From Chloroflexota bacterium (GTDB taxonomy: Bacteria; Chloroflexota; UBA6077; JACCZL01), in NCBI GenBank assembly GCA_020850535.1, contig JADZEM010000059.1:1-47405 (forward strand): a DNA stretch of 47,405 bases, in the 5' to 3' direction. The first letter of the stretch is position 1; each line of letters starts with the position of its first letter. Of this stretch, positions 1 to 47,405 are shown one piece after another. The notes below the pieces were generated by a model, which saw nothing but the letters and a program-made list of their open reading frames with translations, made no database searches and was not told where the DNA came from. The translations under genes were made by a program, and so were the position numbers.

Positions 1-538
1 CGTGCCGCCGCGTCGGGGCTTGAAAGCCCCGCCTACGATCCTGCAGTCGCTGCGCGACGCTCCAGTCGCACCAGTGCCGGCCGTTCCCGACGGCCGTCGC
101 GCAGCGACTGAATGACTGTAGGCGGGGGGTTTCAACCCCCGCCTGCGCGTCTCGTCGCGCTTCGGGAACACCAGCGAACATGCAATCGCCCTGAGTCACG
201 AACCGGAGCGATTGCATGATGGCCTCGTCGTGCCGCCGCGTCGGGGCTTGAAAGCCCCGCCTACCATCCTGCAGTCGCTGCGCGACGCTCCAGTCGCACC
301 AGTCCCTGCCGTTCCCGACGGCCGTCGCGCAGCGACTGAATGACTGTAGGCGGGGACTTCAGTCCCCGACCGCCCGTTCCATGATGCATCGGGTACACCA
401 ATGAACATGCAATCGCCCTGAGCGAGGGGGCAGGGCAATCGCATATTGGGTGTGTCGTGCCGCCTCGTCGGGGCTTGAAGCCCCCGCCTGCGCGTCTCGT
501 CGCGCTTCGGGAACACCAGCGAACATGCAATCGCCCTG
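1..538. repeat. Three adjacent copies of a palindromic MITE-like repeat (family 1)
   Basis: Copy A (1-195, left end outside the window), copy B (208-416) and a deleted copy C (431-538) share long stretches. Copy B has perfect 11-bp terminal inverted repeats, GCGATTGCATG and CATGCAATCGC. Internally each full copy is one large imperfect palindrome: an arm with GGGGCTTGAAAGCCCC plus GCCTAC and CAGTCGCTGCGCGACG faces its reverse complement about 60 bases later. Copy C lacks the middle. A fourth copy is at 22462-22679. No open reading frame of its own is credible. The structure fits a non-autonomous element; the mobilising transposase is not visible here. Confidence 0.75.
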
Positions 539-546
539 AGCAGATG

Positions 547-1128
547 TCACGCATGATTCGGGATGGGATCGCCGTTCCGACCGGCCCAGTCGGCGCGGAG
601 CAGGCCGTAGATGGCGCGGTCGGCGCGTTCGCCCCAGCGCACCACCTGCGAGCGGAGCAGCCCCTCACGCTGCATCCCCAGCTTCTCAAGCACCCGCACG
701 GAGGCTACGTTGCGCGGATCGACCCGCGCAACGACCTTCTCCAGACCCAGCGTCTCAAAGACGTAGCCCGTGACGGCGGCTGCCGCTTCGGTGGCGAGTC
801 CGTGGCCCCAGTGCTCGCGGGCGATGCCGTAGCCGAGCGTTGCGACGAGGTTCACGCGGTCGATCTCGAGTGTGAGCCGCCCGATCACCATGCCGTCGCG
901 CTCGACGGCGAACTCGGCCCGCTGCCCCCAGGGGATCGCGACGATCCGCTCCATCGCACGCCGCATGACGTCCATGTTGGCTGGCCGCCGCGCCCCGAAC
1001 ACCGCGAACTCGGGGTTGCTGGCCATCTGGAAGTACGCCTCGGCGTCGGAGACGGCTGGCGGGCGCAGCAGCAGCCGGGCCGTGCGAAGCTGGGTCGGCT
1101 GGGGCGGGCTTGCGGGCGGCGTGGCCAT
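547..1128 (-). CDS. GNAT family N-acetyltransferase (RimJ/RimL-like)
   Basis: The 193-residue product has the GNAT layout of the RimJ/RimL branch: an N-terminal strand with LRTARLLLRPP, a central segment YGIAREHWGHGLATEA that carries the acetyl-CoA-binding loop, and the late NVASVRVLEKLGMQREG motif in which Asn and the following helix bind the cofactor. Such enzymes transfer an acetyl group from acetyl-CoA to a protein N-terminus or a small amine; the substrate cannot be read from the sequence. The gene lies 52 bases downstream of the APS kinase gene on the same strand, so it may be co-transcribed, but nothing in the family ties it to sulfur metabolism. Its stop codon lies nine bases from a palindromic repeat copy. 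The ATG at 1128 has only a weak ribosome site. Confidence 0.88.
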   Translation of the reverse strand: MATPPASPPQPTQLRTARLLLRPPAVSDAEAYFQMASNPEFAVFGARRPANMDVMRRAMERIVAIPWGQRAEFAVERDGMVIGRLTLEIDRVNLVATLGYGIAREHWGHGLATEAAAAVTGYVFETLGLEKVVARVDPRNVASVRVLEKLGMQREGLLRSQVVRWGERADRAIYGLLRADWAGRNGDPIPNHA

Positions 1129-1180
1129 GCCTGGATGGTAGCGCAGACGCTCGCTGCCGGTGGCCAGGAGGAGGATATCG

Positions 1181-1729
1181 TCAGCCCGGCACGGCGCTGC
1201 GGGCGCTCACGTAGCCGATCCGTTCGAGCGTTGCCAGCACCCGCTCAACCGACGCCTCGACGGTCTCCTGGTCCGTGTCCAGCACCAGCTCGGGGTTGAG
1301 CGGCGGCTCGTACGGGTCCGAGACGCCCGTGAACTGGGTGACCTCGCCGCGCAGCGCCCGCTCGTACAGGCCCTTCACATCGCGCCGGATCAGCTCTTCG
1401 AGCGAGCAGCGCAGATGGACCTCGACGAACCGGCCGATGTCGGCGCGGACCTCGTCGCGGGTGGCGCGGTACGGCGAGATCGCCGCCACCACCGCCACCA
1501 CGTCGTTGCGCGACAGCAGCTTCGCCACGAACCCGATCCGCCGGATGTTCGTGTCGCGGTCCTCGCGGCTGAATCCCAGCCCCTTCGACAGGTTGGTGCG
1601 GACCACGTCGCCGTCGAGCACTTCGACGGTCTGTCCGCGCTCGCGCAGGGCCGCCGCGACGGCCGCTCCGAGCGTCGTCTTGCCGGCCCCCGAGAGGCCC
1701 GTAAACCAGATCGTGTATCCGCTGCTCAT
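1181..1729 (-). CDS. cysC: Adenylylsulfate (APS) kinase
   Basis: The enzyme phosphorylates adenosine 5'-phosphosulfate to PAPS with ATP. The 182-residue product has the P-loop GLSGAGKTT at residues 11-19, the [20 protein letters not shown] segment that binds APS, and the [11 protein letters not shown] helix, all typical of CysC, and its length is normal. It is the last sulfur gene of the minus-strand cluster. It is separated by about 125 bases from the preceding hypothetical gene; that gap holds four copies of ACGCAGG within about 60 bases. APS is both reduced directly by the neighbouring reductase and phosphorylated here, so PAPS may serve sulfation instead of reduction. No ATP sulfurylase gene is present, so APS must be made by a gene elsewhere. 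Confidence 0.93.
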
Positions 1730-1853
1730 CTGCGTCCTGCGTGGAAGGGTGGGCTGCCTGCGTAGATGGATCGGCTTCCTGCGTTGCAGGACCGGTATTG
1801 ATATCGTACGACCACGGGCACGCCGCTGTCGCTCTCGACCTGGGCCGCGCCGG

Positions 1854-2345
1854 TCATCCGCCGACCTCCACCCGGTCGACGGACACCCCGCTGTTCCCCA
1901 CCGAGAGCGTCAGATGGGCGCGGTCCGTGTGGATCGTGATGACGTGCCGGCCGGCTGCCGCCGTCACGGCGATCTTCTCGACGGTCTGGCCCTGGACGGC
2001 TTCGAGGGCACGGGTCACGTCGCGGGCCGCCTGGCGCAGCCCGGCTCCACGCTCGGTGCGGAAGTAGAGGTCGGTCAGGGTGCGCTCGGCGTCGGGGCCG
2101 TGCCGATTGCGGACGGCCTTCGACTGGAGCGCCAGCTCCAGCATGGTTTCCAGTGGCCGTATCAGCGGCGATGGGATCTCGCCATCGGCCACTGCCTCGG
2201 CCAGCTCGGCGTACCGCGCCTGCGAGGCCGGGTCTTTGAGGTTGCGCGCGAAGGCTGGGACGTCTTGCAGCAGGAGATCCTGCTCGGCCGGCGCCAGCGT
2301 CAGGCCCGCCCCGCGTTCGGTCTGCTGCTCACTGGCGGTGACCAA
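1854..2345 (-). CDS. Hypothetical protein inside the sulfate-assimilation operon
   Basis: I do not recognise this 163-residue product. The N-terminal part is helical ([19 protein letters not shown], then [17 protein letters not shown]); the C-terminal third alternates hydrophobic and polar residues ([17 protein letters not shown]), suggesting a beta sheet. No signal peptide or membrane segment is seen. The start is a TTG at 2345, chosen because GGAGGTGATC, a full complement to the 16S rRNA tail, sits six bases upstream, inside the last codons of cysH. The 17-base overlap with cysH implies translational coupling. Position between APS reductase and APS kinase suggests a role in sulfur assimilation, for example as an accessory or redox partner, but this is inference from context only. 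Confidence 0.8.
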
Positions 2346-3129
2346 CGATCACCTCCAGCTCGTGCTCGAAGCCGCCCGTCTCGACGGCGCAGTGCATCCC
2401 GCACTCCTTGGGCGCGCCCTTCTCCCACCACCAGCGACCGGAGCGCTGGTCCGCTCCTGGCTCCACCGGGCGGGTGCAGGGCGCACAGCCGATGGTCTTG
2501 TAGCCCTGGTCGTAGAGGGTGTTGTAGGGGACGTTGTTCTCGCGCAGATAGTCCCAGACCTCTTCCTCAGTCCAGTCTGCCAGCGGGTTGATCTTGACGA
2601 GGCCGCCGTGATCGTGGTCGATCTCGATCTTGCGGATGTTCGAGCGGGTAGCCCACTGGTCGCGGCGCAGGCCGGTGATCCAGCCGTCAAGGTCGCCGAG
2701 CACCCGCACCAGCGGGCGGACCTTCCGTACGTCGCAGCAGGTCAGCCGTAGCGGCACGGATTTCAGGAAGAGATCCTCGCCATGCTGCCCGATCATGTTG
2801 GTCAGGTCGTTCCGGTCGGGGTGGTAGGTCTCGACCTGCAGCCCATAGTGATCCTGCACCCGCTGGATCAGGTCGAGCGTCGCGAGGGGCAGCCGGCCGG
2901 TGTCCACCGTGAAGACGCGCACGTTCGGGTCGATGCGCCAGGCCATGTCGAGGATCGCCATGCCGTCGACCTGGAAGGACGTGCAGACGGCAACGCGACG
3001 CGGCGAGAAGGTGGTCAGCGCCCATTCGATGACCTCCCACGGCTCGCGGTCGTCGTACTCGACGGCCAGCTCGCCGGCCTCCCAGTCATCGAAGGTGATC
3101 CGTGCGTCCTCGATCGTCTCAACGCTCAT
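2329..3129 (-). CDS. cysH: APS reductase, thioredoxin-dependent, [4Fe-4S] type
   Basis: The enzyme reduces adenylyl sulfate to sulfite with thioredoxin as electron donor. The 266-residue product belongs to the PAPS reductase family. It has the paired cysteines CC at 131-132 and the CAPC pair at 215-218 that ligate a [4Fe-4S] cluster in APS-using members, and the C-terminal KECGMHC signature whose Cys243 is the catalytic nucleophile. PAPS-specific enzymes lack the cluster cysteines, so APS is the expected substrate. The start overlaps the sulfite reductase stop as ATGA, and its 3' end contains the ribosome site of the next gene. This arrangement places it in the middle of a tightly coupled sulfur operon. 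Confidence 0.93.
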   Translation of the reverse strand: MSVETIEDARITFDDWEAGELAVEYDDREPWEVIEWALTTFSPRRVAVCTSFQVDGMAILDMAWRIDPNVRVFTVDTGRLPLATLDLIQRVQDHYGLQVETYHPDRNDLTNMIGQHGEDLFLKSVPLRLTCCDVRKVRPLVRVLGDLDGWITGLRRDQWATRSNIRKIEIDHDHGGLVKINPLADWTEEEVWDYLRENNVPYNTLYDQGYKTIGCAPCTRPVEPGADQRSGRWWWEKGAPKECGMHCAVETGGFEHELEVIVGHRQ

Positions 3130-4847
3130 TGCGCCCTCCCTGCCCCCGCCCCTGCTACCGCTTCCTGGCCGCTCGCCAACGCGACCAGCGTCTCATCTGC
3201 CGTCCGTCGCGTGAATGCCTGGAACGATTCGCCGTCCTGCCGCTGGGCCAGCCAGCCGGCCACCAGCCGCTCAACGGTGTCCACGGCCTCGGCGGCCGGC
3301 ACGCGCCGCAGGACCGCCCGCCCGACGGTGGCGTCCTCTCCGATGCCGCCGCGCAGGTAGACCTCGTAGGCCTCCAGCTTCTGGATGCCGTCGCCGCGCG
3401 CCGTCGTGCCCTGGAGTCCGATGTCCGAGATCCAGTGGTGCGCGCAGGCGTGCGGGCAGCCGTCCACGCCCAGGCTCAGCCCGTCCACGGCGTTCCCGAA
3501 CCGCTGCTCCAGCCGTTCCACGATCTCGCGCATTTTCGGCTTGGTCTCGGCAACAGCGTAGTTGCAGAGCGGCTGCCCCGTGCAGGCGACCGCCGTGCCC
3601 CGCAGCTTGTGCACGTCCAGGTCGAACCCGATCTCGCGCAGCTTCCCGACGATCTCGTCGACGCGGCCCGTGGGCACGCCCGTCAGGATGAAGTTCTGCT
3701 GGCGGGTCAGGCGGATGTCTCCTCCGTACGATGCGGCCAGCTCGGCGATGGCGACGGCCTGCACGGCGTTGATCTGACCGGCGAAGACCGGCACGCCGAT
3801 GTAGACCTTGCCGTCCTCCTTCTGCTGGTGGACGCCGAGATGGTCGATGCGAGCACCCGGTGGCGGCGGCGTGATGAGATCTTCGAGCGTGCGCCCGAGC
3901 TTCTCCTCCACCGCCTTCCGCACGCCGTCCACGCCGTAGTCGTCCACCAGGAACTTGAGGCGGGCCTTGGCACGCGACACCCGATACTTCAGGTCGTGCC
4001 GCCAGACGTCGAGGATGGCCCGCGCCACCTCGATGGCCTGACCCTGCTCGACAAACACGCCCAGGTCACGGGCGATCCGTGGCGTGGACGAGAGGCCGCC
4101 GCCCACGTGCACCGCGAAGCCGTTGCGGGGGCCGTTCGGCCCGGGCTGGGTGGCCCCCACGAATGAGATGCAGTTGATCTCGGGCGCGTTGCACTGGTCG
4201 GTGCAGGCAGCCATCGAGATCTTGTGCTTGCGTGGCAGATCCAGGTACTCGTCGTGGTTGATGAAGTAGCTGACGAGGTCGTGCAGCTCGGAGGAGCAGT
4301 CGAACAGCTCCGTTCGGTCGAGGCCCGCGACGGGACAGCCGGTGACGTTGCGGACGGCGTCGCCGCAGCCGCCCTTGGAGGTCATCCCGACGCTCGCCAG
4401 CGCCGCGAAGACCTCGGGCAGGTCGCGGATGCGAAGCCAGTGGAGCTGGATCGTCTGGCGGGTGGTCAGCTCGGCGTAGTCCCGCCCGAACTTCTGCGAG
4501 AGCTCGCCGATGACCTTGAGCTGCGGAGCGGTCAGGTGGCCGGCTGGCACCTTGATCCGCAGCATCATCAGCCCGATTTTCGGCTTGTCGTGGTACAGGC
4601 CGTACCACTGGAAGCGGACCATGTCCTCTTCGGAGACGTCGTTGTAGTCGAGCGCACCGAGGGCTGGCGCCTCGTCGAGGATGGCGAGCGGGTGCTTCTC
4701 GGCCTTGAGCTTCTCGACGTTGTTGCGCTTCCGCACCAGGTCCCAGTCCGGCGCCGCGCGGGACGCCGCCGGGAAGGCCGGGCGCACGGCGGCGGCCGGA
4801 CGTGGCCGCGGCGTGGTCGCCTCCTCGCCGGGTGTTGGACCGCTCAT
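3126..4847 (-). CDS. sir: Ferredoxin-type sulfite (nitrite/sulfite) reductase
   Basis: This siroheme enzyme catalyses six-electron reduction, here most likely sulfite to sulfide. The 573-residue product has two ferredoxin-like half domains and the four cluster cysteines in their expected spacings: CTGQPLC (C-x5-C) near residues 420-426 and CPHAC (C-x3-C) near 464-468. The TTRQTIQLHWLRI segment provides siroheme-binding arginines. Sequence alone does not cleanly separate nitrite from sulfite reductases; the operon with APS reductase decides for sulfite. An upstream in-frame ATG at 4955 is possible, but the ATG at 4847 has a GAGGGAGA ribosome site, and the longer form would run through a transcription terminator hairpin at 4886-4920. 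The gene overlaps cysH by four bases. Confidence 0.9.
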   Translation of the reverse strand: MSGPTPGEEATTPRPRPAAAVRPAFPAASRAAPDWDLVRKRNNVEKLKAEKHPLAILDEAPALGALDYNDVSEEDMVRFQWYGLYHDKPKIGLMMLRIKVPAGHLTAPQLKVIGELSQKFGRDYAELTTRQTIQLHWLRIRDLPEVFAALASVGMTSKGGCGDAVRNVTGCPVAGLDRTELFDCSSELHDLVSYFINHDEYLDLPRKHKISMAACTDQCNAPEINCISFVGATQPGPNGPRNGFAVHVGGGLSSTPRIARDLGVFVEQGQAIEVARAILDVWRHDLKYRVSRAKARLKFLVDDYGVDGVRKAVEEKLGRTLEDLITPPPPGARIDHLGVHQQKEDGKVYIGVPVFAGQINAVQAVAIAELAASYGGDIRLTRQQNFILTGVPTGRVDEIVGKLREIGFDLDVHKLRGTAVACTGQPLCNYAVAETKPKMREIVERLEQRFGNAVDGLSLGVDGCPHACAHHWISDIGLQGTTARGDGIQKLEAYEVYLRGGIGEDATVGRAVLRRVPAAEAVDTVERLVAGWLAQRQDGESFQAFTRRTADETLVALASGQEAVAGAGAGRAQ

Positions 4848-4882
4848 GATCGCGTTCTCTCCCTCGAAACTGCCGTGAACAC

Positions 4883-4920
4883 GAGAAAAGGCCGAGCCGG
4901 CCTCTTCAAGCCGCTCGGCC
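4883..4920 (-). terminator. Hairpin with T-run between the DUF2292 gene and sir (possible attenuator)
   Basis: On the minus strand the arms GGCCGAGCGG and CCGGCTCGGCC, with one bulged base, close a ten-base loop and are followed by CTTTTCTC. The hairpin lies about 40 bases before the sulfite reductase start and 80 bases after the stop of the small DUF2292 gene. It is therefore either a partial terminator within the operon or a regulated attenuator. I found no S-box or other known riboswitch core in the bases before it. Confidence 0.6.
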
Positions 4921-5001
4921 TCCAGTGGACTGGTCAGCCGGGAGTGCCCGCGCACGCACGAGCACGCATCTTCAGTTGGTGCGCTCCGCGAGCGTCAGCC
5001 G

Positions 5002-5154
5002 TCAGGGAGCGCTGCCGCCCTGCCGTCGCTGCGCGGGAGCGCCCGCCAGCCGCACCTTGTGCGTCGCGTCGAGCTGCACGACCCGACCATCCTGAACGAT
5101 CACAGTGACGGACCCGTGGCGCATCCCCGCGAGGAGGCGCTGGAGCTCCGACAC
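5002..5154 (-). CDS. Small YezD-like DUF2292 protein
   Basis: The C-terminal part, GSVTVIVQDGRVVQLDATHK, matches the compact core of the DUF2292 (YezD) family, small proteins that are often encoded beside sulfate or cysteine assimilation genes. The biochemical role of the family is not known to me. I chose the GTG at 5154, which gives 50 residues, near the usual family length, with GAGGA upstream at slightly long spacing. Alternatives are a GTG at 5244 (80 residues) and a CTG at about 5187 that has GGAGG at ideal spacing but uses a rare start codon. It is the first gene of the sulfur operon, followed by a terminator-like hairpin, so it could be transcribed more than the genes behind it. Confidence 0.65.
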   Translation of the reverse strand: MSELQRLLAGMRHGSVTVIVQDGRVVQLDATHKVRLAGAPAQRRQGGSAP

Positions 5155-5254
5155 CAGGGTGTCGAGATCCTCGGATCGTGTCGGATCGAGACTCGCCAGA
5201 AGCCACCTCCAGCGCCAGAAAGGCCCGCCGGTGAGACGCTGCACAAAATCGATG

Positions 5255-5280
5255 AAATCGACTCGTTGAGTAGACAATAG
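5255..5280 (-). promoter_or_regulatory. Candidate promoter/operator of the sulfur operon
   Basis: The AT-richer stretch contains the palindrome ACTCAACGAGT (5261-5271) next to CTATTGTC. It is the first promoter-like sequence upstream of the DUF2292 gene. The half-sites recall, but do not match, operators of Rrf2-family sulfur regulators such as CymR. Support is limited to position, base composition and dyad symmetry. Confidence 0.3.
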
Positions 5281-5380
5281 CGGGTTTCGCGCGGGGCTGT
5301 CAACCCTGCCGGTGGCACGCAGGCCGTCCGAACCAGTACGGTCCGTCCGCAGCCGGGAGTTCACGACCTGGAGGTCAGGC

Positions 5381-5575
5381 ATGGCGGATCGTTGGCAGTA
5401 CAAGACGGTGAGCGTCTCGCCCGCGCAGGCGGAGAATCTGGACGAGATCCTCAACAGCTACGGCGCGGCCGGCTGGGAGCTGGTGTCGGTGGTCGTCGAG
5501 GCGTGGATGCCGCGGGGCTTCCTGGGTGGCGCGCAGCAGCCGACGTACCGGGCGGTGTTCAAGGCGCCGGCGTAA
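5381..5575 (+). CDS. DUF4177-like small protein
   Basis: The 64-residue product starts with WQYKTVSVS and has LDEILNSYGAAGWELVSVVV, the characteristic core of DUF4177 proteins, in which a helix ending in GWELV is followed by a beta strand. The function of the family is unknown. The ATG at 5381 is preceded by GGAGG at six bases; the longer frame from 5312 has no ribosome site and an arginine-rich leader that looks non-coding. The gene is divergent from the sulfur operon and precedes the toxin-antitoxin pair by about 60 bases, with no clear functional tie to either. Confidence 0.8.
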   Translation: MADRWQYKTVSVSPAQAENLDEILNSYGAAGWELVSVVVEAWMPRGFLGGAQQPTYRAVFKAPA

Positions 5576-5638
5576 GCGCCGGCGACATCGCGATGCGCTG
5601 GTACACTCAGAGGCAGGACACCCGAGGAGGTGACGCTG

Positions 5639-5893
5639 ATGTGCCGCATCGACATCAGCGAGCTACCGCAGCAGACGGACGAAGAGATCGGCACTGGCGA
5701 GACCTACGCCGTCGAACGAGATGGCAAGGTCGTGGCCTACGTCGTTCCGGTGAAGCCCCGCGACGAGAGCGAAGTACGGGCCGTGACAGAACGGGTTGCA
5801 CACGCTGTCGATGCCAGTCTGAGCGAAGGGTACACTTCAGAGGATCTGGCCCGGGATCTCGACATCAGCCGTCCATTCAACGCATCCAGATAG
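5639..5893 (+). CDS. Antitoxin of a PIN-domain toxin-antitoxin pair
   Basis: The 84-residue protein combines an N-terminal segment with GTGETYAVERDGKVVAYVVP, resembling the Phd/YefM type DNA-binding antitoxin fold, and a C-terminal acidic helical tail (EGYTSEDLARDLDIS) that probably wraps the toxin. It lies one base before a PIN-domain gene, the usual order of VapBC operons. The ATG at 5639 has GAGGAGG at eight bases; a GTG at 5630 overlaps that ribosome site and is less likely. A near-identical sequence, GGTACACTCAGAGG, occurs both upstream (5600-5613) and inside the gene (about 5829-5842). Such antitoxins usually repress their own operon. Confidence 0.75.
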   Translation: MCRIDISELPQQTDEEIGTGETYAVERDGKVVAYVVPVKPRDESEVRAVTERVAHAVDASLSEGYTSEDLARDLDISRPFNASR

Positions 5894-5894
5894 C

Positions 5895-6323
5895 ATGCGC
5901 CTCGCTGTCGATGCGAGCGTGCTCGTCGCCGAGCTTACACGCCGGCGTGGACGAAGCCTGATTTCGCTCTCTGCTCTGGAGTTTGTTGTTGCTGCTCACG
6001 CCTGGGACGAGGTGACCTACGAACTACCGCGCCGACTGGCGGCCCGCGAGCGACACGGCCGCCTGGTTTCCGGCGGTGCAGATCTGGTGCTGCGCAAGTG
6101 TCTCTCCCTGGCGGCGGCATACGTCACCGTCGTGCCGAGCGTCGCGTACGAGTCGTTCGAGGCGCTGGCGCGGCGGCGAGTGCCGAGGGATCCGCGCGAT
6201 TGGCCGACCGTTGCGTTGGCCATGGCGCTCGAGGCCGGCATCTGGACCGCCGACGCCGACTGTCTCGGCTGTGGCCTGCCAACCTGGACGACCGAGGCGC
6301 TGCTGCTGGCGTCCGAGGCGTGA
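5895..6323 (+). CDS. PIN-domain ribonuclease toxin (VapC-like)
   Basis: The 142-residue product starts with LAVDASVLVAEL, carrying the first PIN-domain aspartate, and ends with DWPTVALAMALEAGIWTADAD followed by GCGLPTWTT, which supplies the late acidic residues and the C-terminal strand. PIN toxins are Mg-dependent RNases that cleave tRNA, rRNA or mRNA when released from their antitoxin. The long gap between the first and later acidic residues is normal for the fold. The start codon follows the antitoxin stop by one base, so translation is probably coupled. The RNA target cannot be inferred from sequence. Confidence 0.82.
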   Translation: MRLAVDASVLVAELTRRRGRSLISLSALEFVVAAHAWDEVTYELPRRLAARERHGRLVSGGADLVLRKCLSLAAAYVTVVPSVAYESFEALARRRVPRDPRDWPTVALAMALEAGIWTADADCLGCGLPTWTTEALLLASEA

Positions 6324-6363
6324 GCGAGGCAGTTCGCTGGAAGGCCTGGCTTGAACACGGGCC

Positions 6364-6379
6364 TTCATGAACTTGTCAT
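6364..6379 (+). promoter_or_regulatory. Pho-box-like 11-bp direct repeat upstream of the response regulator
   Basis: TTCAT (6364-6368) and GTCAT (6375-6379) are spaced by exactly 11 bases, one DNA turn, as in operators of OmpR/PhoB-type regulators. The same TTCAT-N5-TGTCAT-NTTC pattern occurs at 8685-8704 before the Asp/Asn-repeat gene. A weak promoter with CATAAT at 6440-6445 lies downstream, before the regulator start. Autoregulation is inferred. Confidence 0.5.
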
Positions 6380-6468
6380 ATTCCATCCGTCTGCACCCTC
6401 ATGAAGATCGCCGCCTGTCGATGGTTTCGCCTCACTCGTCATAATCGTGCTCCGTATCGGGTGACCGT

Positions 6469-7182
6469 ATGAGCGTCCAGCCGAGTGCACGCTCGGGCTC
6501 CGCGCGCGCCCGCGTGCTTGTCGTGGACGACGATCCGAAGGTCGTGAGCCTGATGCGCCGTGGGCTGACCTTTGAGGGTTACGACGTGAGTGTGGCCTCG
6601 GATGGCGATGAGGCGCTCGCCGTGGCGCACGACTCGCCGCCGCACCTGGTGGTGCTCGACGTGATGATGCCGCGCCTGAGCGGGATCGAGGTCTGCCGCC
6701 GCCTCCGTGCGATTGACCGCGACCTTGCCATCCTGATGCTGACGGGGCGCGCCAGTGTGTCGGCGCGCATCGAGGGGCTGGACGCCGGTGCGGATGACTA
6801 TCTCGTCAAGCCGTTCGCGTTCGACGAGCTGCTGGCCCGCATCCGAGCGCTCTTGCGCCGGACCCTCCCGCCGGAGGATGAAGTCCTCGAGTTCGAGGAC
6901 TTGCGGCTCGTCCCGTCCACCCGTGACGTGACCCGCGCAGGGCAGGCCGTCGAGTTGACGGCGCGCGAGTACGATCTCCTGGAGCTATTTCTGCGGCACC
7001 CTCGCCAGGTGCTTCAGCGCGACGTCATCTTCGCCCGGGTGTGGGGGTCCGACTTCCTTGGTGAATCGAACGTCATCGACGTCCACGTGATGCGGTTGCG
7101 GGACAAGCTCGAATCCGGTGGTGGCGAGCGCCTGATCCACACGATTCGCGGCGCGGGCTACAGCCTCCGGCGGCGGAGCTAG
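6469..7182 (+). CDS. OmpR/PhoB-family response regulator
   Basis: The 237-residue protein has a receiver domain with the acidic pocket VVDDD near residue 20, phospho-acceptor Asp64 in VLDVMMPRLSG and Lys114 in YLVKPF. It is followed by a winged-helix DNA-binding domain (about 137-235) with ELTAREYDLLELFLRHP and NVIDVHVMRLRDKL. It would be phosphorylated by the kinase encoded three bases downstream. The direct repeat upstream of its gene, repeated before the Asp/Asn-rich protein gene, suggests that it controls both. The signal is unknown. Confidence 0.95.
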   Translation: MSVQPSARSGSARARVLVVDDDPKVVSLMRRGLTFEGYDVSVASDGDEALAVAHDSPPHLVVLDVMMPRLSGIEVCRRLRAIDRDLAILMLTGRASVSARIEGLDAGADDYLVKPFAFDELLARIRALLRRTLPPEDEVLEFEDLRLVPSTRDVTRAGQAVELTAREYDLLELFLRHPRQVLQRDVIFARVWGSDFLGESNVIDVHVMRLRDKLESGGGERLIHTIRGAGYSLRRRS

Positions 7183-7185
7183 ACG

Positions 7186-8670
7186 GTGCCGTCGCTGATG
7201 CGCCTGCCGATCCGCCTGCGGATGGCGCTCTGGTTCGCTGCGCTGCTCTGGCTGCTGGTGGGCGCGATGAGCGTCTTCCTGCTCTCGGCGTTGGACGACG
7301 TCGTTCAGGAGCAGATCGATGCCGCCCTGCGATTGCGCGCCTCACGGGTCGAGCGGGAGATCACGACGGGCGACGATGACCGGCTCGACCCGCAGGACGT
7401 GCAGGCGAGTCTGCTCGACCTCGCCCCGTTCGAGGAGCTGTCTGCGCCGGGCATCTACGTGCAGGTGCGGGACATCCGTGGGGCCGTCATCGCGGCGTCC
7501 GCCAACCTGCCGCGCGACGAGCTGCCGGTGACGCAGGAACTGCTCGCGAGCGCGCTCCAGGACCGCGAGGCCTTCGAGACGGTCTCGGTCGGCAACGAAC
7601 AGGTACGCATCCTGGCGTGGCCGGTCGATACATCGGGGCCGGTCGTGGGTGTGGTGGTCGTTGGCCAGTCGTTGCGGCTGGTCGAGGTCACACGGCAGGG
7701 CGTCGAGCGGCTGGTGACCATCGCGGCGATTGTGGCGACGGTGGCTGCAGGCCTCGGCGGTTGGTGGTTGACCTCGCGGGCGCTGGGTCCGATGGCCGAC
7801 GTGACCCGCGTTGCCCGTGACATCGCGGCGACAGGGCGGTTCGAGCAGCGCATCGCGCGGCCGGCCGGCGACGACGAGGTTGGACAACTGGTTCAGACGT
7901 TCAACGAGATGCTGGCGCGGTTGGAGCGGATCTTCGCACTCCAGCGCGAGTTCCTGGCCGATGCCTCACACGAGCTGCGCGGCCCGCTGATGGTGATTCG
8001 CGGCAACCTCGACCTGCTTCGCCTTGGCATCCCCGAAGACGAGCGGCGCGACTGCGTCCGTGAGGCCGGTGAGGAGGTGGAGCGGCTCTCGCGGCTCGCC
8101 TCGGACCTCCTGTTCCTGGCGGCGACCGACGCTGCCGAGGTCGTCGAGCAACTGCCTGTTCGCCTCGATCAGGTGGTGGTTGGCGCCTGGGAGCGCGCCC
8201 GCCTGACCGACCACGGGCGGCACGAGATCGTGCTGGGCGAGAACCAGCCGAGCGAGGTCATCGGAGATCGGACCCGGCTCGATCAACTCGCCTGGAACCT
8301 GGTCGAGAACGCGCTGCGCTACACCCAGGCCGGTGGGCGGGTCGAGCTGTCGCTGACCCGGGCTGGAAATCAGGCGACGTTCGTTGTGCGCGACACCGGA
8401 TTGGGCATCGCCGCCGAGCATCTGCCGCGCATCTTCGAGCGCTTCTACCGCGTTGACAAGGCGCGCTCGCGGGGGAATGGCGGCACCGGGCTCGGACTGG
8501 CCATCGTCAAGCGCGTCGCGGAATCTCATCAAGGGCACGTCAGCGTCACCAGCGAGCCTGGGCGCGGGACGACATTCACCGTCACGCTCTACGTGCGCGC
8601 CGTTGCCGCCCAGCACGACGGGCCATCCGAGATTCGGCAGGCGTCCGCGGAACGGCAGGTGCGCGCCTGA
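7186..8670 (+). CDS. Membrane sensor histidine kinase
   Basis: The 494-residue protein has a first membrane helix at about 13-35, an extracytoplasmic sensor of roughly 140 residues, a second helix at about 176-198 and a HAMP linker. The HisKA dimerisation helix follows with phospho-acceptor His262 in FLADASHELRGPL. The ATPase domain has N-box LAWNLVENALRYT, G1 DTGLGIAAEHL and G2 GGTGLGLAIVKRV. The layout matches kinases paired with OmpR-type regulators. The start is GTG at 7186, three bases after the regulator stop; an in-frame ATG at 7198 is also possible. I recognise no motif in the sensor domain that would name its ligand. Confidence 0.94.
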   Translation: MPSLMRLPIRLRMALWFAALLWLLVGAMSVFLLSALDDVVQEQIDAALRLRASRVEREITTGDDDRLDPQDVQASLLDLAPFEELSAPGIYVQVRDIRGAVIAASANLPRDELPVTQELLASALQDREAFETVSVGNEQVRILAWPVDTSGPVVGVVVVGQSLRLVEVTRQGVERLVTIAAIVATVAAGLGGWWLTSRALGPMADVTRVARDIAATGRFEQRIARPAGDDEVGQLVQTFNEMLARLERIFALQREFLADASHELRGPLMVIRGNLDLLRLGIPEDERRDCVREAGEEVERLSRLASDLLFLAATDAAEVVEQLPVRLDQVVVGAWERARLTDHGRHEIVLGENQPSEVIGDRTRLDQLAWNLVENALRYTQAGGRVELSLTRAGNQATFVVRDTGLGIAAEHLPRIFERFYRVDKARSRGNGGTGLGLAIVKRVAESHQGHVSVTSEPGRGTTFTVTLYVRAVAAQHDGPSEIRQASAERQVRA

Positions 8671-8684
8671 TCTCCGTCCTCACA

Positions 8685-8704
8685 TTCATAGTTCTGTCAT
8701 CTTC
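8685..8704 (+). promoter_or_regulatory. Second copy of the 11-bp direct repeat, upstream of the Asp/Asn-repeat gene
   Basis: TTCAT (8685-8689) and GTCAT (8696-8700) are again 11 bases apart and followed by CTTCAA, matching the element at 6364-6386 in spacing and most bases. A further GTCAT lies at 8709-8713. The element sits about 70 bases before the GTG start of the repeat protein, a suitable position for an activator site. Confidence 0.5.
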
Positions 8705-8770
8705 AACGGTCATGCTGACCGCTCTCAGATTGTCGTCCTGGCCGCTCGGCGCCGCTGAAGGGAACCTCCC

Positions 8771-9316
8771 GTGACACGTCTCGACCTGATCCGCGCGTTC
8801 GTTGCCATGCTGATCGTCAGCACGGCCGTCCTGGTGCAGTTCATTCACGGGAGCAGCAGCCGCCCGGCAACTTCGTCTCAGCTCGACGCACAGGCAATCC
8901 TGCACCGCTTCGTACCCGAGCCGAGCCGCGTCGCACTGGCTGACAACGGCAGCGACAATGGCGACGAAGACGCCGACAACAGCGGTGCTGACAACAGCGG
9001 CGCCGACAACAGCGGTGCTGACAACGAGGATGCCGACAACAGCGGCGCCGACAACGAGGATGCCGACAACAGCGGTGCTGACAACGAGGACGCCGACAAC
9101 GAGGACGCCGACAACAGTGGGGCCGACAACGAGGACGCCGACAACGGCGGCGCTGACAACAGTGGGGCCGATAACGAGGATGCCGACAACAGCGGCTCCG
9201 ATAACGAAGACGCTGACAACAGCGGTGCCGATAACGAGGACGCCGACAACAGTGGGGCCGATAACGAAGACGCCGACAACAGTGGGGCCGATAACGAGGA
9301 CGCCGACAACAATTAG
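8771..9316 (+). CDS. Exported or membrane-anchored Asp/Asn-rich pentapeptide-repeat protein
   Basis: I do not recognise this 181-residue protein. Residues about 7-27 form a hydrophobic helix (LIRAFVAMLIVSTAVLVQFI) that could be a signal anchor; a linker of some 40 residues follows. The rest, from about residue 69, is 22 consecutive five-residue units of the form DN-SG-A or DN-ED-A, ending DNN. The tail has no Cys, no aromatic and no basic residue and is strongly negatively charged, so it may be disordered outside the membrane and able to bind cations. The GTG start has GAAGGGAA upstream. The gene directly follows the kinase and shares an operator-like motif with the regulator gene, which suggests it is a target of the two-component system. 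Antisense frames are open only because of the repeat. Confidence 0.72.
   Translation: MTRLDLIRAFVAMLIVSTAVLVQFIHGSSSRPATSSQLDAQAILHRFVPEPSRVALADNGSDNGDEDADNSGADNSGADNSGADNEDADNSGADNEDADNSGADNEDADNEDADNSGADNEDADNGGADNSGADNEDADNSGSDNEDADNSGADNEDADNSGADNEDADNSGADNEDADNN
8975..9310 (+). repeat. 15-bp in-frame tandem repeat
   Basis: About 22 units of 15 bases follow the pattern GACAACnnnGNNGCN and encode DN-xx-A. Two unit types, encoding SG-A and ED-A, alternate over much of the array, giving a 30-base higher-order period. Copy number can probably change by slippage or recombination without breaking the frame. Confidence 0.9.
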
Positions 9317-9347
9317 TGGCTCGGCAGGCGTGCATCGCAGGGTTGCT

Positions 9348-9505
9348 CGGTGCCCATCGTCAACCTGACAGCAGCGAGAAACGACCTCCCGTCCGTCATC
9401 CCGACCGCGGCGAGGAACGAGCGGAGTGGGGATCTTCTCCTTCTGTAGCGTGAGGAAGATCCCTCGACTTCGTTCGCACGCTCACGTCGCTCGGGATGAC
9501 GGGGG
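9348..9505. repeat. Palindromic intergenic repeat (family 2)
   Basis: The segment begins CGGTGCCCATCGTCA and contains two facing arms, CGTCATCCCGACCG and CTCGGGATGACGGG, with GGGATCTTC and GAAGATCCC inside. A related copy lies at 31283-31485 with the same order of motifs. There is no coding potential. Bases 9317-9801 otherwise hold only a strong hairpin at 9622-9659. Confidence 0.65.
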
Positions 9506-9621
9506 AAGCGTCGAGTGACCCGACCCGGTCGTTCACGACGGACAGGCCACGAGAATCAGTTGAGACTCTGCTGATCCCGTCCGGCCCCGCCTGACGCCCC
9601 GTGTGCCAGAATGGAAGCCCG

Positions 9622-9665
9622 AGCACGCCCCGCGCCTGCGAGCAGGCACGGGGCGTGCTTGTGTC
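9622..9665 (+). terminator. Strong intergenic hairpin, possible terminator
   Basis: The arms AGCACGCCCCGCGCCTGC (9622-9639) and GCAGGCACGGGGCGTGCT (9642-9659) pair at 17 of 18 positions, so the loop must open slightly. TTGTGTC follows, a weak T tract. It lies 300 bases after the repeat-protein gene, so what it would terminate is unclear. Confidence 0.4.
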
Positions 9666-9801
9666 ACCCGGGGTTGCGACACACGCGGAGCCGGTGCGGT
9701 GGATATGGGAGCGGGGAGCACGGCTGTGAGCGACGGCGGACCTTTCAAGGCGTCGGAAAGATCCGAGCGCGAGGTCGGGCGCCGCGCTCCCACGCCTCTG
9801 A

Positions 9802-10309
9802 GTGGAGCCGCCTTTCCTGGTCACCGTTGCGTTCAACGCTGACGTCGAGCAGCAGGCCGGGGCGTACGCCACCGGCCTGCTGGCGTTGATCACCTCGGCC
9901 ACCGTCACCGTGACGCTCTCGGCGCACCGTCGGGGGCAGCGGGCCGCCAGCGTCGCTTTCGGGCTGATCTCGTCGATCTTCATCTACAGGACCGTCGTCA
10001 CGATTGTTGGCCGCCCGGAGGGTTTGAAGATCGCTGCCCTGTTCATCGTAGCGCTTGTGGCGACCTCGGTCGTGTCGCACCTGCTGCGGCAGACCGAGCT
10101 ACGGGTGAAGCGCGTCATTCTGGACGAGACGGCGGTCAGCTTCATTCGGGCGGCGAAGCGCCAGCCGCTCCCACCTGATCGCTCACGACACCGACTGCCA
10201 GACGCCTGAAGAGTACGACTCGAAGGAGACGGAACAGCGCGAAGCACGACTGTCTGACGGCCCGTGGCCGCGCGGCACGTTCGGTGCAGAGGGATCGGCG
10301 ATGACGTGA
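9802..10309 (+). pseudogene. Relic of an APC-type amino acid permease
   Basis: The frame from GTG 9802 encodes FNADVEQQAGAYATGLLALI, then two more hydrophobic segments (about residues 50-68 and 77-92) and LRVKRVILDETAVSFIRAAK. This looks like the late membrane part and start of the cytoplasmic tail of long bacterial amino acid permeases. A stop codon lies directly upstream in frame, so about 350 N-terminal residues are missing. Near 10171 one extra base shifts the frame: the next frame continues with HLIAHDTDCQTPEEYDSKET, which resembles the expected continuation, up to a stop at 10307-10309. Truncation at both ends plus the frameshift indicates a decaying fragment. An alternative is a short real membrane protein of 135 residues ending at 10209. 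Confidence 0.55.
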
Positions 10310-10346
10310 CAGGGCGCGCCGCAGCGCCGCCGTGAGGGAACACCTG

Positions 10347-10526
10347 ATGATCGAACGACCGCGCACCGATCCAACAGAGCCTGGCGATCCTGACGATCTC
10401 GCAGACGATGTGGTGGACGAAGCCGAGCCGGTCACGCCTCCGCCGGCCGTCGAGCCGGCGGCCGGGCCGCCAACGTTGCCGCCCAGCGAACCGCCCAGCC
10501 CGGGCGTCGGCGGACTCCGGAACTGA
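10347..10526 (+). CDS. Small acidic, proline-rich hypothetical protein
   Basis: A 59-residue frame starts at ATG 10347 with GAGGG eight bases upstream. It is acidic in the first half (DPDDLADDVVDEAEP) and Pro-rich in the second, with no Cys or predicted membrane segment. I recognise no family. The ribosome site favours a real gene, but the composition could also arise by chance in GC-rich DNA. Confidence 0.4.
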   Translation: MIERPRTDPTEPGDPDDLADDVVDEAEPVTPPPAVEPAAGPPTLPPSEPPSPGVGGLRN

Positions 10527-10575
10527 CCGGTGAGAGGGTCGCGGTGAAGCTGCCCAAAGGGGGCACGTCTGGCTC

Positions 10576-10603
10576 TTGCAACTGGACTATCTCGTCATAA
10601 GAT
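10576..10603 (+). promoter_or_regulatory. Candidate promoter of a small RNA
   Basis: TTGCAA (10576-10581) and TAAGAT (10598-10603) are separated by 16 bases. The same -10 hexamer and spacing occur before the aconitase gene (24337-24364). Transcription would start near 10610 and run into a strong terminator within about 75 bases. Confidence 0.45.
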
Positions 10604-10609
10604 GATGGA

Positions 10610-10685
10610 GCCGTCGAGAGAGGTCAGCCTGCTCTCTCGCAGGAAGCGCAAGCGCCGGGGTGGCCCAACACCCCGGCGCTTTTTG
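10610..10685 (+). ncRNA. Candidate small RNA of about 75 nt
   Basis: Between the promoter-like sequence and the terminator at 10651-10685 there is no open reading frame. A perfect 8-bp hairpin, CGAGAGAG and CTCTCTCG (10615-10622 and 10632-10639), closes a nine-base loop GTCAGCCTG. The whole would fold into two stacked hairpins, typical of a bacterial small RNA. It could instead be a terminated leader of the YihY gene that starts at 10801. I recognise no known RNA family. Confidence 0.4.
10651..10685 (+). terminator. Strong Rho-independent terminator
   Basis: A 12-bp perfect stem, AGCGCCGGGGTG with CACCCCGGCGCT, closes the loop GCCCAA and is followed at once by TTTTTG. It excludes any start for the downstream membrane protein before about 10690. 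Confidence 0.88.
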
Positions 10686-10800
10686 TTGTGTCTCGGGGCC
10701 CCCACGTAGGCGCGGCCGGAGGCGGGCATGCAGCCTGCGTGTGTCGGCGGCAGAATCGGCCGGCAACGTCGATCAGGCCGCACCACCGACGAGGATGACC

Positions 10801-12135
10801 ATGGACACGCTCGCCGTACTCAGAGATCCCAAAGGCCTGCTCGCGCTGCTCAAGGAGACCTTCAACGACTGGAGCGAAGACAAGGCTGCGAACCTCGCTG
10901 CCGCCCTGGCCTACTACACGGCGTTCTCGATCGCGCCGTTGCTGCTGATCTCCATCGTCGTCGCCGGCCTGTTCTTCGGCCGCGAGGCGGCCCAAGGGCA
11001 GATCTTCGGGCAACTCGAGGGGCTGCTCGGGCCGGAGGCGGCAGGCGTGATCCAGACCAGCGTCGCCAACTCCCAGCAGTCGGGCGCCAGCACGCTGTCG
11101 GCCATCATTGGCGTCGTGACGCTGATCTGGTCGGCCTCGAGCCTCTTCGCGCAGTTGCAGGACGCGCTCAACACGATCTGGGAGGTGAAGCCAGATCCGC
11201 GGGCCGGCTGGCTGGCGTTCATCAAGCGCCGGTTCCTGTCGATGACGCTGGTCCTCGGCATTGCGTTCGTGCTGCTGGTGTCACTGGTCTTGAGCGCTGG
11301 CCTCGCAGCTGTCGGCGGGCTGCTCGGCAACGTGCTGCCCGGTGGAAACGTCTTCTGGCAGGCCGTCAACTTCGTGATCTCGTTCGCGCTGGTCACCGGT
11401 CTGTTCGCCGCCATCTACAAGGTGTTGCCAGACGCTACCATCAACTGGAGCGATGTCTGGATTGGCGCGGCATTCACCGCCTTCCTGTTCACGGCGGGCA
11501 AGCTCGTGATCGGCCTGTACCTGGGGCATGCCAGTATCGGCTCGACGTTCGGCGCAGCCGGCTCGCTGCTGGTCTTCCTGGTGTGGGTCTACTACTCGGC
11601 CCAGATCCTCTTCTTCGGCGCAGAGTTCACCCAGGTCTACGCCCGCAAGTACGGCTCGCGCATCGTGCCTGCGCCCGGCGCAGTGGCGCTTGACCCACAG
11701 GACCGGGCGCAGCAGGGCATCCCGCACGAGAACACAGCGCCGAAGCATGCCGCCGCTCGCGAGCGGCAGGAAGCACTTGCCGGCGCAGGAGCCGGCAGCC
11801 GCCGTGAGAACGGCAAGGCCGTGGCGCCAGACGGTCGGCCAAATGGTCGACCAAATGCTCGGGCCAACGGCTCAGCGTATCGGCGCGGCGCGGCGCGCGC
11901 CCCGGGCGACTACGCCACGACGAAGCACGCCCAGGCCCACCTGCGTCGGGGTGCGGGTGGCCCTGCTCCTGGGGGCAGCGGCGGTTCGAACGGCGCACCT
12001 GGCGCCGTCAAGAAGCTGCTCTGGGCCGGGCTGGTATCGGGATCGCTGGCCGTGGGAGCTGTGGCAGCCCGCCGGGCCAGCGCCGAGATCTGGCGCGGCG
12101 TCTTCCACCAGGAACCGCCCACCAGGAACGTCTGA
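10801..12135 (+). CDS. YihY/BrkB-family membrane protein with DUF4235-like tail
   Basis: The first 300 residues match the YihY/UPF0761 family (often misnamed ribonuclease BN): six membrane helices, the WSEDKAANLAAALAYYTAFS entry motif, LWSASSLFAQLQDALNTIWE and the YYSAQILFFGAEFTQVYARK end. The family's transport or other role is unresolved. A low-complexity stretch of about 100 residues follows, then a single hydrophobic helix (LLWAGLVSGSLAVGAVAARR) and EIWRGVFHQEPPT, which resembles small DUF4235 membrane proteins. The total of 444 residues is longer than the family norm because of this tail. The start is ATG 10801 with GAGGA upstream; earlier in-frame starts would overlap a terminator. Confidence 0.87.
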   Translation: MDTLAVLRDPKGLLALLKETFNDWSEDKAANLAAALAYYTAFSIAPLLLISIVVAGLFFGREAAQGQIFGQLEGLLGPEAAGVIQTSVANSQQSGASTLSAIIGVVTLIWSASSLFAQLQDALNTIWEVKPDPRAGWLAFIKRRFLSMTLVLGIAFVLLVSLVLSAGLAAVGGLLGNVLPGGNVFWQAVNFVISFALVTGLFAAIYKVLPDATINWSDVWIGAAFTAFLFTAGKLVIGLYLGHASIGSTFGAAGSLLVFLVWVYYSAQILFFGAEFTQVYARKYGSRIVPAPGAVALDPQDRAQQGIPHENTAPKHAAARERQEALAGAGAGSRRENGKAVAPDGRPNGRPNARANGSAYRRGAARAPGDYATTKHAQAHLRRGAGGPAPGGSGGSNGAPGAVKKLLWAGLVSGSLAVGAVAARRASAEIWRGVFHQEPPTRNV

Positions 12136-12343
12136 ATCAGAGCCATGGTGGAAGCCAGATGGCACGCCTCCGACGTAGCCGCACCCCCGGCCCGCACCTC
12201 CGTGCGTCATCCCGTCCGACAGGCCCGATGGATGCGCAGTGTCGTCCTGACGGCCTCGTGTTGGAACGCTCTCTGTACTGGAGCATTGACAGAAGCGCAG
12301 AACACGACGATGTGTCCACTCCAGCGCAGCATGAGGGACGACG

Positions 12344-12751
12344 ATGCGTCAGCAGCGAACGGTGATGATCGTGGAGGATGAGCCGGCCATTCGTGGGCTC
12401 CTGTCGATGACCCTGGAAGCCGAAGACTATCGGGTAGAGACGGCGGCCGATGGGCGCGAGGCCCTGGAACGGGTTCGACATCATCCGCCGGACGCGATCT
12501 TGCTCGATCTGGTGCTCCCTTACCTGGACGGACCGACACTCATTCGCACGCTCGACGACGACCCGTCGCTGCAGCAGATCCCCGTCGTCGCGGTTTCGGC
12601 GACGGAGCGCTACCCGGGTGTGGGCGAGCGCGGGGTGTACGCATTCCTGTCCAAGCCGTTCGACGTGGAGACGCTCCTGACCATCCTGGACGATGCGCTG
12701 GTCGAACATGAGGCGCGTCGTCTGGTCACGTTTGACGACCGCGTCGAGTAG
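12344..12751 (+). CDS. Single-domain response regulator (CheY-like)
   Basis: The 135-residue protein is a receiver domain alone: acidic pocket VEDEP (10-14), phospho-acceptor Asp55 in LLDLVLP, Thr/Ser position VVAVSAT and Lys104 in FLSKPF. There is no output domain, so it acts through protein contacts or in a phosphorelay. No kinase gene is adjacent. The ATG has GAGG at seven bases. The 208 bases before it contain TTGACA near 12284 but no convincing -10. Confidence 0.92.
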   Translation: MRQQRTVMIVEDEPAIRGLLSMTLEAEDYRVETAADGREALERVRHHPPDAILLDLVLPYLDGPTLIRTLDDDPSLQQIPVVAVSATERYPGVGERGVYAFLSKPFDVETLLTILDDALVEHEARRLVTFDDRVE

Positions 12752-12925
12752 GCAGGCGCGCCGAACCGGACGAGTGCCGCGTCACGGCGCACCGGTATGA
12801 AAAGTGCGTCAGGTCCGGTGGCCCGGCGACGCAGGAGATGCGTCGCCAGCGCCAGTGAGAGCCGCCCGTAGTCCGACATGCTGCCGGCAGCGTCGGACCG
12901 CCCGTCGTATCACGCACCGGAGCCG

Positions 12926-13480
12926 ATGATGCACCTCGTCTCGTTCCGCCTCAACGGCGAAGAACGGTCGCTGGCTGTGGAGCCGCGACGCACGCTGCTC
13001 GACGCGCTGCGCGTCGACCTTGCCCTCACCGGGACCAAGAAGGTCTGCGACATGGGCGACTGCGGCGCATGCACCATCCTCCTGGATGGGAAGGCCGTCT
13101 ACTCCTGCCTGACGCTCGCCGTCGACTGCGACGCCCGCTCGGTGACCACGGTCGAAGGGCTGGCAGACGGCGAGCACCTCGATCCCGTACAGCAGGCGTT
13201 CATCGACACGGACGCCTACCAGTGCGGCTTCTGCACACCGGGCCAGATCATGAGCATCGCCGCGCTGCTGGCGGAGTCGCACGTCCCCGACGAGACCGAG
13301 ATCCGTCGGGCGGTGAGCGGCAACCTCTGCCGCTGCGGGGCCTACCAGAACATCGTCAAGGCCGGGCAGCGCGCCGTGGAGCTCATGGTTGACGCACGCG
13401 CGAGCCGTAAGGCTGGCGGCTCGGACGAGTCGACGAACGGGCATGTGTTGCCCGACGTGGCAAAGGCAGGGGTCCGATGA
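12926..13480 (+). CDS. Molybdenum hydroxylase, small [2Fe-2S] subunit
   Basis: This subunit passes electrons from the molybdenum centre to FAD. The 184-residue protein has a plant-ferredoxin domain with [15 protein letters not shown] plus YSC for the first cluster, and a four-helix domain with [13 protein letters not shown] and [10 protein letters not shown] for the second. There is no Tat signal, so the complex should be cytoplasmic, unlike E. coli PaoA. ATG 12926 and 12929 are both possible; GGAG lies a few bases upstream. Its stop overlaps the next start as ATGA. The order in the operon is [2Fe-2S], Mo, FAD. Confidence 0.93.
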
Positions 13481-15816
13481 ACGTCGTGCGGGTTGACCGC
13501 GAGCAGACCGCCAAGGGTGACGAAAAGTACACGGTCGTCGAGCGGAACACGGGGGCCGCGTGGCCGCGGGACCGAGGGTTCCAGGTTGTTGGGAAGCCGC
13601 TGCCGCGCGTCGAAGGTGACCTGAAAGTCACCGGCAAGGCGCAGTACGCCTACGACGTGCGCTTGCCGGGCCAACTGTACGCCAGGGTGCTCCGCAGTCC
13701 GCATCCGCATGCCCGGATCGTCCGCATCGACACGACCCGGGCCGAGGCGGTGACCGGCGTCCGGGCCATCGTCAGCCGAAACAATGCCGCCGACATCTTG
13801 TGGTTCAAGGACACCGAGCTGTTCTCGTCGGTGGTCCGCTACATCGGGGAGGAGGTGGCGGCCGTCGCTGCCGACTCCGAGGAGATCGCCGACGATGCCC
13901 TGCGGCTGATCGAGGTCGAGTACGAGCCGCTGCCCTTCGTGATGGAGGCCAGCGCGGCGCTGCGGCCCGGCGCGCCGAAGATTCACCAGGACGGCAACAT
14001 CGCGGGTGAGGTGCAGGAGCAGGAGCGCGGCGACGTGGCAGCCGGATTCGCGCAGGCGGATGTGGTGATCGAGCGCGAGTACGTCACCCAGGCGGCCCTG
14101 CACAACTGCCTGGAGCCGCACGGCTGTACGGCGGCCTGGGAGCCGGATCGCCTCACGATCTGGGACTCGACCCAGTCCATCTTCGACGTGCGGCAGGAGG
14201 TCGCCAGGCGGCTGGGCCTGCCCGAGCACCGCGTCCGGGTCGTCAAGCAGTTCATGGGCGGCGGCTTCGGCAGCAAGCAGATCGCCTGGAAGCACACGGC
14301 GCTGGCGGCGCTGCTCTCGAAGCAGTCGGGGCGGCCCGTGCAATTGATGCTCGACCGTGAGGCCGAGAATCTGGCGGCCGGCAACCGCAACCCGACCCGG
14401 CAGAAGGTGCGGGCCGGAGCGAAGCGCGACGGGACGCTCACCGCCATCGAGGTCGAGGCCATTCAGAGCGTCGGCGCGTACATGGTGGGCGGCGAGGCGG
14501 CGAACGTGGTCGGCCCGTACCGCACACTCTACCGCTGTCCCAACGTCCGGACGAAGCAGACGCCGGTCTACATCAACGCCGGCCCGACGGTGGCCTTCCG
14601 CGCCCCCGGCTACGTCGAGGGGGCGTTCGGGCTGGAATCGGCCATGGACGAGCTGGCCCAGACCCTGGGCATTGATCCGCTGGCCCTGCGCCTCAAGAAC
14701 TACGCCGACCGCGACCAGGACGAGGATCAACCGTACACGGCCCCGGACGGGCTGCGACGCTGCTACGAGGCCGTCGACGAGGCGTTTGGCTGGCAGAAGC
14801 AGGCGCGGCAGGCGCGGGCGAAGGCTGGCGCTCGACGGGCCACGGGCGCGAAGGTGCGGGGTGTCGGGTTCGCCGGGCACGATTGGATCGGCGGGGCCGG
14901 GCATCCACCCGGGTACGCCTGGGTCAAGCTGAACGCCGACGGCAGCGTGGACATCGTGGCGGGCACCCACGACATCGGCACCGGCAGCCGGATCGGCCTG
15001 ACCCAGATCGCGGCCGAAGAGCTGAGCATCCCGGTCGAGCAGGTCGGCCTCCACCTTGGAGACACCGCCTACGGACCGTACGCGCCGGTCAGCTCCGGCA
15101 GCGCGACCCAGGCGACGATTGGCCCGGCGATCCAGGCGGCGGCTCTCGACGCGAAGGCCCAGTTGTTCAAGGCGGCCGGCCCGATGCTGGAGGTCGATCC
15201 CGACGACCTGGAGCTTCACCATGGACAGGTGCGCGTCAAGGGTCAGCCCTCCCGCGGCCTGAGCATCGCCACCGTGATGGAGAAGATCGACCCGCACATG
15301 ATCCAGGGGCAGGGCTCGCGCGGGCCGAACCCGGACGGCAAGACGATCCACACGTTCGGGGCGCAGGCTGCCGAGGTCGAGGTTGATACCGAGACGGGCG
15401 AGGTGACGGTGCTGCGGATCGTGGCGGCGCACGATTGTGGCCGCATCATCAACCCGATGATGGTCGAGAGTCAGGTGATCGGGGCGGTCACGCAGGGGCT
15501 GGGCTTCGCACTGACCGAAGAGCGCATCGTGGACGAGCGGCGCGGGGTCGTCCTCAACGCCAATCTCGAAGAGTACAAAGTCCCCACCGTGCTCGACATC
15601 CCGCACGTCACCACGGTGCCGCTCGACATGCCCGACCCGGAGGCAAACCCGACCGGCGCAAAGGGCATCGGTGAGTCGCCGTTGATCCCCACCGCGCCGG
15701 CCATCGTCAACGCCGTCTGCGATGCACTCGGCGTCCGCATCCGCGAGACGCCCCTGACCCGGTCACGGGTGCTGCGCGCACTCGCCGAGCGGGACTCGGC
15801 GCAGGGAGGAGCGTAG
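13477..15816 (+). CDS. Molybdenum hydroxylase, large molybdopterin-binding subunit
   Basis: The 779-residue catalytic subunit of a xanthine dehydrogenase-family enzyme hydroxylates an aldehyde or N-heterocycle with water as oxygen source. The conserved FMGGGFGSKQ motif, PTVAFRAPGYVEGAFGLESA and the late KGIGESPLIP segment with the catalytic glutamate are all present. The substrate cannot be fixed from sequence; the companion FAD subunit resembles PaoB, which favours aldehydes. CO dehydrogenase is unlikely because the characteristic active-site Cys loop of CoxL is not visible. It overlaps the small subunit gene by four bases and is two bases from the FAD subunit gene. Confidence 0.92.
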   Translation: MNVVRVDREQTAKGDEKYTVVERNTGAAWPRDRGFQVVGKPLPRVEGDLKVTGKAQYAYDVRLPGQLYARVLRSPHPHARIVRIDTTRAEAVTGVRAIVSRNNAADILWFKDTELFSSVVRYIGEEVAAVAADSEEIADDALRLIEVEYEPLPFVMEASAALRPGAPKIHQDGNIAGEVQEQERGDVAAGFAQADVVIEREYVTQAALHNCLEPHGCTAAWEPDRLTIWDSTQSIFDVRQEVARRLGLPEHRVRVVKQFMGGGFGSKQIAWKHTALAALLSKQSGRPVQLMLDREAENLAAGNRNPTRQKVRAGAKRDGTLTAIEVEAIQSVGAYMVGGEAANVVGPYRTLYRCPNVRTKQTPVYINAGPTVAFRAPGYVEGAFGLESAMDELAQTLGIDPLALRLKNYADRDQDEDQPYTAPDGLRRCYEAVDEAFGWQKQARQARAKAGARRATGAKVRGVGFAGHDWIGGAGHPPGYAWVKLNADGSVDIVAGTHDIGTGSRIGLTQIAAEELSIPVEQVGLHLGDTAYGPYAPVSSGSATQATIGPAIQAAALDAKAQLFKAAGPMLEVDPDDLELHHGQVRVKGQPSRGLSIATVMEKIDPHMIQGQGSRGPNPDGKTIHTFGAQAAEVEVDTETGEVTVLRIVAAHDCGRIINPMMVESQVIGAVTQGLGFALTEERIVDERRGVVLNANLEEYKVPTVLDIPHVTTVPLDMPDPEANPTGAKGIGESPLIPTAPAIVNAVCDALGVRIRETPLTRSRVLRALAERDSAQGGA

Positions 15817-15818
15817 TC

Positions 15819-16847
15819 ATGCGGACGTTCGAGTACGCCCGCGCCGAGACCATCGACGATGCGACGACCCAGGTCGCGAGTCCGAGCGCCGATGGCAACG
15901 GGAGGCGTCCCATTGCGCTGCCCGTACAGGACGGACGCCGGTTCCTGGCTGGCGGTACCGATCTCCTGACGCTGATGAAGGCTGACGTGTTTGCGCCGTC
16001 GATGCTGGTCGATATCAAGCGGGTTGCCGACATTCCGCACGGCATCGACGAGCGCGGCGATGGCGGCGCGGCCATCGGGGCGCTCACGACCCTCAGCGAG
16101 ATCGAGCGTCATGCTGGGCTCGCTGCGAGGTTTCCGGCCCTCGTCGCGGCGGTGGGTCAGGCGGCAACGCCCCAGCTGCGAAACATGGCGACGATGGGTG
16201 GCAACTTGCTCCAGCGACCGCGTTGCTGGTACTTCCGGAGCAGCCTGTTTCCCTGCTGGCTCAAGGGCGGCGACGAGTGCCACGCCCGCGATGGCGAGAA
16301 CAGCCACCACGCCATCTTTGGCGAGTCGCCGTGCGTGGCCGTGCACCCGTCAGATGCGGCGGCGGCGCTGGTAGCGTACGGCGCCACGGTGCGGCTGCGC
16401 GGCCCGCACGGCGAGCGGACCCTTTCCGTGGAGGAACTGTTTGCCGAGCCGACCGACGACCGCCGCACTGAGACGCTGGTGGAGCCAGACGAGCTGGTGC
16501 TGGCCGTCGAGTTGCCGGCCCCGGCGGCCGGCAGCCGCAGCGCCTATCTGAAGGCGATGGACCGGAAGGTCTGGGCGTTCGCGCTGGCAGGCGTCGCCGT
16601 GGCGCTGACCCTCGATGGCGGGCGGATCACAACGGCGCGGGTGGTGCTGGGCGGTGTTGCGCCGATCCCGTGGCGCGCCCATGACGCCGAGTCGGCGCTG
16701 ACGGGTCAGGCTGTCAGCGCCGAGGTGTTGAACCGTGCCGCCGACATGGCCCTGGGTGGCGCGCACCCGCTCGAACACAACGGCTACAAGGTCGTGCTCG
16801 CCCGGAATCTGGTCCGAAAGGCCCTGCACGACGTGGCCGGGCCCTAG
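15819..16847 (+). CDS. Molybdenum hydroxylase, FAD subunit with Fe-S insertion (PaoB/YagS-like)
   Basis: The 342-residue subunit has the FAD-binding motifs FLAGGTDLLTLM and TMGGNLLQRPRCW, then a cysteine-rich insertion, CWYFRSSLFPCW, GGDECHA and GESPC. In PaoB-like proteins and 4-hydroxybenzoyl-CoA reductase a comparable loop holds an extra [4Fe-4S] cluster. The C-terminal CO-dehydrogenase flavoprotein domain follows (about 230-335). The subunit delivers electrons to the final acceptor, which is unknown here. It starts two bases after the large subunit and ends just before a terminator-like hairpin. Confidence 0.92.
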   Translation: MRTFEYARAETIDDATTQVASPSADGNGRRPIALPVQDGRRFLAGGTDLLTLMKADVFAPSMLVDIKRVADIPHGIDERGDGGAAIGALTTLSEIERHAGLAARFPALVAAVGQAATPQLRNMATMGGNLLQRPRCWYFRSSLFPCWLKGGDECHARDGENSHHAIFGESPCVAVHPSDAAAALVAYGATVRLRGPHGERTLSVEELFAEPTDDRRTETLVEPDELVLAVELPAPAAGSRSAYLKAMDRKVWAFALAGVAVALTLDGGRITTARVVLGGVAPIPWRAHDAESALTGQAVSAEVLNRAADMALGGAHPLEHNGYKVVLARNLVRKALHDVAGP

Positions 16848-16877
16848 CTCACAGCGGGCCGAGGGGACGCCGCGAGC

Positions 16878-16903
16878 AACTGCTCCATGGTGAGCAGTTT
16901 ATC
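16878..16903 (+). terminator. Terminator after the molybdenum hydroxylase operon
   Basis: AACTGCTC and GAGCAGTT pair over eight bases around a six-base loop, followed by TTATC. It lies 30 bases after the FAD subunit stop. The rest of 16904-17080 shows no gene. Confidence 0.5.
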
Positions 16904-17080
16904 TCGATGCTGGGCTACATGGCCGCCTCGCAGTGTTGGGCCGTCGGTAGCTCCTCGGCAGCTAAAGGTAGACGCCGTCCGGCACTGCTCTTGCCTACAG
17001 GACGACGCCAGGGACCGTTGGCGGCCCTCAGGATACCGGTGGCCGAATGGCGCGGTGCTCACAGAACTGGAGGTCGGTGC

Positions 17081-17989
17081 ATGACTACCGATGAGCTGGC
17101 GGAACAAGTGCAGCAAGCGGTGACCGCGGCCTTCGAGCTGGCCGGCGAGCGTGGCGCGAAGCTCAAGGACGTCCTGCACGGCACCTGGCTGGGGCACGCG
17201 CTGCACCCGATGCTGGTGGCTGCGCCTATCGGTGCCTGGACGACTGCCGGCGTGTTGGACATGGTGGGGTCAAAACGCGGGGCCGATACGGCCATTGGCT
17301 TCGGCATCCTGGCGTCGCTGCCGGCTGCCGCCGCCGGGTTCGCGGACTGGTCCTACACCGAGGGGAAGCCTCGTCGGCTCGGCCTGAGCCACGCGGCGCT
17401 CAACGGCGCGGCCCTCGCCTGCTACGGGCTGTCCTGGATGGCCCGCCGGGGTGGCCGGCGAGGCATCGGCATGGCCCTCTCGACCGTCGGCATGGGGCTG
17501 GTCAGCGCGAGCGGCTACCTCGGCGGCGAGTTGTCGTACTCGCTGGGACAGGGGGTCAATCGGAACGCCTGGAGTCCGGAGGTCGAGCAGACCTCCCAGC
17601 CGCCGAGCGACTTCATCCCCGTGATCGCGGCCAGCGAGCTGCGCGAGGGCATCCCAACGGCCGCCGAGGTCTCACTCTTCGACACCCCGGTGCCCCTGGT
17701 GCTGGTGAAGAAGGGGCGCGAGGTCTTCGCGCTGAACGGCCAGTGCTCGCACCTGGGCGCTCCGCTGGCCGAGGGACGGCTGGTCGACGAGTGGTGTCTG
17801 GAGTGCCCGTGGCACCAGTCGCGGTTCGACATCCGCGATGGATCGGTTGACCAGGGGCCGGCGGCCTACCCGCAGTCGCGCTTCCAGACGCGCATCGAGA
17901 ACGGGATGGTCGAAGTTCGGCCGCGATCCGCCCCCGCCGACGCGGTGGACCGGATGCTCGCGTCCGTCGAGGGATCCGCGCTGTCATAG
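17081..17989 (+). CDS. DUF2231 membrane domain fused to a Rieske [2Fe-2S] domain
   Basis: The 302-residue protein has an N-terminal DUF2231 domain with the signature LHGTWLGHALHPMLVAAPIG and about four membrane helices (35-150), then a Rieske domain (about 185-285) with CSHLGAPL and CPWHQSRFD, whose two Cys and two His bind a [2Fe-2S] cluster. The Rieske part resembles soluble nitrite-reductase small-subunit ferredoxins. The protein probably carries electrons at the membrane, but its donor and acceptor are unknown. The ATG at 17081 has GGAGG at seven bases; upstream in-frame ATGs lack this. Position after the molybdenum enzyme operon does not by itself show a link. Confidence 0.9.
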   Translation: MTTDELAEQVQQAVTAAFELAGERGAKLKDVLHGTWLGHALHPMLVAAPIGAWTTAGVLDMVGSKRGADTAIGFGILASLPAAAAGFADWSYTEGKPRRLGLSHAALNGAALACYGLSWMARRGGRRGIGMALSTVGMGLVSASGYLGGELSYSLGQGVNRNAWSPEVEQTSQPPSDFIPVIAASELREGIPTAAEVSLFDTPVPLVLVKKGREVFALNGQCSHLGAPLAEGRLVDEWCLECPWHQSRFDIRDGSVDQGPAAYPQSRFQTRIENGMVEVRPRSAPADAVDRMLASVEGSALS

Positions 17990-18004
17990 GTTGAGGGTGG
18001 CCCG

Positions 18005-18697
18005 TCAGACGGGCCACGTCTCCAGGCGATAGGCGGCGTCCCAGAACATCCACTCGTAGCGGCTGGCGGTGAGGTAGTGGCGGCGGATCGGCGTGAGACG
18101 GCTCTCGGGCAGGTCCGCGGTTGAGTGGTTCACGGCGTCCAGCACGCGTTGCACCGCCGCCGCGAACTGTTCTGAGGCGTAGGCGTCGATCCACCGCTGG
18201 TAGACGGGGTTCGGGGAGCCGTGCGCGATCAGCGTCTTCCCGACCTCCCAGTAGATCCAGTAGCACGGCAAGATCGCCCCGAGCAGCTCCTCGAACGTGC
18301 CGGTCCCAGCGACGCGCAGCAGGTACGAGGTGTACGCCGTCGTGGTCGGCGTGGCGGGCGTCGCCTCGATCTCGGCCGGGGAGAGGCCCCACGCCGCGAA
18401 GTACCCCTCGTGCAGCGAGCGCTCGACGTTCAGGGCCGACTGCGCGTGTGCCGCGAACATCTCGCACCAGTAGGAGGACGAGGCGCGGGCTGAGGCCAGG
18501 GCCAGACAGCGCGCGTACTCCCGCAGGTAGAGCGAATCCTGCTTGACGTAAAACTGAAAGCGCTCCTCCGGCAGCGATCCACTTGTCAGGCCTTGCAGGA
18601 ACGGATGCTCCAGGATGCGCTCGTAGATCGGGGCGGCACTGGCCCAGAGCTGTGGGGTCAGCGCGACGCTGGCGGGTGCATCGGGGGTGGTGGTCAT
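18005..18697 (-). CDS. tenA: TenA-family thiamine-precursor salvage hydrolase (thiaminase II)
   Basis: TenA enzymes hydrolyse aminopyrimidine breakdown products of thiamine to recover HMP. The 230-residue all-helical product has the N-terminal FLQGLTSGSLPEERFQFYVK, the catalytic cysteine in LPCYWIYWEVG and the C-terminal YEWMFWDAAY aromatic cluster. The Cys marks the TenA_C subgroup. The ATG at 18697 has GGAGAA upstream and is preferred over the ATG-like start at 18739. It is the last gene of the TPP-riboswitch-controlled ykoEDC operon, 48 bases after EcfT, which supports HMP salvage as its role. Confidence 0.92.
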   Translation of the reverse strand: MTTTPDAPASVALTPQLWASAAPIYERILEHPFLQGLTSGSLPEERFQFYVKQDSLYLREYARCLALASARASSSYWCEMFAAHAQSALNVERSLHEGYFAAWGLSPAEIEATPATPTTTAYTSYLLRVAGTGTFEELLGAILPCYWIYWEVGKTLIAHGSPNPVYQRWIDAYASEQFAAAVQRVLDAVNHSTADLPESRLTPIRRHYLTASRYEWMFWDAAYRLETWPV

Positions 18698-18745
18698 CAC
18701 AGGTTCTCCATGGGCGACATGCGGTGACGTTGGTGACATGGTGAC

Positions 18746-19531
18746 TCAGGCTGCGAGCTGGCGAACGGCGAGTATGGTCACTGTGCAGGTGAGCGCTGCC
18801 CCGAGCAGAAACCAGAGGTCGGCCGACGTCCAGTGCGTCTGGCGATAGTAGGTCCGGTGCCGGTGGCCGCCGAAGCCCCGCGCGTCCATCGCCAGGGCGA
18901 CCCGCTCGGCCCGCCGCACGGAGATCGCCAGCAACGGGATGGCGAACCCGAACATGCGCCGGAGCCGGGCCAGGGGGCCGCGCCCGCCGGCGCCGCCCCG
19001 AACGTGGTGGGCCGCCTGGATGTTCTCCAGCTCTTCGTGGACGAGCGGCACGAAGCGGTAGGCGGCGAACACGGCGTAGCCGACCCGGACCGGCAGCCGG
19101 GCCTGCTGAATGAGCGCCGCCACGAGATCGATGGGGTTGGTGGTGAGCACGAACAGCATCGACGTGGCGAAGATCGCCAGGAGCCGACAGACGACCGTCA
19201 GGCCGAACAGCAGACTGGCCGGCGCGATCGAGACCGGGCCGGGCACAAGCGACGGACCGTCCGCGCCCGGCCCGGCGTAGAACACGACGCTCGACCAGAA
19301 CAGCCCGAAGCCGAGCAGCAGCGCCAGGGCGAGCGGTCGGAGGATGTTGGGCCACGGCACCCGTCCGAGCGTCCGGGTGGTCAGGGCTGCCACGACCCCG
19401 AGCAGCAACGGCGTCAGCGGTTCGTTGAACAGGGTGACGACGGCGGCCATCGGCAGAGCCAGGGCGAGCTTGGTCAGCGGATTCAGCCGGTGGAGGGGCG
19501 AATCAGCCTCATGCCAGACAAACTGCCTCAT
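18746..19531 (-). CDS. ykoC: ECF transporter transmembrane subunit EcfT (YkoC-like)
   Basis: EcfT couples ATP hydrolysis to toppling of the substrate-binding S subunit. The 261-residue product begins MRQFVWHEADSPLHRLNPLT, has about five membrane helices, and carries the coupling-helix signature MDARGFGG; its partner motif upstream is RRAERVA. The start overlaps the ATPase stop as ATGA, and a much longer frame on this strand is only the shifted reading of the ATPase gene. In the YkoEDC system it serves thiamine-precursor uptake. Confidence 0.92.
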   Translation of the reverse strand: MRQFVWHEADSPLHRLNPLTKLALALPMAAVVTLFNEPLTPLLLGVVAALTTRTLGRVPWPNILRPLALALLLGFGLFWSSVVFYAGPGADGPSLVPGPVSIAPASLLFGLTVVCRLLAIFATSMLFVLTTNPIDLVAALIQQARLPVRVGYAVFAAYRFVPLVHEELENIQAAHHVRGGAGGRGPLARLRRMFGFAIPLLAISVRRAERVALAMDARGFGGHRHRTYYRQTHWTSADLWFLLGAALTCTVTILAVRQLAA

Positions 19532-21312
19532 GCGGACGGCCGTCCTGCGTGCGCCTCTGGCCGGCGGCCGGGCTGCTCGGCGAGCGCGGTGGCCACGCTC
19601 GCCACCGACAGCCGGTCCAGGCGTGGGAGCGACTGGCGCAGCCCCAGGCGCTGGCTCAGCTCCCAGAGCGGCGGCGGCAGCAGATGCGCGGCGGCGAGCA
19701 GCGCCCGGTCGGAGAAGAGATCGGCGGGCCGGCCGTCGAACAGGACCGTGCCGTCCCCGATGACCACGACGCGCTGGGCGTGCTCGGACACCAGGCGCAT
19801 GTCGTGGGTGATGGCCACCACGCCGCGCTGCTCGGCCGCCAGCGCTTCGAGCTTGTCGAGCAGCATCGTGGCGTTCTTCTGATCCTGCCCGAATGTCGGC
19901 TCGTCGAGCAGCAGCAGCCGCTGCCCGAGGACCAGCATCGAGGCGACGCTGAGCCGGCGCTGCTCGCCGTGGCTCAGGCTGAACGGGTGGGCCGGCCCGA
20001 GCGCCAGCAGGCCGAAGTCGGCCAGCATGGCGCGGCTGCGGTCCAGCGCCTCGGATTCGGGGACGCCGGCATGGCGCAGCCCGTAGGCCACGTCGTCCAG
20101 GACCGTCTGCCCGACGAACTGGTGCTCCGGATACTGGAAGACGTACCCGACGAACGTTGCCACGTCGCGGTGCGCGAGGCGCGCGGCATCCTGTCCGTCC
20201 AGCAGAATCGCACCGGGTGGCGGGCGCACGATGCCGGCGATCAGCCGTGCGAGCGTGCTCTTGCCGGCCCCGTTCGCCCCGACGACGGCCACCAGCTCGC
20301 CCGGCGCGACCGCGAGGCTGACGCCGTTCAGGACCGGACGGCTGGCGCGTGGGTACTGGTAGCTGACCTGGCGCACGGCGAGCAGCGGGCACGGCGCAGG
20401 ATGCGCGCTGGTGATGCGCTGGGCACTCGCCGTGTGCGCCGTCGTCGTCAGGGCGTCGAGCGTCTCGACGTGCGGCCGGAGGGCGGCCTCGGCCTCGGGG
20501 AGGGAGATCGGGAACGGCTCGACCGGCACCCCGCCAACTCGCAGGCGGCGGGCCAGCTCTGAGACCTGCGGCGTCCAGACACCGGCCTCCGCGAGCGATG
20601 GGCCGTGGTCATCCAGCACGGCGTGCGGCCGACCGTCCGCCACGATGCGCCCGTCCGCGCCCAACACGACGGCCCGGTCCACCAGCGGCACGACCTCATC
20701 CAGCCGGTGCTCGACGATGACCAGCGTGTGCCGCCCTTCGGCTCGCAGCCGCCCGACGACGGCCATCACGTCGGCAGCCCCGAGTGGGTCAAGCTGGGCC
20801 GTCGGCTCGTCCAGCACCACGATGTCGGGGTTCAAGGCCAGCACACATGCCAGCGCCAGCCGTTGCTTCTGCCCGCCGGAGAGCCGCGCGATCTGCTCGG
20901 TGCGGCGGTTGAGCAGGCCGACGGTCGCCAGCGCTGCGTCGATGCGGGCATCCATCTCCGCACGGGGCACGGCGAGGTTCTCCAGGCCAAACGCGATCTC
21001 GTCCTCGACGCTGACCATACAGAACTGGGCCTCGGGATCCTGAAACACGATCCCGACGCGCGCAGCGAGGTCGGGCATGGACGTCGTGCGGGTGTCCCGG
21101 CCGTCGATGCGGACGCTGCCGCTGAGGTCGCCAGCCAGCGCGTGCGGGATCGCGCCGTTGAGCGCCAGGGCCAGGCTGCTCTTGCCGCAGCCGCTCGGCC
21201 CGAGCAGCAGCAGGGACTCGCCGCGCTGGACCGTCAGCGAGACGTCTTGCAGCGTCGGCAGCTTGCGCCCGACGTACTTGAACGTCAGACCACAGACCTC
21301 GATCAGCGGCAT
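19528..21312 (-). CDS. ykoD: ECF transporter double ATPase (YkoD-like, fused EcfA domains)
   Basis: The 594-residue protein contains two complete ABC ATPase domains. The first has Walker A GPSGCGKSS, signature LSGGQKQRLALA and Walker B IVVLDEPT; the second has GANGAGKST, the variant signature LSHGEQRRLSVA and LLLLDEPT. In most ECF transporters these are separate EcfA and EcfA' proteins; fusion is typical of YkoD. It is cytoplasmic at the membrane and pairs with EcfT. The ribosome site is not decisive, but the ATG at 21312 begins right at the first domain. Confidence 0.93.
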   Translation of the reverse strand: MPLIEVCGLTFKYVGRKLPTLQDVSLTVQRGESLLLLGPSGCGKSSLALALNGAIPHALAGDLSGSVRIDGRDTRTTSMPDLAARVGIVFQDPEAQFCMVSVEDEIAFGLENLAVPRAEMDARIDAALATVGLLNRRTEQIARLSGGQKQRLALACVLALNPDIVVLDEPTAQLDPLGAADVMAVVGRLRAEGRHTLVIVEHRLDEVVPLVDRAVVLGADGRIVADGRPHAVLDDHGPSLAEAGVWTPQVSELARRLRVGGVPVEPFPISLPEAEAALRPHVETLDALTTTAHTASAQRITSAHPAPCPLLAVRQVSYQYPRASRPVLNGVSLAVAPGELVAVVGANGAGKSTLARLIAGIVRPPPGAILLDGQDAARLAHRDVATFVGYVFQYPEHQFVGQTVLDDVAYGLRHAGVPESEALDRSRAMLADFGLLALGPAHPFSLSHGEQRRLSVASMLVLGQRLLLLDEPTFGQDQKNATMLLDKLEALAAEQRGVVAITHDMRLVSEHAQRVVVIGDGTVLFDGRPADLFSDRALLAAAHLLPPPLWELSQRLGLRQSLPRLDRLSVASVATALAEQPGRRPEAHAGRPSA

Positions 21313-21385
21313 CGGCGCACCGACGACATGGTGGGCGGCAGGGTCAGCGTGCCCGCCGCCCGAGATGGCAGGAGGTCCATCCGAC

Positions 21386-21997
21386 TCAGACCTCGCGGAC
21401 GCGGTCTCGCGCGATGGGGAAGTTGTTCAGCACCCCGGTCCGCGCCAGCGCGTCGGCGATGAGCTTGCCGATCAACCCGGCGAAGATCGCCCCGCCGATC
21501 AGCTTCAGCACGAGCCGCAGCGCCTGAATCTCGATGCCCAGCGAGGCCACGCTGCTGGTGAAGTAGGTGTAGCCGAAGTACGGCACGATGGCGCCCGCCG
21601 CGCCGGCCAGCAGCAGGATCGGCAGGCTCCAGCGACGGTAGCGGGTTGAGGCGAAGACGGCTTCCACGCCGAGACCCTGCAACAGCCCCAGCCACAGGAC
21701 AATGGCCCCGAACGGCGTGAGTGGGATCTCCAGCGAGGATGCCAGCATCTCGCCGAGCAGCGCAGCGCCCGGCCGCCGCACGATGTACCCGACGATCACG
21801 GCCGCCACGACGTAGAAGCCATCCAGGACGAATCCGAGCTCTGGGAGGATGGATCGGCCGGCCGACCACACGTATCCCCATCCGAGCGACCAGACCACGC
21901 CTAGCGGCACCGCGATGGCTGCCGCCACGATGAAGTCGCGTGTCTTCCAACTGCCCTGATCGACCGATGTCGGCTCTGCCACTCGCGCATCTGCCAC
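21386..21997 (-). CDS. ykoE: ECF transporter substrate-binding S subunit, YkoE family
   Basis: The 203-residue membrane protein matches YkoE, the S subunit for thiamine or its pyrimidine precursor HMP: the start WKTRDFIVAAAIAVPLGVVW, EMLASSLEIPLTPFGAIVLW, and the late GVLNNFPIARDR motif, with six membrane helices. The start is a GTG with GGAGGG at seven bases. It is the first gene after a TPP riboswitch, with about 300 bases of leader. The riboswitch and TenA together point to HMP or related pyrimidines as substrate. Confidence 0.92.
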   Translation of the reverse strand: MADARVAEPTSVDQGSWKTRDFIVAAAIAVPLGVVWSLGWGYVWSAGRSILPELGFVLDGFYVVAAVIVGYIVRRPGAALLGEMLASSLEIPLTPFGAIVLWLGLLQGLGVEAVFASTRYRRWSLPILLLAGAAGAIVPYFGYTYFTSSVASLGIEIQALRLVLKLIGGAIFAGLIGKLIADALARTGVLNNFPIARDRVREV

Positions 21998-22216
21998 GCT
22001 GCCACCCTCCCCGGTTCCAGGCTCCGCTGGAACGTCCGCGCCGCGGCGCGCCCGGCTGAACGGGATCGCGGGGGGGCGTGGGCGGCGGCGACGCGCGGGA
22101 GGGCGCGTCGAATGTGGCGAGCCGCGCGGGAGAACAGCCCCCCACGCACACCGGGTGGGCCGTCGTCCCGCCGTGGCGGCTGTTGCTTGCGGCTGACCGT
22201 CTCTGCATGACGCAGA

Positions 22217-22254
22217 ACGACCACCGCGAAGCCAAAGGCCCGACCACGGTGGTC
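22217..22254 (-). promoter_or_regulatory. Hairpin in the leader between TPP riboswitch and ykoE
   Basis: On the minus strand CGACCACCG (22246-22254) pairs with CGGTGGTCG (22217-22225) and TTCTGCGT follows. It lies about 50 bases after the riboswitch and may be the terminator of the expression platform, though the T tract is weak. Confidence 0.4.
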
Positions 22255-22294
22255 GCCATCCTTCGGTCGCATTCCCTACGCTCGTCTTCCGCTC

Positions 22295-22395
22295 CGAAGC
22301 GTCTGGCGCTTCGCACGGCTTCCCGAGATCAGGTTCGAGGGGTTGGTGGGCCTGACCCCGCCTCTCAGCTGCTCGCTCCCCCAGCGTACCGGTCG
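22295..22395 (-). promoter_or_regulatory. TPP riboswitch (THI box)
   Basis: On the minus strand the leader reads CGCTGGGGGAGC, then GCTGAGAGGCGGGG, ACCCCTCGAACCTGATC and GAAGCG, the conserved core of the THI element with CTGAGA and CGAACCTGATC. P1 is formed by CGCT (22383-22386) and AGCG (22307-22310). The 3' half of P1 is also part of a perfect hairpin CGAAGCG-CCAGA-CGCTTCG (22295-22313), so ligand-bound and alternative structures exclude each other. It should turn off ykoEDC-tenA when thiamine diphosphate is plentiful. Confidence 0.9.
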
Positions 22396-22415
22396 CGTCT
22401 TCAGTTGTACTGGTG

Positions 22416-22424
22416 ACTATAGCA
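22416..22424 (-). promoter_or_regulatory. Extended -10 promoter of the ykoEDC-tenA operon
   Basis: On the minus strand TGCTATAGT is an extended -10 element (TGn plus TATAGT). No good -35 is seen, as is usual for this type. Transcription would begin about 15 bases before the riboswitch. Confidence 0.6.
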
Positions 22425-22461
22425 GCCGATCCGCGCGAGTGCGAGCGCTGCCGCTATGCCG

Positions 22462-22679
22462 CAGGGCGATTGCACGTTGGGCGCGTCGTGCAGCGTGGTC
22501 GGGGCTTGAAAGCCCCGCCTACCATCCTGCAGTCGCTTCGCGACGCTCCAGTCCCACCGGACGACGGCTGTTCTCGTCCTTCGTCGCGTAGCGACGGAAT
22601 GAGTATAGGCGGGGGTTTCAACCCCCGACTGCGCGTTTCACGACGTTCTGGGAACACCAACGAACATGCAATCACCTTG
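22462..22679. repeat. Fourth copy of the MITE-like palindromic repeat (family 1)
   Basis: The copy has terminal inverted repeats CAGGGCGATTGCA and TGCAATCACCTTG (11 of 13 pair) and the same internal palindrome as the copies at the left end. It lies between the riboswitch promoter and the MaoC gene. Its right end forms the last 13 codons and the stop of the MaoC reading frame. Confidence 0.75.
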
Positions 22680-23150
22680 CCGCGATGCCGGGCGGCGCTT
22701 CATGAATCCCAGGCCCACCAGCGTCATCGCCATGACGCCGTCCTGGTTCTCCGCCTCGACCTTGAAGCGGATCAGCCCGCGATCTGGCTTGCTGCGCGAG
22801 GGCCGGGCCTCCAGCACCGTCACGCGGACGGCCAGCGTGTCACCGGGGCGGACTGGCGCGAGCCAACGCAGCTCGTCGATGCCCGGCGATCCGAGACCGT
22901 TCGTCTCGCCGAAGACGTGAGCGACCATCTGGCGCATCGTCAGCGCCACGGTATGCCAGCCGCTGGCGATTAGGCCGCCGTACGCTGAGGCCTTCGCGGC
23001 TTCTGGATCGGTGTGGAACGTCTGCGGATCGTACTGCGACGCGAACGCGACGATCTCCGACTCGCCGGCGCTCACGCGGCCGGCGTCGAAGATGCGGCCG
23101 GGCGGGAAGTCCTCGAAGAACCGATCTGCGAGCGGATCGACACGCGGCAC
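22638..23150 (-). CDS. MaoC-like hydratase/dehydratase
   Basis: The 170-residue hot-dog-fold protein has FASQYDPQTFHTDPEAA, the active-site Asp-x-x-x-x-His motif of R-specific enoyl-CoA hydratases, followed by YGGLIASGWHT and PGDTLAVRVTVLEARPS. It would hydrate a 2-enoyl-CoA or a related thioester; the chain length is unknown. The GTG start at 23150 lies 12 bases after the Fur-family gene, so they are probably co-transcribed. The last 13 residues (QGDCMFVGVPRTS) come from a palindromic repeat, so the ancestral C-terminus was replaced or extended by it. Confidence 0.87.
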   Translation of the reverse strand: MPRVDPLADRFFEDFPPGRIFDAGRVSAGESEIVAFASQYDPQTFHTDPEAAKASAYGGLIASGWHTVALTMRQMVAHVFGETNGLGSPGIDELRWLAPVRPGDTLAVRVTVLEARPSRSKPDRGLIRFKVEAENQDGVMAMTLVGLGFMKRRPASRQGDCMFVGVPRTS

Positions 23151-23162
23151 GGTCGCTGGCAG

Positions 23163-23600
23163 TCAGTGCGTGTGCGTCGGCAGGGCCTTGCCGACGCAAT
23201 CGCCGCAGGTACCGATGATCGCGAAATGGGCCAGATCGGCGTGGAAGCCGTACGTTTCGCGCAGATGCTGGTCGAGCGGCGCAAGCTCCCGCACGTCGAT
23301 CTGGCGCTCGGAGCCGCACGTCCGGCAGACCATGTGCTGATGATTCGAGTCCTCAGCCAGGTGGTACAGCGCGATGCCGTCGTCAAAGTGGGTGTGCGTC
23401 ACGAGCCCGAGCGTCTGCAACAGCTCCAGCGTCCGGTAGACGGTCGAGATGTTCACCTGGGGGAACTGCGCCGCGACCTGGGCATGCACTGACTCGGCGG
23501 AGACGTGCCCCTCGGCGGCTTCGATGGCATCAAGAATGAGCTGCCGCTGCGGCGTGAGACGGTGGCCGCGCTCCTTGAGCGTATGCACGAGCTGGCCCAT
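23163..23600 (-). CDS. Fur-family transcriptional regulator
   Basis: The 145-residue protein has the Fur winged helix (LTPQRQLILDAIEA, then NISTVYRTLELLQTLGLV) and a dimerisation domain with HQHMVCRTCG and a C-terminal CGDC pair, together able to hold structural zinc. The paired CxxC motifs occur in Zur, PerR and Fur, so I cannot name the sensed metal or peroxide. The end HTH adds histidines. The start is ATG 23600 (a TTG one codon earlier is possible). It lies between a cupredoxin gene and a MaoC gene. Confidence 0.92.
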   Translation of the reverse strand: MGQLVHTLKERGHRLTPQRQLILDAIEAAEGHVSAESVHAQVAAQFPQVNISTVYRTLELLQTLGLVTHTHFDDGIALYHLAEDSNHQHMVCRTCGSERQIDVRELAPLDQHLRETYGFHADLAHFAIIGTCGDCVGKALPTHTH

Positions 23601-23657
23601 CAAGACCCCCTTGACGGGACGAACGGTACCACGCCTCGAGCGGGGCGATCAACGCAG

Positions 23658-23684
23658 GGAGGCCCACACGCCCAGGGGGCCTCC
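23658..23684 (-). terminator. Hairpin between cupredoxin and Fur-family genes
   Basis: GGAGGCCC and GGGCCTCC form an 8-bp perfect stem with an 11-base loop. No T tract follows on either strand, so termination is uncertain. Confidence 0.3.
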
Positions 23685-23699
23685 GCGTCGGTGTGGCGG

Positions 23700-24137
23700 T
23701 CAGTCGACGGTGAGCGTCGCGACCATGCCCTTCGTGTAGTGGTTCGTCAGATTGCAGAGGAGGATGTACCGGCCCGGGGCCAGCGAGAGCGTGCCGGACA
23801 TCGACGCGGCCGGGGCCACGTCCTCGAAGCCCCCGATGTACTCGCCGATGGCCTCCTCGTCCACCTCGCCGCGCACCTTCGAGGGCGGCAGGGCGGTGAT
23901 GTCCAGGTCGCTCTTGATGATGATGACCTCGTGGACGTCCTCGCCGATGTTCGACACGTCAATGGTCACGTCGCCGGCCGGGACGGCTGGCTGATCGGAG
24001 ATGATCGACCACTCGTTCAGCGTCATGGTCACGTGGGAGGCCGTCTGGGCGGCGGCCGGCTGCGAGCCGGTCATCAAGGTCGTGCCAGCCAGGAGTGCCA
24101 GCCCCGCTGCCAGGAGTCCGAACCGAATGCGCTTCAT
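23700..24137 (-). CDS. Exported cupredoxin-like copper protein
   Basis: The 145-residue product has a signal peptide (MKRIRFGLLAAGLALLAGTT, ending near QPAAAQ) and a single cupredoxin domain. The likely type 1 copper ligands are His in DVHEVII and Cys, His and Met in LCNLTNHYTKGM. It would carry single electrons outside the membrane, as plastocyanin or sulfocyanin do. The ATG at 24137 has GAGAGGG upstream. A 1201-codon frame on this strand continues far into the aconitase gene but is only its antisense shadow. The gene is divergent from aconitase. Confidence 0.88.
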   Translation of the reverse strand: MKRIRFGLLAAGLALLAGTTLMTGSQPAAAQTASHVTMTLNEWSIISDQPAVPAGDVTIDVSNIGEDVHEVIIIKSDLDITALPPSKVRGEVDEEAIGEYIGGFEDVAPAASMSGTLSLAPGRYILLCNLTNHYTKGMVATLTVD

Positions 24138-24336
24138 GGTGCCCTCTCGTGTGTAGTCGGCAGGTGTTTGCCGCTCGCCGCCGAAAACGGCTGTGCGATC
24201 CGCGAGTGCTGCCCGCCGCGCAGACCGCCACCTGCTTCTTAGTACGGATGGCAGGGCTTCTCGGTTCTGACGACCTGCCGTTGCTGGCCCATAGCTCGCA
24301 CCCAGCCGACTCGATCGCCACCCCTGGCCGACCGGA

Positions 24337-24364
24337 TTGCCGCCCCTGTGGGCTGTAGTAAGAT
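24337..24364 (+). promoter_or_regulatory. Candidate promoter of aconitase
   Basis: TTGCCG (24337-24342) and TAAGAT (24359-24364) are 16 bases apart, about 165 bases before the start codon. The -10 and spacing repeat those of the candidate small RNA promoter. Nothing else is seen in 24138-24527. Confidence 0.5.
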
Positions 24365-24509
24365 TCGTCCGAATGACGGGCCGCGAGATGACGGCAGGAA
24401 CAGCCGGCTTGATGGGACCAGCCATCGAGTGTCCCAGGCGAGGCACCGGCGCTCGCTCGCAGACCCCACGACGCAGACTCCACCATGCAGGACCTTCTGC
24501 ACCGGATGA

Positions 24510-27350
<2,841 letters not shown>

Positions 27351-27352
27351 CG

Positions 27353-27931
27353 TTGGCCCGCGAGCACGAGCGGGCGCACCCGTGGGAGGTACTCGGCACC
27401 GAGTACCTCCTCAAATCGCCCTGGCGTCATGTGCGCCAGGATCAGGTGCGCCTGCACACCGGCGACGAGATCGTCTACACCTACCTGGAGACGACCGACG
27501 CCGCCTTCGTAGTGCCGCTGACGACGGATGGGAAGGTCGTGGTGATCCGGCAGTTCCGGCTGCCGGCCCGCGCCTGGACCTGGGAGGTCGTCGGCGGCAT
27601 GATCGCGGCCGGCGAGCCGCCCATCGCGGCGGCCGAGCGCGAGCTGCGTGAAGAGGTCGGCGGCGTCGGCGGGCGGCTGGTGCCGCTTGGCTCGTACTAC
27701 GCCTGCGCCGGCAGCCTCTCGTCACGTCACCATGCGTTCCTGGGCCTCGACGTGGAGCTGGTTGACCCGGCCCTTGAGCCGATGGAGCTGATCGAGCGGG
27801 TGCTGCTCGACCCTGACGATGCGTTCGCGCGGGCGCGTGATGGACGCATCGACGATGCCCAGTCAGCGCTCGCGCTCTTGATGGCCGAGCCGCACATCCG
27901 CGCGCACCTCGCCCAGCGGAACGATCCGTAA
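27353..27931 (+). CDS. Nudix hydrolase (ADP-ribose pyrophosphatase-like)
   Basis: The 192-residue protein contains the Nudix box GEPPIAAAERELREEVGG preceded by TWEVVGGMIAA. The N-terminal KSPWRHVRQDQVRLHTG and VVIRQFRLPARAWTWE are typical of ADP-sugar pyrophosphatases (NudF-like). It would hydrolyse a nucleoside diphosphate linked to another moiety. The TTG at 27353 is the first start after the aconitase stop; a longer frame would overlap aconitase. The ribosome site is weak, so it may be translated by coupling. Confidence 0.88.
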   Translation: MAREHERAHPWEVLGTEYLLKSPWRHVRQDQVRLHTGDEIVYTYLETTDAAFVVPLTTDGKVVVIRQFRLPARAWTWEVVGGMIAAGEPPIAAAERELREEVGGVGGRLVPLGSYYACAGSLSSRHHAFLGLDVELVDPALEPMELIERVLLDPDDAFARARDGRIDDAQSALALLMAEPHIRAHLAQRNDP

Positions 27932-28084
27932 CCTGGATGACCGGTCCTGGCCGGCCGGTCATGTTCGCTCACCGAACGGCATGCTTGTTGCAATGAGAGC
28001 GTCGTCCGATAGCTCACCAGAAGACGTACAGCCTCACCAACGTTGTACCATCACCTGCAGACTGGTGCTGAGCGAGGGGAGTTC

Positions 28085-29899
28085 GTGAAGTACGGCGCCT
28101 GTTCCTTCGTTTTGCAGGGCCATTTGCCGTATGTTCGGCAGACGGGCCGTTGGCTGCACGGCGAATTCTGGCTCCACCAGGCGCTTGCCGAGACGTACCT
28201 GCCGCTCTTCTCGACGCTTTCGGACCTGGCCGAACACGAGGTGCCGGCCCGTCTGACGCTGAGTATCTCACCGATCCTGGCCGAGCAGCTTGCAGATCCT
28301 CAGGTCGCGCAGCGGTTCGAGGGGTACGTGCTCGAACGTGCCGAGCGGGCCGCCCACGACGTGACGCGGTTCGACCGGGCCGGCGACCTGCACGCCCGCT
28401 ACCTCGCGCACTGGTACGAGGACTTCTACAACCGCACGCTCGCGGTCTTCCGTGGGCGCTTCAACCGCGACCTGATCGGCGCTGCACGGCGGTTGCAGGA
28501 CAGCGGCCACCTGGAGCTTGCGACCACGGCGGCCACCCACGCGTACCTGCCGCTGCTCTCGCGGGACTCCTCCGTCTATGCACAACTGGCGACAGCCGTC
28601 CGTTCGTACCGCCGCGACTTCCGCCGCGAGCCGCGTACGGTCTGGCTGCCGGAGTGCGGCTACCGGCCGGCCACGGGCGGTCCAGACGGCGCGGTGCGGC
28701 CGGGCCTTGAGCACCTGTTGTCGCAGTTCGGGTTCTCGCTGTTCTTTGCCGAGACGCACGCCGTGGTGGGCGGGCGGCCGGTCGGCAAGGCCATGAACGA
28801 CGTGGTCGGGCCGTACCCGAGCGTGCCGAAGCGGTATCAGGTGCCGCTGGCCGCGTCATCCCCGGCCACCGACCGCTCGACGTTCCGCCCGTACGGGGTC
28901 GGCGAGTCCGGCCTGACCGTCCTGGCGCGGAACACCCGCTCGGGCCTGCAGATCTGGTCGACGGCGCACGGCTACCCCGGCGACTTCGACTACCGCGAAG
29001 CGAACCGGCGCGACGGCATCTCCGGTCTGCGCTACTGGAGGGTGACCGGCACCAAGATCGACCTTGCCGCGCGCGACTGGTACCATCCGGACTGGGCCGA
29101 GGGCAAGATCAGCCTGCACGCGGATCACTTCGCGCGCGTGGTCGAGGACACCCTCCGCGAGTACTACGAGCGGACCGGCGAGCAAGGTATCGTCGTGGCG
29201 ATGGTCGATGCGGCGCTCTTCGGGACGTGGTGGTTCGAGGGCGTCCGCTGGCTTGGCGAGGTGCTCGCGCGGCTGGCGCGCAGCGAGACCGTCGATCTGG
29301 TCACCGCTGGCGGATACGCCGAGCAGCACCCCCCGACCGAGTCGATTGCGTTGCCCGAGAGTTCGTGGGGCATGGCCGGCCGGCATTTCACCTGGGACAA
29401 CGTCGATACCCACTGGATGTGGGCGGTGATCCACGCAGCCGAAGCCCGCTTGCAGGCGTTGGCTGCCAGATTCCCGCACGCCGAGGGCGATCTGCACGAC
29501 GTGCTCTCGCAGGCAGCCCGCGAACTGCTGCTGCTTCAGGCCAGCGACTGGCCGGCCCTCATCACGATGGGGCAGGCTGGCGAGTACGCGCACGAACGGT
29601 TCCGCGAGCATGCGGAGCGCTTCGACCGCCTGGCAAGCGTTGCCGAACGGGGCGTCGTGGATGCGGCCGGCCAGCGTCTCGCCGCCGAGCTGTGGGAGCG
29701 CGACCGCGTCTTCGCCGACGTCGATTACCGAGATTGGGCGCCACGCGCGTACGGCACGCTGGCTTCGTTCACGGGCACAGCCGGTCCGTCTGGCTCCGAC
29801 TTCCACCGGACCGAGACGTCTGGCTCGCCGCCCGGCCCGCCAGAATATGCCAGTGGGTCACCCTCAGCCATCCCTGAATGGAGTGCCAGTGGCAGCTGA
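28085..29899 (+). CDS. GH57 glycoside hydrolase, 1,4-alpha-glucan branching enzyme type
   Basis: The 604-residue protein matches GH57/DUF1957 branching enzymes: QGHLPYVRQTGRWLHGEFWL at the start, nucleophile Glu190 in VWLPECGY, acid/base Asp375 in MVDAALFGTWWFEG and the C-terminal WPALITMGQAGEYAHERF domain. Branching enzymes remodel glycogen by making alpha-1,6 links; some relatives act as amylases. Around Asp375 the usual T-E-L-F-G-H is changed to A-A-L-F-G-T, which could alter activity. The GTG at 28085 has GAGGGGAG upstream. The last 40 residues are low-complexity. Confidence 0.9.
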   Translation: MKYGACSFVLQGHLPYVRQTGRWLHGEFWLHQALAETYLPLFSTLSDLAEHEVPARLTLSISPILAEQLADPQVAQRFEGYVLERAERAAHDVTRFDRAGDLHARYLAHWYEDFYNRTLAVFRGRFNRDLIGAARRLQDSGHLELATTAATHAYLPLLSRDSSVYAQLATAVRSYRRDFRREPRTVWLPECGYRPATGGPDGAVRPGLEHLLSQFGFSLFFAETHAVVGGRPVGKAMNDVVGPYPSVPKRYQVPLAASSPATDRSTFRPYGVGESGLTVLARNTRSGLQIWSTAHGYPGDFDYREANRRDGISGLRYWRVTGTKIDLAARDWYHPDWAEGKISLHADHFARVVEDTLREYYERTGEQGIVVAMVDAALFGTWWFEGVRWLGEVLARLARSETVDLVTAGGYAEQHPPTESIALPESSWGMAGRHFTWDNVDTHWMWAVIHAAEARLQALAARFPHAEGDLHDVLSQAARELLLLQASDWPALITMGQAGEYAHERFREHAERFDRLASVAERGVVDAAGQRLAAELWERDRVFADVDYRDWAPRAYGTLASFTGTAGPSGSDFHRTETSGSPPGPPEYASGSPSAIPEWSASGS

Positions 29900-29945
29900 C
29901 GCCAGCTCTTCATCGCCGTCAACCGTGCGTACCTCGCCAGCCCCC

Positions 29946-30734
29946 ATGCCGAGCATCGTTCTGTACCATGGCAACTGCCCCGACGGATTCGGCGGCGCAT
30001 GGTCCGCCTGGAAGGCCTGGGGCGACGCCGTTCGTTACCTGCCCGTGAGCCACGGCGACGCGCCGCCTGAGTTGACGGCGGATGCATCCGTGCTGATGGT
30101 GGATATCGTCTACCCGCGCGCCGAGACGCTGGCCCTGAAGGACCGGGTGCGCGAGCTGGTGATTCTCGATCATCACAAGTCGGCCTGTGAAGAGCTGGGC
30201 GATCTCCCGTATGCGATTTTCGACATGCAGCGGTCGGGCGCGATGCTCTCCTGGGACTACTGTCACCCGGGCGTGCCCGCGCCGCCACTGGTCGGCTACG
30301 TCCAGGACCGCGACCTCTGGCGCTTCGAGCTGCCGCACAGCCGCGAGGTCACGGCGGCGCTCGGGTCTTACCCGATGGATTTCGAGGTCTGGGATCAGCT
30401 CGACATGCGGGCGTTGGCGGCCGAGGGGGTCGCGATCCTGCGCTTCCGCGACCAGACCGTCAAGAGCATCGTGGCGCACGCCCGCTGGAGCGAGATCGGC
30501 GGCCACCGCGTGCCGGTCGTCAACGCGACGGCGCACTGGTCGGACGTGGGCGCGGAGATGCTCGACCGCTATCCTGACGCGCCGTTCGTCGGGGCGTGGT
30601 TCGAGGACGCCGAGGGCACCCTGCGCTGGTCACTGCGGTCTCGGCCGGGCTTTGACGTCAGCGAGGTCGCGAAGCGGCTGGGGGGCGGCGGGCACCCCCA
30701 GGCGTCCGGGTTCCGCCAGCGCCGTCCGGGATGA
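29946..30734 (+). CDS. DHH-family phosphoesterase
   Basis: The 262-residue protein has IVLYHGNCPDGFGGAWSAW, the DHH motif in ILDHHKSA, and the C-terminal DHHA1-type ending RLGGGGHPQASGF. Such proteins cleave phosphodiesters, for example nanoRNA or cyclic dinucleotides, with Mn. This one resembles short stand-alone members rather than RecJ or GdpP. I chose the ATG at 29946 because the conserved domain starts at once; GTG 29889 with GGAG upstream is an alternative. Confidence 0.85.
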   Translation: MPSIVLYHGNCPDGFGGAWSAWKAWGDAVRYLPVSHGDAPPELTADASVLMVDIVYPRAETLALKDRVRELVILDHHKSACEELGDLPYAIFDMQRSGAMLSWDYCHPGVPAPPLVGYVQDRDLWRFELPHSREVTAALGSYPMDFEVWDQLDMRALAAEGVAILRFRDQTVKSIVAHARWSEIGGHRVPVVNATAHWSDVGAEMLDRYPDAPFVGAWFEDAEGTLRWSLRSRPGFDVSEVAKRLGGGGHPQASGFRQRRPG

Positions 30735-30744
30735 GCGGCCTCTG

Positions 30745-31233
30745 ATGGACGATGCGGCATTCTGGCAGCTGATCGAGGAGTCGCGGGAGAACGCCGGCGG
30801 CGATCCCAACGAGCAGGCTGCCGAGTTGACCGATCTCCTGTCTGCTCTGCCGGCGGGGGAGATCGTTCAGTTCGACCGCCGCTTCCGCGAGCTGTTGGTG
30901 CAGGCGTACCGCTGGGATCTCTGGGGCGCGGCCTTCCTGATCGACGGCGGCTGTTCCGATGACGGGTTCGAGTACTTCCGCTGCTGGCTCATCAGCCAGG
31001 GGCGGCGGGTGTACGAGGAGGCGCTGGCCGATCCTGAATCATTGGCCGAGCGCGCCGAGCCGGATGTCGAGGCTGAGTCGATGCTGTACGCGGCTGCCGA
31101 CGCCTACGAGGTGGAGACTGGCAAGCCGCTGCCGTCGTCGAGCGTCGGCGACCCGGCGGAGCCGGCCGGGCAGCCCTGGGAGGAGAACGATCTGCCTCGC
31201 CGCTTCCCGAGGCTGGCTGCAGCCTTCCCCTGA
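30745..31233 (+). CDS. DUF4240 protein
   Basis: The 162-residue product has FWQLIEESRENAGG, IVQFDRRFRELLVQAYRWDL and GGCSDDGFEYFRCWLISQGR, the hallmarks of DUF4240, a helical family of unknown function common in actinobacteria and Chloroflexota. It starts ten bases after the DHH stop, so the two genes are probably one transcript. The ribosome site is weak. Confidence 0.85.
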   Translation: MDDAAFWQLIEESRENAGGDPNEQAAELTDLLSALPAGEIVQFDRRFRELLVQAYRWDLWGAAFLIDGGCSDDGFEYFRCWLISQGRRVYEEALADPESLAERAEPDVEAESMLYAAADAYEVETGKPLPSSSVGDPAEPAGQPWEENDLPRRFPRLAAAFP

Positions 31234-31282
31234 CGCCAGATCGCGTCCGACTGCCTCGTCAGGCGTCAGTAGCCGGGTCGCG

Positions 31283-31485
31283 CGGTGCCCATCGTCATCC
31301 CGACTGAAGCGAGGAACGAGCCCACCCGCCCGTCATTCCGGCTGAAGCGCGGAACGGGTCCACCCGCCCGTCATCCCGACCGAAGCGCGGAACGAGCGAA
31401 ATGGAGGGATCTTCCTCACGGGTGTAGACGGTTCGCCGGGGAAGATCCCTCGACTTCGCTCCTTCGTCGCTTCGCTCGGGATGAC
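31283..31485. repeat. Palindromic intergenic repeat, second copy (family 2)
   Basis: The sequence begins GCGGTGCCCATCGTCATCC and has two near-identical 50-base subunits with GGAACG, then GGGATCTTCC facing GAAGATCCC and a closing CTCGGGATGACGAGG. It matches 9348-9505. Bases 31500-31560 add two copies of a CCTTGAGCTTGTC-type sequence. There is no gene in 31234-31622. Confidence 0.65.
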
Positions 31486-31622
31486 GAGGTAGGGGGTTGT
31501 CAGGCTTGCCCTGAGCTTGTCGAATGAGTCTGCCTTGAGCTTGTCAAATGGGTCGCTTCGCCCGGGATGACGGGGAACGCGTGGGCGGTGATGTAGCCCG
31601 GCATGTCACAACCGATGGCCCC

Positions 31623-32756
31623 CTACGATGCGAACCGGCTCAGGCGGAACAGCTCGATGTTGTGGCGCGTCTCACCGGTCTCTGCAAGGTCCGCCGTGAT
31701 CTCCCCCACGACGCTGCAGAACTTGAAGCCGTGGCCCGAGCACGGCGACGCCACCACCACCCGGTCGTCGTCGGGGTGCAGATCGAGGATGAAGTGCTCG
31801 TCGGGCGCGTTGGTGAACATGCAGGCTCGCAGCGCCATCGTCGGGCCGGTGCCAGCGGGGAAGTAGCGCTCGGCAAACTGGCGGAGGATCGCCTCGTCCT
31901 CGGGGGTCGGCTCGCGGTCGATCGTCTCAGGATCGACGGCCTCGGCGAGATGGTGGTAGCGGCCGAACTTGAAGCCCGGCACCGACTCGATGGGAAAGCC
32001 GTAGTAGCGCCCCTCGTCCACTTGGAGATTGAAGACGGGGAAGCGTGCTGGCTCGAAGAGGGCCGGCTCAGACGGCTGGAGCCACGCCAACACCTGGCGC
32101 TCGGGCGTGGTCAGCGGCTTGAGGCGGGGGACCATCTCGCCGACCCATGCGCCCGCCGACACGATCAGTTTGTCTGACTCGTAGACGGCACGGTCTGTGC
32201 TCACGCGAATGCCGTCCGGGCGCGGCTCCCAACCCTGGACGCGCTCGCGGGCATGAACCTCCGCACCGAGCGCCTGCGCTGCCGTCACGTGGGCCACGAT
32301 GCAGCGCTCGGAGAGGAGGTAGCCGCCGTCGGGCTGCAGCACCGCTTGATGGTCAGCCGGCAGGCGGTAGGCCGGGAATCGCCGGTTGATCTCGGCGCCG
32401 CTGAGCACTTCGTGCGGCAGCCGGTGCTCCCGACAGGAGGTCAGCGAGCCTTCAAAGCACTGGCTGTCGGCCGGGCCGGCGTCGATGGATCCGGTGATGT
32501 GCAGCAACTGCTCGCCCACGCCCGATTCCAGCTCGCGCCACAGCTCGTAGGCCCGGCGCAGCAGCGGCACGTAGGACGGATCCTCGTAGTAGGCCAGCCG
32601 GATGATGCGGGTGATCCCGTGGGATGAGCCCATCGTGTGCGGGACGTCGAAACGCTCCAGCCCGAGCACCCGCTGGCCGCGCTTCGCAAGCTGGTAGACG
32701 GCGGCGCTGCCCATCCCGCCGACGCCGATGACGATGGTGTCGTACCGCTGCGCCAC
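31623..32756 (-). CDS. N-methyl amino acid oxidase, MSOX/SolA family
   Basis: This flavoenzyme oxidatively demethylates an N-methyl amino acid such as sarcosine or N-methyltryptophan, making hydrogen peroxide. The 377-residue protein has the FAD-binding IGVGGMGSAAVYQLAKRG, the MGSSHGITRIIRLAYYE segment next to the flavin and the SPCSGHGFKF motif whose cysteine binds FAD covalently. The exact substrate is not readable. It is the last gene of a minus-strand trio, 11 bases after the isomerase gene. Confidence 0.91.
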   Translation of the reverse strand: MAQRYDTIVIGVGGMGSAAVYQLAKRGQRVLGLERFDVPHTMGSSHGITRIIRLAYYEDPSYVPLLRRAYELWRELESGVGEQLLHITGSIDAGPADSQCFEGSLTSCREHRLPHEVLSGAEINRRFPAYRLPADHQAVLQPDGGYLLSERCIVAHVTAAQALGAEVHARERVQGWEPRPDGIRVSTDRAVYESDKLIVSAGAWVGEMVPRLKPLTTPERQVLAWLQPSEPALFEPARFPVFNLQVDEGRYYGFPIESVPGFKFGRYHHLAEAVDPETIDREPTPEDEAILRQFAERYFPAGTGPTMALRACMFTNAPDEHFILDLHPDDDRVVVASPCSGHGFKFCSVVGEITADLAETGETRHNIELFRLSRFAS

Positions 32757-32767
32757 GCTCGACCCTC

Positions 32768-33592
32768 CTACCCGATCTCGGCCAGCATGGCCGACCAGAC
32801 GTCGCGCCAGTGGGCCTTCTCTTCCGGCCGCCCGAAGTCGATGCTGAAGGGACCACGGTAGCCGGCTCGCGTCAGCATCGTGAAGACGTGACGGAAGTCG
32901 ACGATACCGCCGCCCTCGCCGGGCCGGAAGTGCTCCTCCCAGAGGCCGTTCGTATCGTGCAGGCGGACGTGCCCGATGCGGTCTGCGCCGAACGCCGTCA
33001 GGAAGCCCTCGAAGCCGTCAGGCACCAGCATCGCATGGCCGACGTTGCAGGCCCACCGCGGCGACGGCGCGGCGATGCCGTCGAGCATCCGGCGCATCTC
33101 GGCCACGGTGTGTGGGATGTAGCGGATCTCGGCATGCTCAGGCTCGGCGTTGTGGTTCTCGAAGTGCAGCTCGACAGCGTGCGCCTCGGCCAGCTGTACG
33201 GCCAGCTTCAGCCGCGCGATGGCGGCGGCGAAGCGAGCATCCACATCGGACGAGAAGTGGAACCCGCCGTGCACGACCAGGTGCGTCGCGCCGAGCGCTG
33301 CCGCCAGCTCGACGTTCTCGCGGACGTAGGCGTCGGCGGCCGCGGCCATGACCGGCGTGATCTCGGCCATGTTGACCGCCGAGAGCGTGTGAATCCCGAG
33401 CGTGATCCCATGCTGCGCCGCCAGCGCCCGCACCTGCCGGACCCGCTCAGGGGTGAACGTGCCCGGATAGTTGGCCGGGTTGTCGGCGTTGAAGTCCACG
33501 CGGGAGAAGCCGAGCGCAGCCCCCTGGTCGATGGCTTGCTCCAGCGGCCACGAGCCAGGACCAGAAAAGACGAAGCGAGTGCGATGATCCAC
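32768..33592 (-). CDS. Sugar phosphate isomerase/epimerase (xylose isomerase-like TIM barrel)
   Basis: The 274-residue product is an AP-endonuclease-2 type TIM barrel with metal-binding candidates in GATHLVVHGGF, VELHFENHNAEP, ACNVGHAML, and GHVRLHDTNG. Members act as isomerases or epimerases of sugars and related compounds such as hydroxypyruvate, or as dehydratases. The GTG start has GGAGGGGA upstream. The neighbours suggest catabolism of an amino-acid-linked compound, but this is inference. Confidence 0.85.
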   Translation of the reverse strand: MDHRTRFVFSGPGSWPLEQAIDQGAALGFSRVDFNADNPANYPGTFTPERVRQVRALAAQHGITLGIHTLSAVNMAEITPVMAAAADAYVRENVELAAALGATHLVVHGGFHFSSDVDARFAAAIARLKLAVQLAEAHAVELHFENHNAEPEHAEIRYIPHTVAEMRRMLDGIAAPSPRWACNVGHAMLVPDGFEGFLTAFGADRIGHVRLHDTNGLWEEHFRPGEGGGIVDFRHVFTMLTRAGYRGPFSIDFGRPEEKAHWRDVWSAMLAEIG

Positions 33593-33693
33593 GAATCTCC
33601 CCTCCGAGATCGCGATCCAGCGATGTCAGTCTCGTAACGTTCAGCTCAGCAACAGTGGGCCGTCGACAGCAGCCGTCCGCGTCCGCGCAGCGG

Positions 33694-35100
33694 TCAGGTG
33701 GCGGGTACGGCGGCCGGCGTCTCGCGAACCAGCTCGTGCAGGCCGGCCGCCTGGTTGATGGCCGCGCGATGGGCCGGCTGCAGCACGATGGGCGGCTCGG
33801 CCAGTCGCGCGGCGGCTTCGAGCTGGACATCGGCGGCGGCGACTGCCGCGTCCAGCTCCTCAAGCGTGCGGTCCACGAACTGGCGCAGGACCGTCCGCGC
33901 CGCGTCCAGGTCGTCGTCGGCGGCGTGCTGGCGAGCCGTGGCCTCGACGGTCGGCGCTTCGGCCAGCCACGCGGCTTCCAGCCCCCGGTACGAGGCCTGC
34001 AGCGTCGGGGCGAGGGCCGGGTGCCCGTCCACCATGCGCTGGAGCCGCTCGAACCGCCACCACGCCGAGGCCGGGTCGTACTGCCCGCCGCCGGCGTCCA
34101 GCTCGGACGGCAGGCCGACGCCGTCCAGGTAGACCGGGTGAAAGGCGCTCAGGCAGGGCGAGGTGAATGCATGCCAGACCTGGGACCGCAGTGGTCCGTC
34201 CTCGGCGCGCAGCTCGGCCACGAAGCCAGAGGCCGTCTCGCCGTTGTACTGCGCCGAGCTGTGCATGCAGATCGAGGAGAAGCACAGCTCCTGCGGCGAC
34301 CAGCGCGGGGCCATGAACGTATCGTCGTAGTGGTCGCGCAGGTGCGCCATCATCGACTGGACCGTGACCTGCCCGCCCTGCTTCCCCAGGAGATCGGTGG
34401 CTCGCTGGAAGCGGAAGCAGCGCGGCGCGATCTCGACGCTGTAATCGCCGTAGGCCCTGGCGAAGTTGAACGGCACATCCGCGCGCCACCAGCCCTGGGC
34501 CAGCGCGTACTCGACGAGGTCAGACGACGCCTCGTCCCAGTGGGTCTCGATACTGTAGACGTTGGAGATCGCCCGCGCGCCCGTGACCCGCTCGGCGGCC
34601 CAGAAGCGGCCGGCCGTCTCCAGCACCCAGGCCTCACGTGGGTCCGCGATGATGAAGGCGTTGTGGTAGTAGCGCCTGCCGTTGACCTCCGCTGAGCCGC
34701 CCTGGCCGTGCGCTTCGAGCAGCTCGACGATGACGTGCATCGCCTCGTAGGCCGTCGTGCCGCGCTCCAGGCCGAGCCGCACCAGATCCATGCCGAGCAG
34801 GCCGGTCTCGGCAAACGGCAGCTTCGACATGACGGCCTCGTTGCCGATGGCGACGCCCCACTCGTTGACGCCTGTTTCAAAGCCCCAGAGCCACCACGGG
34901 CGGCCCCCGACGACCTCCCACGTTTCCGTGACCTGCGGGATCTGGATGTACTGGCACCGCAGCGTGGTTCCTGCCGCGTGCTGGGCGCGTGGCGCGCGGA
35001 ACAGTGGCTGGCACTCGTTGGGGTGACGGTCGCTGTTCTTCGCGAAGACGACCGTGCCGTGCGCCGTCGCCGCGCCGACGGCGACCGCGGTGTCACACAT
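33694..35100 (-). CDS. Secernin-type C69 family peptidase
   Basis: The 468-residue protein begins MCDTAVAVGAATAHGTVVFA followed by KNSDRHPNECQPL, the N-terminal-nucleophile motif of secernins, in which Cys2 becomes the catalytic residue after Met removal. Dipeptidase or amidohydrolase activity is expected; the substrate is not known. It has no signal peptide. It is the first gene of a minus-strand group with the TIM-barrel protein and the N-methyl amino acid oxidase, 101 bases before the next start. Confidence 0.88.
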   Translation of the reverse strand: MCDTAVAVGAATAHGTVVFAKNSDRHPNECQPLFRAPRAQHAAGTTLRCQYIQIPQVTETWEVVGGRPWWLWGFETGVNEWGVAIGNEAVMSKLPFAETGLLGMDLVRLGLERGTTAYEAMHVIVELLEAHGQGGSAEVNGRRYYHNAFIIADPREAWVLETAGRFWAAERVTGARAISNVYSIETHWDEASSDLVEYALAQGWWRADVPFNFARAYGDYSVEIAPRCFRFQRATDLLGKQGGQVTVQSMMAHLRDHYDDTFMAPRWSPQELCFSSICMHSSAQYNGETASGFVAELRAEDGPLRSQVWHAFTSPCLSAFHPVYLDGVGLPSELDAGGGQYDPASAWWRFERLQRMVDGHPALAPTLQASYRGLEAAWLAEAPTVEATARQHAADDDLDAARTVLRQFVDRTLEELDAAVAAADVQLEAAARLAEPPIVLQPAHRAAINQAAGLHELVRETPAAVPAT

Positions 35101-35199
35101 GCTGCTGCCTCCGGATGGCTCGTATCAATCGCACGAGCCATCCCGCACATCGGGGAGAGGATAGCGGACGGCCATCGGGATGACCATTCCGCCACGCTT

Positions 35200-35239
35200 G
35201 AGAACAACAGAACGGGCGGCTGCATCAGCAGCCGCCCGT
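35200..35239 (-). terminator. Terminator of the RND transporter gene
   Basis: ACGGGCGGCTGC and GCAGCCGCCCGT form a perfect 12-bp stem with a four-base loop, followed on the minus strand by TCTGTTGTTCTC. It lies 22 bases after the RND stop codon. Confidence 0.75.
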
Positions 35240-35261
35240 CCCAACATTCGGGGGGAGACGG

Positions 35262-38200
35262 TCAGTCTTCGGAGCCGCCGCGCACCGGCGGTGGGGTCGC
35301 CACCGACGCCGTCATCGTCGGGACGGCCGGAAGGCTATGCCCCTCGGCGCTTGCCGGTCGGCCCCGTCGCAGCCGCCCGGTCAGCGCACCCACGGCATCC
35401 TTGGCGTCGTCAAGGATGGTGTACACCGAGGGCACCAGCACCAGCGTCAGCATGGTCGAGCTGATCACGCCGCCGATGATGACCACCGCCAGCGGCGCGC
35501 GCGACTCGCCGCCCTCCTCCAGCTTCATGGCCAGTGGGAGCATGGCGAAGATGACCGTCGAGGTCGTCATCAGAATCGGGCGGAGGCGGATGTAGCCCGA
35601 TTCGAGGATCGCTTCGGTGCGCTCCATGCCATCGCGGCGCAGGTTGACACAGAAGTCGATCAGCAGGATGGCGTTCTTCCCGACAAGCCCCATCAACATG
35701 ATCATGCCGATGAGCGAGAAGATGTTGAAGGTGTTGCCCGTCAGGTAGAGGCCCAGGAACGCACCGACCAGTGCCACTGGGAGGCTGAACATGATCGCGA
35801 ACGGCGTCAGCCAGGACTCGTAGAGGGCGACCATCAGCATGTAGACCAGCACGACGGACAGCGCCAGCGCCGAGATCAGCGTCAGGAACGCCGTCTCAAG
35901 CTGCTGCACCTGCCCGGCGAACGTGACGCGATACCCTTCGGGCAGCGGCAGCCTGTCGGTCTGGGCGCGGACGTCGCGCGCCACGTCGCCGAGTGAGCGT
36001 CCGCTGACGCTCGCGTTCACCTCGACCACGCGCTGGCGGTCGGTCCGCTGAATACGGGCCGGGCCAGCATCCTTCGCGATGAGGGCCACCTGATCCAGCC
36101 GGACGGTCGTAGTGGCATCCACCACCAGCGGCAACTGACCAAGTTGGCCAGGATTGGCGCGCGTCGCGTCGTTGGCGATCAGGCGAATATCGACCTGATT
36201 CCCAACGTCCGGCCGCAGCTGGGTCACCACAATGCCGCCGACCATCGTCCGCATGGCGTCTGAAACCTGCGTAGCGTTGAGGCGCAGGTCGGCCAGCCGC
36301 TCGCGGTCGAGGACGGCGCGGACCTCAGGATCGCGTTGCTGGGCGTTGTTGTTGGCGTCGACGGCGCCCTCGGTCTCTCGCACGATGGTCTCGATCTGGG
36401 TGGCGATCTCGCTGAGCTTCCCCAGATCCTCGCCGGCGATGCGGATGTTCACACCGCTGCCGCCGCCACCAGCCAGCGGGCTCTGGACGCGCGCCGAGAC
36501 CTGTGCCTCAGGCACAGATCGGCCAATACGGCGAACATCGGTGAGCACCTGGAAGACGGAGCGCTCGCGGTGATGCTTGTCTTTCAACTGCACGGCGATA
36601 CTGCCCGAGCGGGTGCCGCCGCCACCGCCGAAGCCGCCGCCACCACCGACCGTCGTGAAGACGTTCTCGACCTCGGGGATGTTCTTCAGCCCGGCCTCGA
36701 CGCGCCGAACGACCGTGTCCGTGCCCGCCAACGACGTGCCAGGGGGCATGGTGATGCTGACCTGGAAGTTGCCGTCATCCTCGGGCGGCGCGTACTCCGA
36801 GCCGATCATGTTCGTCCTGAGCATCATGTACGAGCCGAACAGGATCAGGAAGCTGGCCGCCACCACCAGCCAGCGGACCTTGAGCGCGCGTGCCAGCAGC
36901 CAGCGGTACCCGGCCGCCAGGCGGTCGTAGCCACGGTCCCAGAACACTCCGAACCGCGCCAGCGGACCACGGCGCTCGTGTCCGGGCTGGAGCCAGCGCG
37001 AGGCCAGCATCGGCGTCAGCGTGAAGGAGACCAGCAGCGAGAAGAGCGTCGCCGCGGCGATGGTGATACCGAACTCCTTGAAGAGCCGGCCGATGTTCCC
37101 CGTCATGAAGCTGACGGGCAGGAACACGATCACGTCGACCAGGGTGATCGAGATGGCCGCCAGCCCGATCTCGCTCCGTCCGCGCAGGGCCGCCGTGCGT
37201 GGTTCCTGACCTTCCTCGAGATGGCGCGAGATGTTCTCGATGACAACGATCGAGTCGTCCACGAGGATACCGATGGTCAAGGCCAGGGCTAACAACGTGA
37301 TGATGTTCAGGCTGAAGCCCATCACGAACATCACCAGGAACGTCGAGATCAGCGACGTGGGGATCGCCAGCAGCACGATGAACGTGTTGCGCCAGGTGTG
37401 CAGGAACAGCAGCAGGACGATGCCCGTCAACACCACCGCGAGATTCAGGTCGAAGATGACGGCGTCAATCGAGCGGCGGGTGAAGATCGACGTGTCGCTG
37501 GTGATCGTCATTCGCACATCGCGAGGCAGCGCTCGCTGCAGCGTCGTGATCGCGTTCTTGACGTTGTCGGCCACCTGGATGCTGTTCGCGTCGGCCTGCT
37601 TGACGATCGAGAAGCCGACCGCGTCCGCGCCGTTGAAGCGCTGGAGGCGCGTGACCTCGCGGGTGGTGTCCACCACCTCGCCGATGTCCTGCACGCGGAT
37701 GACGCGGCCAGTCACGGCGGCGGCCTGGGCGTTCGCGCCGGTGCCGACCGTCTGAATGCCCGTTGCGCCCGGCCCGACGATGACGAGGTTCTTCAGCTCT
37801 TCGACGGTCTTGACGGACGCCAGCGCGCGAACGCTCTCGGAGCCTGCGCCCTCGGTGACACGACCACTGGGCGTACTGACGTTCTCACGCTGAAGCGCCG
37901 TCTGGACCGTCGAGAGGGCGACGCCGTAGGCGCGCAGCTTGTTCGGATCGATCTTGACCTGGATCTCGCGCTGCAGGCCGCCGAGCAACTGCACGTCGGC
38001 GACGCCGTCCACCGACTGGAGTCTCGGCAGGATGGTGTCGTTGGCAAGGTCGAACAACTCGTTGAGCGGCCTGTTGCTCGACACCGCGATGTTCATGATC
38101 GGGAAGGCGTTCTGATCGGCCTTCGTGACCTGGGGCGCATCCATCGCCTCGGGCAGCCGGCGGCGAATCGAGGAGATGCGACGTTCGACGTCCATCGCCG

Positions 38201-38510
38201 CCTGGTTGGTCTCGGTGCCCTCGACGAACCGAATGTTGAGGCTGACGGAGCCCTCGTTCGAGGTCGAGGTGATGCTCTCGATGCCCGGGAGGCCGGAGAC
38301 GGCGTTCTCGACGGGCTTGGCGATCAGCTCCTCGATGTCGGTGGGCGCAGCGCCGGCATACTGGATCGAGACGAACACAGCCGGGAAGCTGATCGCCGGG
38401 AAGCGGTCAACTTTCATCCTCGTGTACGAGACGGCGCCCATGAGCACAAGGCCCAGGAGCAGCATCAGAATCGCGAGCGGCCGATTGATCGCGAGCCGGG
38501 TAAGACCCAT
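35262..38510 (-). CDS. RND-family efflux permease (HAE1/AcrB-like)
   Basis: The 1082-residue protein has the 12-helix RND layout. The N-terminal TRLAINRPLAILMLLLGLVL helix is followed by a large extracytoplasmic loop, a central helix bundle with NIITLLALALTIGILVDDSI carrying the proton-relay acidic pair, a second large loop and the closing GLVGKNAILLIDF segment. A Gly-rich stretch, GGGGGFGGGGG, lies in the second loop. Substrates cannot be named. No periplasmic adaptor or outer-membrane channel gene is adjacent, which fits a monoderm-like host. ATG 38510 has GGAG upstream and is preferred over 38552. Confidence 0.93.
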   Translation of the reverse strand: MGLTRLAINRPLAILMLLLGLVLMGAVSYTRMKVDRFPAISFPAVFVSIQYAGAAPTDIEELIAKPVENAVSGLPGIESITSTSNEGSVSLNIRFVEGTETNQAAMDVERRISSIRRRLPEAMDAPQVTKADQNAFPIMNIAVSSNRPLNELFDLANDTILPRLQSVDGVADVQLLGGLQREIQVKIDPNKLRAYGVALSTVQTALQRENVSTPSGRVTEGAGSESVRALASVKTVEELKNLVIVGPGATGIQTVGTGANAQAAAVTGRVIRVQDIGEVVDTTREVTRLQRFNGADAVGFSIVKQADANSIQVADNVKNAITTLQRALPRDVRMTITSDTSIFTRRSIDAVIFDLNLAVVLTGIVLLLFLHTWRNTFIVLLAIPTSLISTFLVMFVMGFSLNIITLLALALTIGILVDDSIVVIENISRHLEEGQEPRTAALRGRSEIGLAAISITLVDVIVFLPVSFMTGNIGRLFKEFGITIAAATLFSLLVSFTLTPMLASRWLQPGHERRGPLARFGVFWDRGYDRLAAGYRWLLARALKVRWLVVAASFLILFGSYMMLRTNMIGSEYAPPEDDGNFQVSITMPPGTSLAGTDTVVRRVEAGLKNIPEVENVFTTVGGGGGFGGGGGTRSGSIAVQLKDKHHRERSVFQVLTDVRRIGRSVPEAQVSARVQSPLAGGGGSGVNIRIAGEDLGKLSEIATQIETIVRETEGAVDANNNAQQRDPEVRAVLDRERLADLRLNATQVSDAMRTMVGGIVVTQLRPDVGNQVDIRLIANDATRANPGQLGQLPLVVDATTTVRLDQVALIAKDAGPARIQRTDRQRVVEVNASVSGRSLGDVARDVRAQTDRLPLPEGYRVTFAGQVQQLETAFLTLISALALSVVLVYMLMVALYESWLTPFAIMFSLPVALVGAFLGLYLTGNTFNIFSLIGMIMLMGLVGKNAILLIDFCVNLRRDGMERTEAILESGYIRLRPILMTTSTVIFAMLPLAMKLEEGGESRAPLAVVIIGGVISSTMLTLVLVPSVYTILDDAKDAVGALTGRLRRGRPASAEGHSLPAVPTMTASVATPPPVRGGSED

Positions 38511-38722
38511 CGAGTGCTCCAGCGATCCGGCGTCGGCACACGACGCGGACACAACCTTGCGACGGTGGCCTCAACCGGGCCATCGTGTGCCAATGGCGCC
38601 TGCGCGGACATTCTGCCGCGCCTTCCCAGTCAAGGCAAGCCCTTTGACAAACTTTTTACAAATCGGAGGCGATTCCTGGGAGTTTGACGCCATCCTGTGC
38701 ACGCCCGCACGATATACGGGAC

Positions 38723-39145
38723 ATGCAAGAGCGGATCTCAGCGTGGGCTGGTCTGGCGCTGCTCGTGATTGCCGGGATCGTGGCACTGGCCGGGCCGGTG
38801 CTGGAGGCGCGCCAGCGCGGGCCGGAAGGGCCGGCCCGGGCCTACCTCGCTGCCGTCGAGCGCGGCGACGTCGACGGCGCGCTGGGCCTGATCGACCCGG
38901 CCGCGCGTGAGGCGCTGCGCGAGCGCGTCACGCTGCAGCAGCGCAACCGCTACGCCATCGGCGCGCTGGTGCTCGGCCGCCCGTCAGTGTGGGACCGCCT
39001 GACCGGCCGAGTCCTTCCGGCCGCCTGGGTCACCGTGACCGCCGACGTCACGACGATCGCCGGCGACCGATGGAGCAGCACCTCAACGGCCCCAGTGGTC
39101 GAGCGCGACGGCGTCTGGTACCTGGCCGGGCCACTGTTCGCCTGA
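38723..39145 (+). CDS. Small membrane-anchored hypothetical protein
   Basis: The 140-residue protein has a helix at about 6-27 (WAGLALLVIAGIVALAGPVL), then a soluble domain with AYLAAVERGDVDGALGLIDP and a C-terminal strand pattern ending VERDGVWYLAGPLFA. This recalls the DUF4878/NTF2-like fold of lipoprotein-like stress proteins, but the match is weak. A short imperfect tandem repeat (GCCGGGCCACTGTTCGCC and variants) crosses its stop codon up to 39205. It is divergent from the RND gene. Confidence 0.7.
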   Translation: MQERISAWAGLALLVIAGIVALAGPVLEARQRGPEGPARAYLAAVERGDVDGALGLIDPAAREALRERVTLQQRNRYAIGALVLGRPSVWDRLTGRVLPAAWVTVTADVTTIAGDRWSSTSTAPVVERDGVWYLAGPLFA

Positions 39146-39220
39146 CCGCTGTTCGCCCGAGCGCCGGGCCACTGCCCGCCTGAGCGCCGGGCCACCGTTC
39201 GCCGGTCCCGCGTCTGACGG

Positions 39221-40576
39221 TCAGTTCTTCTCGTCGCGCCCCCGGAAGATCATCCGGATCGCCGTGCCCTCGAAGCCGAATGCCTGCCGGATCTGGTTTT
39301 CGAGGTAGCGCTGATACGTGAAGTGCATCAGCTTCGGATCGTTGACGAAGAAGACGAACGTCGGCGGGCGCACGTCGGCCTGGGTCGCATAGAAGATCTT
39401 TAGCTGCCGCCCGCCCTCAGAGCGCGGGTGGCGCACGACGGCCTCGCGGACCATCTCGATCAGCTTGGGGGTGGTGACCCGCTTGTCGCGCTCGGCCTGG
39501 ACCGCGTCGGCCAGCTCCAGCACGCGCGGGGCGCGCTGGCCGGTCATGGCCGAGATGAACACCAACGGCGCCCAGTCCACGAAGTTCAGATCGCGCCGAA
39601 TCATCGTGGTGTACTCGTTCGCCGTGAAGTTGTCCTTCTCCAGCAAGTCCCACTTGTTGACGGCGATGACGAGGCCCTTCTTGGCCTCCTGCACGTACCC
39701 GGCGACGTGGGTGTCCTGCGCCGTCACGCCATCGACCGCGTCGATGACGAGGATCGCGATCTCGGCGCGCTCGATGGCGCGGACCGCCCGCAGCACGCTG
39801 AACTTCTCCACGCCCTGTTCGATGCGCCCGCGCCGCCGGATGCCGGCCGTGTCGATCAGGCGGACCCGCTTGCCGTGCCACCGCAGCTCGGTGTCGAGGG
39901 CGTCGCGGGTGGTCCCAGGGATCGGGCTGACGATGGCCCGGTCCTTCCCGAGCAGCCGATTCAACAGCGACGACTTCCCGACGTTCGGCCGCCCGACGAT
40001 GGCGATGGAAAGGTCCGGCTCCTCGTCCTCGACCGGGGGCGACTCGCGCAGGTTCTCAACCACGGCGTCCAGCAGATCGCCGGTGCCGGTTCCGTGAATC
40101 GCCGAGAAGGGGATCGGCTCGCCGAGGCCCAGCTCGTACAGCTCCACCGCGCCCTGCAGGCCGCGCTTGCCCTCAGCCTTGTTCGCGCCGAGCACGATGG
40201 GCTTCTCGGAGCGGCGCAGCAGCTGCGCCACGTCCATGTCGGCGCTGGAGAGGCCGTTCAGCGCGTCCACCAGGAAGACGATGACGTCGGCCTCCTCCAT
40301 CGCCTCCTGGGCCTGATCCAGAATGTGCGAGAGCGGCAGCGTGCCCCAGCGGGCGGGATCACCAGGGCCGCGCAGGATGTCGGTCTCGACGCCGATGCCG
40401 CCGGTATCGACCACGGTCATCTCGTGACCGTTCCAGTCGGTGGTGCCGTAGAGACGGTCGCGCGTCGTGCCGGGCACGTCGTGCATGACGGCGCGTTGCT
40501 CGCCGATCAGGCGGTTGAAGAGGGTCGACTTGCCGACGTTTGGTCGGCCGACAATTGCCACGACGGGCCGGGCCAT
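39221..40576 (-). CDS. der: Ribosome biogenesis GTPase Der
   Basis: Der (EngA) binds the 50S subunit and is essential for its assembly. The 451-residue protein has two G domains, each with P-loop GRPNVGKS (residues 10-17 and about 182-189), switch motifs PGTTRD, and DTGG or DTAG, plus a C-terminal KH-like domain (about 355-440). The second domain has the normal NKWD. The first has NKAE instead of NKxD at the base-recognition motif. The ATG at 40576 is at the start of the first domain. It stands alone on its strand. Confidence 0.96.
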   Translation of the reverse strand: MARPVVAIVGRPNVGKSTLFNRLIGEQRAVMHDVPGTTRDRLYGTTDWNGHEMTVVDTGGIGVETDILRGPGDPARWGTLPLSHILDQAQEAMEEADVIVFLVDALNGLSSADMDVAQLLRRSEKPIVLGANKAEGKRGLQGAVELYELGLGEPIPFSAIHGTGTGDLLDAVVENLRESPPVEDEEPDLSIAIVGRPNVGKSSLLNRLLGKDRAIVSPIPGTTRDALDTELRWHGKRVRLIDTAGIRRRGRIEQGVEKFSVLRAVRAIERAEIAILVIDAVDGVTAQDTHVAGYVQEAKKGLVIAVNKWDLLEKDNFTANEYTTMIRRDLNFVDWAPLVFISAMTGQRAPRVLELADAVQAERDKRVTTPKLIEMVREAVVRHPRSEGGRQLKIFYATQADVRPPTFVFFVNDPKLMHFTYQRYLENQIRQAFGFEGTAIRMIFRGRDEKN

Positions 40577-40765
40577 GTTGGTGCTCCATCTGCCGAGCCC
40601 GCAAGCTCGCTACCTGCACATACTCGTTGGGGGAATGATGCGGGACAGCAGGGGCAACGGTCGAATCTTCGCGGGCGTCGGGTTCTGGGGCTGAGTTTCG
40701 GGGCTGGGTCGTGGGGCGTGGGTCCTGGGGCGTGGGTCCTGGGTCGTAGGGCGTGGGGCGTGGGG

Positions 40766-41047
40766 CGTGGGTCGTGGGTCGTGGTGAAAGCGTGCAAGTC
40801 GCAGTTGTCATCCTGAGCGCAGCGAAGGACCTCACCCGCTGACGCGGGCTTGACGGTGGCGGCCTTCCACTCGTCGGGTAAGAACCAGAACCTCACCCGT
40901 TGACGCTAGAGGTGACGGTCAGCGGGTTGGGCGCAAGAGGGTGGTCGGTAGGTAATGCAGATGTTGACGGTCAGCGGGTGAGGTCCTTCGCTGCGCTCAG
41001 GATGACAACTGCGACTTGCACGCTTTCACCACGACCCACGACCCACG
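40766..41047. repeat. Perfect 78-bp inverted repeat (family 3)
   Basis: Bases 40766-40843 and 40970-41047 are exact reverse complements over 78 bases, with a 126-base spacer. The arms include GTCATCCTGAGCGCAGCGAA followed by GGACCTCACCCGCTGAC. The spacer has further copies of the GTCAGCGGGT motif. Outer flanks with GTGGGTCGTGGG also mirror CCCACGACCCA less exactly. No gene is present in 40577-41078. A related half-copy is at 47155-47405. Confidence 0.85.
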
Positions 41048-41078
41048 ACCCACGACCCAGGACCCACGCCCCTGGCCG

Positions 41079-42053
41079 CTAGAACCAGAGCGCCTTGTTG
41101 ACCTGGTTGACCAGCGGCTCGCCCGCTGCGAACCGCTTCGCATTCGCCACCAGCAGGTCGCGGCGGCGGTCGTCCAGGTACGGCCCGAAGCCCGCCGTGT
41201 GCGGCGTCAGCATCACGTTCGGGGCGTCCCAGAGCGGGTGATCGGCCGGCAGCGGCTCGATCTCGTACACGTCGAGCGCTGCGCCGGCGATGGTCCCGTT
41301 CCGCAACGCGGCGTTGAGGTCATCCAGCTTCGTGGTCATGCCGCGCCCGATATTGATGAAGAACGCCGACGGCTTCATCCTGGCGAAGCGCTCGGCGTTG
41401 AACAGACCTTCCGTCTCGGGCGTGTGAGGGATGGTCAGGATGACGAAGTCGGCGCGGCCAAGCTGCGCGTCGAGGGCCTCCGGGCGGTGCAGCTCGGAGA
41501 TGCCCTGCGGGGCCTGCTCCACGCGGCCATCGATGCCGATTACCGTCACGCCGAGCTGCGAAAGGTACTTCGCGGCTTCGGCGCCGATCCCGCCGACGCC
41601 CATGATCAGCGCCGTGGACTCGGGCAGATAGACCGTGCCGGTGTCGAGCCGCTCGGGCTTGTACTCATGCCGTAGCTGGCGCGGGAAGTAGTAGTGGAAC
41701 CCCCGCGCAAACGCCAGTACGAACGCCAGGATGTGTGCGGCGATATGCTCGTTGAAGATGCCTCGAAAGTTGGTGGCGATGCTCGGGTGCTCGACCAGCC
41801 GCTGGAAGTAGTAGCCGGCTGGCGGCGCGATGGCTGGGGCTGCGATCCACTTCAGGCGCCCGGCCTTTGCAAGCAGCTCCTGGTTGAGCGTCCCGAACAC
41901 GGCGTCGGTGTCGGGGATCTCCTTCAGCGCCTCCTCGTCCGTCTCCGCGACTACGACCGTCGCCTCGGGCACGGCCTTCGCAATCGCCTCGGCCCACTCG
42001 CGCGTCTTCTCGCGCTGGGGCGGCAGGAACGTCATCTTGAATGGAGTCGGCAC
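41079..42053 (-). CDS. D-2-hydroxyacid dehydrogenase
   Basis: The 324-residue NAD(P)-dependent enzyme reduces a 2-oxoacid or oxidises its D-hydroxy form. The Rossmann motif GVGGIGAEAAKYL, the INIGRGM segment and the catalytic His in TPHTAGFGPY are visible, with Glu in YEIEPLP. The substrate is not readable. ATG 42059 has AGGAGG with no spacing, so I chose the GTG at 42053, which has it at six bases; the longer 42317 start is antisense to the neighbour's promoter region. Confidence 0.88.
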   Translation of the reverse strand: MPTPFKMTFLPPQREKTREWAEAIAKAVPEATVVVAETDEEALKEIPDTDAVFGTLNQELLAKAGRLKWIAAPAIAPPAGYYFQRLVEHPSIATNFRGIFNEHIAAHILAFVLAFARGFHYYFPRQLRHEYKPERLDTGTVYLPESTALIMGVGGIGAEAAKYLSQLGVTVIGIDGRVEQAPQGISELHRPEALDAQLGRADFVILTIPHTPETEGLFNAERFARMKPSAFFINIGRGMTTKLDDLNAALRNGTIAGAALDVYEIEPLPADHPLWDAPNVMLTPHTAGFGPYLDDRRRDLLVANAKRFAAGEPLVNQVNKALWF

Positions 42054-42336
42054 GGGCATCCTCCTGTGCGTGGCTGTCCTGGCGCAGCCAGGTGCGGGCG
42101 GTCGGGTTGCGGTGGCCCTCCCCGCCGCACGGCGAATTGCCGCGGGTTGGGCCGCCCGACAGGATAGCAGCCAGTCGCGTTGTGCGCGGTTGATGCCACC
42201 TGCTGCCGCCGATCTGAAACGCTTTAGGGTGTTCGGGCATAATGGCAGGACGCGATGGCCGCACGCGATGGTGCGGCGGCCGATTCGACCGGTTTCCCGG
42301 CAGTCCGCCTTTCCCATTCACCGGAGGTGACGCACC

Positions 42337-43947
42337 ATGGCGGTGACGATGTCCGCGCCCGCGCAGCAGGAGCGGGACGGCGTGTACGCGCGGCTCGAAG
42401 AGCGCGTCCTTGCCCGCGACCAGATCGGCGCGAGTCAGGTCTTCTACGAGCTGGTGAAGGCCGGCCGGCCTGTCGACGAGCTCGTTCGCGAGACGGTTCG
42501 GATCCACGCGCCGTACACGCATGTGCCGTTTCACCAGCGGCACGACAGCGGCGACGTCCGATTCGTGAACAACGATCACTGCCTGCTCAGCATGCGGGCG
42601 GCCCTGCAGCTCAAGAAGCTGGTGCCGGACGAGACCGCCTTCCTGCCGATGGCCCAGACCATCTGGTACATCCCGACGGGGCTGGATCCGTGGAATCAAC
42701 TGCTCGGCAAGGCGCCCGGCCACTACAACCGCGTCTACAACATGGAGTTCCAGGGCGCGCCGACGCCGCCCGTCGCCCACTGGGCCGATGGCCCGGCGCT
42801 GCGCTCCGATGCAACCCTTCAGGAGCGGCTCGATCACTGGCTGACGCTGGTGATGCGCTGTCAGGTTGAGGAAGCGTACGGGACGTTCCTCGGACTGATG
42901 CAGAACCCGGCGGACCGCCAGCAGGTGCTGGCGCAACTGATGTTCGCCGGCCTGATCGACGTGCAGGATCGGACGGTTTTCCGCCTGTCGTTCACGACCG
43001 GGCATCGCTCGTACCGCGCCCGCGCCACCATCGAGCTGGCCGAGACGGTGGGCTGGGAAAACGCCCATGACGTGATCTACGCCGGCGTGATGGATCTCGG
43101 CGTCGGGCCGCACTGGTACTCGATGTACGAGATGGCCTGTACCTACACTCGGGTGGTGCTGCAGGGTCAGGACGTCGAGATGCGGCACACCAACCAGAAG
43201 CCGCTCTCCCGCGCCGAGGTCAAGCAGACCGTCGAGGCCGTGACGAAGGGCAACGAGGTCTCCGTCGTCAAGCACATCGGCGGGCTGCTGAAGGCCGGCA
43301 AGTCGCTCAAGAGCATCATCGACGCGATCCAGCTCGCGGCCACCGAGACGATCCTCGAATGCGGCTCGCCGGCGGCCTACAACATGCCGATGCACGCCTA
43401 CGAGTACGTCAACACGGTCCGCTGGTTCTACGACAACTTCGACCACCCGCACATGGCGAAACTGCTGTTTATCGCCGGCTCGTTCGTCAACGAGGTGTAC
43501 CAGGGCCAGTATGCGTGGCCCGGCAACGGCCCGAAGGCGTTCACGGCCCCGCGTGGCGCGAGCGGCTGGTCGCAGGGGCAGCTGCTCGAAAAGGTGGACC
43601 AGGCCATCGTCGCGCTGAAGCCGGACGAGGCGGTTGGGCTGACGCAGGCGTATCTCAAGGCCGGCCACGACACGCAGCCGCTGGTCTCGGTGCTGGCGCT
43701 CGGGTGCAGCAAGCTTGGGAACGACCCGCACAACCAGGAGATCAGCCTCGTACAGCTCGAAGACTTCGGGCGGAACAGCCACGCCGCGCGTGGCCGGCTG
43801 CTGATGGGGGCGGCGGCGCACGCGGCCGGGCACCGCAAGTACGGGGAGCCGCTGGAGGCGTACCGCCGTTTCGCCGAGGCGCTGGGCATCACCGCGACGC
43901 AGAGCGCACAGGGCGACGGCGAGGTCGAGGAGGCGCTCCTGGACTAG
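42337..43947 (+). CDS. Unrecognised 536-residue protein
   Basis: I do not recognise this family. The protein is mainly helical, without signal peptide or membrane segment. It has several conserved-looking clusters: HAPYTHVPFHQRHD (near residues 57-70), NNDHCLLSMRAALQLKK, ECGSPAAYNMPMHAYEYVNT (about 346-365) and NFDHPHMAKLLF. The many His, together with Cys and Asp, could form a metal or cofactor site, but nothing proves it. GGAGGTGA lies before the ATG. It is divergent from the D-2-hydroxyacid dehydrogenase, and followed by a clear terminator, so it is a single-gene transcript. Confidence 0.8.
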   Translation: MAVTMSAPAQQERDGVYARLEERVLARDQIGASQVFYELVKAGRPVDELVRETVRIHAPYTHVPFHQRHDSGDVRFVNNDHCLLSMRAALQLKKLVPDETAFLPMAQTIWYIPTGLDPWNQLLGKAPGHYNRVYNMEFQGAPTPPVAHWADGPALRSDATLQERLDHWLTLVMRCQVEEAYGTFLGLMQNPADRQQVLAQLMFAGLIDVQDRTVFRLSFTTGHRSYRARATIELAETVGWENAHDVIYAGVMDLGVGPHWYSMYEMACTYTRVVLQGQDVEMRHTNQKPLSRAEVKQTVEAVTKGNEVSVVKHIGGLLKAGKSLKSIIDAIQLAATETILECGSPAAYNMPMHAYEYVNTVRWFYDNFDHPHMAKLLFIAGSFVNEVYQGQYAWPGNGPKAFTAPRGASGWSQGQLLEKVDQAIVALKPDEAVGLTQAYLKAGHDTQPLVSVLALGCSKLGNDPHNQEISLVQLEDFGRNSHAARGRLLMGAAAHAAGHRKYGEPLEAYRRFAEALGITATQSAQGDGEVEEALLD

Positions 43948-44043
43948 TCGTCAGCTCTCAGTGGTCAGGTGTCAGCGGTCAGAGCCGAGGCTTCCCGGCT
44001 GACGGCTGACGGCTGACGGCGCGGATGAGACGGCATCGTGAGC

Positions 44044-44078
44044 GGCGGCTGGCTCCCACGGGGGCCAGCCGCCTTTAT
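44044..44078 (+). terminator. Terminator after the unrecognised 536-residue gene
   Basis: GGCGGCTGGC and GCCAGCCGCC form a perfect 10-bp stem with a ten-base loop, followed by TTTAT. Bases 43950-44035 before it are low-complexity CTGACGG-type repeats. Confidence 0.7.
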
Positions 44079-44130
44079 CATCGCCCCAGCGTGCTCGAAC
44101 ACGTGTTCACTTTCGCATGAGAGGGGCGAC

Positions 44131-45180
44131 ATGATGTCGCTAGTGCTGGTCGATCCGCGCGCCATTCAGCCGGATCCCGACAACGTGCGTCGTGACGCCG
44201 CGGACGATCTGGACGGTCTGGCCGACAGTATCCGTCAGCATGGCGTCCTGCAGCCTCTGGGCGTAGCTCGAGAGAACGGCGGCTTCCGGGTGGTGTACGG
44301 CAACCGGCGGCGCGCGGCAGCCATCAAGGTGGGCCTGCCGGAAGTGCCGTGTGTGGTGGTGGACGCCTCACCTGAGGATCGGCTGATCCACCAGATGCTG
44401 GAGAACCTCCAGCGGCGCGATCTGAACGACATGGACAAGGCCGAGGGCTTCGCGCGGCTGAAGCGCAACCTGGCAAAGCACAATCCGGATGCCAGCGACC
44501 GCGGCCTGGACGAGGCCATTGCCCAGGTCGTCGGGTTTTCGCCGTCCACGGTGCGCCGGTACCTGGGGCTGCGTGACCTTGCGCCGGCCGTCCGCGACCT
44601 GATCACCGACGGCAGCCTGACCGTCACCCAGGCCCAGCACCTGAGCGCAGTGGCCGATCCGGTCAATCAGACCGAGCTGGCCGAGCTGGCGGTCGAGAAG
44701 GGCCTGTCGGCGGCGGCGTTGAGTCGGGCCTGCCGGGCGTCGGCGGCGCAGCCGGGCATCAGTCCGGCCGAGGCAATCGAACTGGGCGAGCGCGACCAGC
44801 TGCCGGAGCCGATCCGCCCTGTCCGCTCGGCGGAGGCGGCCCCGGCACGCGTAGCGCGCGCCCCCAGGGCGAAGGACGAGTCGGAGGATGACTCCGACCT
44901 GTGGGTCGGATCGGCGGACTCGATCCCGGATGACGACGGCCCGCGCGCGCCGGTTGGACCGCGCACGGCGGACGGCCACCGCGTGTTCAAGATCAAGACC
45001 GTCTCGGCGTTCATGGACGAGATCGACCGGCTGGCACGCTGCATTCAGGACGGAGACCTCGGGCGGGCGGCCGACGAAGAGGCCGACGCGCCGATCCAGC
45101 TGCGGCTCGCCTCGCGCCAACTGGCCTACGTGTCCAAGGAGCTGTCCGGGTTTCTGAAGAAGCGGGGCTGGGGCGAGTAG
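44131..45180 (+). CDS. ParB-like DNA-binding protein
   Basis: The 349-residue protein has the ParB/Srx nuclease-like domain: VDPRAIQPDPDNVRRD, GNRRRAAAIKVGLPEV as the CTP-binding box, and LENLQRRDLNDMDKAEGF. A helix-turn-helix follows (VGFSPSTVRRYLGL). The C-terminal part (about 230-349) is longer and acidic. No parA gene or parS-like motif is adjacent, so it may be a chromosomal regulator or plasmid-derived, not a segregation protein. GAGAGGGG lies before the ATG. Confidence 0.88.
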   Translation: MMSLVLVDPRAIQPDPDNVRRDAADDLDGLADSIRQHGVLQPLGVARENGGFRVVYGNRRRAAAIKVGLPEVPCVVVDASPEDRLIHQMLENLQRRDLNDMDKAEGFARLKRNLAKHNPDASDRGLDEAIAQVVGFSPSTVRRYLGLRDLAPAVRDLITDGSLTVTQAQHLSAVADPVNQTELAELAVEKGLSAAALSRACRASAAQPGISPAEAIELGERDQLPEPIRPVRSAEAAPARVARAPRAKDESEDDSDLWVGSADSIPDDDGPRAPVGPRTADGHRVFKIKTVSAFMDEIDRLARCIQDGDLGRAADEEADAPIQLRLASRQLAYVSKELSGFLKKRGWGE

Positions 45181-45245
45181 GCTGGGTTTCGGGTTTCGGC
45201 CGGCGCCGCCGGCCCCCGGGCAACCTGTGATGGACGCGTAACGCC

Positions 45246-45301
45246 CTCGCTTCTGTCCGTCTGTCGGAGCGTCAGTACACTGGCTGCGTGACAGAAGCGA
45301 G
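45246..45301 (+). promoter_or_regulatory. 12-bp inverted repeat upstream of the pentapeptide-repeat gene
   Basis: CTCGCTTCTGTC (45246-45257) and GACAGAAGCGAG (45290-45301) are exact reverse complements with a 32-base spacer. TACACT within the spacer could be a -10 element. It may be an operator or a terminator-like structure. Confidence 0.35.
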
Positions 45302-45360
45302 CCTTGCTGAACCGTCCCGGTCTGTTTCCGCGCTCGGCCTGCCTGAGCGGAGGCGCCGGC

Positions 45361-46224
45361 ATGGCGCTTGACGCCGGCCTGTGGCTCAACCTGCTGATCG
45401 TCGCAGCGGCCATGGGCGTGCTGCTGCTGAACCTCCGGATCCAGCGATCCGTCGCCGACGTGGTCAAGTCCGTCGAGCGCAGTGGTCCGGTCGCCGAGCG
45501 TTGGACGCAGGCCATCGAGCTGCTGGCGCAGGGCGGCGGCGACGGACCGGCGACCATCGAGCGGCGGCTCGCCGCCACCTACGCCATCGAGCAGGTGGCC
45601 CGCGAGTCGGAGCTGTACCGGACGCCCTCCATGGAGCTGCTGGCGGCGTTCGTGCGGGAGTACGCACGCGCCGGCAACACCGGACTGCAGCCGACGACGG
45701 AAGTGCAGTCTGTCCTGACGATCCTCGGGCGGTCATCCGTGGATGGCCTGGATCTGCGGCGGACGGCGCTCTGGGGCGCGGATCTGGAGAGCGCAAGCCT
45801 GACCGGCGTCAACCTCAGCCAGGCGCGCCTGCGCGGGGCGTCGCTGGCAGGCGCTTCGCTGACGCAGGCCCGTCTGCGCGAGGTCAACCTGGCCGAGGCC
45901 GACCTCGTCGGAGCGGACTTGAGCGGCACGATCCTGCGGGGCGCATCGCTGGCGGCAGCCGATCTGAGCGGTGCACGCTTGCGTGGAGCCGATCTCCAGG
46001 GGGCGGACCTGAGCCGAGCACGGTTGCGCGGCGCGGACTTGCGCGATGCCTCGCTGGTCGGCGCGCGGTTGACGGGGGCGACGCTCGACGATGCTGACCT
46101 GACGGGCGCGATCCTGGCCGGGGCCGATCTGACGTCCGCGACGCTCAACGGTACGATCCTCGCGGGCGATCAGCCGCTGGCCACGAGCCGCATCTCCAGC
46201 ACGCCGGCGCCAGTTCGCCGCTGA
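45361..46224 (+). CDS. Membrane-anchored pentapeptide-repeat protein
   Basis: The 287-residue protein has one membrane helix at about 8-26 (WLNLLIVAAAMGVLLLNL), a helical domain to about 115, then some 25 A(D/N)Lxx pentapeptide repeats to near residue 270 (for example ADLSGARLRGADLQGADLSR) that should fold into a right-handed beta helix. The GGAGG at seven bases supports ATG 45361. Such helices can bind proteins or mimic DNA, but no function can be given here. Confidence 0.9.
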   Translation: MALDAGLWLNLLIVAAAMGVLLLNLRIQRSVADVVKSVERSGPVAERWTQAIELLAQGGGDGPATIERRLAATYAIEQVARESELYRTPSMELLAAFVREYARAGNTGLQPTTEVQSVLTILGRSSVDGLDLRRTALWGADLESASLTGVNLSQARLRGASLAGASLTQARLREVNLAEADLVGADLSGTILRGASLAAADLSGARLRGADLQGADLSRARLRGADLRDASLVGARLTGATLDDADLTGAILAGADLTSATLNGTILAGDQPLATSRISSTPAPVRR

Positions 46225-46296
46225 CCGGCCGTCGAGGCTGGCGAAGCCCAGGACCGCCGCGCCACACTTGGCCGCACAGCGTGAAGGGGGACAGGC

Positions 46297-47151
46297 ATGC
46301 GGATCGTCATTACCGGCGGCTCGGGACGTATCGGGCGATGGGTCGTGCGGGAGCTGCTCGCGCGGGACCACGAGATCACGATTTTTGACCGCGTCCCGCC
46401 CAGCGAGCAGCCGGCTGGCGTGCGGTACAAGCTCGGCGAGTGTGAGGATCTCGGCGCGGTCTACGACGTGCTGCGCGGGCACGATGCCGTCATCCACCTC
46501 GCCGCCATCCCGTCGAATCAGGTGCACCCGTATCCGACGGTGTTCCGCACCAACGTCATCAGCACCTACCATGTTGCCGAGGCAGCCGGTCGACTGGGGA
46601 TGAAGAAGCTGGTGGCCGCCAGCAGCATCAACGCGCTCGGCATCACGATGGCCGAGCGGCCGTTCAACCCGACCTACCTGCCGATTGACGAGGAGCACCC
46701 GCGACTGGCGCAGGACGCCTACAGCCTGACGAAGCTGCTGGACGAGGAGATTCTGGCGGCGATGACTCGCAGGACGGGCCTCCCGACCATCGGCATTCGG
46801 CCGCCGCTCATGCAGTACGGCGAGCCTGAGAAGGAGCGGGAGACGGTGCGGGCGCGGGTGGACAATCCGGACCTCGCGTCGCGGGTGATGTGGGTCTACT
46901 GCGACGTGCGAGACCTCGCCCAGGGGTTCCGGCTGGCCGTCGAGGACACGACGCTCGAAAACGAGACGTTCTTCATCACGGCGGACGACGCCCTGGCCCG
47001 GCAGCCGCTGGCCGACCTGCTGCCGCGCTACTTCCCGGGCACGGAGGAGATGGCAAAGGGGCTGACGGGCACCTCGCCGGCCGTGGTATCCACGAAGGCG
47101 AAGCGGCTGCTCGGCTACCGGCCAGAGCACTCCTGGCAGGAGTACGTGTAG
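46297..47151 (+). CDS. NAD-dependent epimerase/dehydratase (SDR)
   Basis: The 284-residue extended short-chain dehydrogenase has the NAD motif GGSGRIG at the start, catalytic Ser in AASSINALG and the YSLTK (Tyr-x-x-x-Lys) pair. The C-terminal domain (about 170-284) binds a nucleotide sugar or similar substrate, unknown here. AGGGGGAC lies before the ATG. A family 3 repeat begins a few bases after the stop. Confidence 0.9.
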   Translation: MRIVITGGSGRIGRWVVRELLARDHEITIFDRVPPSEQPAGVRYKLGECEDLGAVYDVLRGHDAVIHLAAIPSNQVHPYPTVFRTNVISTYHVAEAAGRLGMKKLVAASSINALGITMAERPFNPTYLPIDEEHPRLAQDAYSLTKLLDEEILAAMTRRTGLPTIGIRPPLMQYGEPEKERETVRARVDNPDLASRVMWVYCDVRDLAQGFRLAVEDTTLENETFFITADDALARQPLADLLPRYFPGTEEMAKGLTGTSPAVVSTKAKRLLGYRPEHSWQEYV

Positions 47152-47154
47152 GCG

Positions 47155-47405
47155 GGGGGTATGGATCGTGGGTGGTAGGGCATGGGGCGTGGGTGGTGGG
47201 GCACGGATCGTGGGGCGTGGATCGTGGGCAGCGGATGCGTACTGGCTGACGTGCGCCGCTACGACGTAGTAATCACGCAACACACTCTGTCATCCTGAGC
47301 GCAGCGAAGGACCTCACCCGCTGACGCGGAAGTTGGCGGTCGGCGGGTGAGGCGTAAGACGACGGCCTGCAAGTGATGCGAACGTTGACGGTCACCCGCT
47401 GACGC
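47155..47405. repeat. Partial copy of the family 3 repeat
   Basis: The sequence has the G-rich GTGGGTGGTGGGG stretch, then TCATCCTGAGCGCAGCGAA, GGACCTCACCCGCTGACGC, and a spacer homologous to 40890-40970. The far arm would lie beyond the window end. Nothing else is seen here. Confidence 0.6.

Follow-up and report, generated by a model that had tools for sequence, protein, structure and literature searches.

A conserved 11-bp direct repeat as a candidate operator of a Chloroflexota two-component operon, with an acidic Asp/Asn-repeat gene in an exchangeable output position

The direct repeat TTCAT-N5-TGTCAT-NTTC, which precedes both a regulator-kinase operon and the Asp/Asn-repeat gene next to it in a Chloroflexota genome, is best read, from comparison of related loci, as the candidate operator of this regulator group. 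In this reading the operator is ancestral, whereas the envelope or stress gene that it serves as output is easily replaced. What is unusual in this genome is that the output consists of a putative anchor plus an acidic repeat and nothing else. All features lie in a stretch of 47,405 nucleotides (contig JADZEM010000059.1), analysed as a whole and referred to here as the window (Table 1).

Table 1. Features of the two-component locus in the window
Feature	Position	Strand	Remarks
Operator-like direct repeat TTCAT-N6-GTCAT, 11-bp period	6364..6383	+	Exact match; ~85 bp before regulator start, upstream of regulator-kinase operon
OmpR/PhoB-family response regulator, receiver and winged-helix DNA-binding domain	6469..7182	+	PF00072 1e-31, PF00486 1.3e-25
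Membrane sensor histidine kinase, 2CSK_N-type extracytoplasmic sensor, HAMP, HisKA, HATPase	7186..8670	+	Pfam
Operator-like direct repeat TTCAT-N6-GTCAT	8685..8704	+	Exact match; 14 bp after kinase stop, 66 bp before acidic start codon
Acidic Asp/Asn-repeat protein, 181 aa, GTG start	8771..9316	+	Hydrophobic N-terminal segment ~residues 4-25; net charge ~-46
Tandem repeat array coding ADNSG/ADNED units	8964..9311	+	30-bp period, ~11.6 copies

An earlier sequence-only reading had placed one copy of the motif upstream of the regulator gene and another upstream of the Asp/Asn-repeat gene, and both copies (TTCATGAACTTGTCATATTC and TTCATAGTTCTGTCATCTTC, 20 bases each) indeed match TTCATN5TGTCATNTTC exactly at those positions. 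Allowing up to two mismatches to this strict form added a single match in the window, inside the regulator gene (7013), compared with 0.05 matches expected from shuffled windows, none of which reached three. Across the 7.65-Mb genome, the two sites of the window are the only matches to the strict form, and the looser form TTCATN6[T/G]TCAT is found seven times, versus three times for a reversed control. The strict pattern was formulated after both sites had been seen, and the bare repeat TCATN7TCAT is not rare, occurring twice in the window against 0.47 expected (two were reached in 8 of 100 shuffles); the window by itself is therefore only suggestive and no proof of a functional pair. A scan for sigma-70-like promoters near either site found none. 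We accept the motif as functional because it is conserved in relatives.

Orthologs were located through the best matches of the regulator in 60 relatives and by searching 400 genomes from the phylum with the kinase. Orthologous regulator-kinase pairs were found in four genomes (G021, G014, G027 and G028), with 63-70% identity to the regulator and 52-54% identity to the kinase of the window; a kinase search of a named genome collection returned only distant relatives from many phyla. All four orthologous operons are adjoined by an 11-bp direct repeat, TTCAT-N6-[T/G]TCAT, and the boxes at the orthologous loci consist of two to four half-sites arrayed in tandem in 11-bp register. The five orthologous regulators, including that of the window, share one recognition-helix sequence, SN-x-IDVHVMRLR. 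The earlier view of the motif as a one-turn direct repeat for an OmpR-type regulator is thus supported, in that a box adjoins all five orthologous operons, the recognition helix is common to them and the motif behaves as a candidate operator.

The genes next to the box differ among these loci. In G021 the box stands upstream of an htpX-regulator-kinase unit, and in the other three genomes it follows the kinase gene, preceding htpX and a TerC-like gene in G027 (with one mismatch), a DoxX gene in G028, and Usp and Na/Ca exchanger genes in G014; neighbours were named from Pfam, apart from the TerC-like label, which comes from reading the sequence only. The trio of sensor, regulator and acidic gene is not conserved. 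Of the closed module with one dedicated target, the conserved box has held up and the dedication has not, since the gene behind the box is swapped among species and the acidic gene was found in none of 60 relatives. The sequence-only reading had also named absence of the motif from one of its two positions in homologous loci as evidence against the module. Such absence applies to the putatively autoregulatory box upstream of the operon, which among the four orthologs only G021 has and which the other three lack even with up to two mismatches allowed, but not to the site that follows the kinase gene, which is kept in four of the five orthologous loci.

The motif was compared with permuted alternatives in a control of 220 patterns (20 permuted half-sites at 11 spacings), which bears on the motif and not on the acidic gene as a functional target. 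In each of three locus sets, the top rank among the 220 went to TTCAT/TTCAT with a 6-base spacer. Within a strict 350-bp span at the five orthologous loci it was found at three, and every other pattern at no more than one; G021 was missed because its box precedes htpX, further upstream, and G014 because the alignment end extends beyond the kinase stop. Among 35 other regulator-kinase loci the pattern was found at five (next-best pattern, 3/35), and upstream of PepSY genes it was found at 4 of 12 loci, with all 219 others at no more than 1/12.

The box is not confined to the orthologs; it also adjoins regulator-kinase loci in G008 C66, G008 C45, G001 C126, G017, G042, G038 and G337. In G001 C126 it directly precedes another regulator gene, and in G008 C45 it lies after the kinase gene and before the gene for an exported PepSY protein (PF03413) with an Asp/Asn-rich tail (SNDNASNNDENGGGDNNEQNSNESDTGAD). 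Searching with this protein revealed PepSY genes in 13 of 400 genomes, several of them adjoining a kinase gene, and some of these PepSY proteins carry acidic repeats of a different kind (ETPDAQEGP). The PepSY-linked regulators are approximately 46-51% identical, more distant than the five orthologs, so the slot in common is a positional parallel and not proven descent. In the genome of the window, the htpX homologue and a paralogous regulator gene point away from each other, with six degenerate 11-bp YTYAY units between them.

Both domains of the window regulator, the receiver and the Trans_reg_C winged helix, score above the Pfam gathering score. Its best PDB sequence matches are Mycobacterium tuberculosis PrrA and PhoP, which have the same architecture. 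PhoP has the 11-bp direct-repeat geometry seen in the window motif, and PrrA and PhoP have half-sites and regulons other than those here. When best hits in NCBIfam were considered, neither the regulator nor the kinase reached any equivalog cut-off: the regulator scored 223.6 bits for PhoB (its best score; cut-off 296.2) and 213.2 for TIGR01387 (279.2), and the kinase scored 230.2 bits for the heavy-metal sensor TIGR01386 (its best hit; 292.55) and 222.7 for PhoR (334.2). On these scores the pair does not qualify as a heavy-metal CopR/CusR regulator with a CopS/CusS sensor, or as PhoB-PhoR.

The acidic protein begins with a hydrophobic stretch (Kyte-Doolittle values up to 2.19 over 19 residues), followed by a linker and then by the ADNSG/ADNED units. 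Because long open reading frames cross the repeat in other frames too, coding was examined by comparing repeat units within their class; 170 of 179 differences fall at third codon positions of the acidic frame, demonstrating that the acidic frame encodes a genuine protein selected for its amino acids. Its hydrophobic N-terminus makes an N-terminally anchored or exported product plausible, in agreement with the earlier placement of the repeat protein outside the membrane, and the protein fills the slot that is occupied elsewhere by exported proteins. Neither Pfam nor NCBIfam contained a match to it, and it thus has no PepSY domain. No relative of the gene was found in 60 related genomes, and the ADN repeat was found in none of 28 class relatives, so a single genome provides the link between the acidic protein and this regulator. 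Asp/Asn-repeat proteins or tails also occur elsewhere in the phylum, and acidic repeats were seen in G002 (same family), G331 (in a DUF5666 protein) and G371. In the flanks that were retrieved, neither a regulator nor a kinase relative appeared; we therefore regard them as a common protein style and not as shown relatives. Directly behind the acidic gene lies a many-copy palindromic repeat.

The statement that no described system has this output was too strong, given that DbfQRS-type loci (PMC12714742) and UipA (PMC8963506) had already been described. In DbfQRS of Vibrio cholerae, a small exported PepSY protein is encoded beside the regulator-kinase pair and positive autoregulation has been suggested; PepSY-protein/two-component neighbourhoods have been reported in several phyla (PMC12714742). 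The locus studied here resembles DbfQRS in that a third gene, here one whose product may be exported, adjoins a kinase-regulator pair, and in that PepSY genes in relatives are preceded by the same box. It differs in that the window protein has only a hydrophobic N-terminus and acidic repeats, whereas the third protein of G008 C45 has the PepSY domain. Since the window protein fails the PepSY test, we do not file it as a member of the PepSY/two-component module; it may work like one. UipA is a PepSY protein that crosses the membrane once and presents a negatively charged face that binds metal (PMC8963506), and a single pass with a negatively charged extracytoplasmic part is also predicted for the window protein. 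However, UipA has folded PepSY domains where the window protein has acidic repeats, and the likeness drawn here concerns the single pass and the charge, not the sequence.

Two further kinds of system were compared. Synechocystis CopRS (PMC4182526) and Pseudomonas CusRS (PMC11195947) are metal-type two-component systems whose regulators likewise use TTCAT half-sites, but with a different spacing and arrangement; the window proteins score below the cut-offs of these families, and the sensor has no visible metal ligands. In the secretion-stress systems CutRS/CssRS, studied in Streptomyces, the regulator controls envelope quality-control proteases, including HtrA (PMC12802291). A comparable protease link, of the CpxRA/CutRS envelope-stress type, may exist here, as the box precedes htpX in G021 and G027, although in the genome of the window htpX adjoins the paralogous regulator instead. 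The CutS sensor relies on conserved cysteines that are absent from the sensor of the window, and the CutR motif was rejected as a match for the box as its consensus, TAWATAAA, differs (PMC12802291). For the exact motif, no described system with a spacing of 6 was found in the literature.

On the basis of these comparisons we propose a mechanism in which the OmpR-family regulator encoded in the operon would itself bind both motifs. The kinase would be activated by a signal outside the membrane, an envelope condition, upon which the phosphorylated regulator would occupy the 11-bp direct repeats in the form of a tandem dimer. Binding upstream of the operon would raise the operon's own expression, and binding at the site behind the kinase gene would turn on the acidic protein. 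The latter would be anchored through its N-terminal hydrophobic segment, exposing approximately 125 putatively disordered Asp/Asn-rich residues outside the membrane. Judging from its composition, the chain would most likely bind cations, either metal ions or cationic peptides, and so serve as a polyanionic screen or buffer; such binding may lower the stress sensed by the kinase. The genes found in the output slot of relatives encode the HtpX protease, DoxX, Usp together with a Na/Ca exchanger, or PepSY proteins. We consider this mechanism as a whole, in which the regulator acts on both putative sites and drives its own operon together with an anchored cation-binding acidic protein, to be somewhat favoured. 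A bolder version, in which the repeat chain is itself a feedback element, a polyanionic decoy replacing a folded PepSY-type partner, with the repeat number setting the amount of cation (metal or antimicrobial peptide) that triggers the kinase, seems to us improbable.

Other explanations were weighed against this mechanism. That the motif pair is a coincidence draws on the frequency of TCATN7TCAT in the window, where two copies were reached by 8 of 100 shuffles as noted above, but this explanation is in large part refuted by conservation, with a box adjoining all orthologous operons and the first rank among 220 controls in three sets, and we give it very little credence. The box could instead be a true operator and the acidic gene a chance newcomer, a repeat-tailed frame that landed or expanded downstream, owes its expression to read-through or captured regulation and plays no part in signalling. 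Consistent with this, the acidic gene is absent from all relatives searched, tandem repeats readily expand, the gene adjoining the box varies among orthologs, no terminator was found between the kinase gene and the acidic gene, and a many-copy palindromic repeat lies right behind the latter. Against it stand the 170:9 third-codon-position bias, which indicates selection on the protein, the location of the box 66 bp ahead of the acidic start codon, a position followed by other genes in relatives, and the parallel Asp/Asn-rich tail on the box-linked PepSY protein of G008 C45. We regard a newcomer as unlikely.

The two remaining explanations assign the locus to a familiar type of system. In a heavy-metal (copper-type) system, a CopR/CusR-like regulator would act on the TTCAT boxes and the acidic protein would be an extracytoplasmic metal chelator. 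The known sites invite this reading, with TTCATN4-5TTCAT for Synechocystis CopR (PMC4182526) and ATTCATnnATGTAAT for Pseudomonas CusR (PMC11195947), as do the best kinase hit, to TIGR01386, and the 213 bits of the regulator for TIGR01387. Yet both scores are under the curated cut-offs (230.2 vs 292.55 and 213.2 vs 279.2), the spacing here is 6 compared with 4-5, and no metal exporter was present among the neighbours examined. In addition, the sensor region of the window kinase is devoid of Cys, His and Met in the sensor alignment, which speaks against a classical copper sensor despite the CopR/CusR-like box, and a copper-type system is accordingly doubtful in our estimation. A phosphate system of the PhoB-PhoR type, hinted at when the sequence-only reading called the motif Pho-box-like, is far less probable still. 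Pho boxes are 11-bp direct repeats containing TGTCAT, and PhoB gives the best NCBIfam score of the regulator; however, the PhoB and PhoR scores both fall short of their cut-offs, no phosphate genes were present among the neighbours examined, and envelope and stress genes make up most of the partners of the box in relatives.

With the candidate operator, an uncharacterised regulator group found in several lineages gains a concrete element that predicts its targets. The locus illustrates how a unit of sensor, regulator and candidate operator persists while its output gene is exchanged among species, in this case for a chain made up almost entirely of Asp/Asn repeats. Were this chain to tune the signal, changes in repeat number would give evolution a simple dial for the sensing threshold. 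Five matches to the looser box lie elsewhere in the genome. One of these is located between a VanW/peptidoglycan-binding gene and the gene for a divergent, apparently exported protein, and could mark an additional target; the others are near membrane proteins or within coding sequence.

In G021, a relative with the orthologous regulator-kinase pair, an ORF overlapping the kinase stop codon (TGATG) translates as MPPTDALDDAPDDAPDDAPDDALDDALDDALDGTWRR, representing another case of an acidic Asp repeat immediately 3′ of this kinase. A signal peptide was absent from the ORF product. Two Asp/Asn-repeat genes were observed in the same-family genome G002 (L209 on contig C28 and L210 on contig C52), both located at contig ends and with near-identical 3′ flanks; the assembly was probably interrupted there by a repeat present in duplicate.

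The box, an 11-bp direct repeat (TTCAT-N6-[T/G]TCAT) and candidate operator of the regulator, also occurs on contig C96 of the window's own genome, G000. On contig C174 of this genome, six degenerate 11-bp units are followed by short repeats of the GCACCCGCCCAGGTC type. The divergent gene beside the C96 box encodes an apparently exported product, and this box possibly marks a further envelope target of the regulator.

Features in the window, in G000 and in G021
Feature	Location	Description
Clustered imperfect direct and inverted repeats	window 100-627	138-nt and 28-nt copies; inverted arms 48-nt
APS kinase, PAPS reductase, nitrite/sulfite reductase (sulfate assimilation)	window 1181-4955	minus strand
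Small gene, then immediately PIN-domain gene (PF10130)	window 5630-6323	just upstream of regulator-kinase operon
Imperfect palindromic element	window 9393-9502	22-nt arms, CCGTCATCCCGA...TCGGGATGACGG; just 3′ of acidic gene
Six successive degenerate 11-bp units (YTYAY-N6)	L036 ~9258-9552 = G000:C174:39257-39552	between paralogous regulator and htpX
Further box	L158, G000:C96:4002-4017	between VanW/peptidoglycan-binding gene and divergent gene
12-bp tandem array	L031:10689-10794 (G021)	begins at 3′ end of orthologous kinase gene

The gene pair upstream of the operon looks like a VapBC-type toxin-antitoxin system. The palindromic element behind the acidic gene has 77 matches in the genome, approximately 40 of them long (82-97% identity), and judged by these many copies it is a dispersed, MITE-like repeat. 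A translated stretch resembling the repeat cluster at the start of the window was also found near G000:C218, suggesting that this cluster is a dispersed element.
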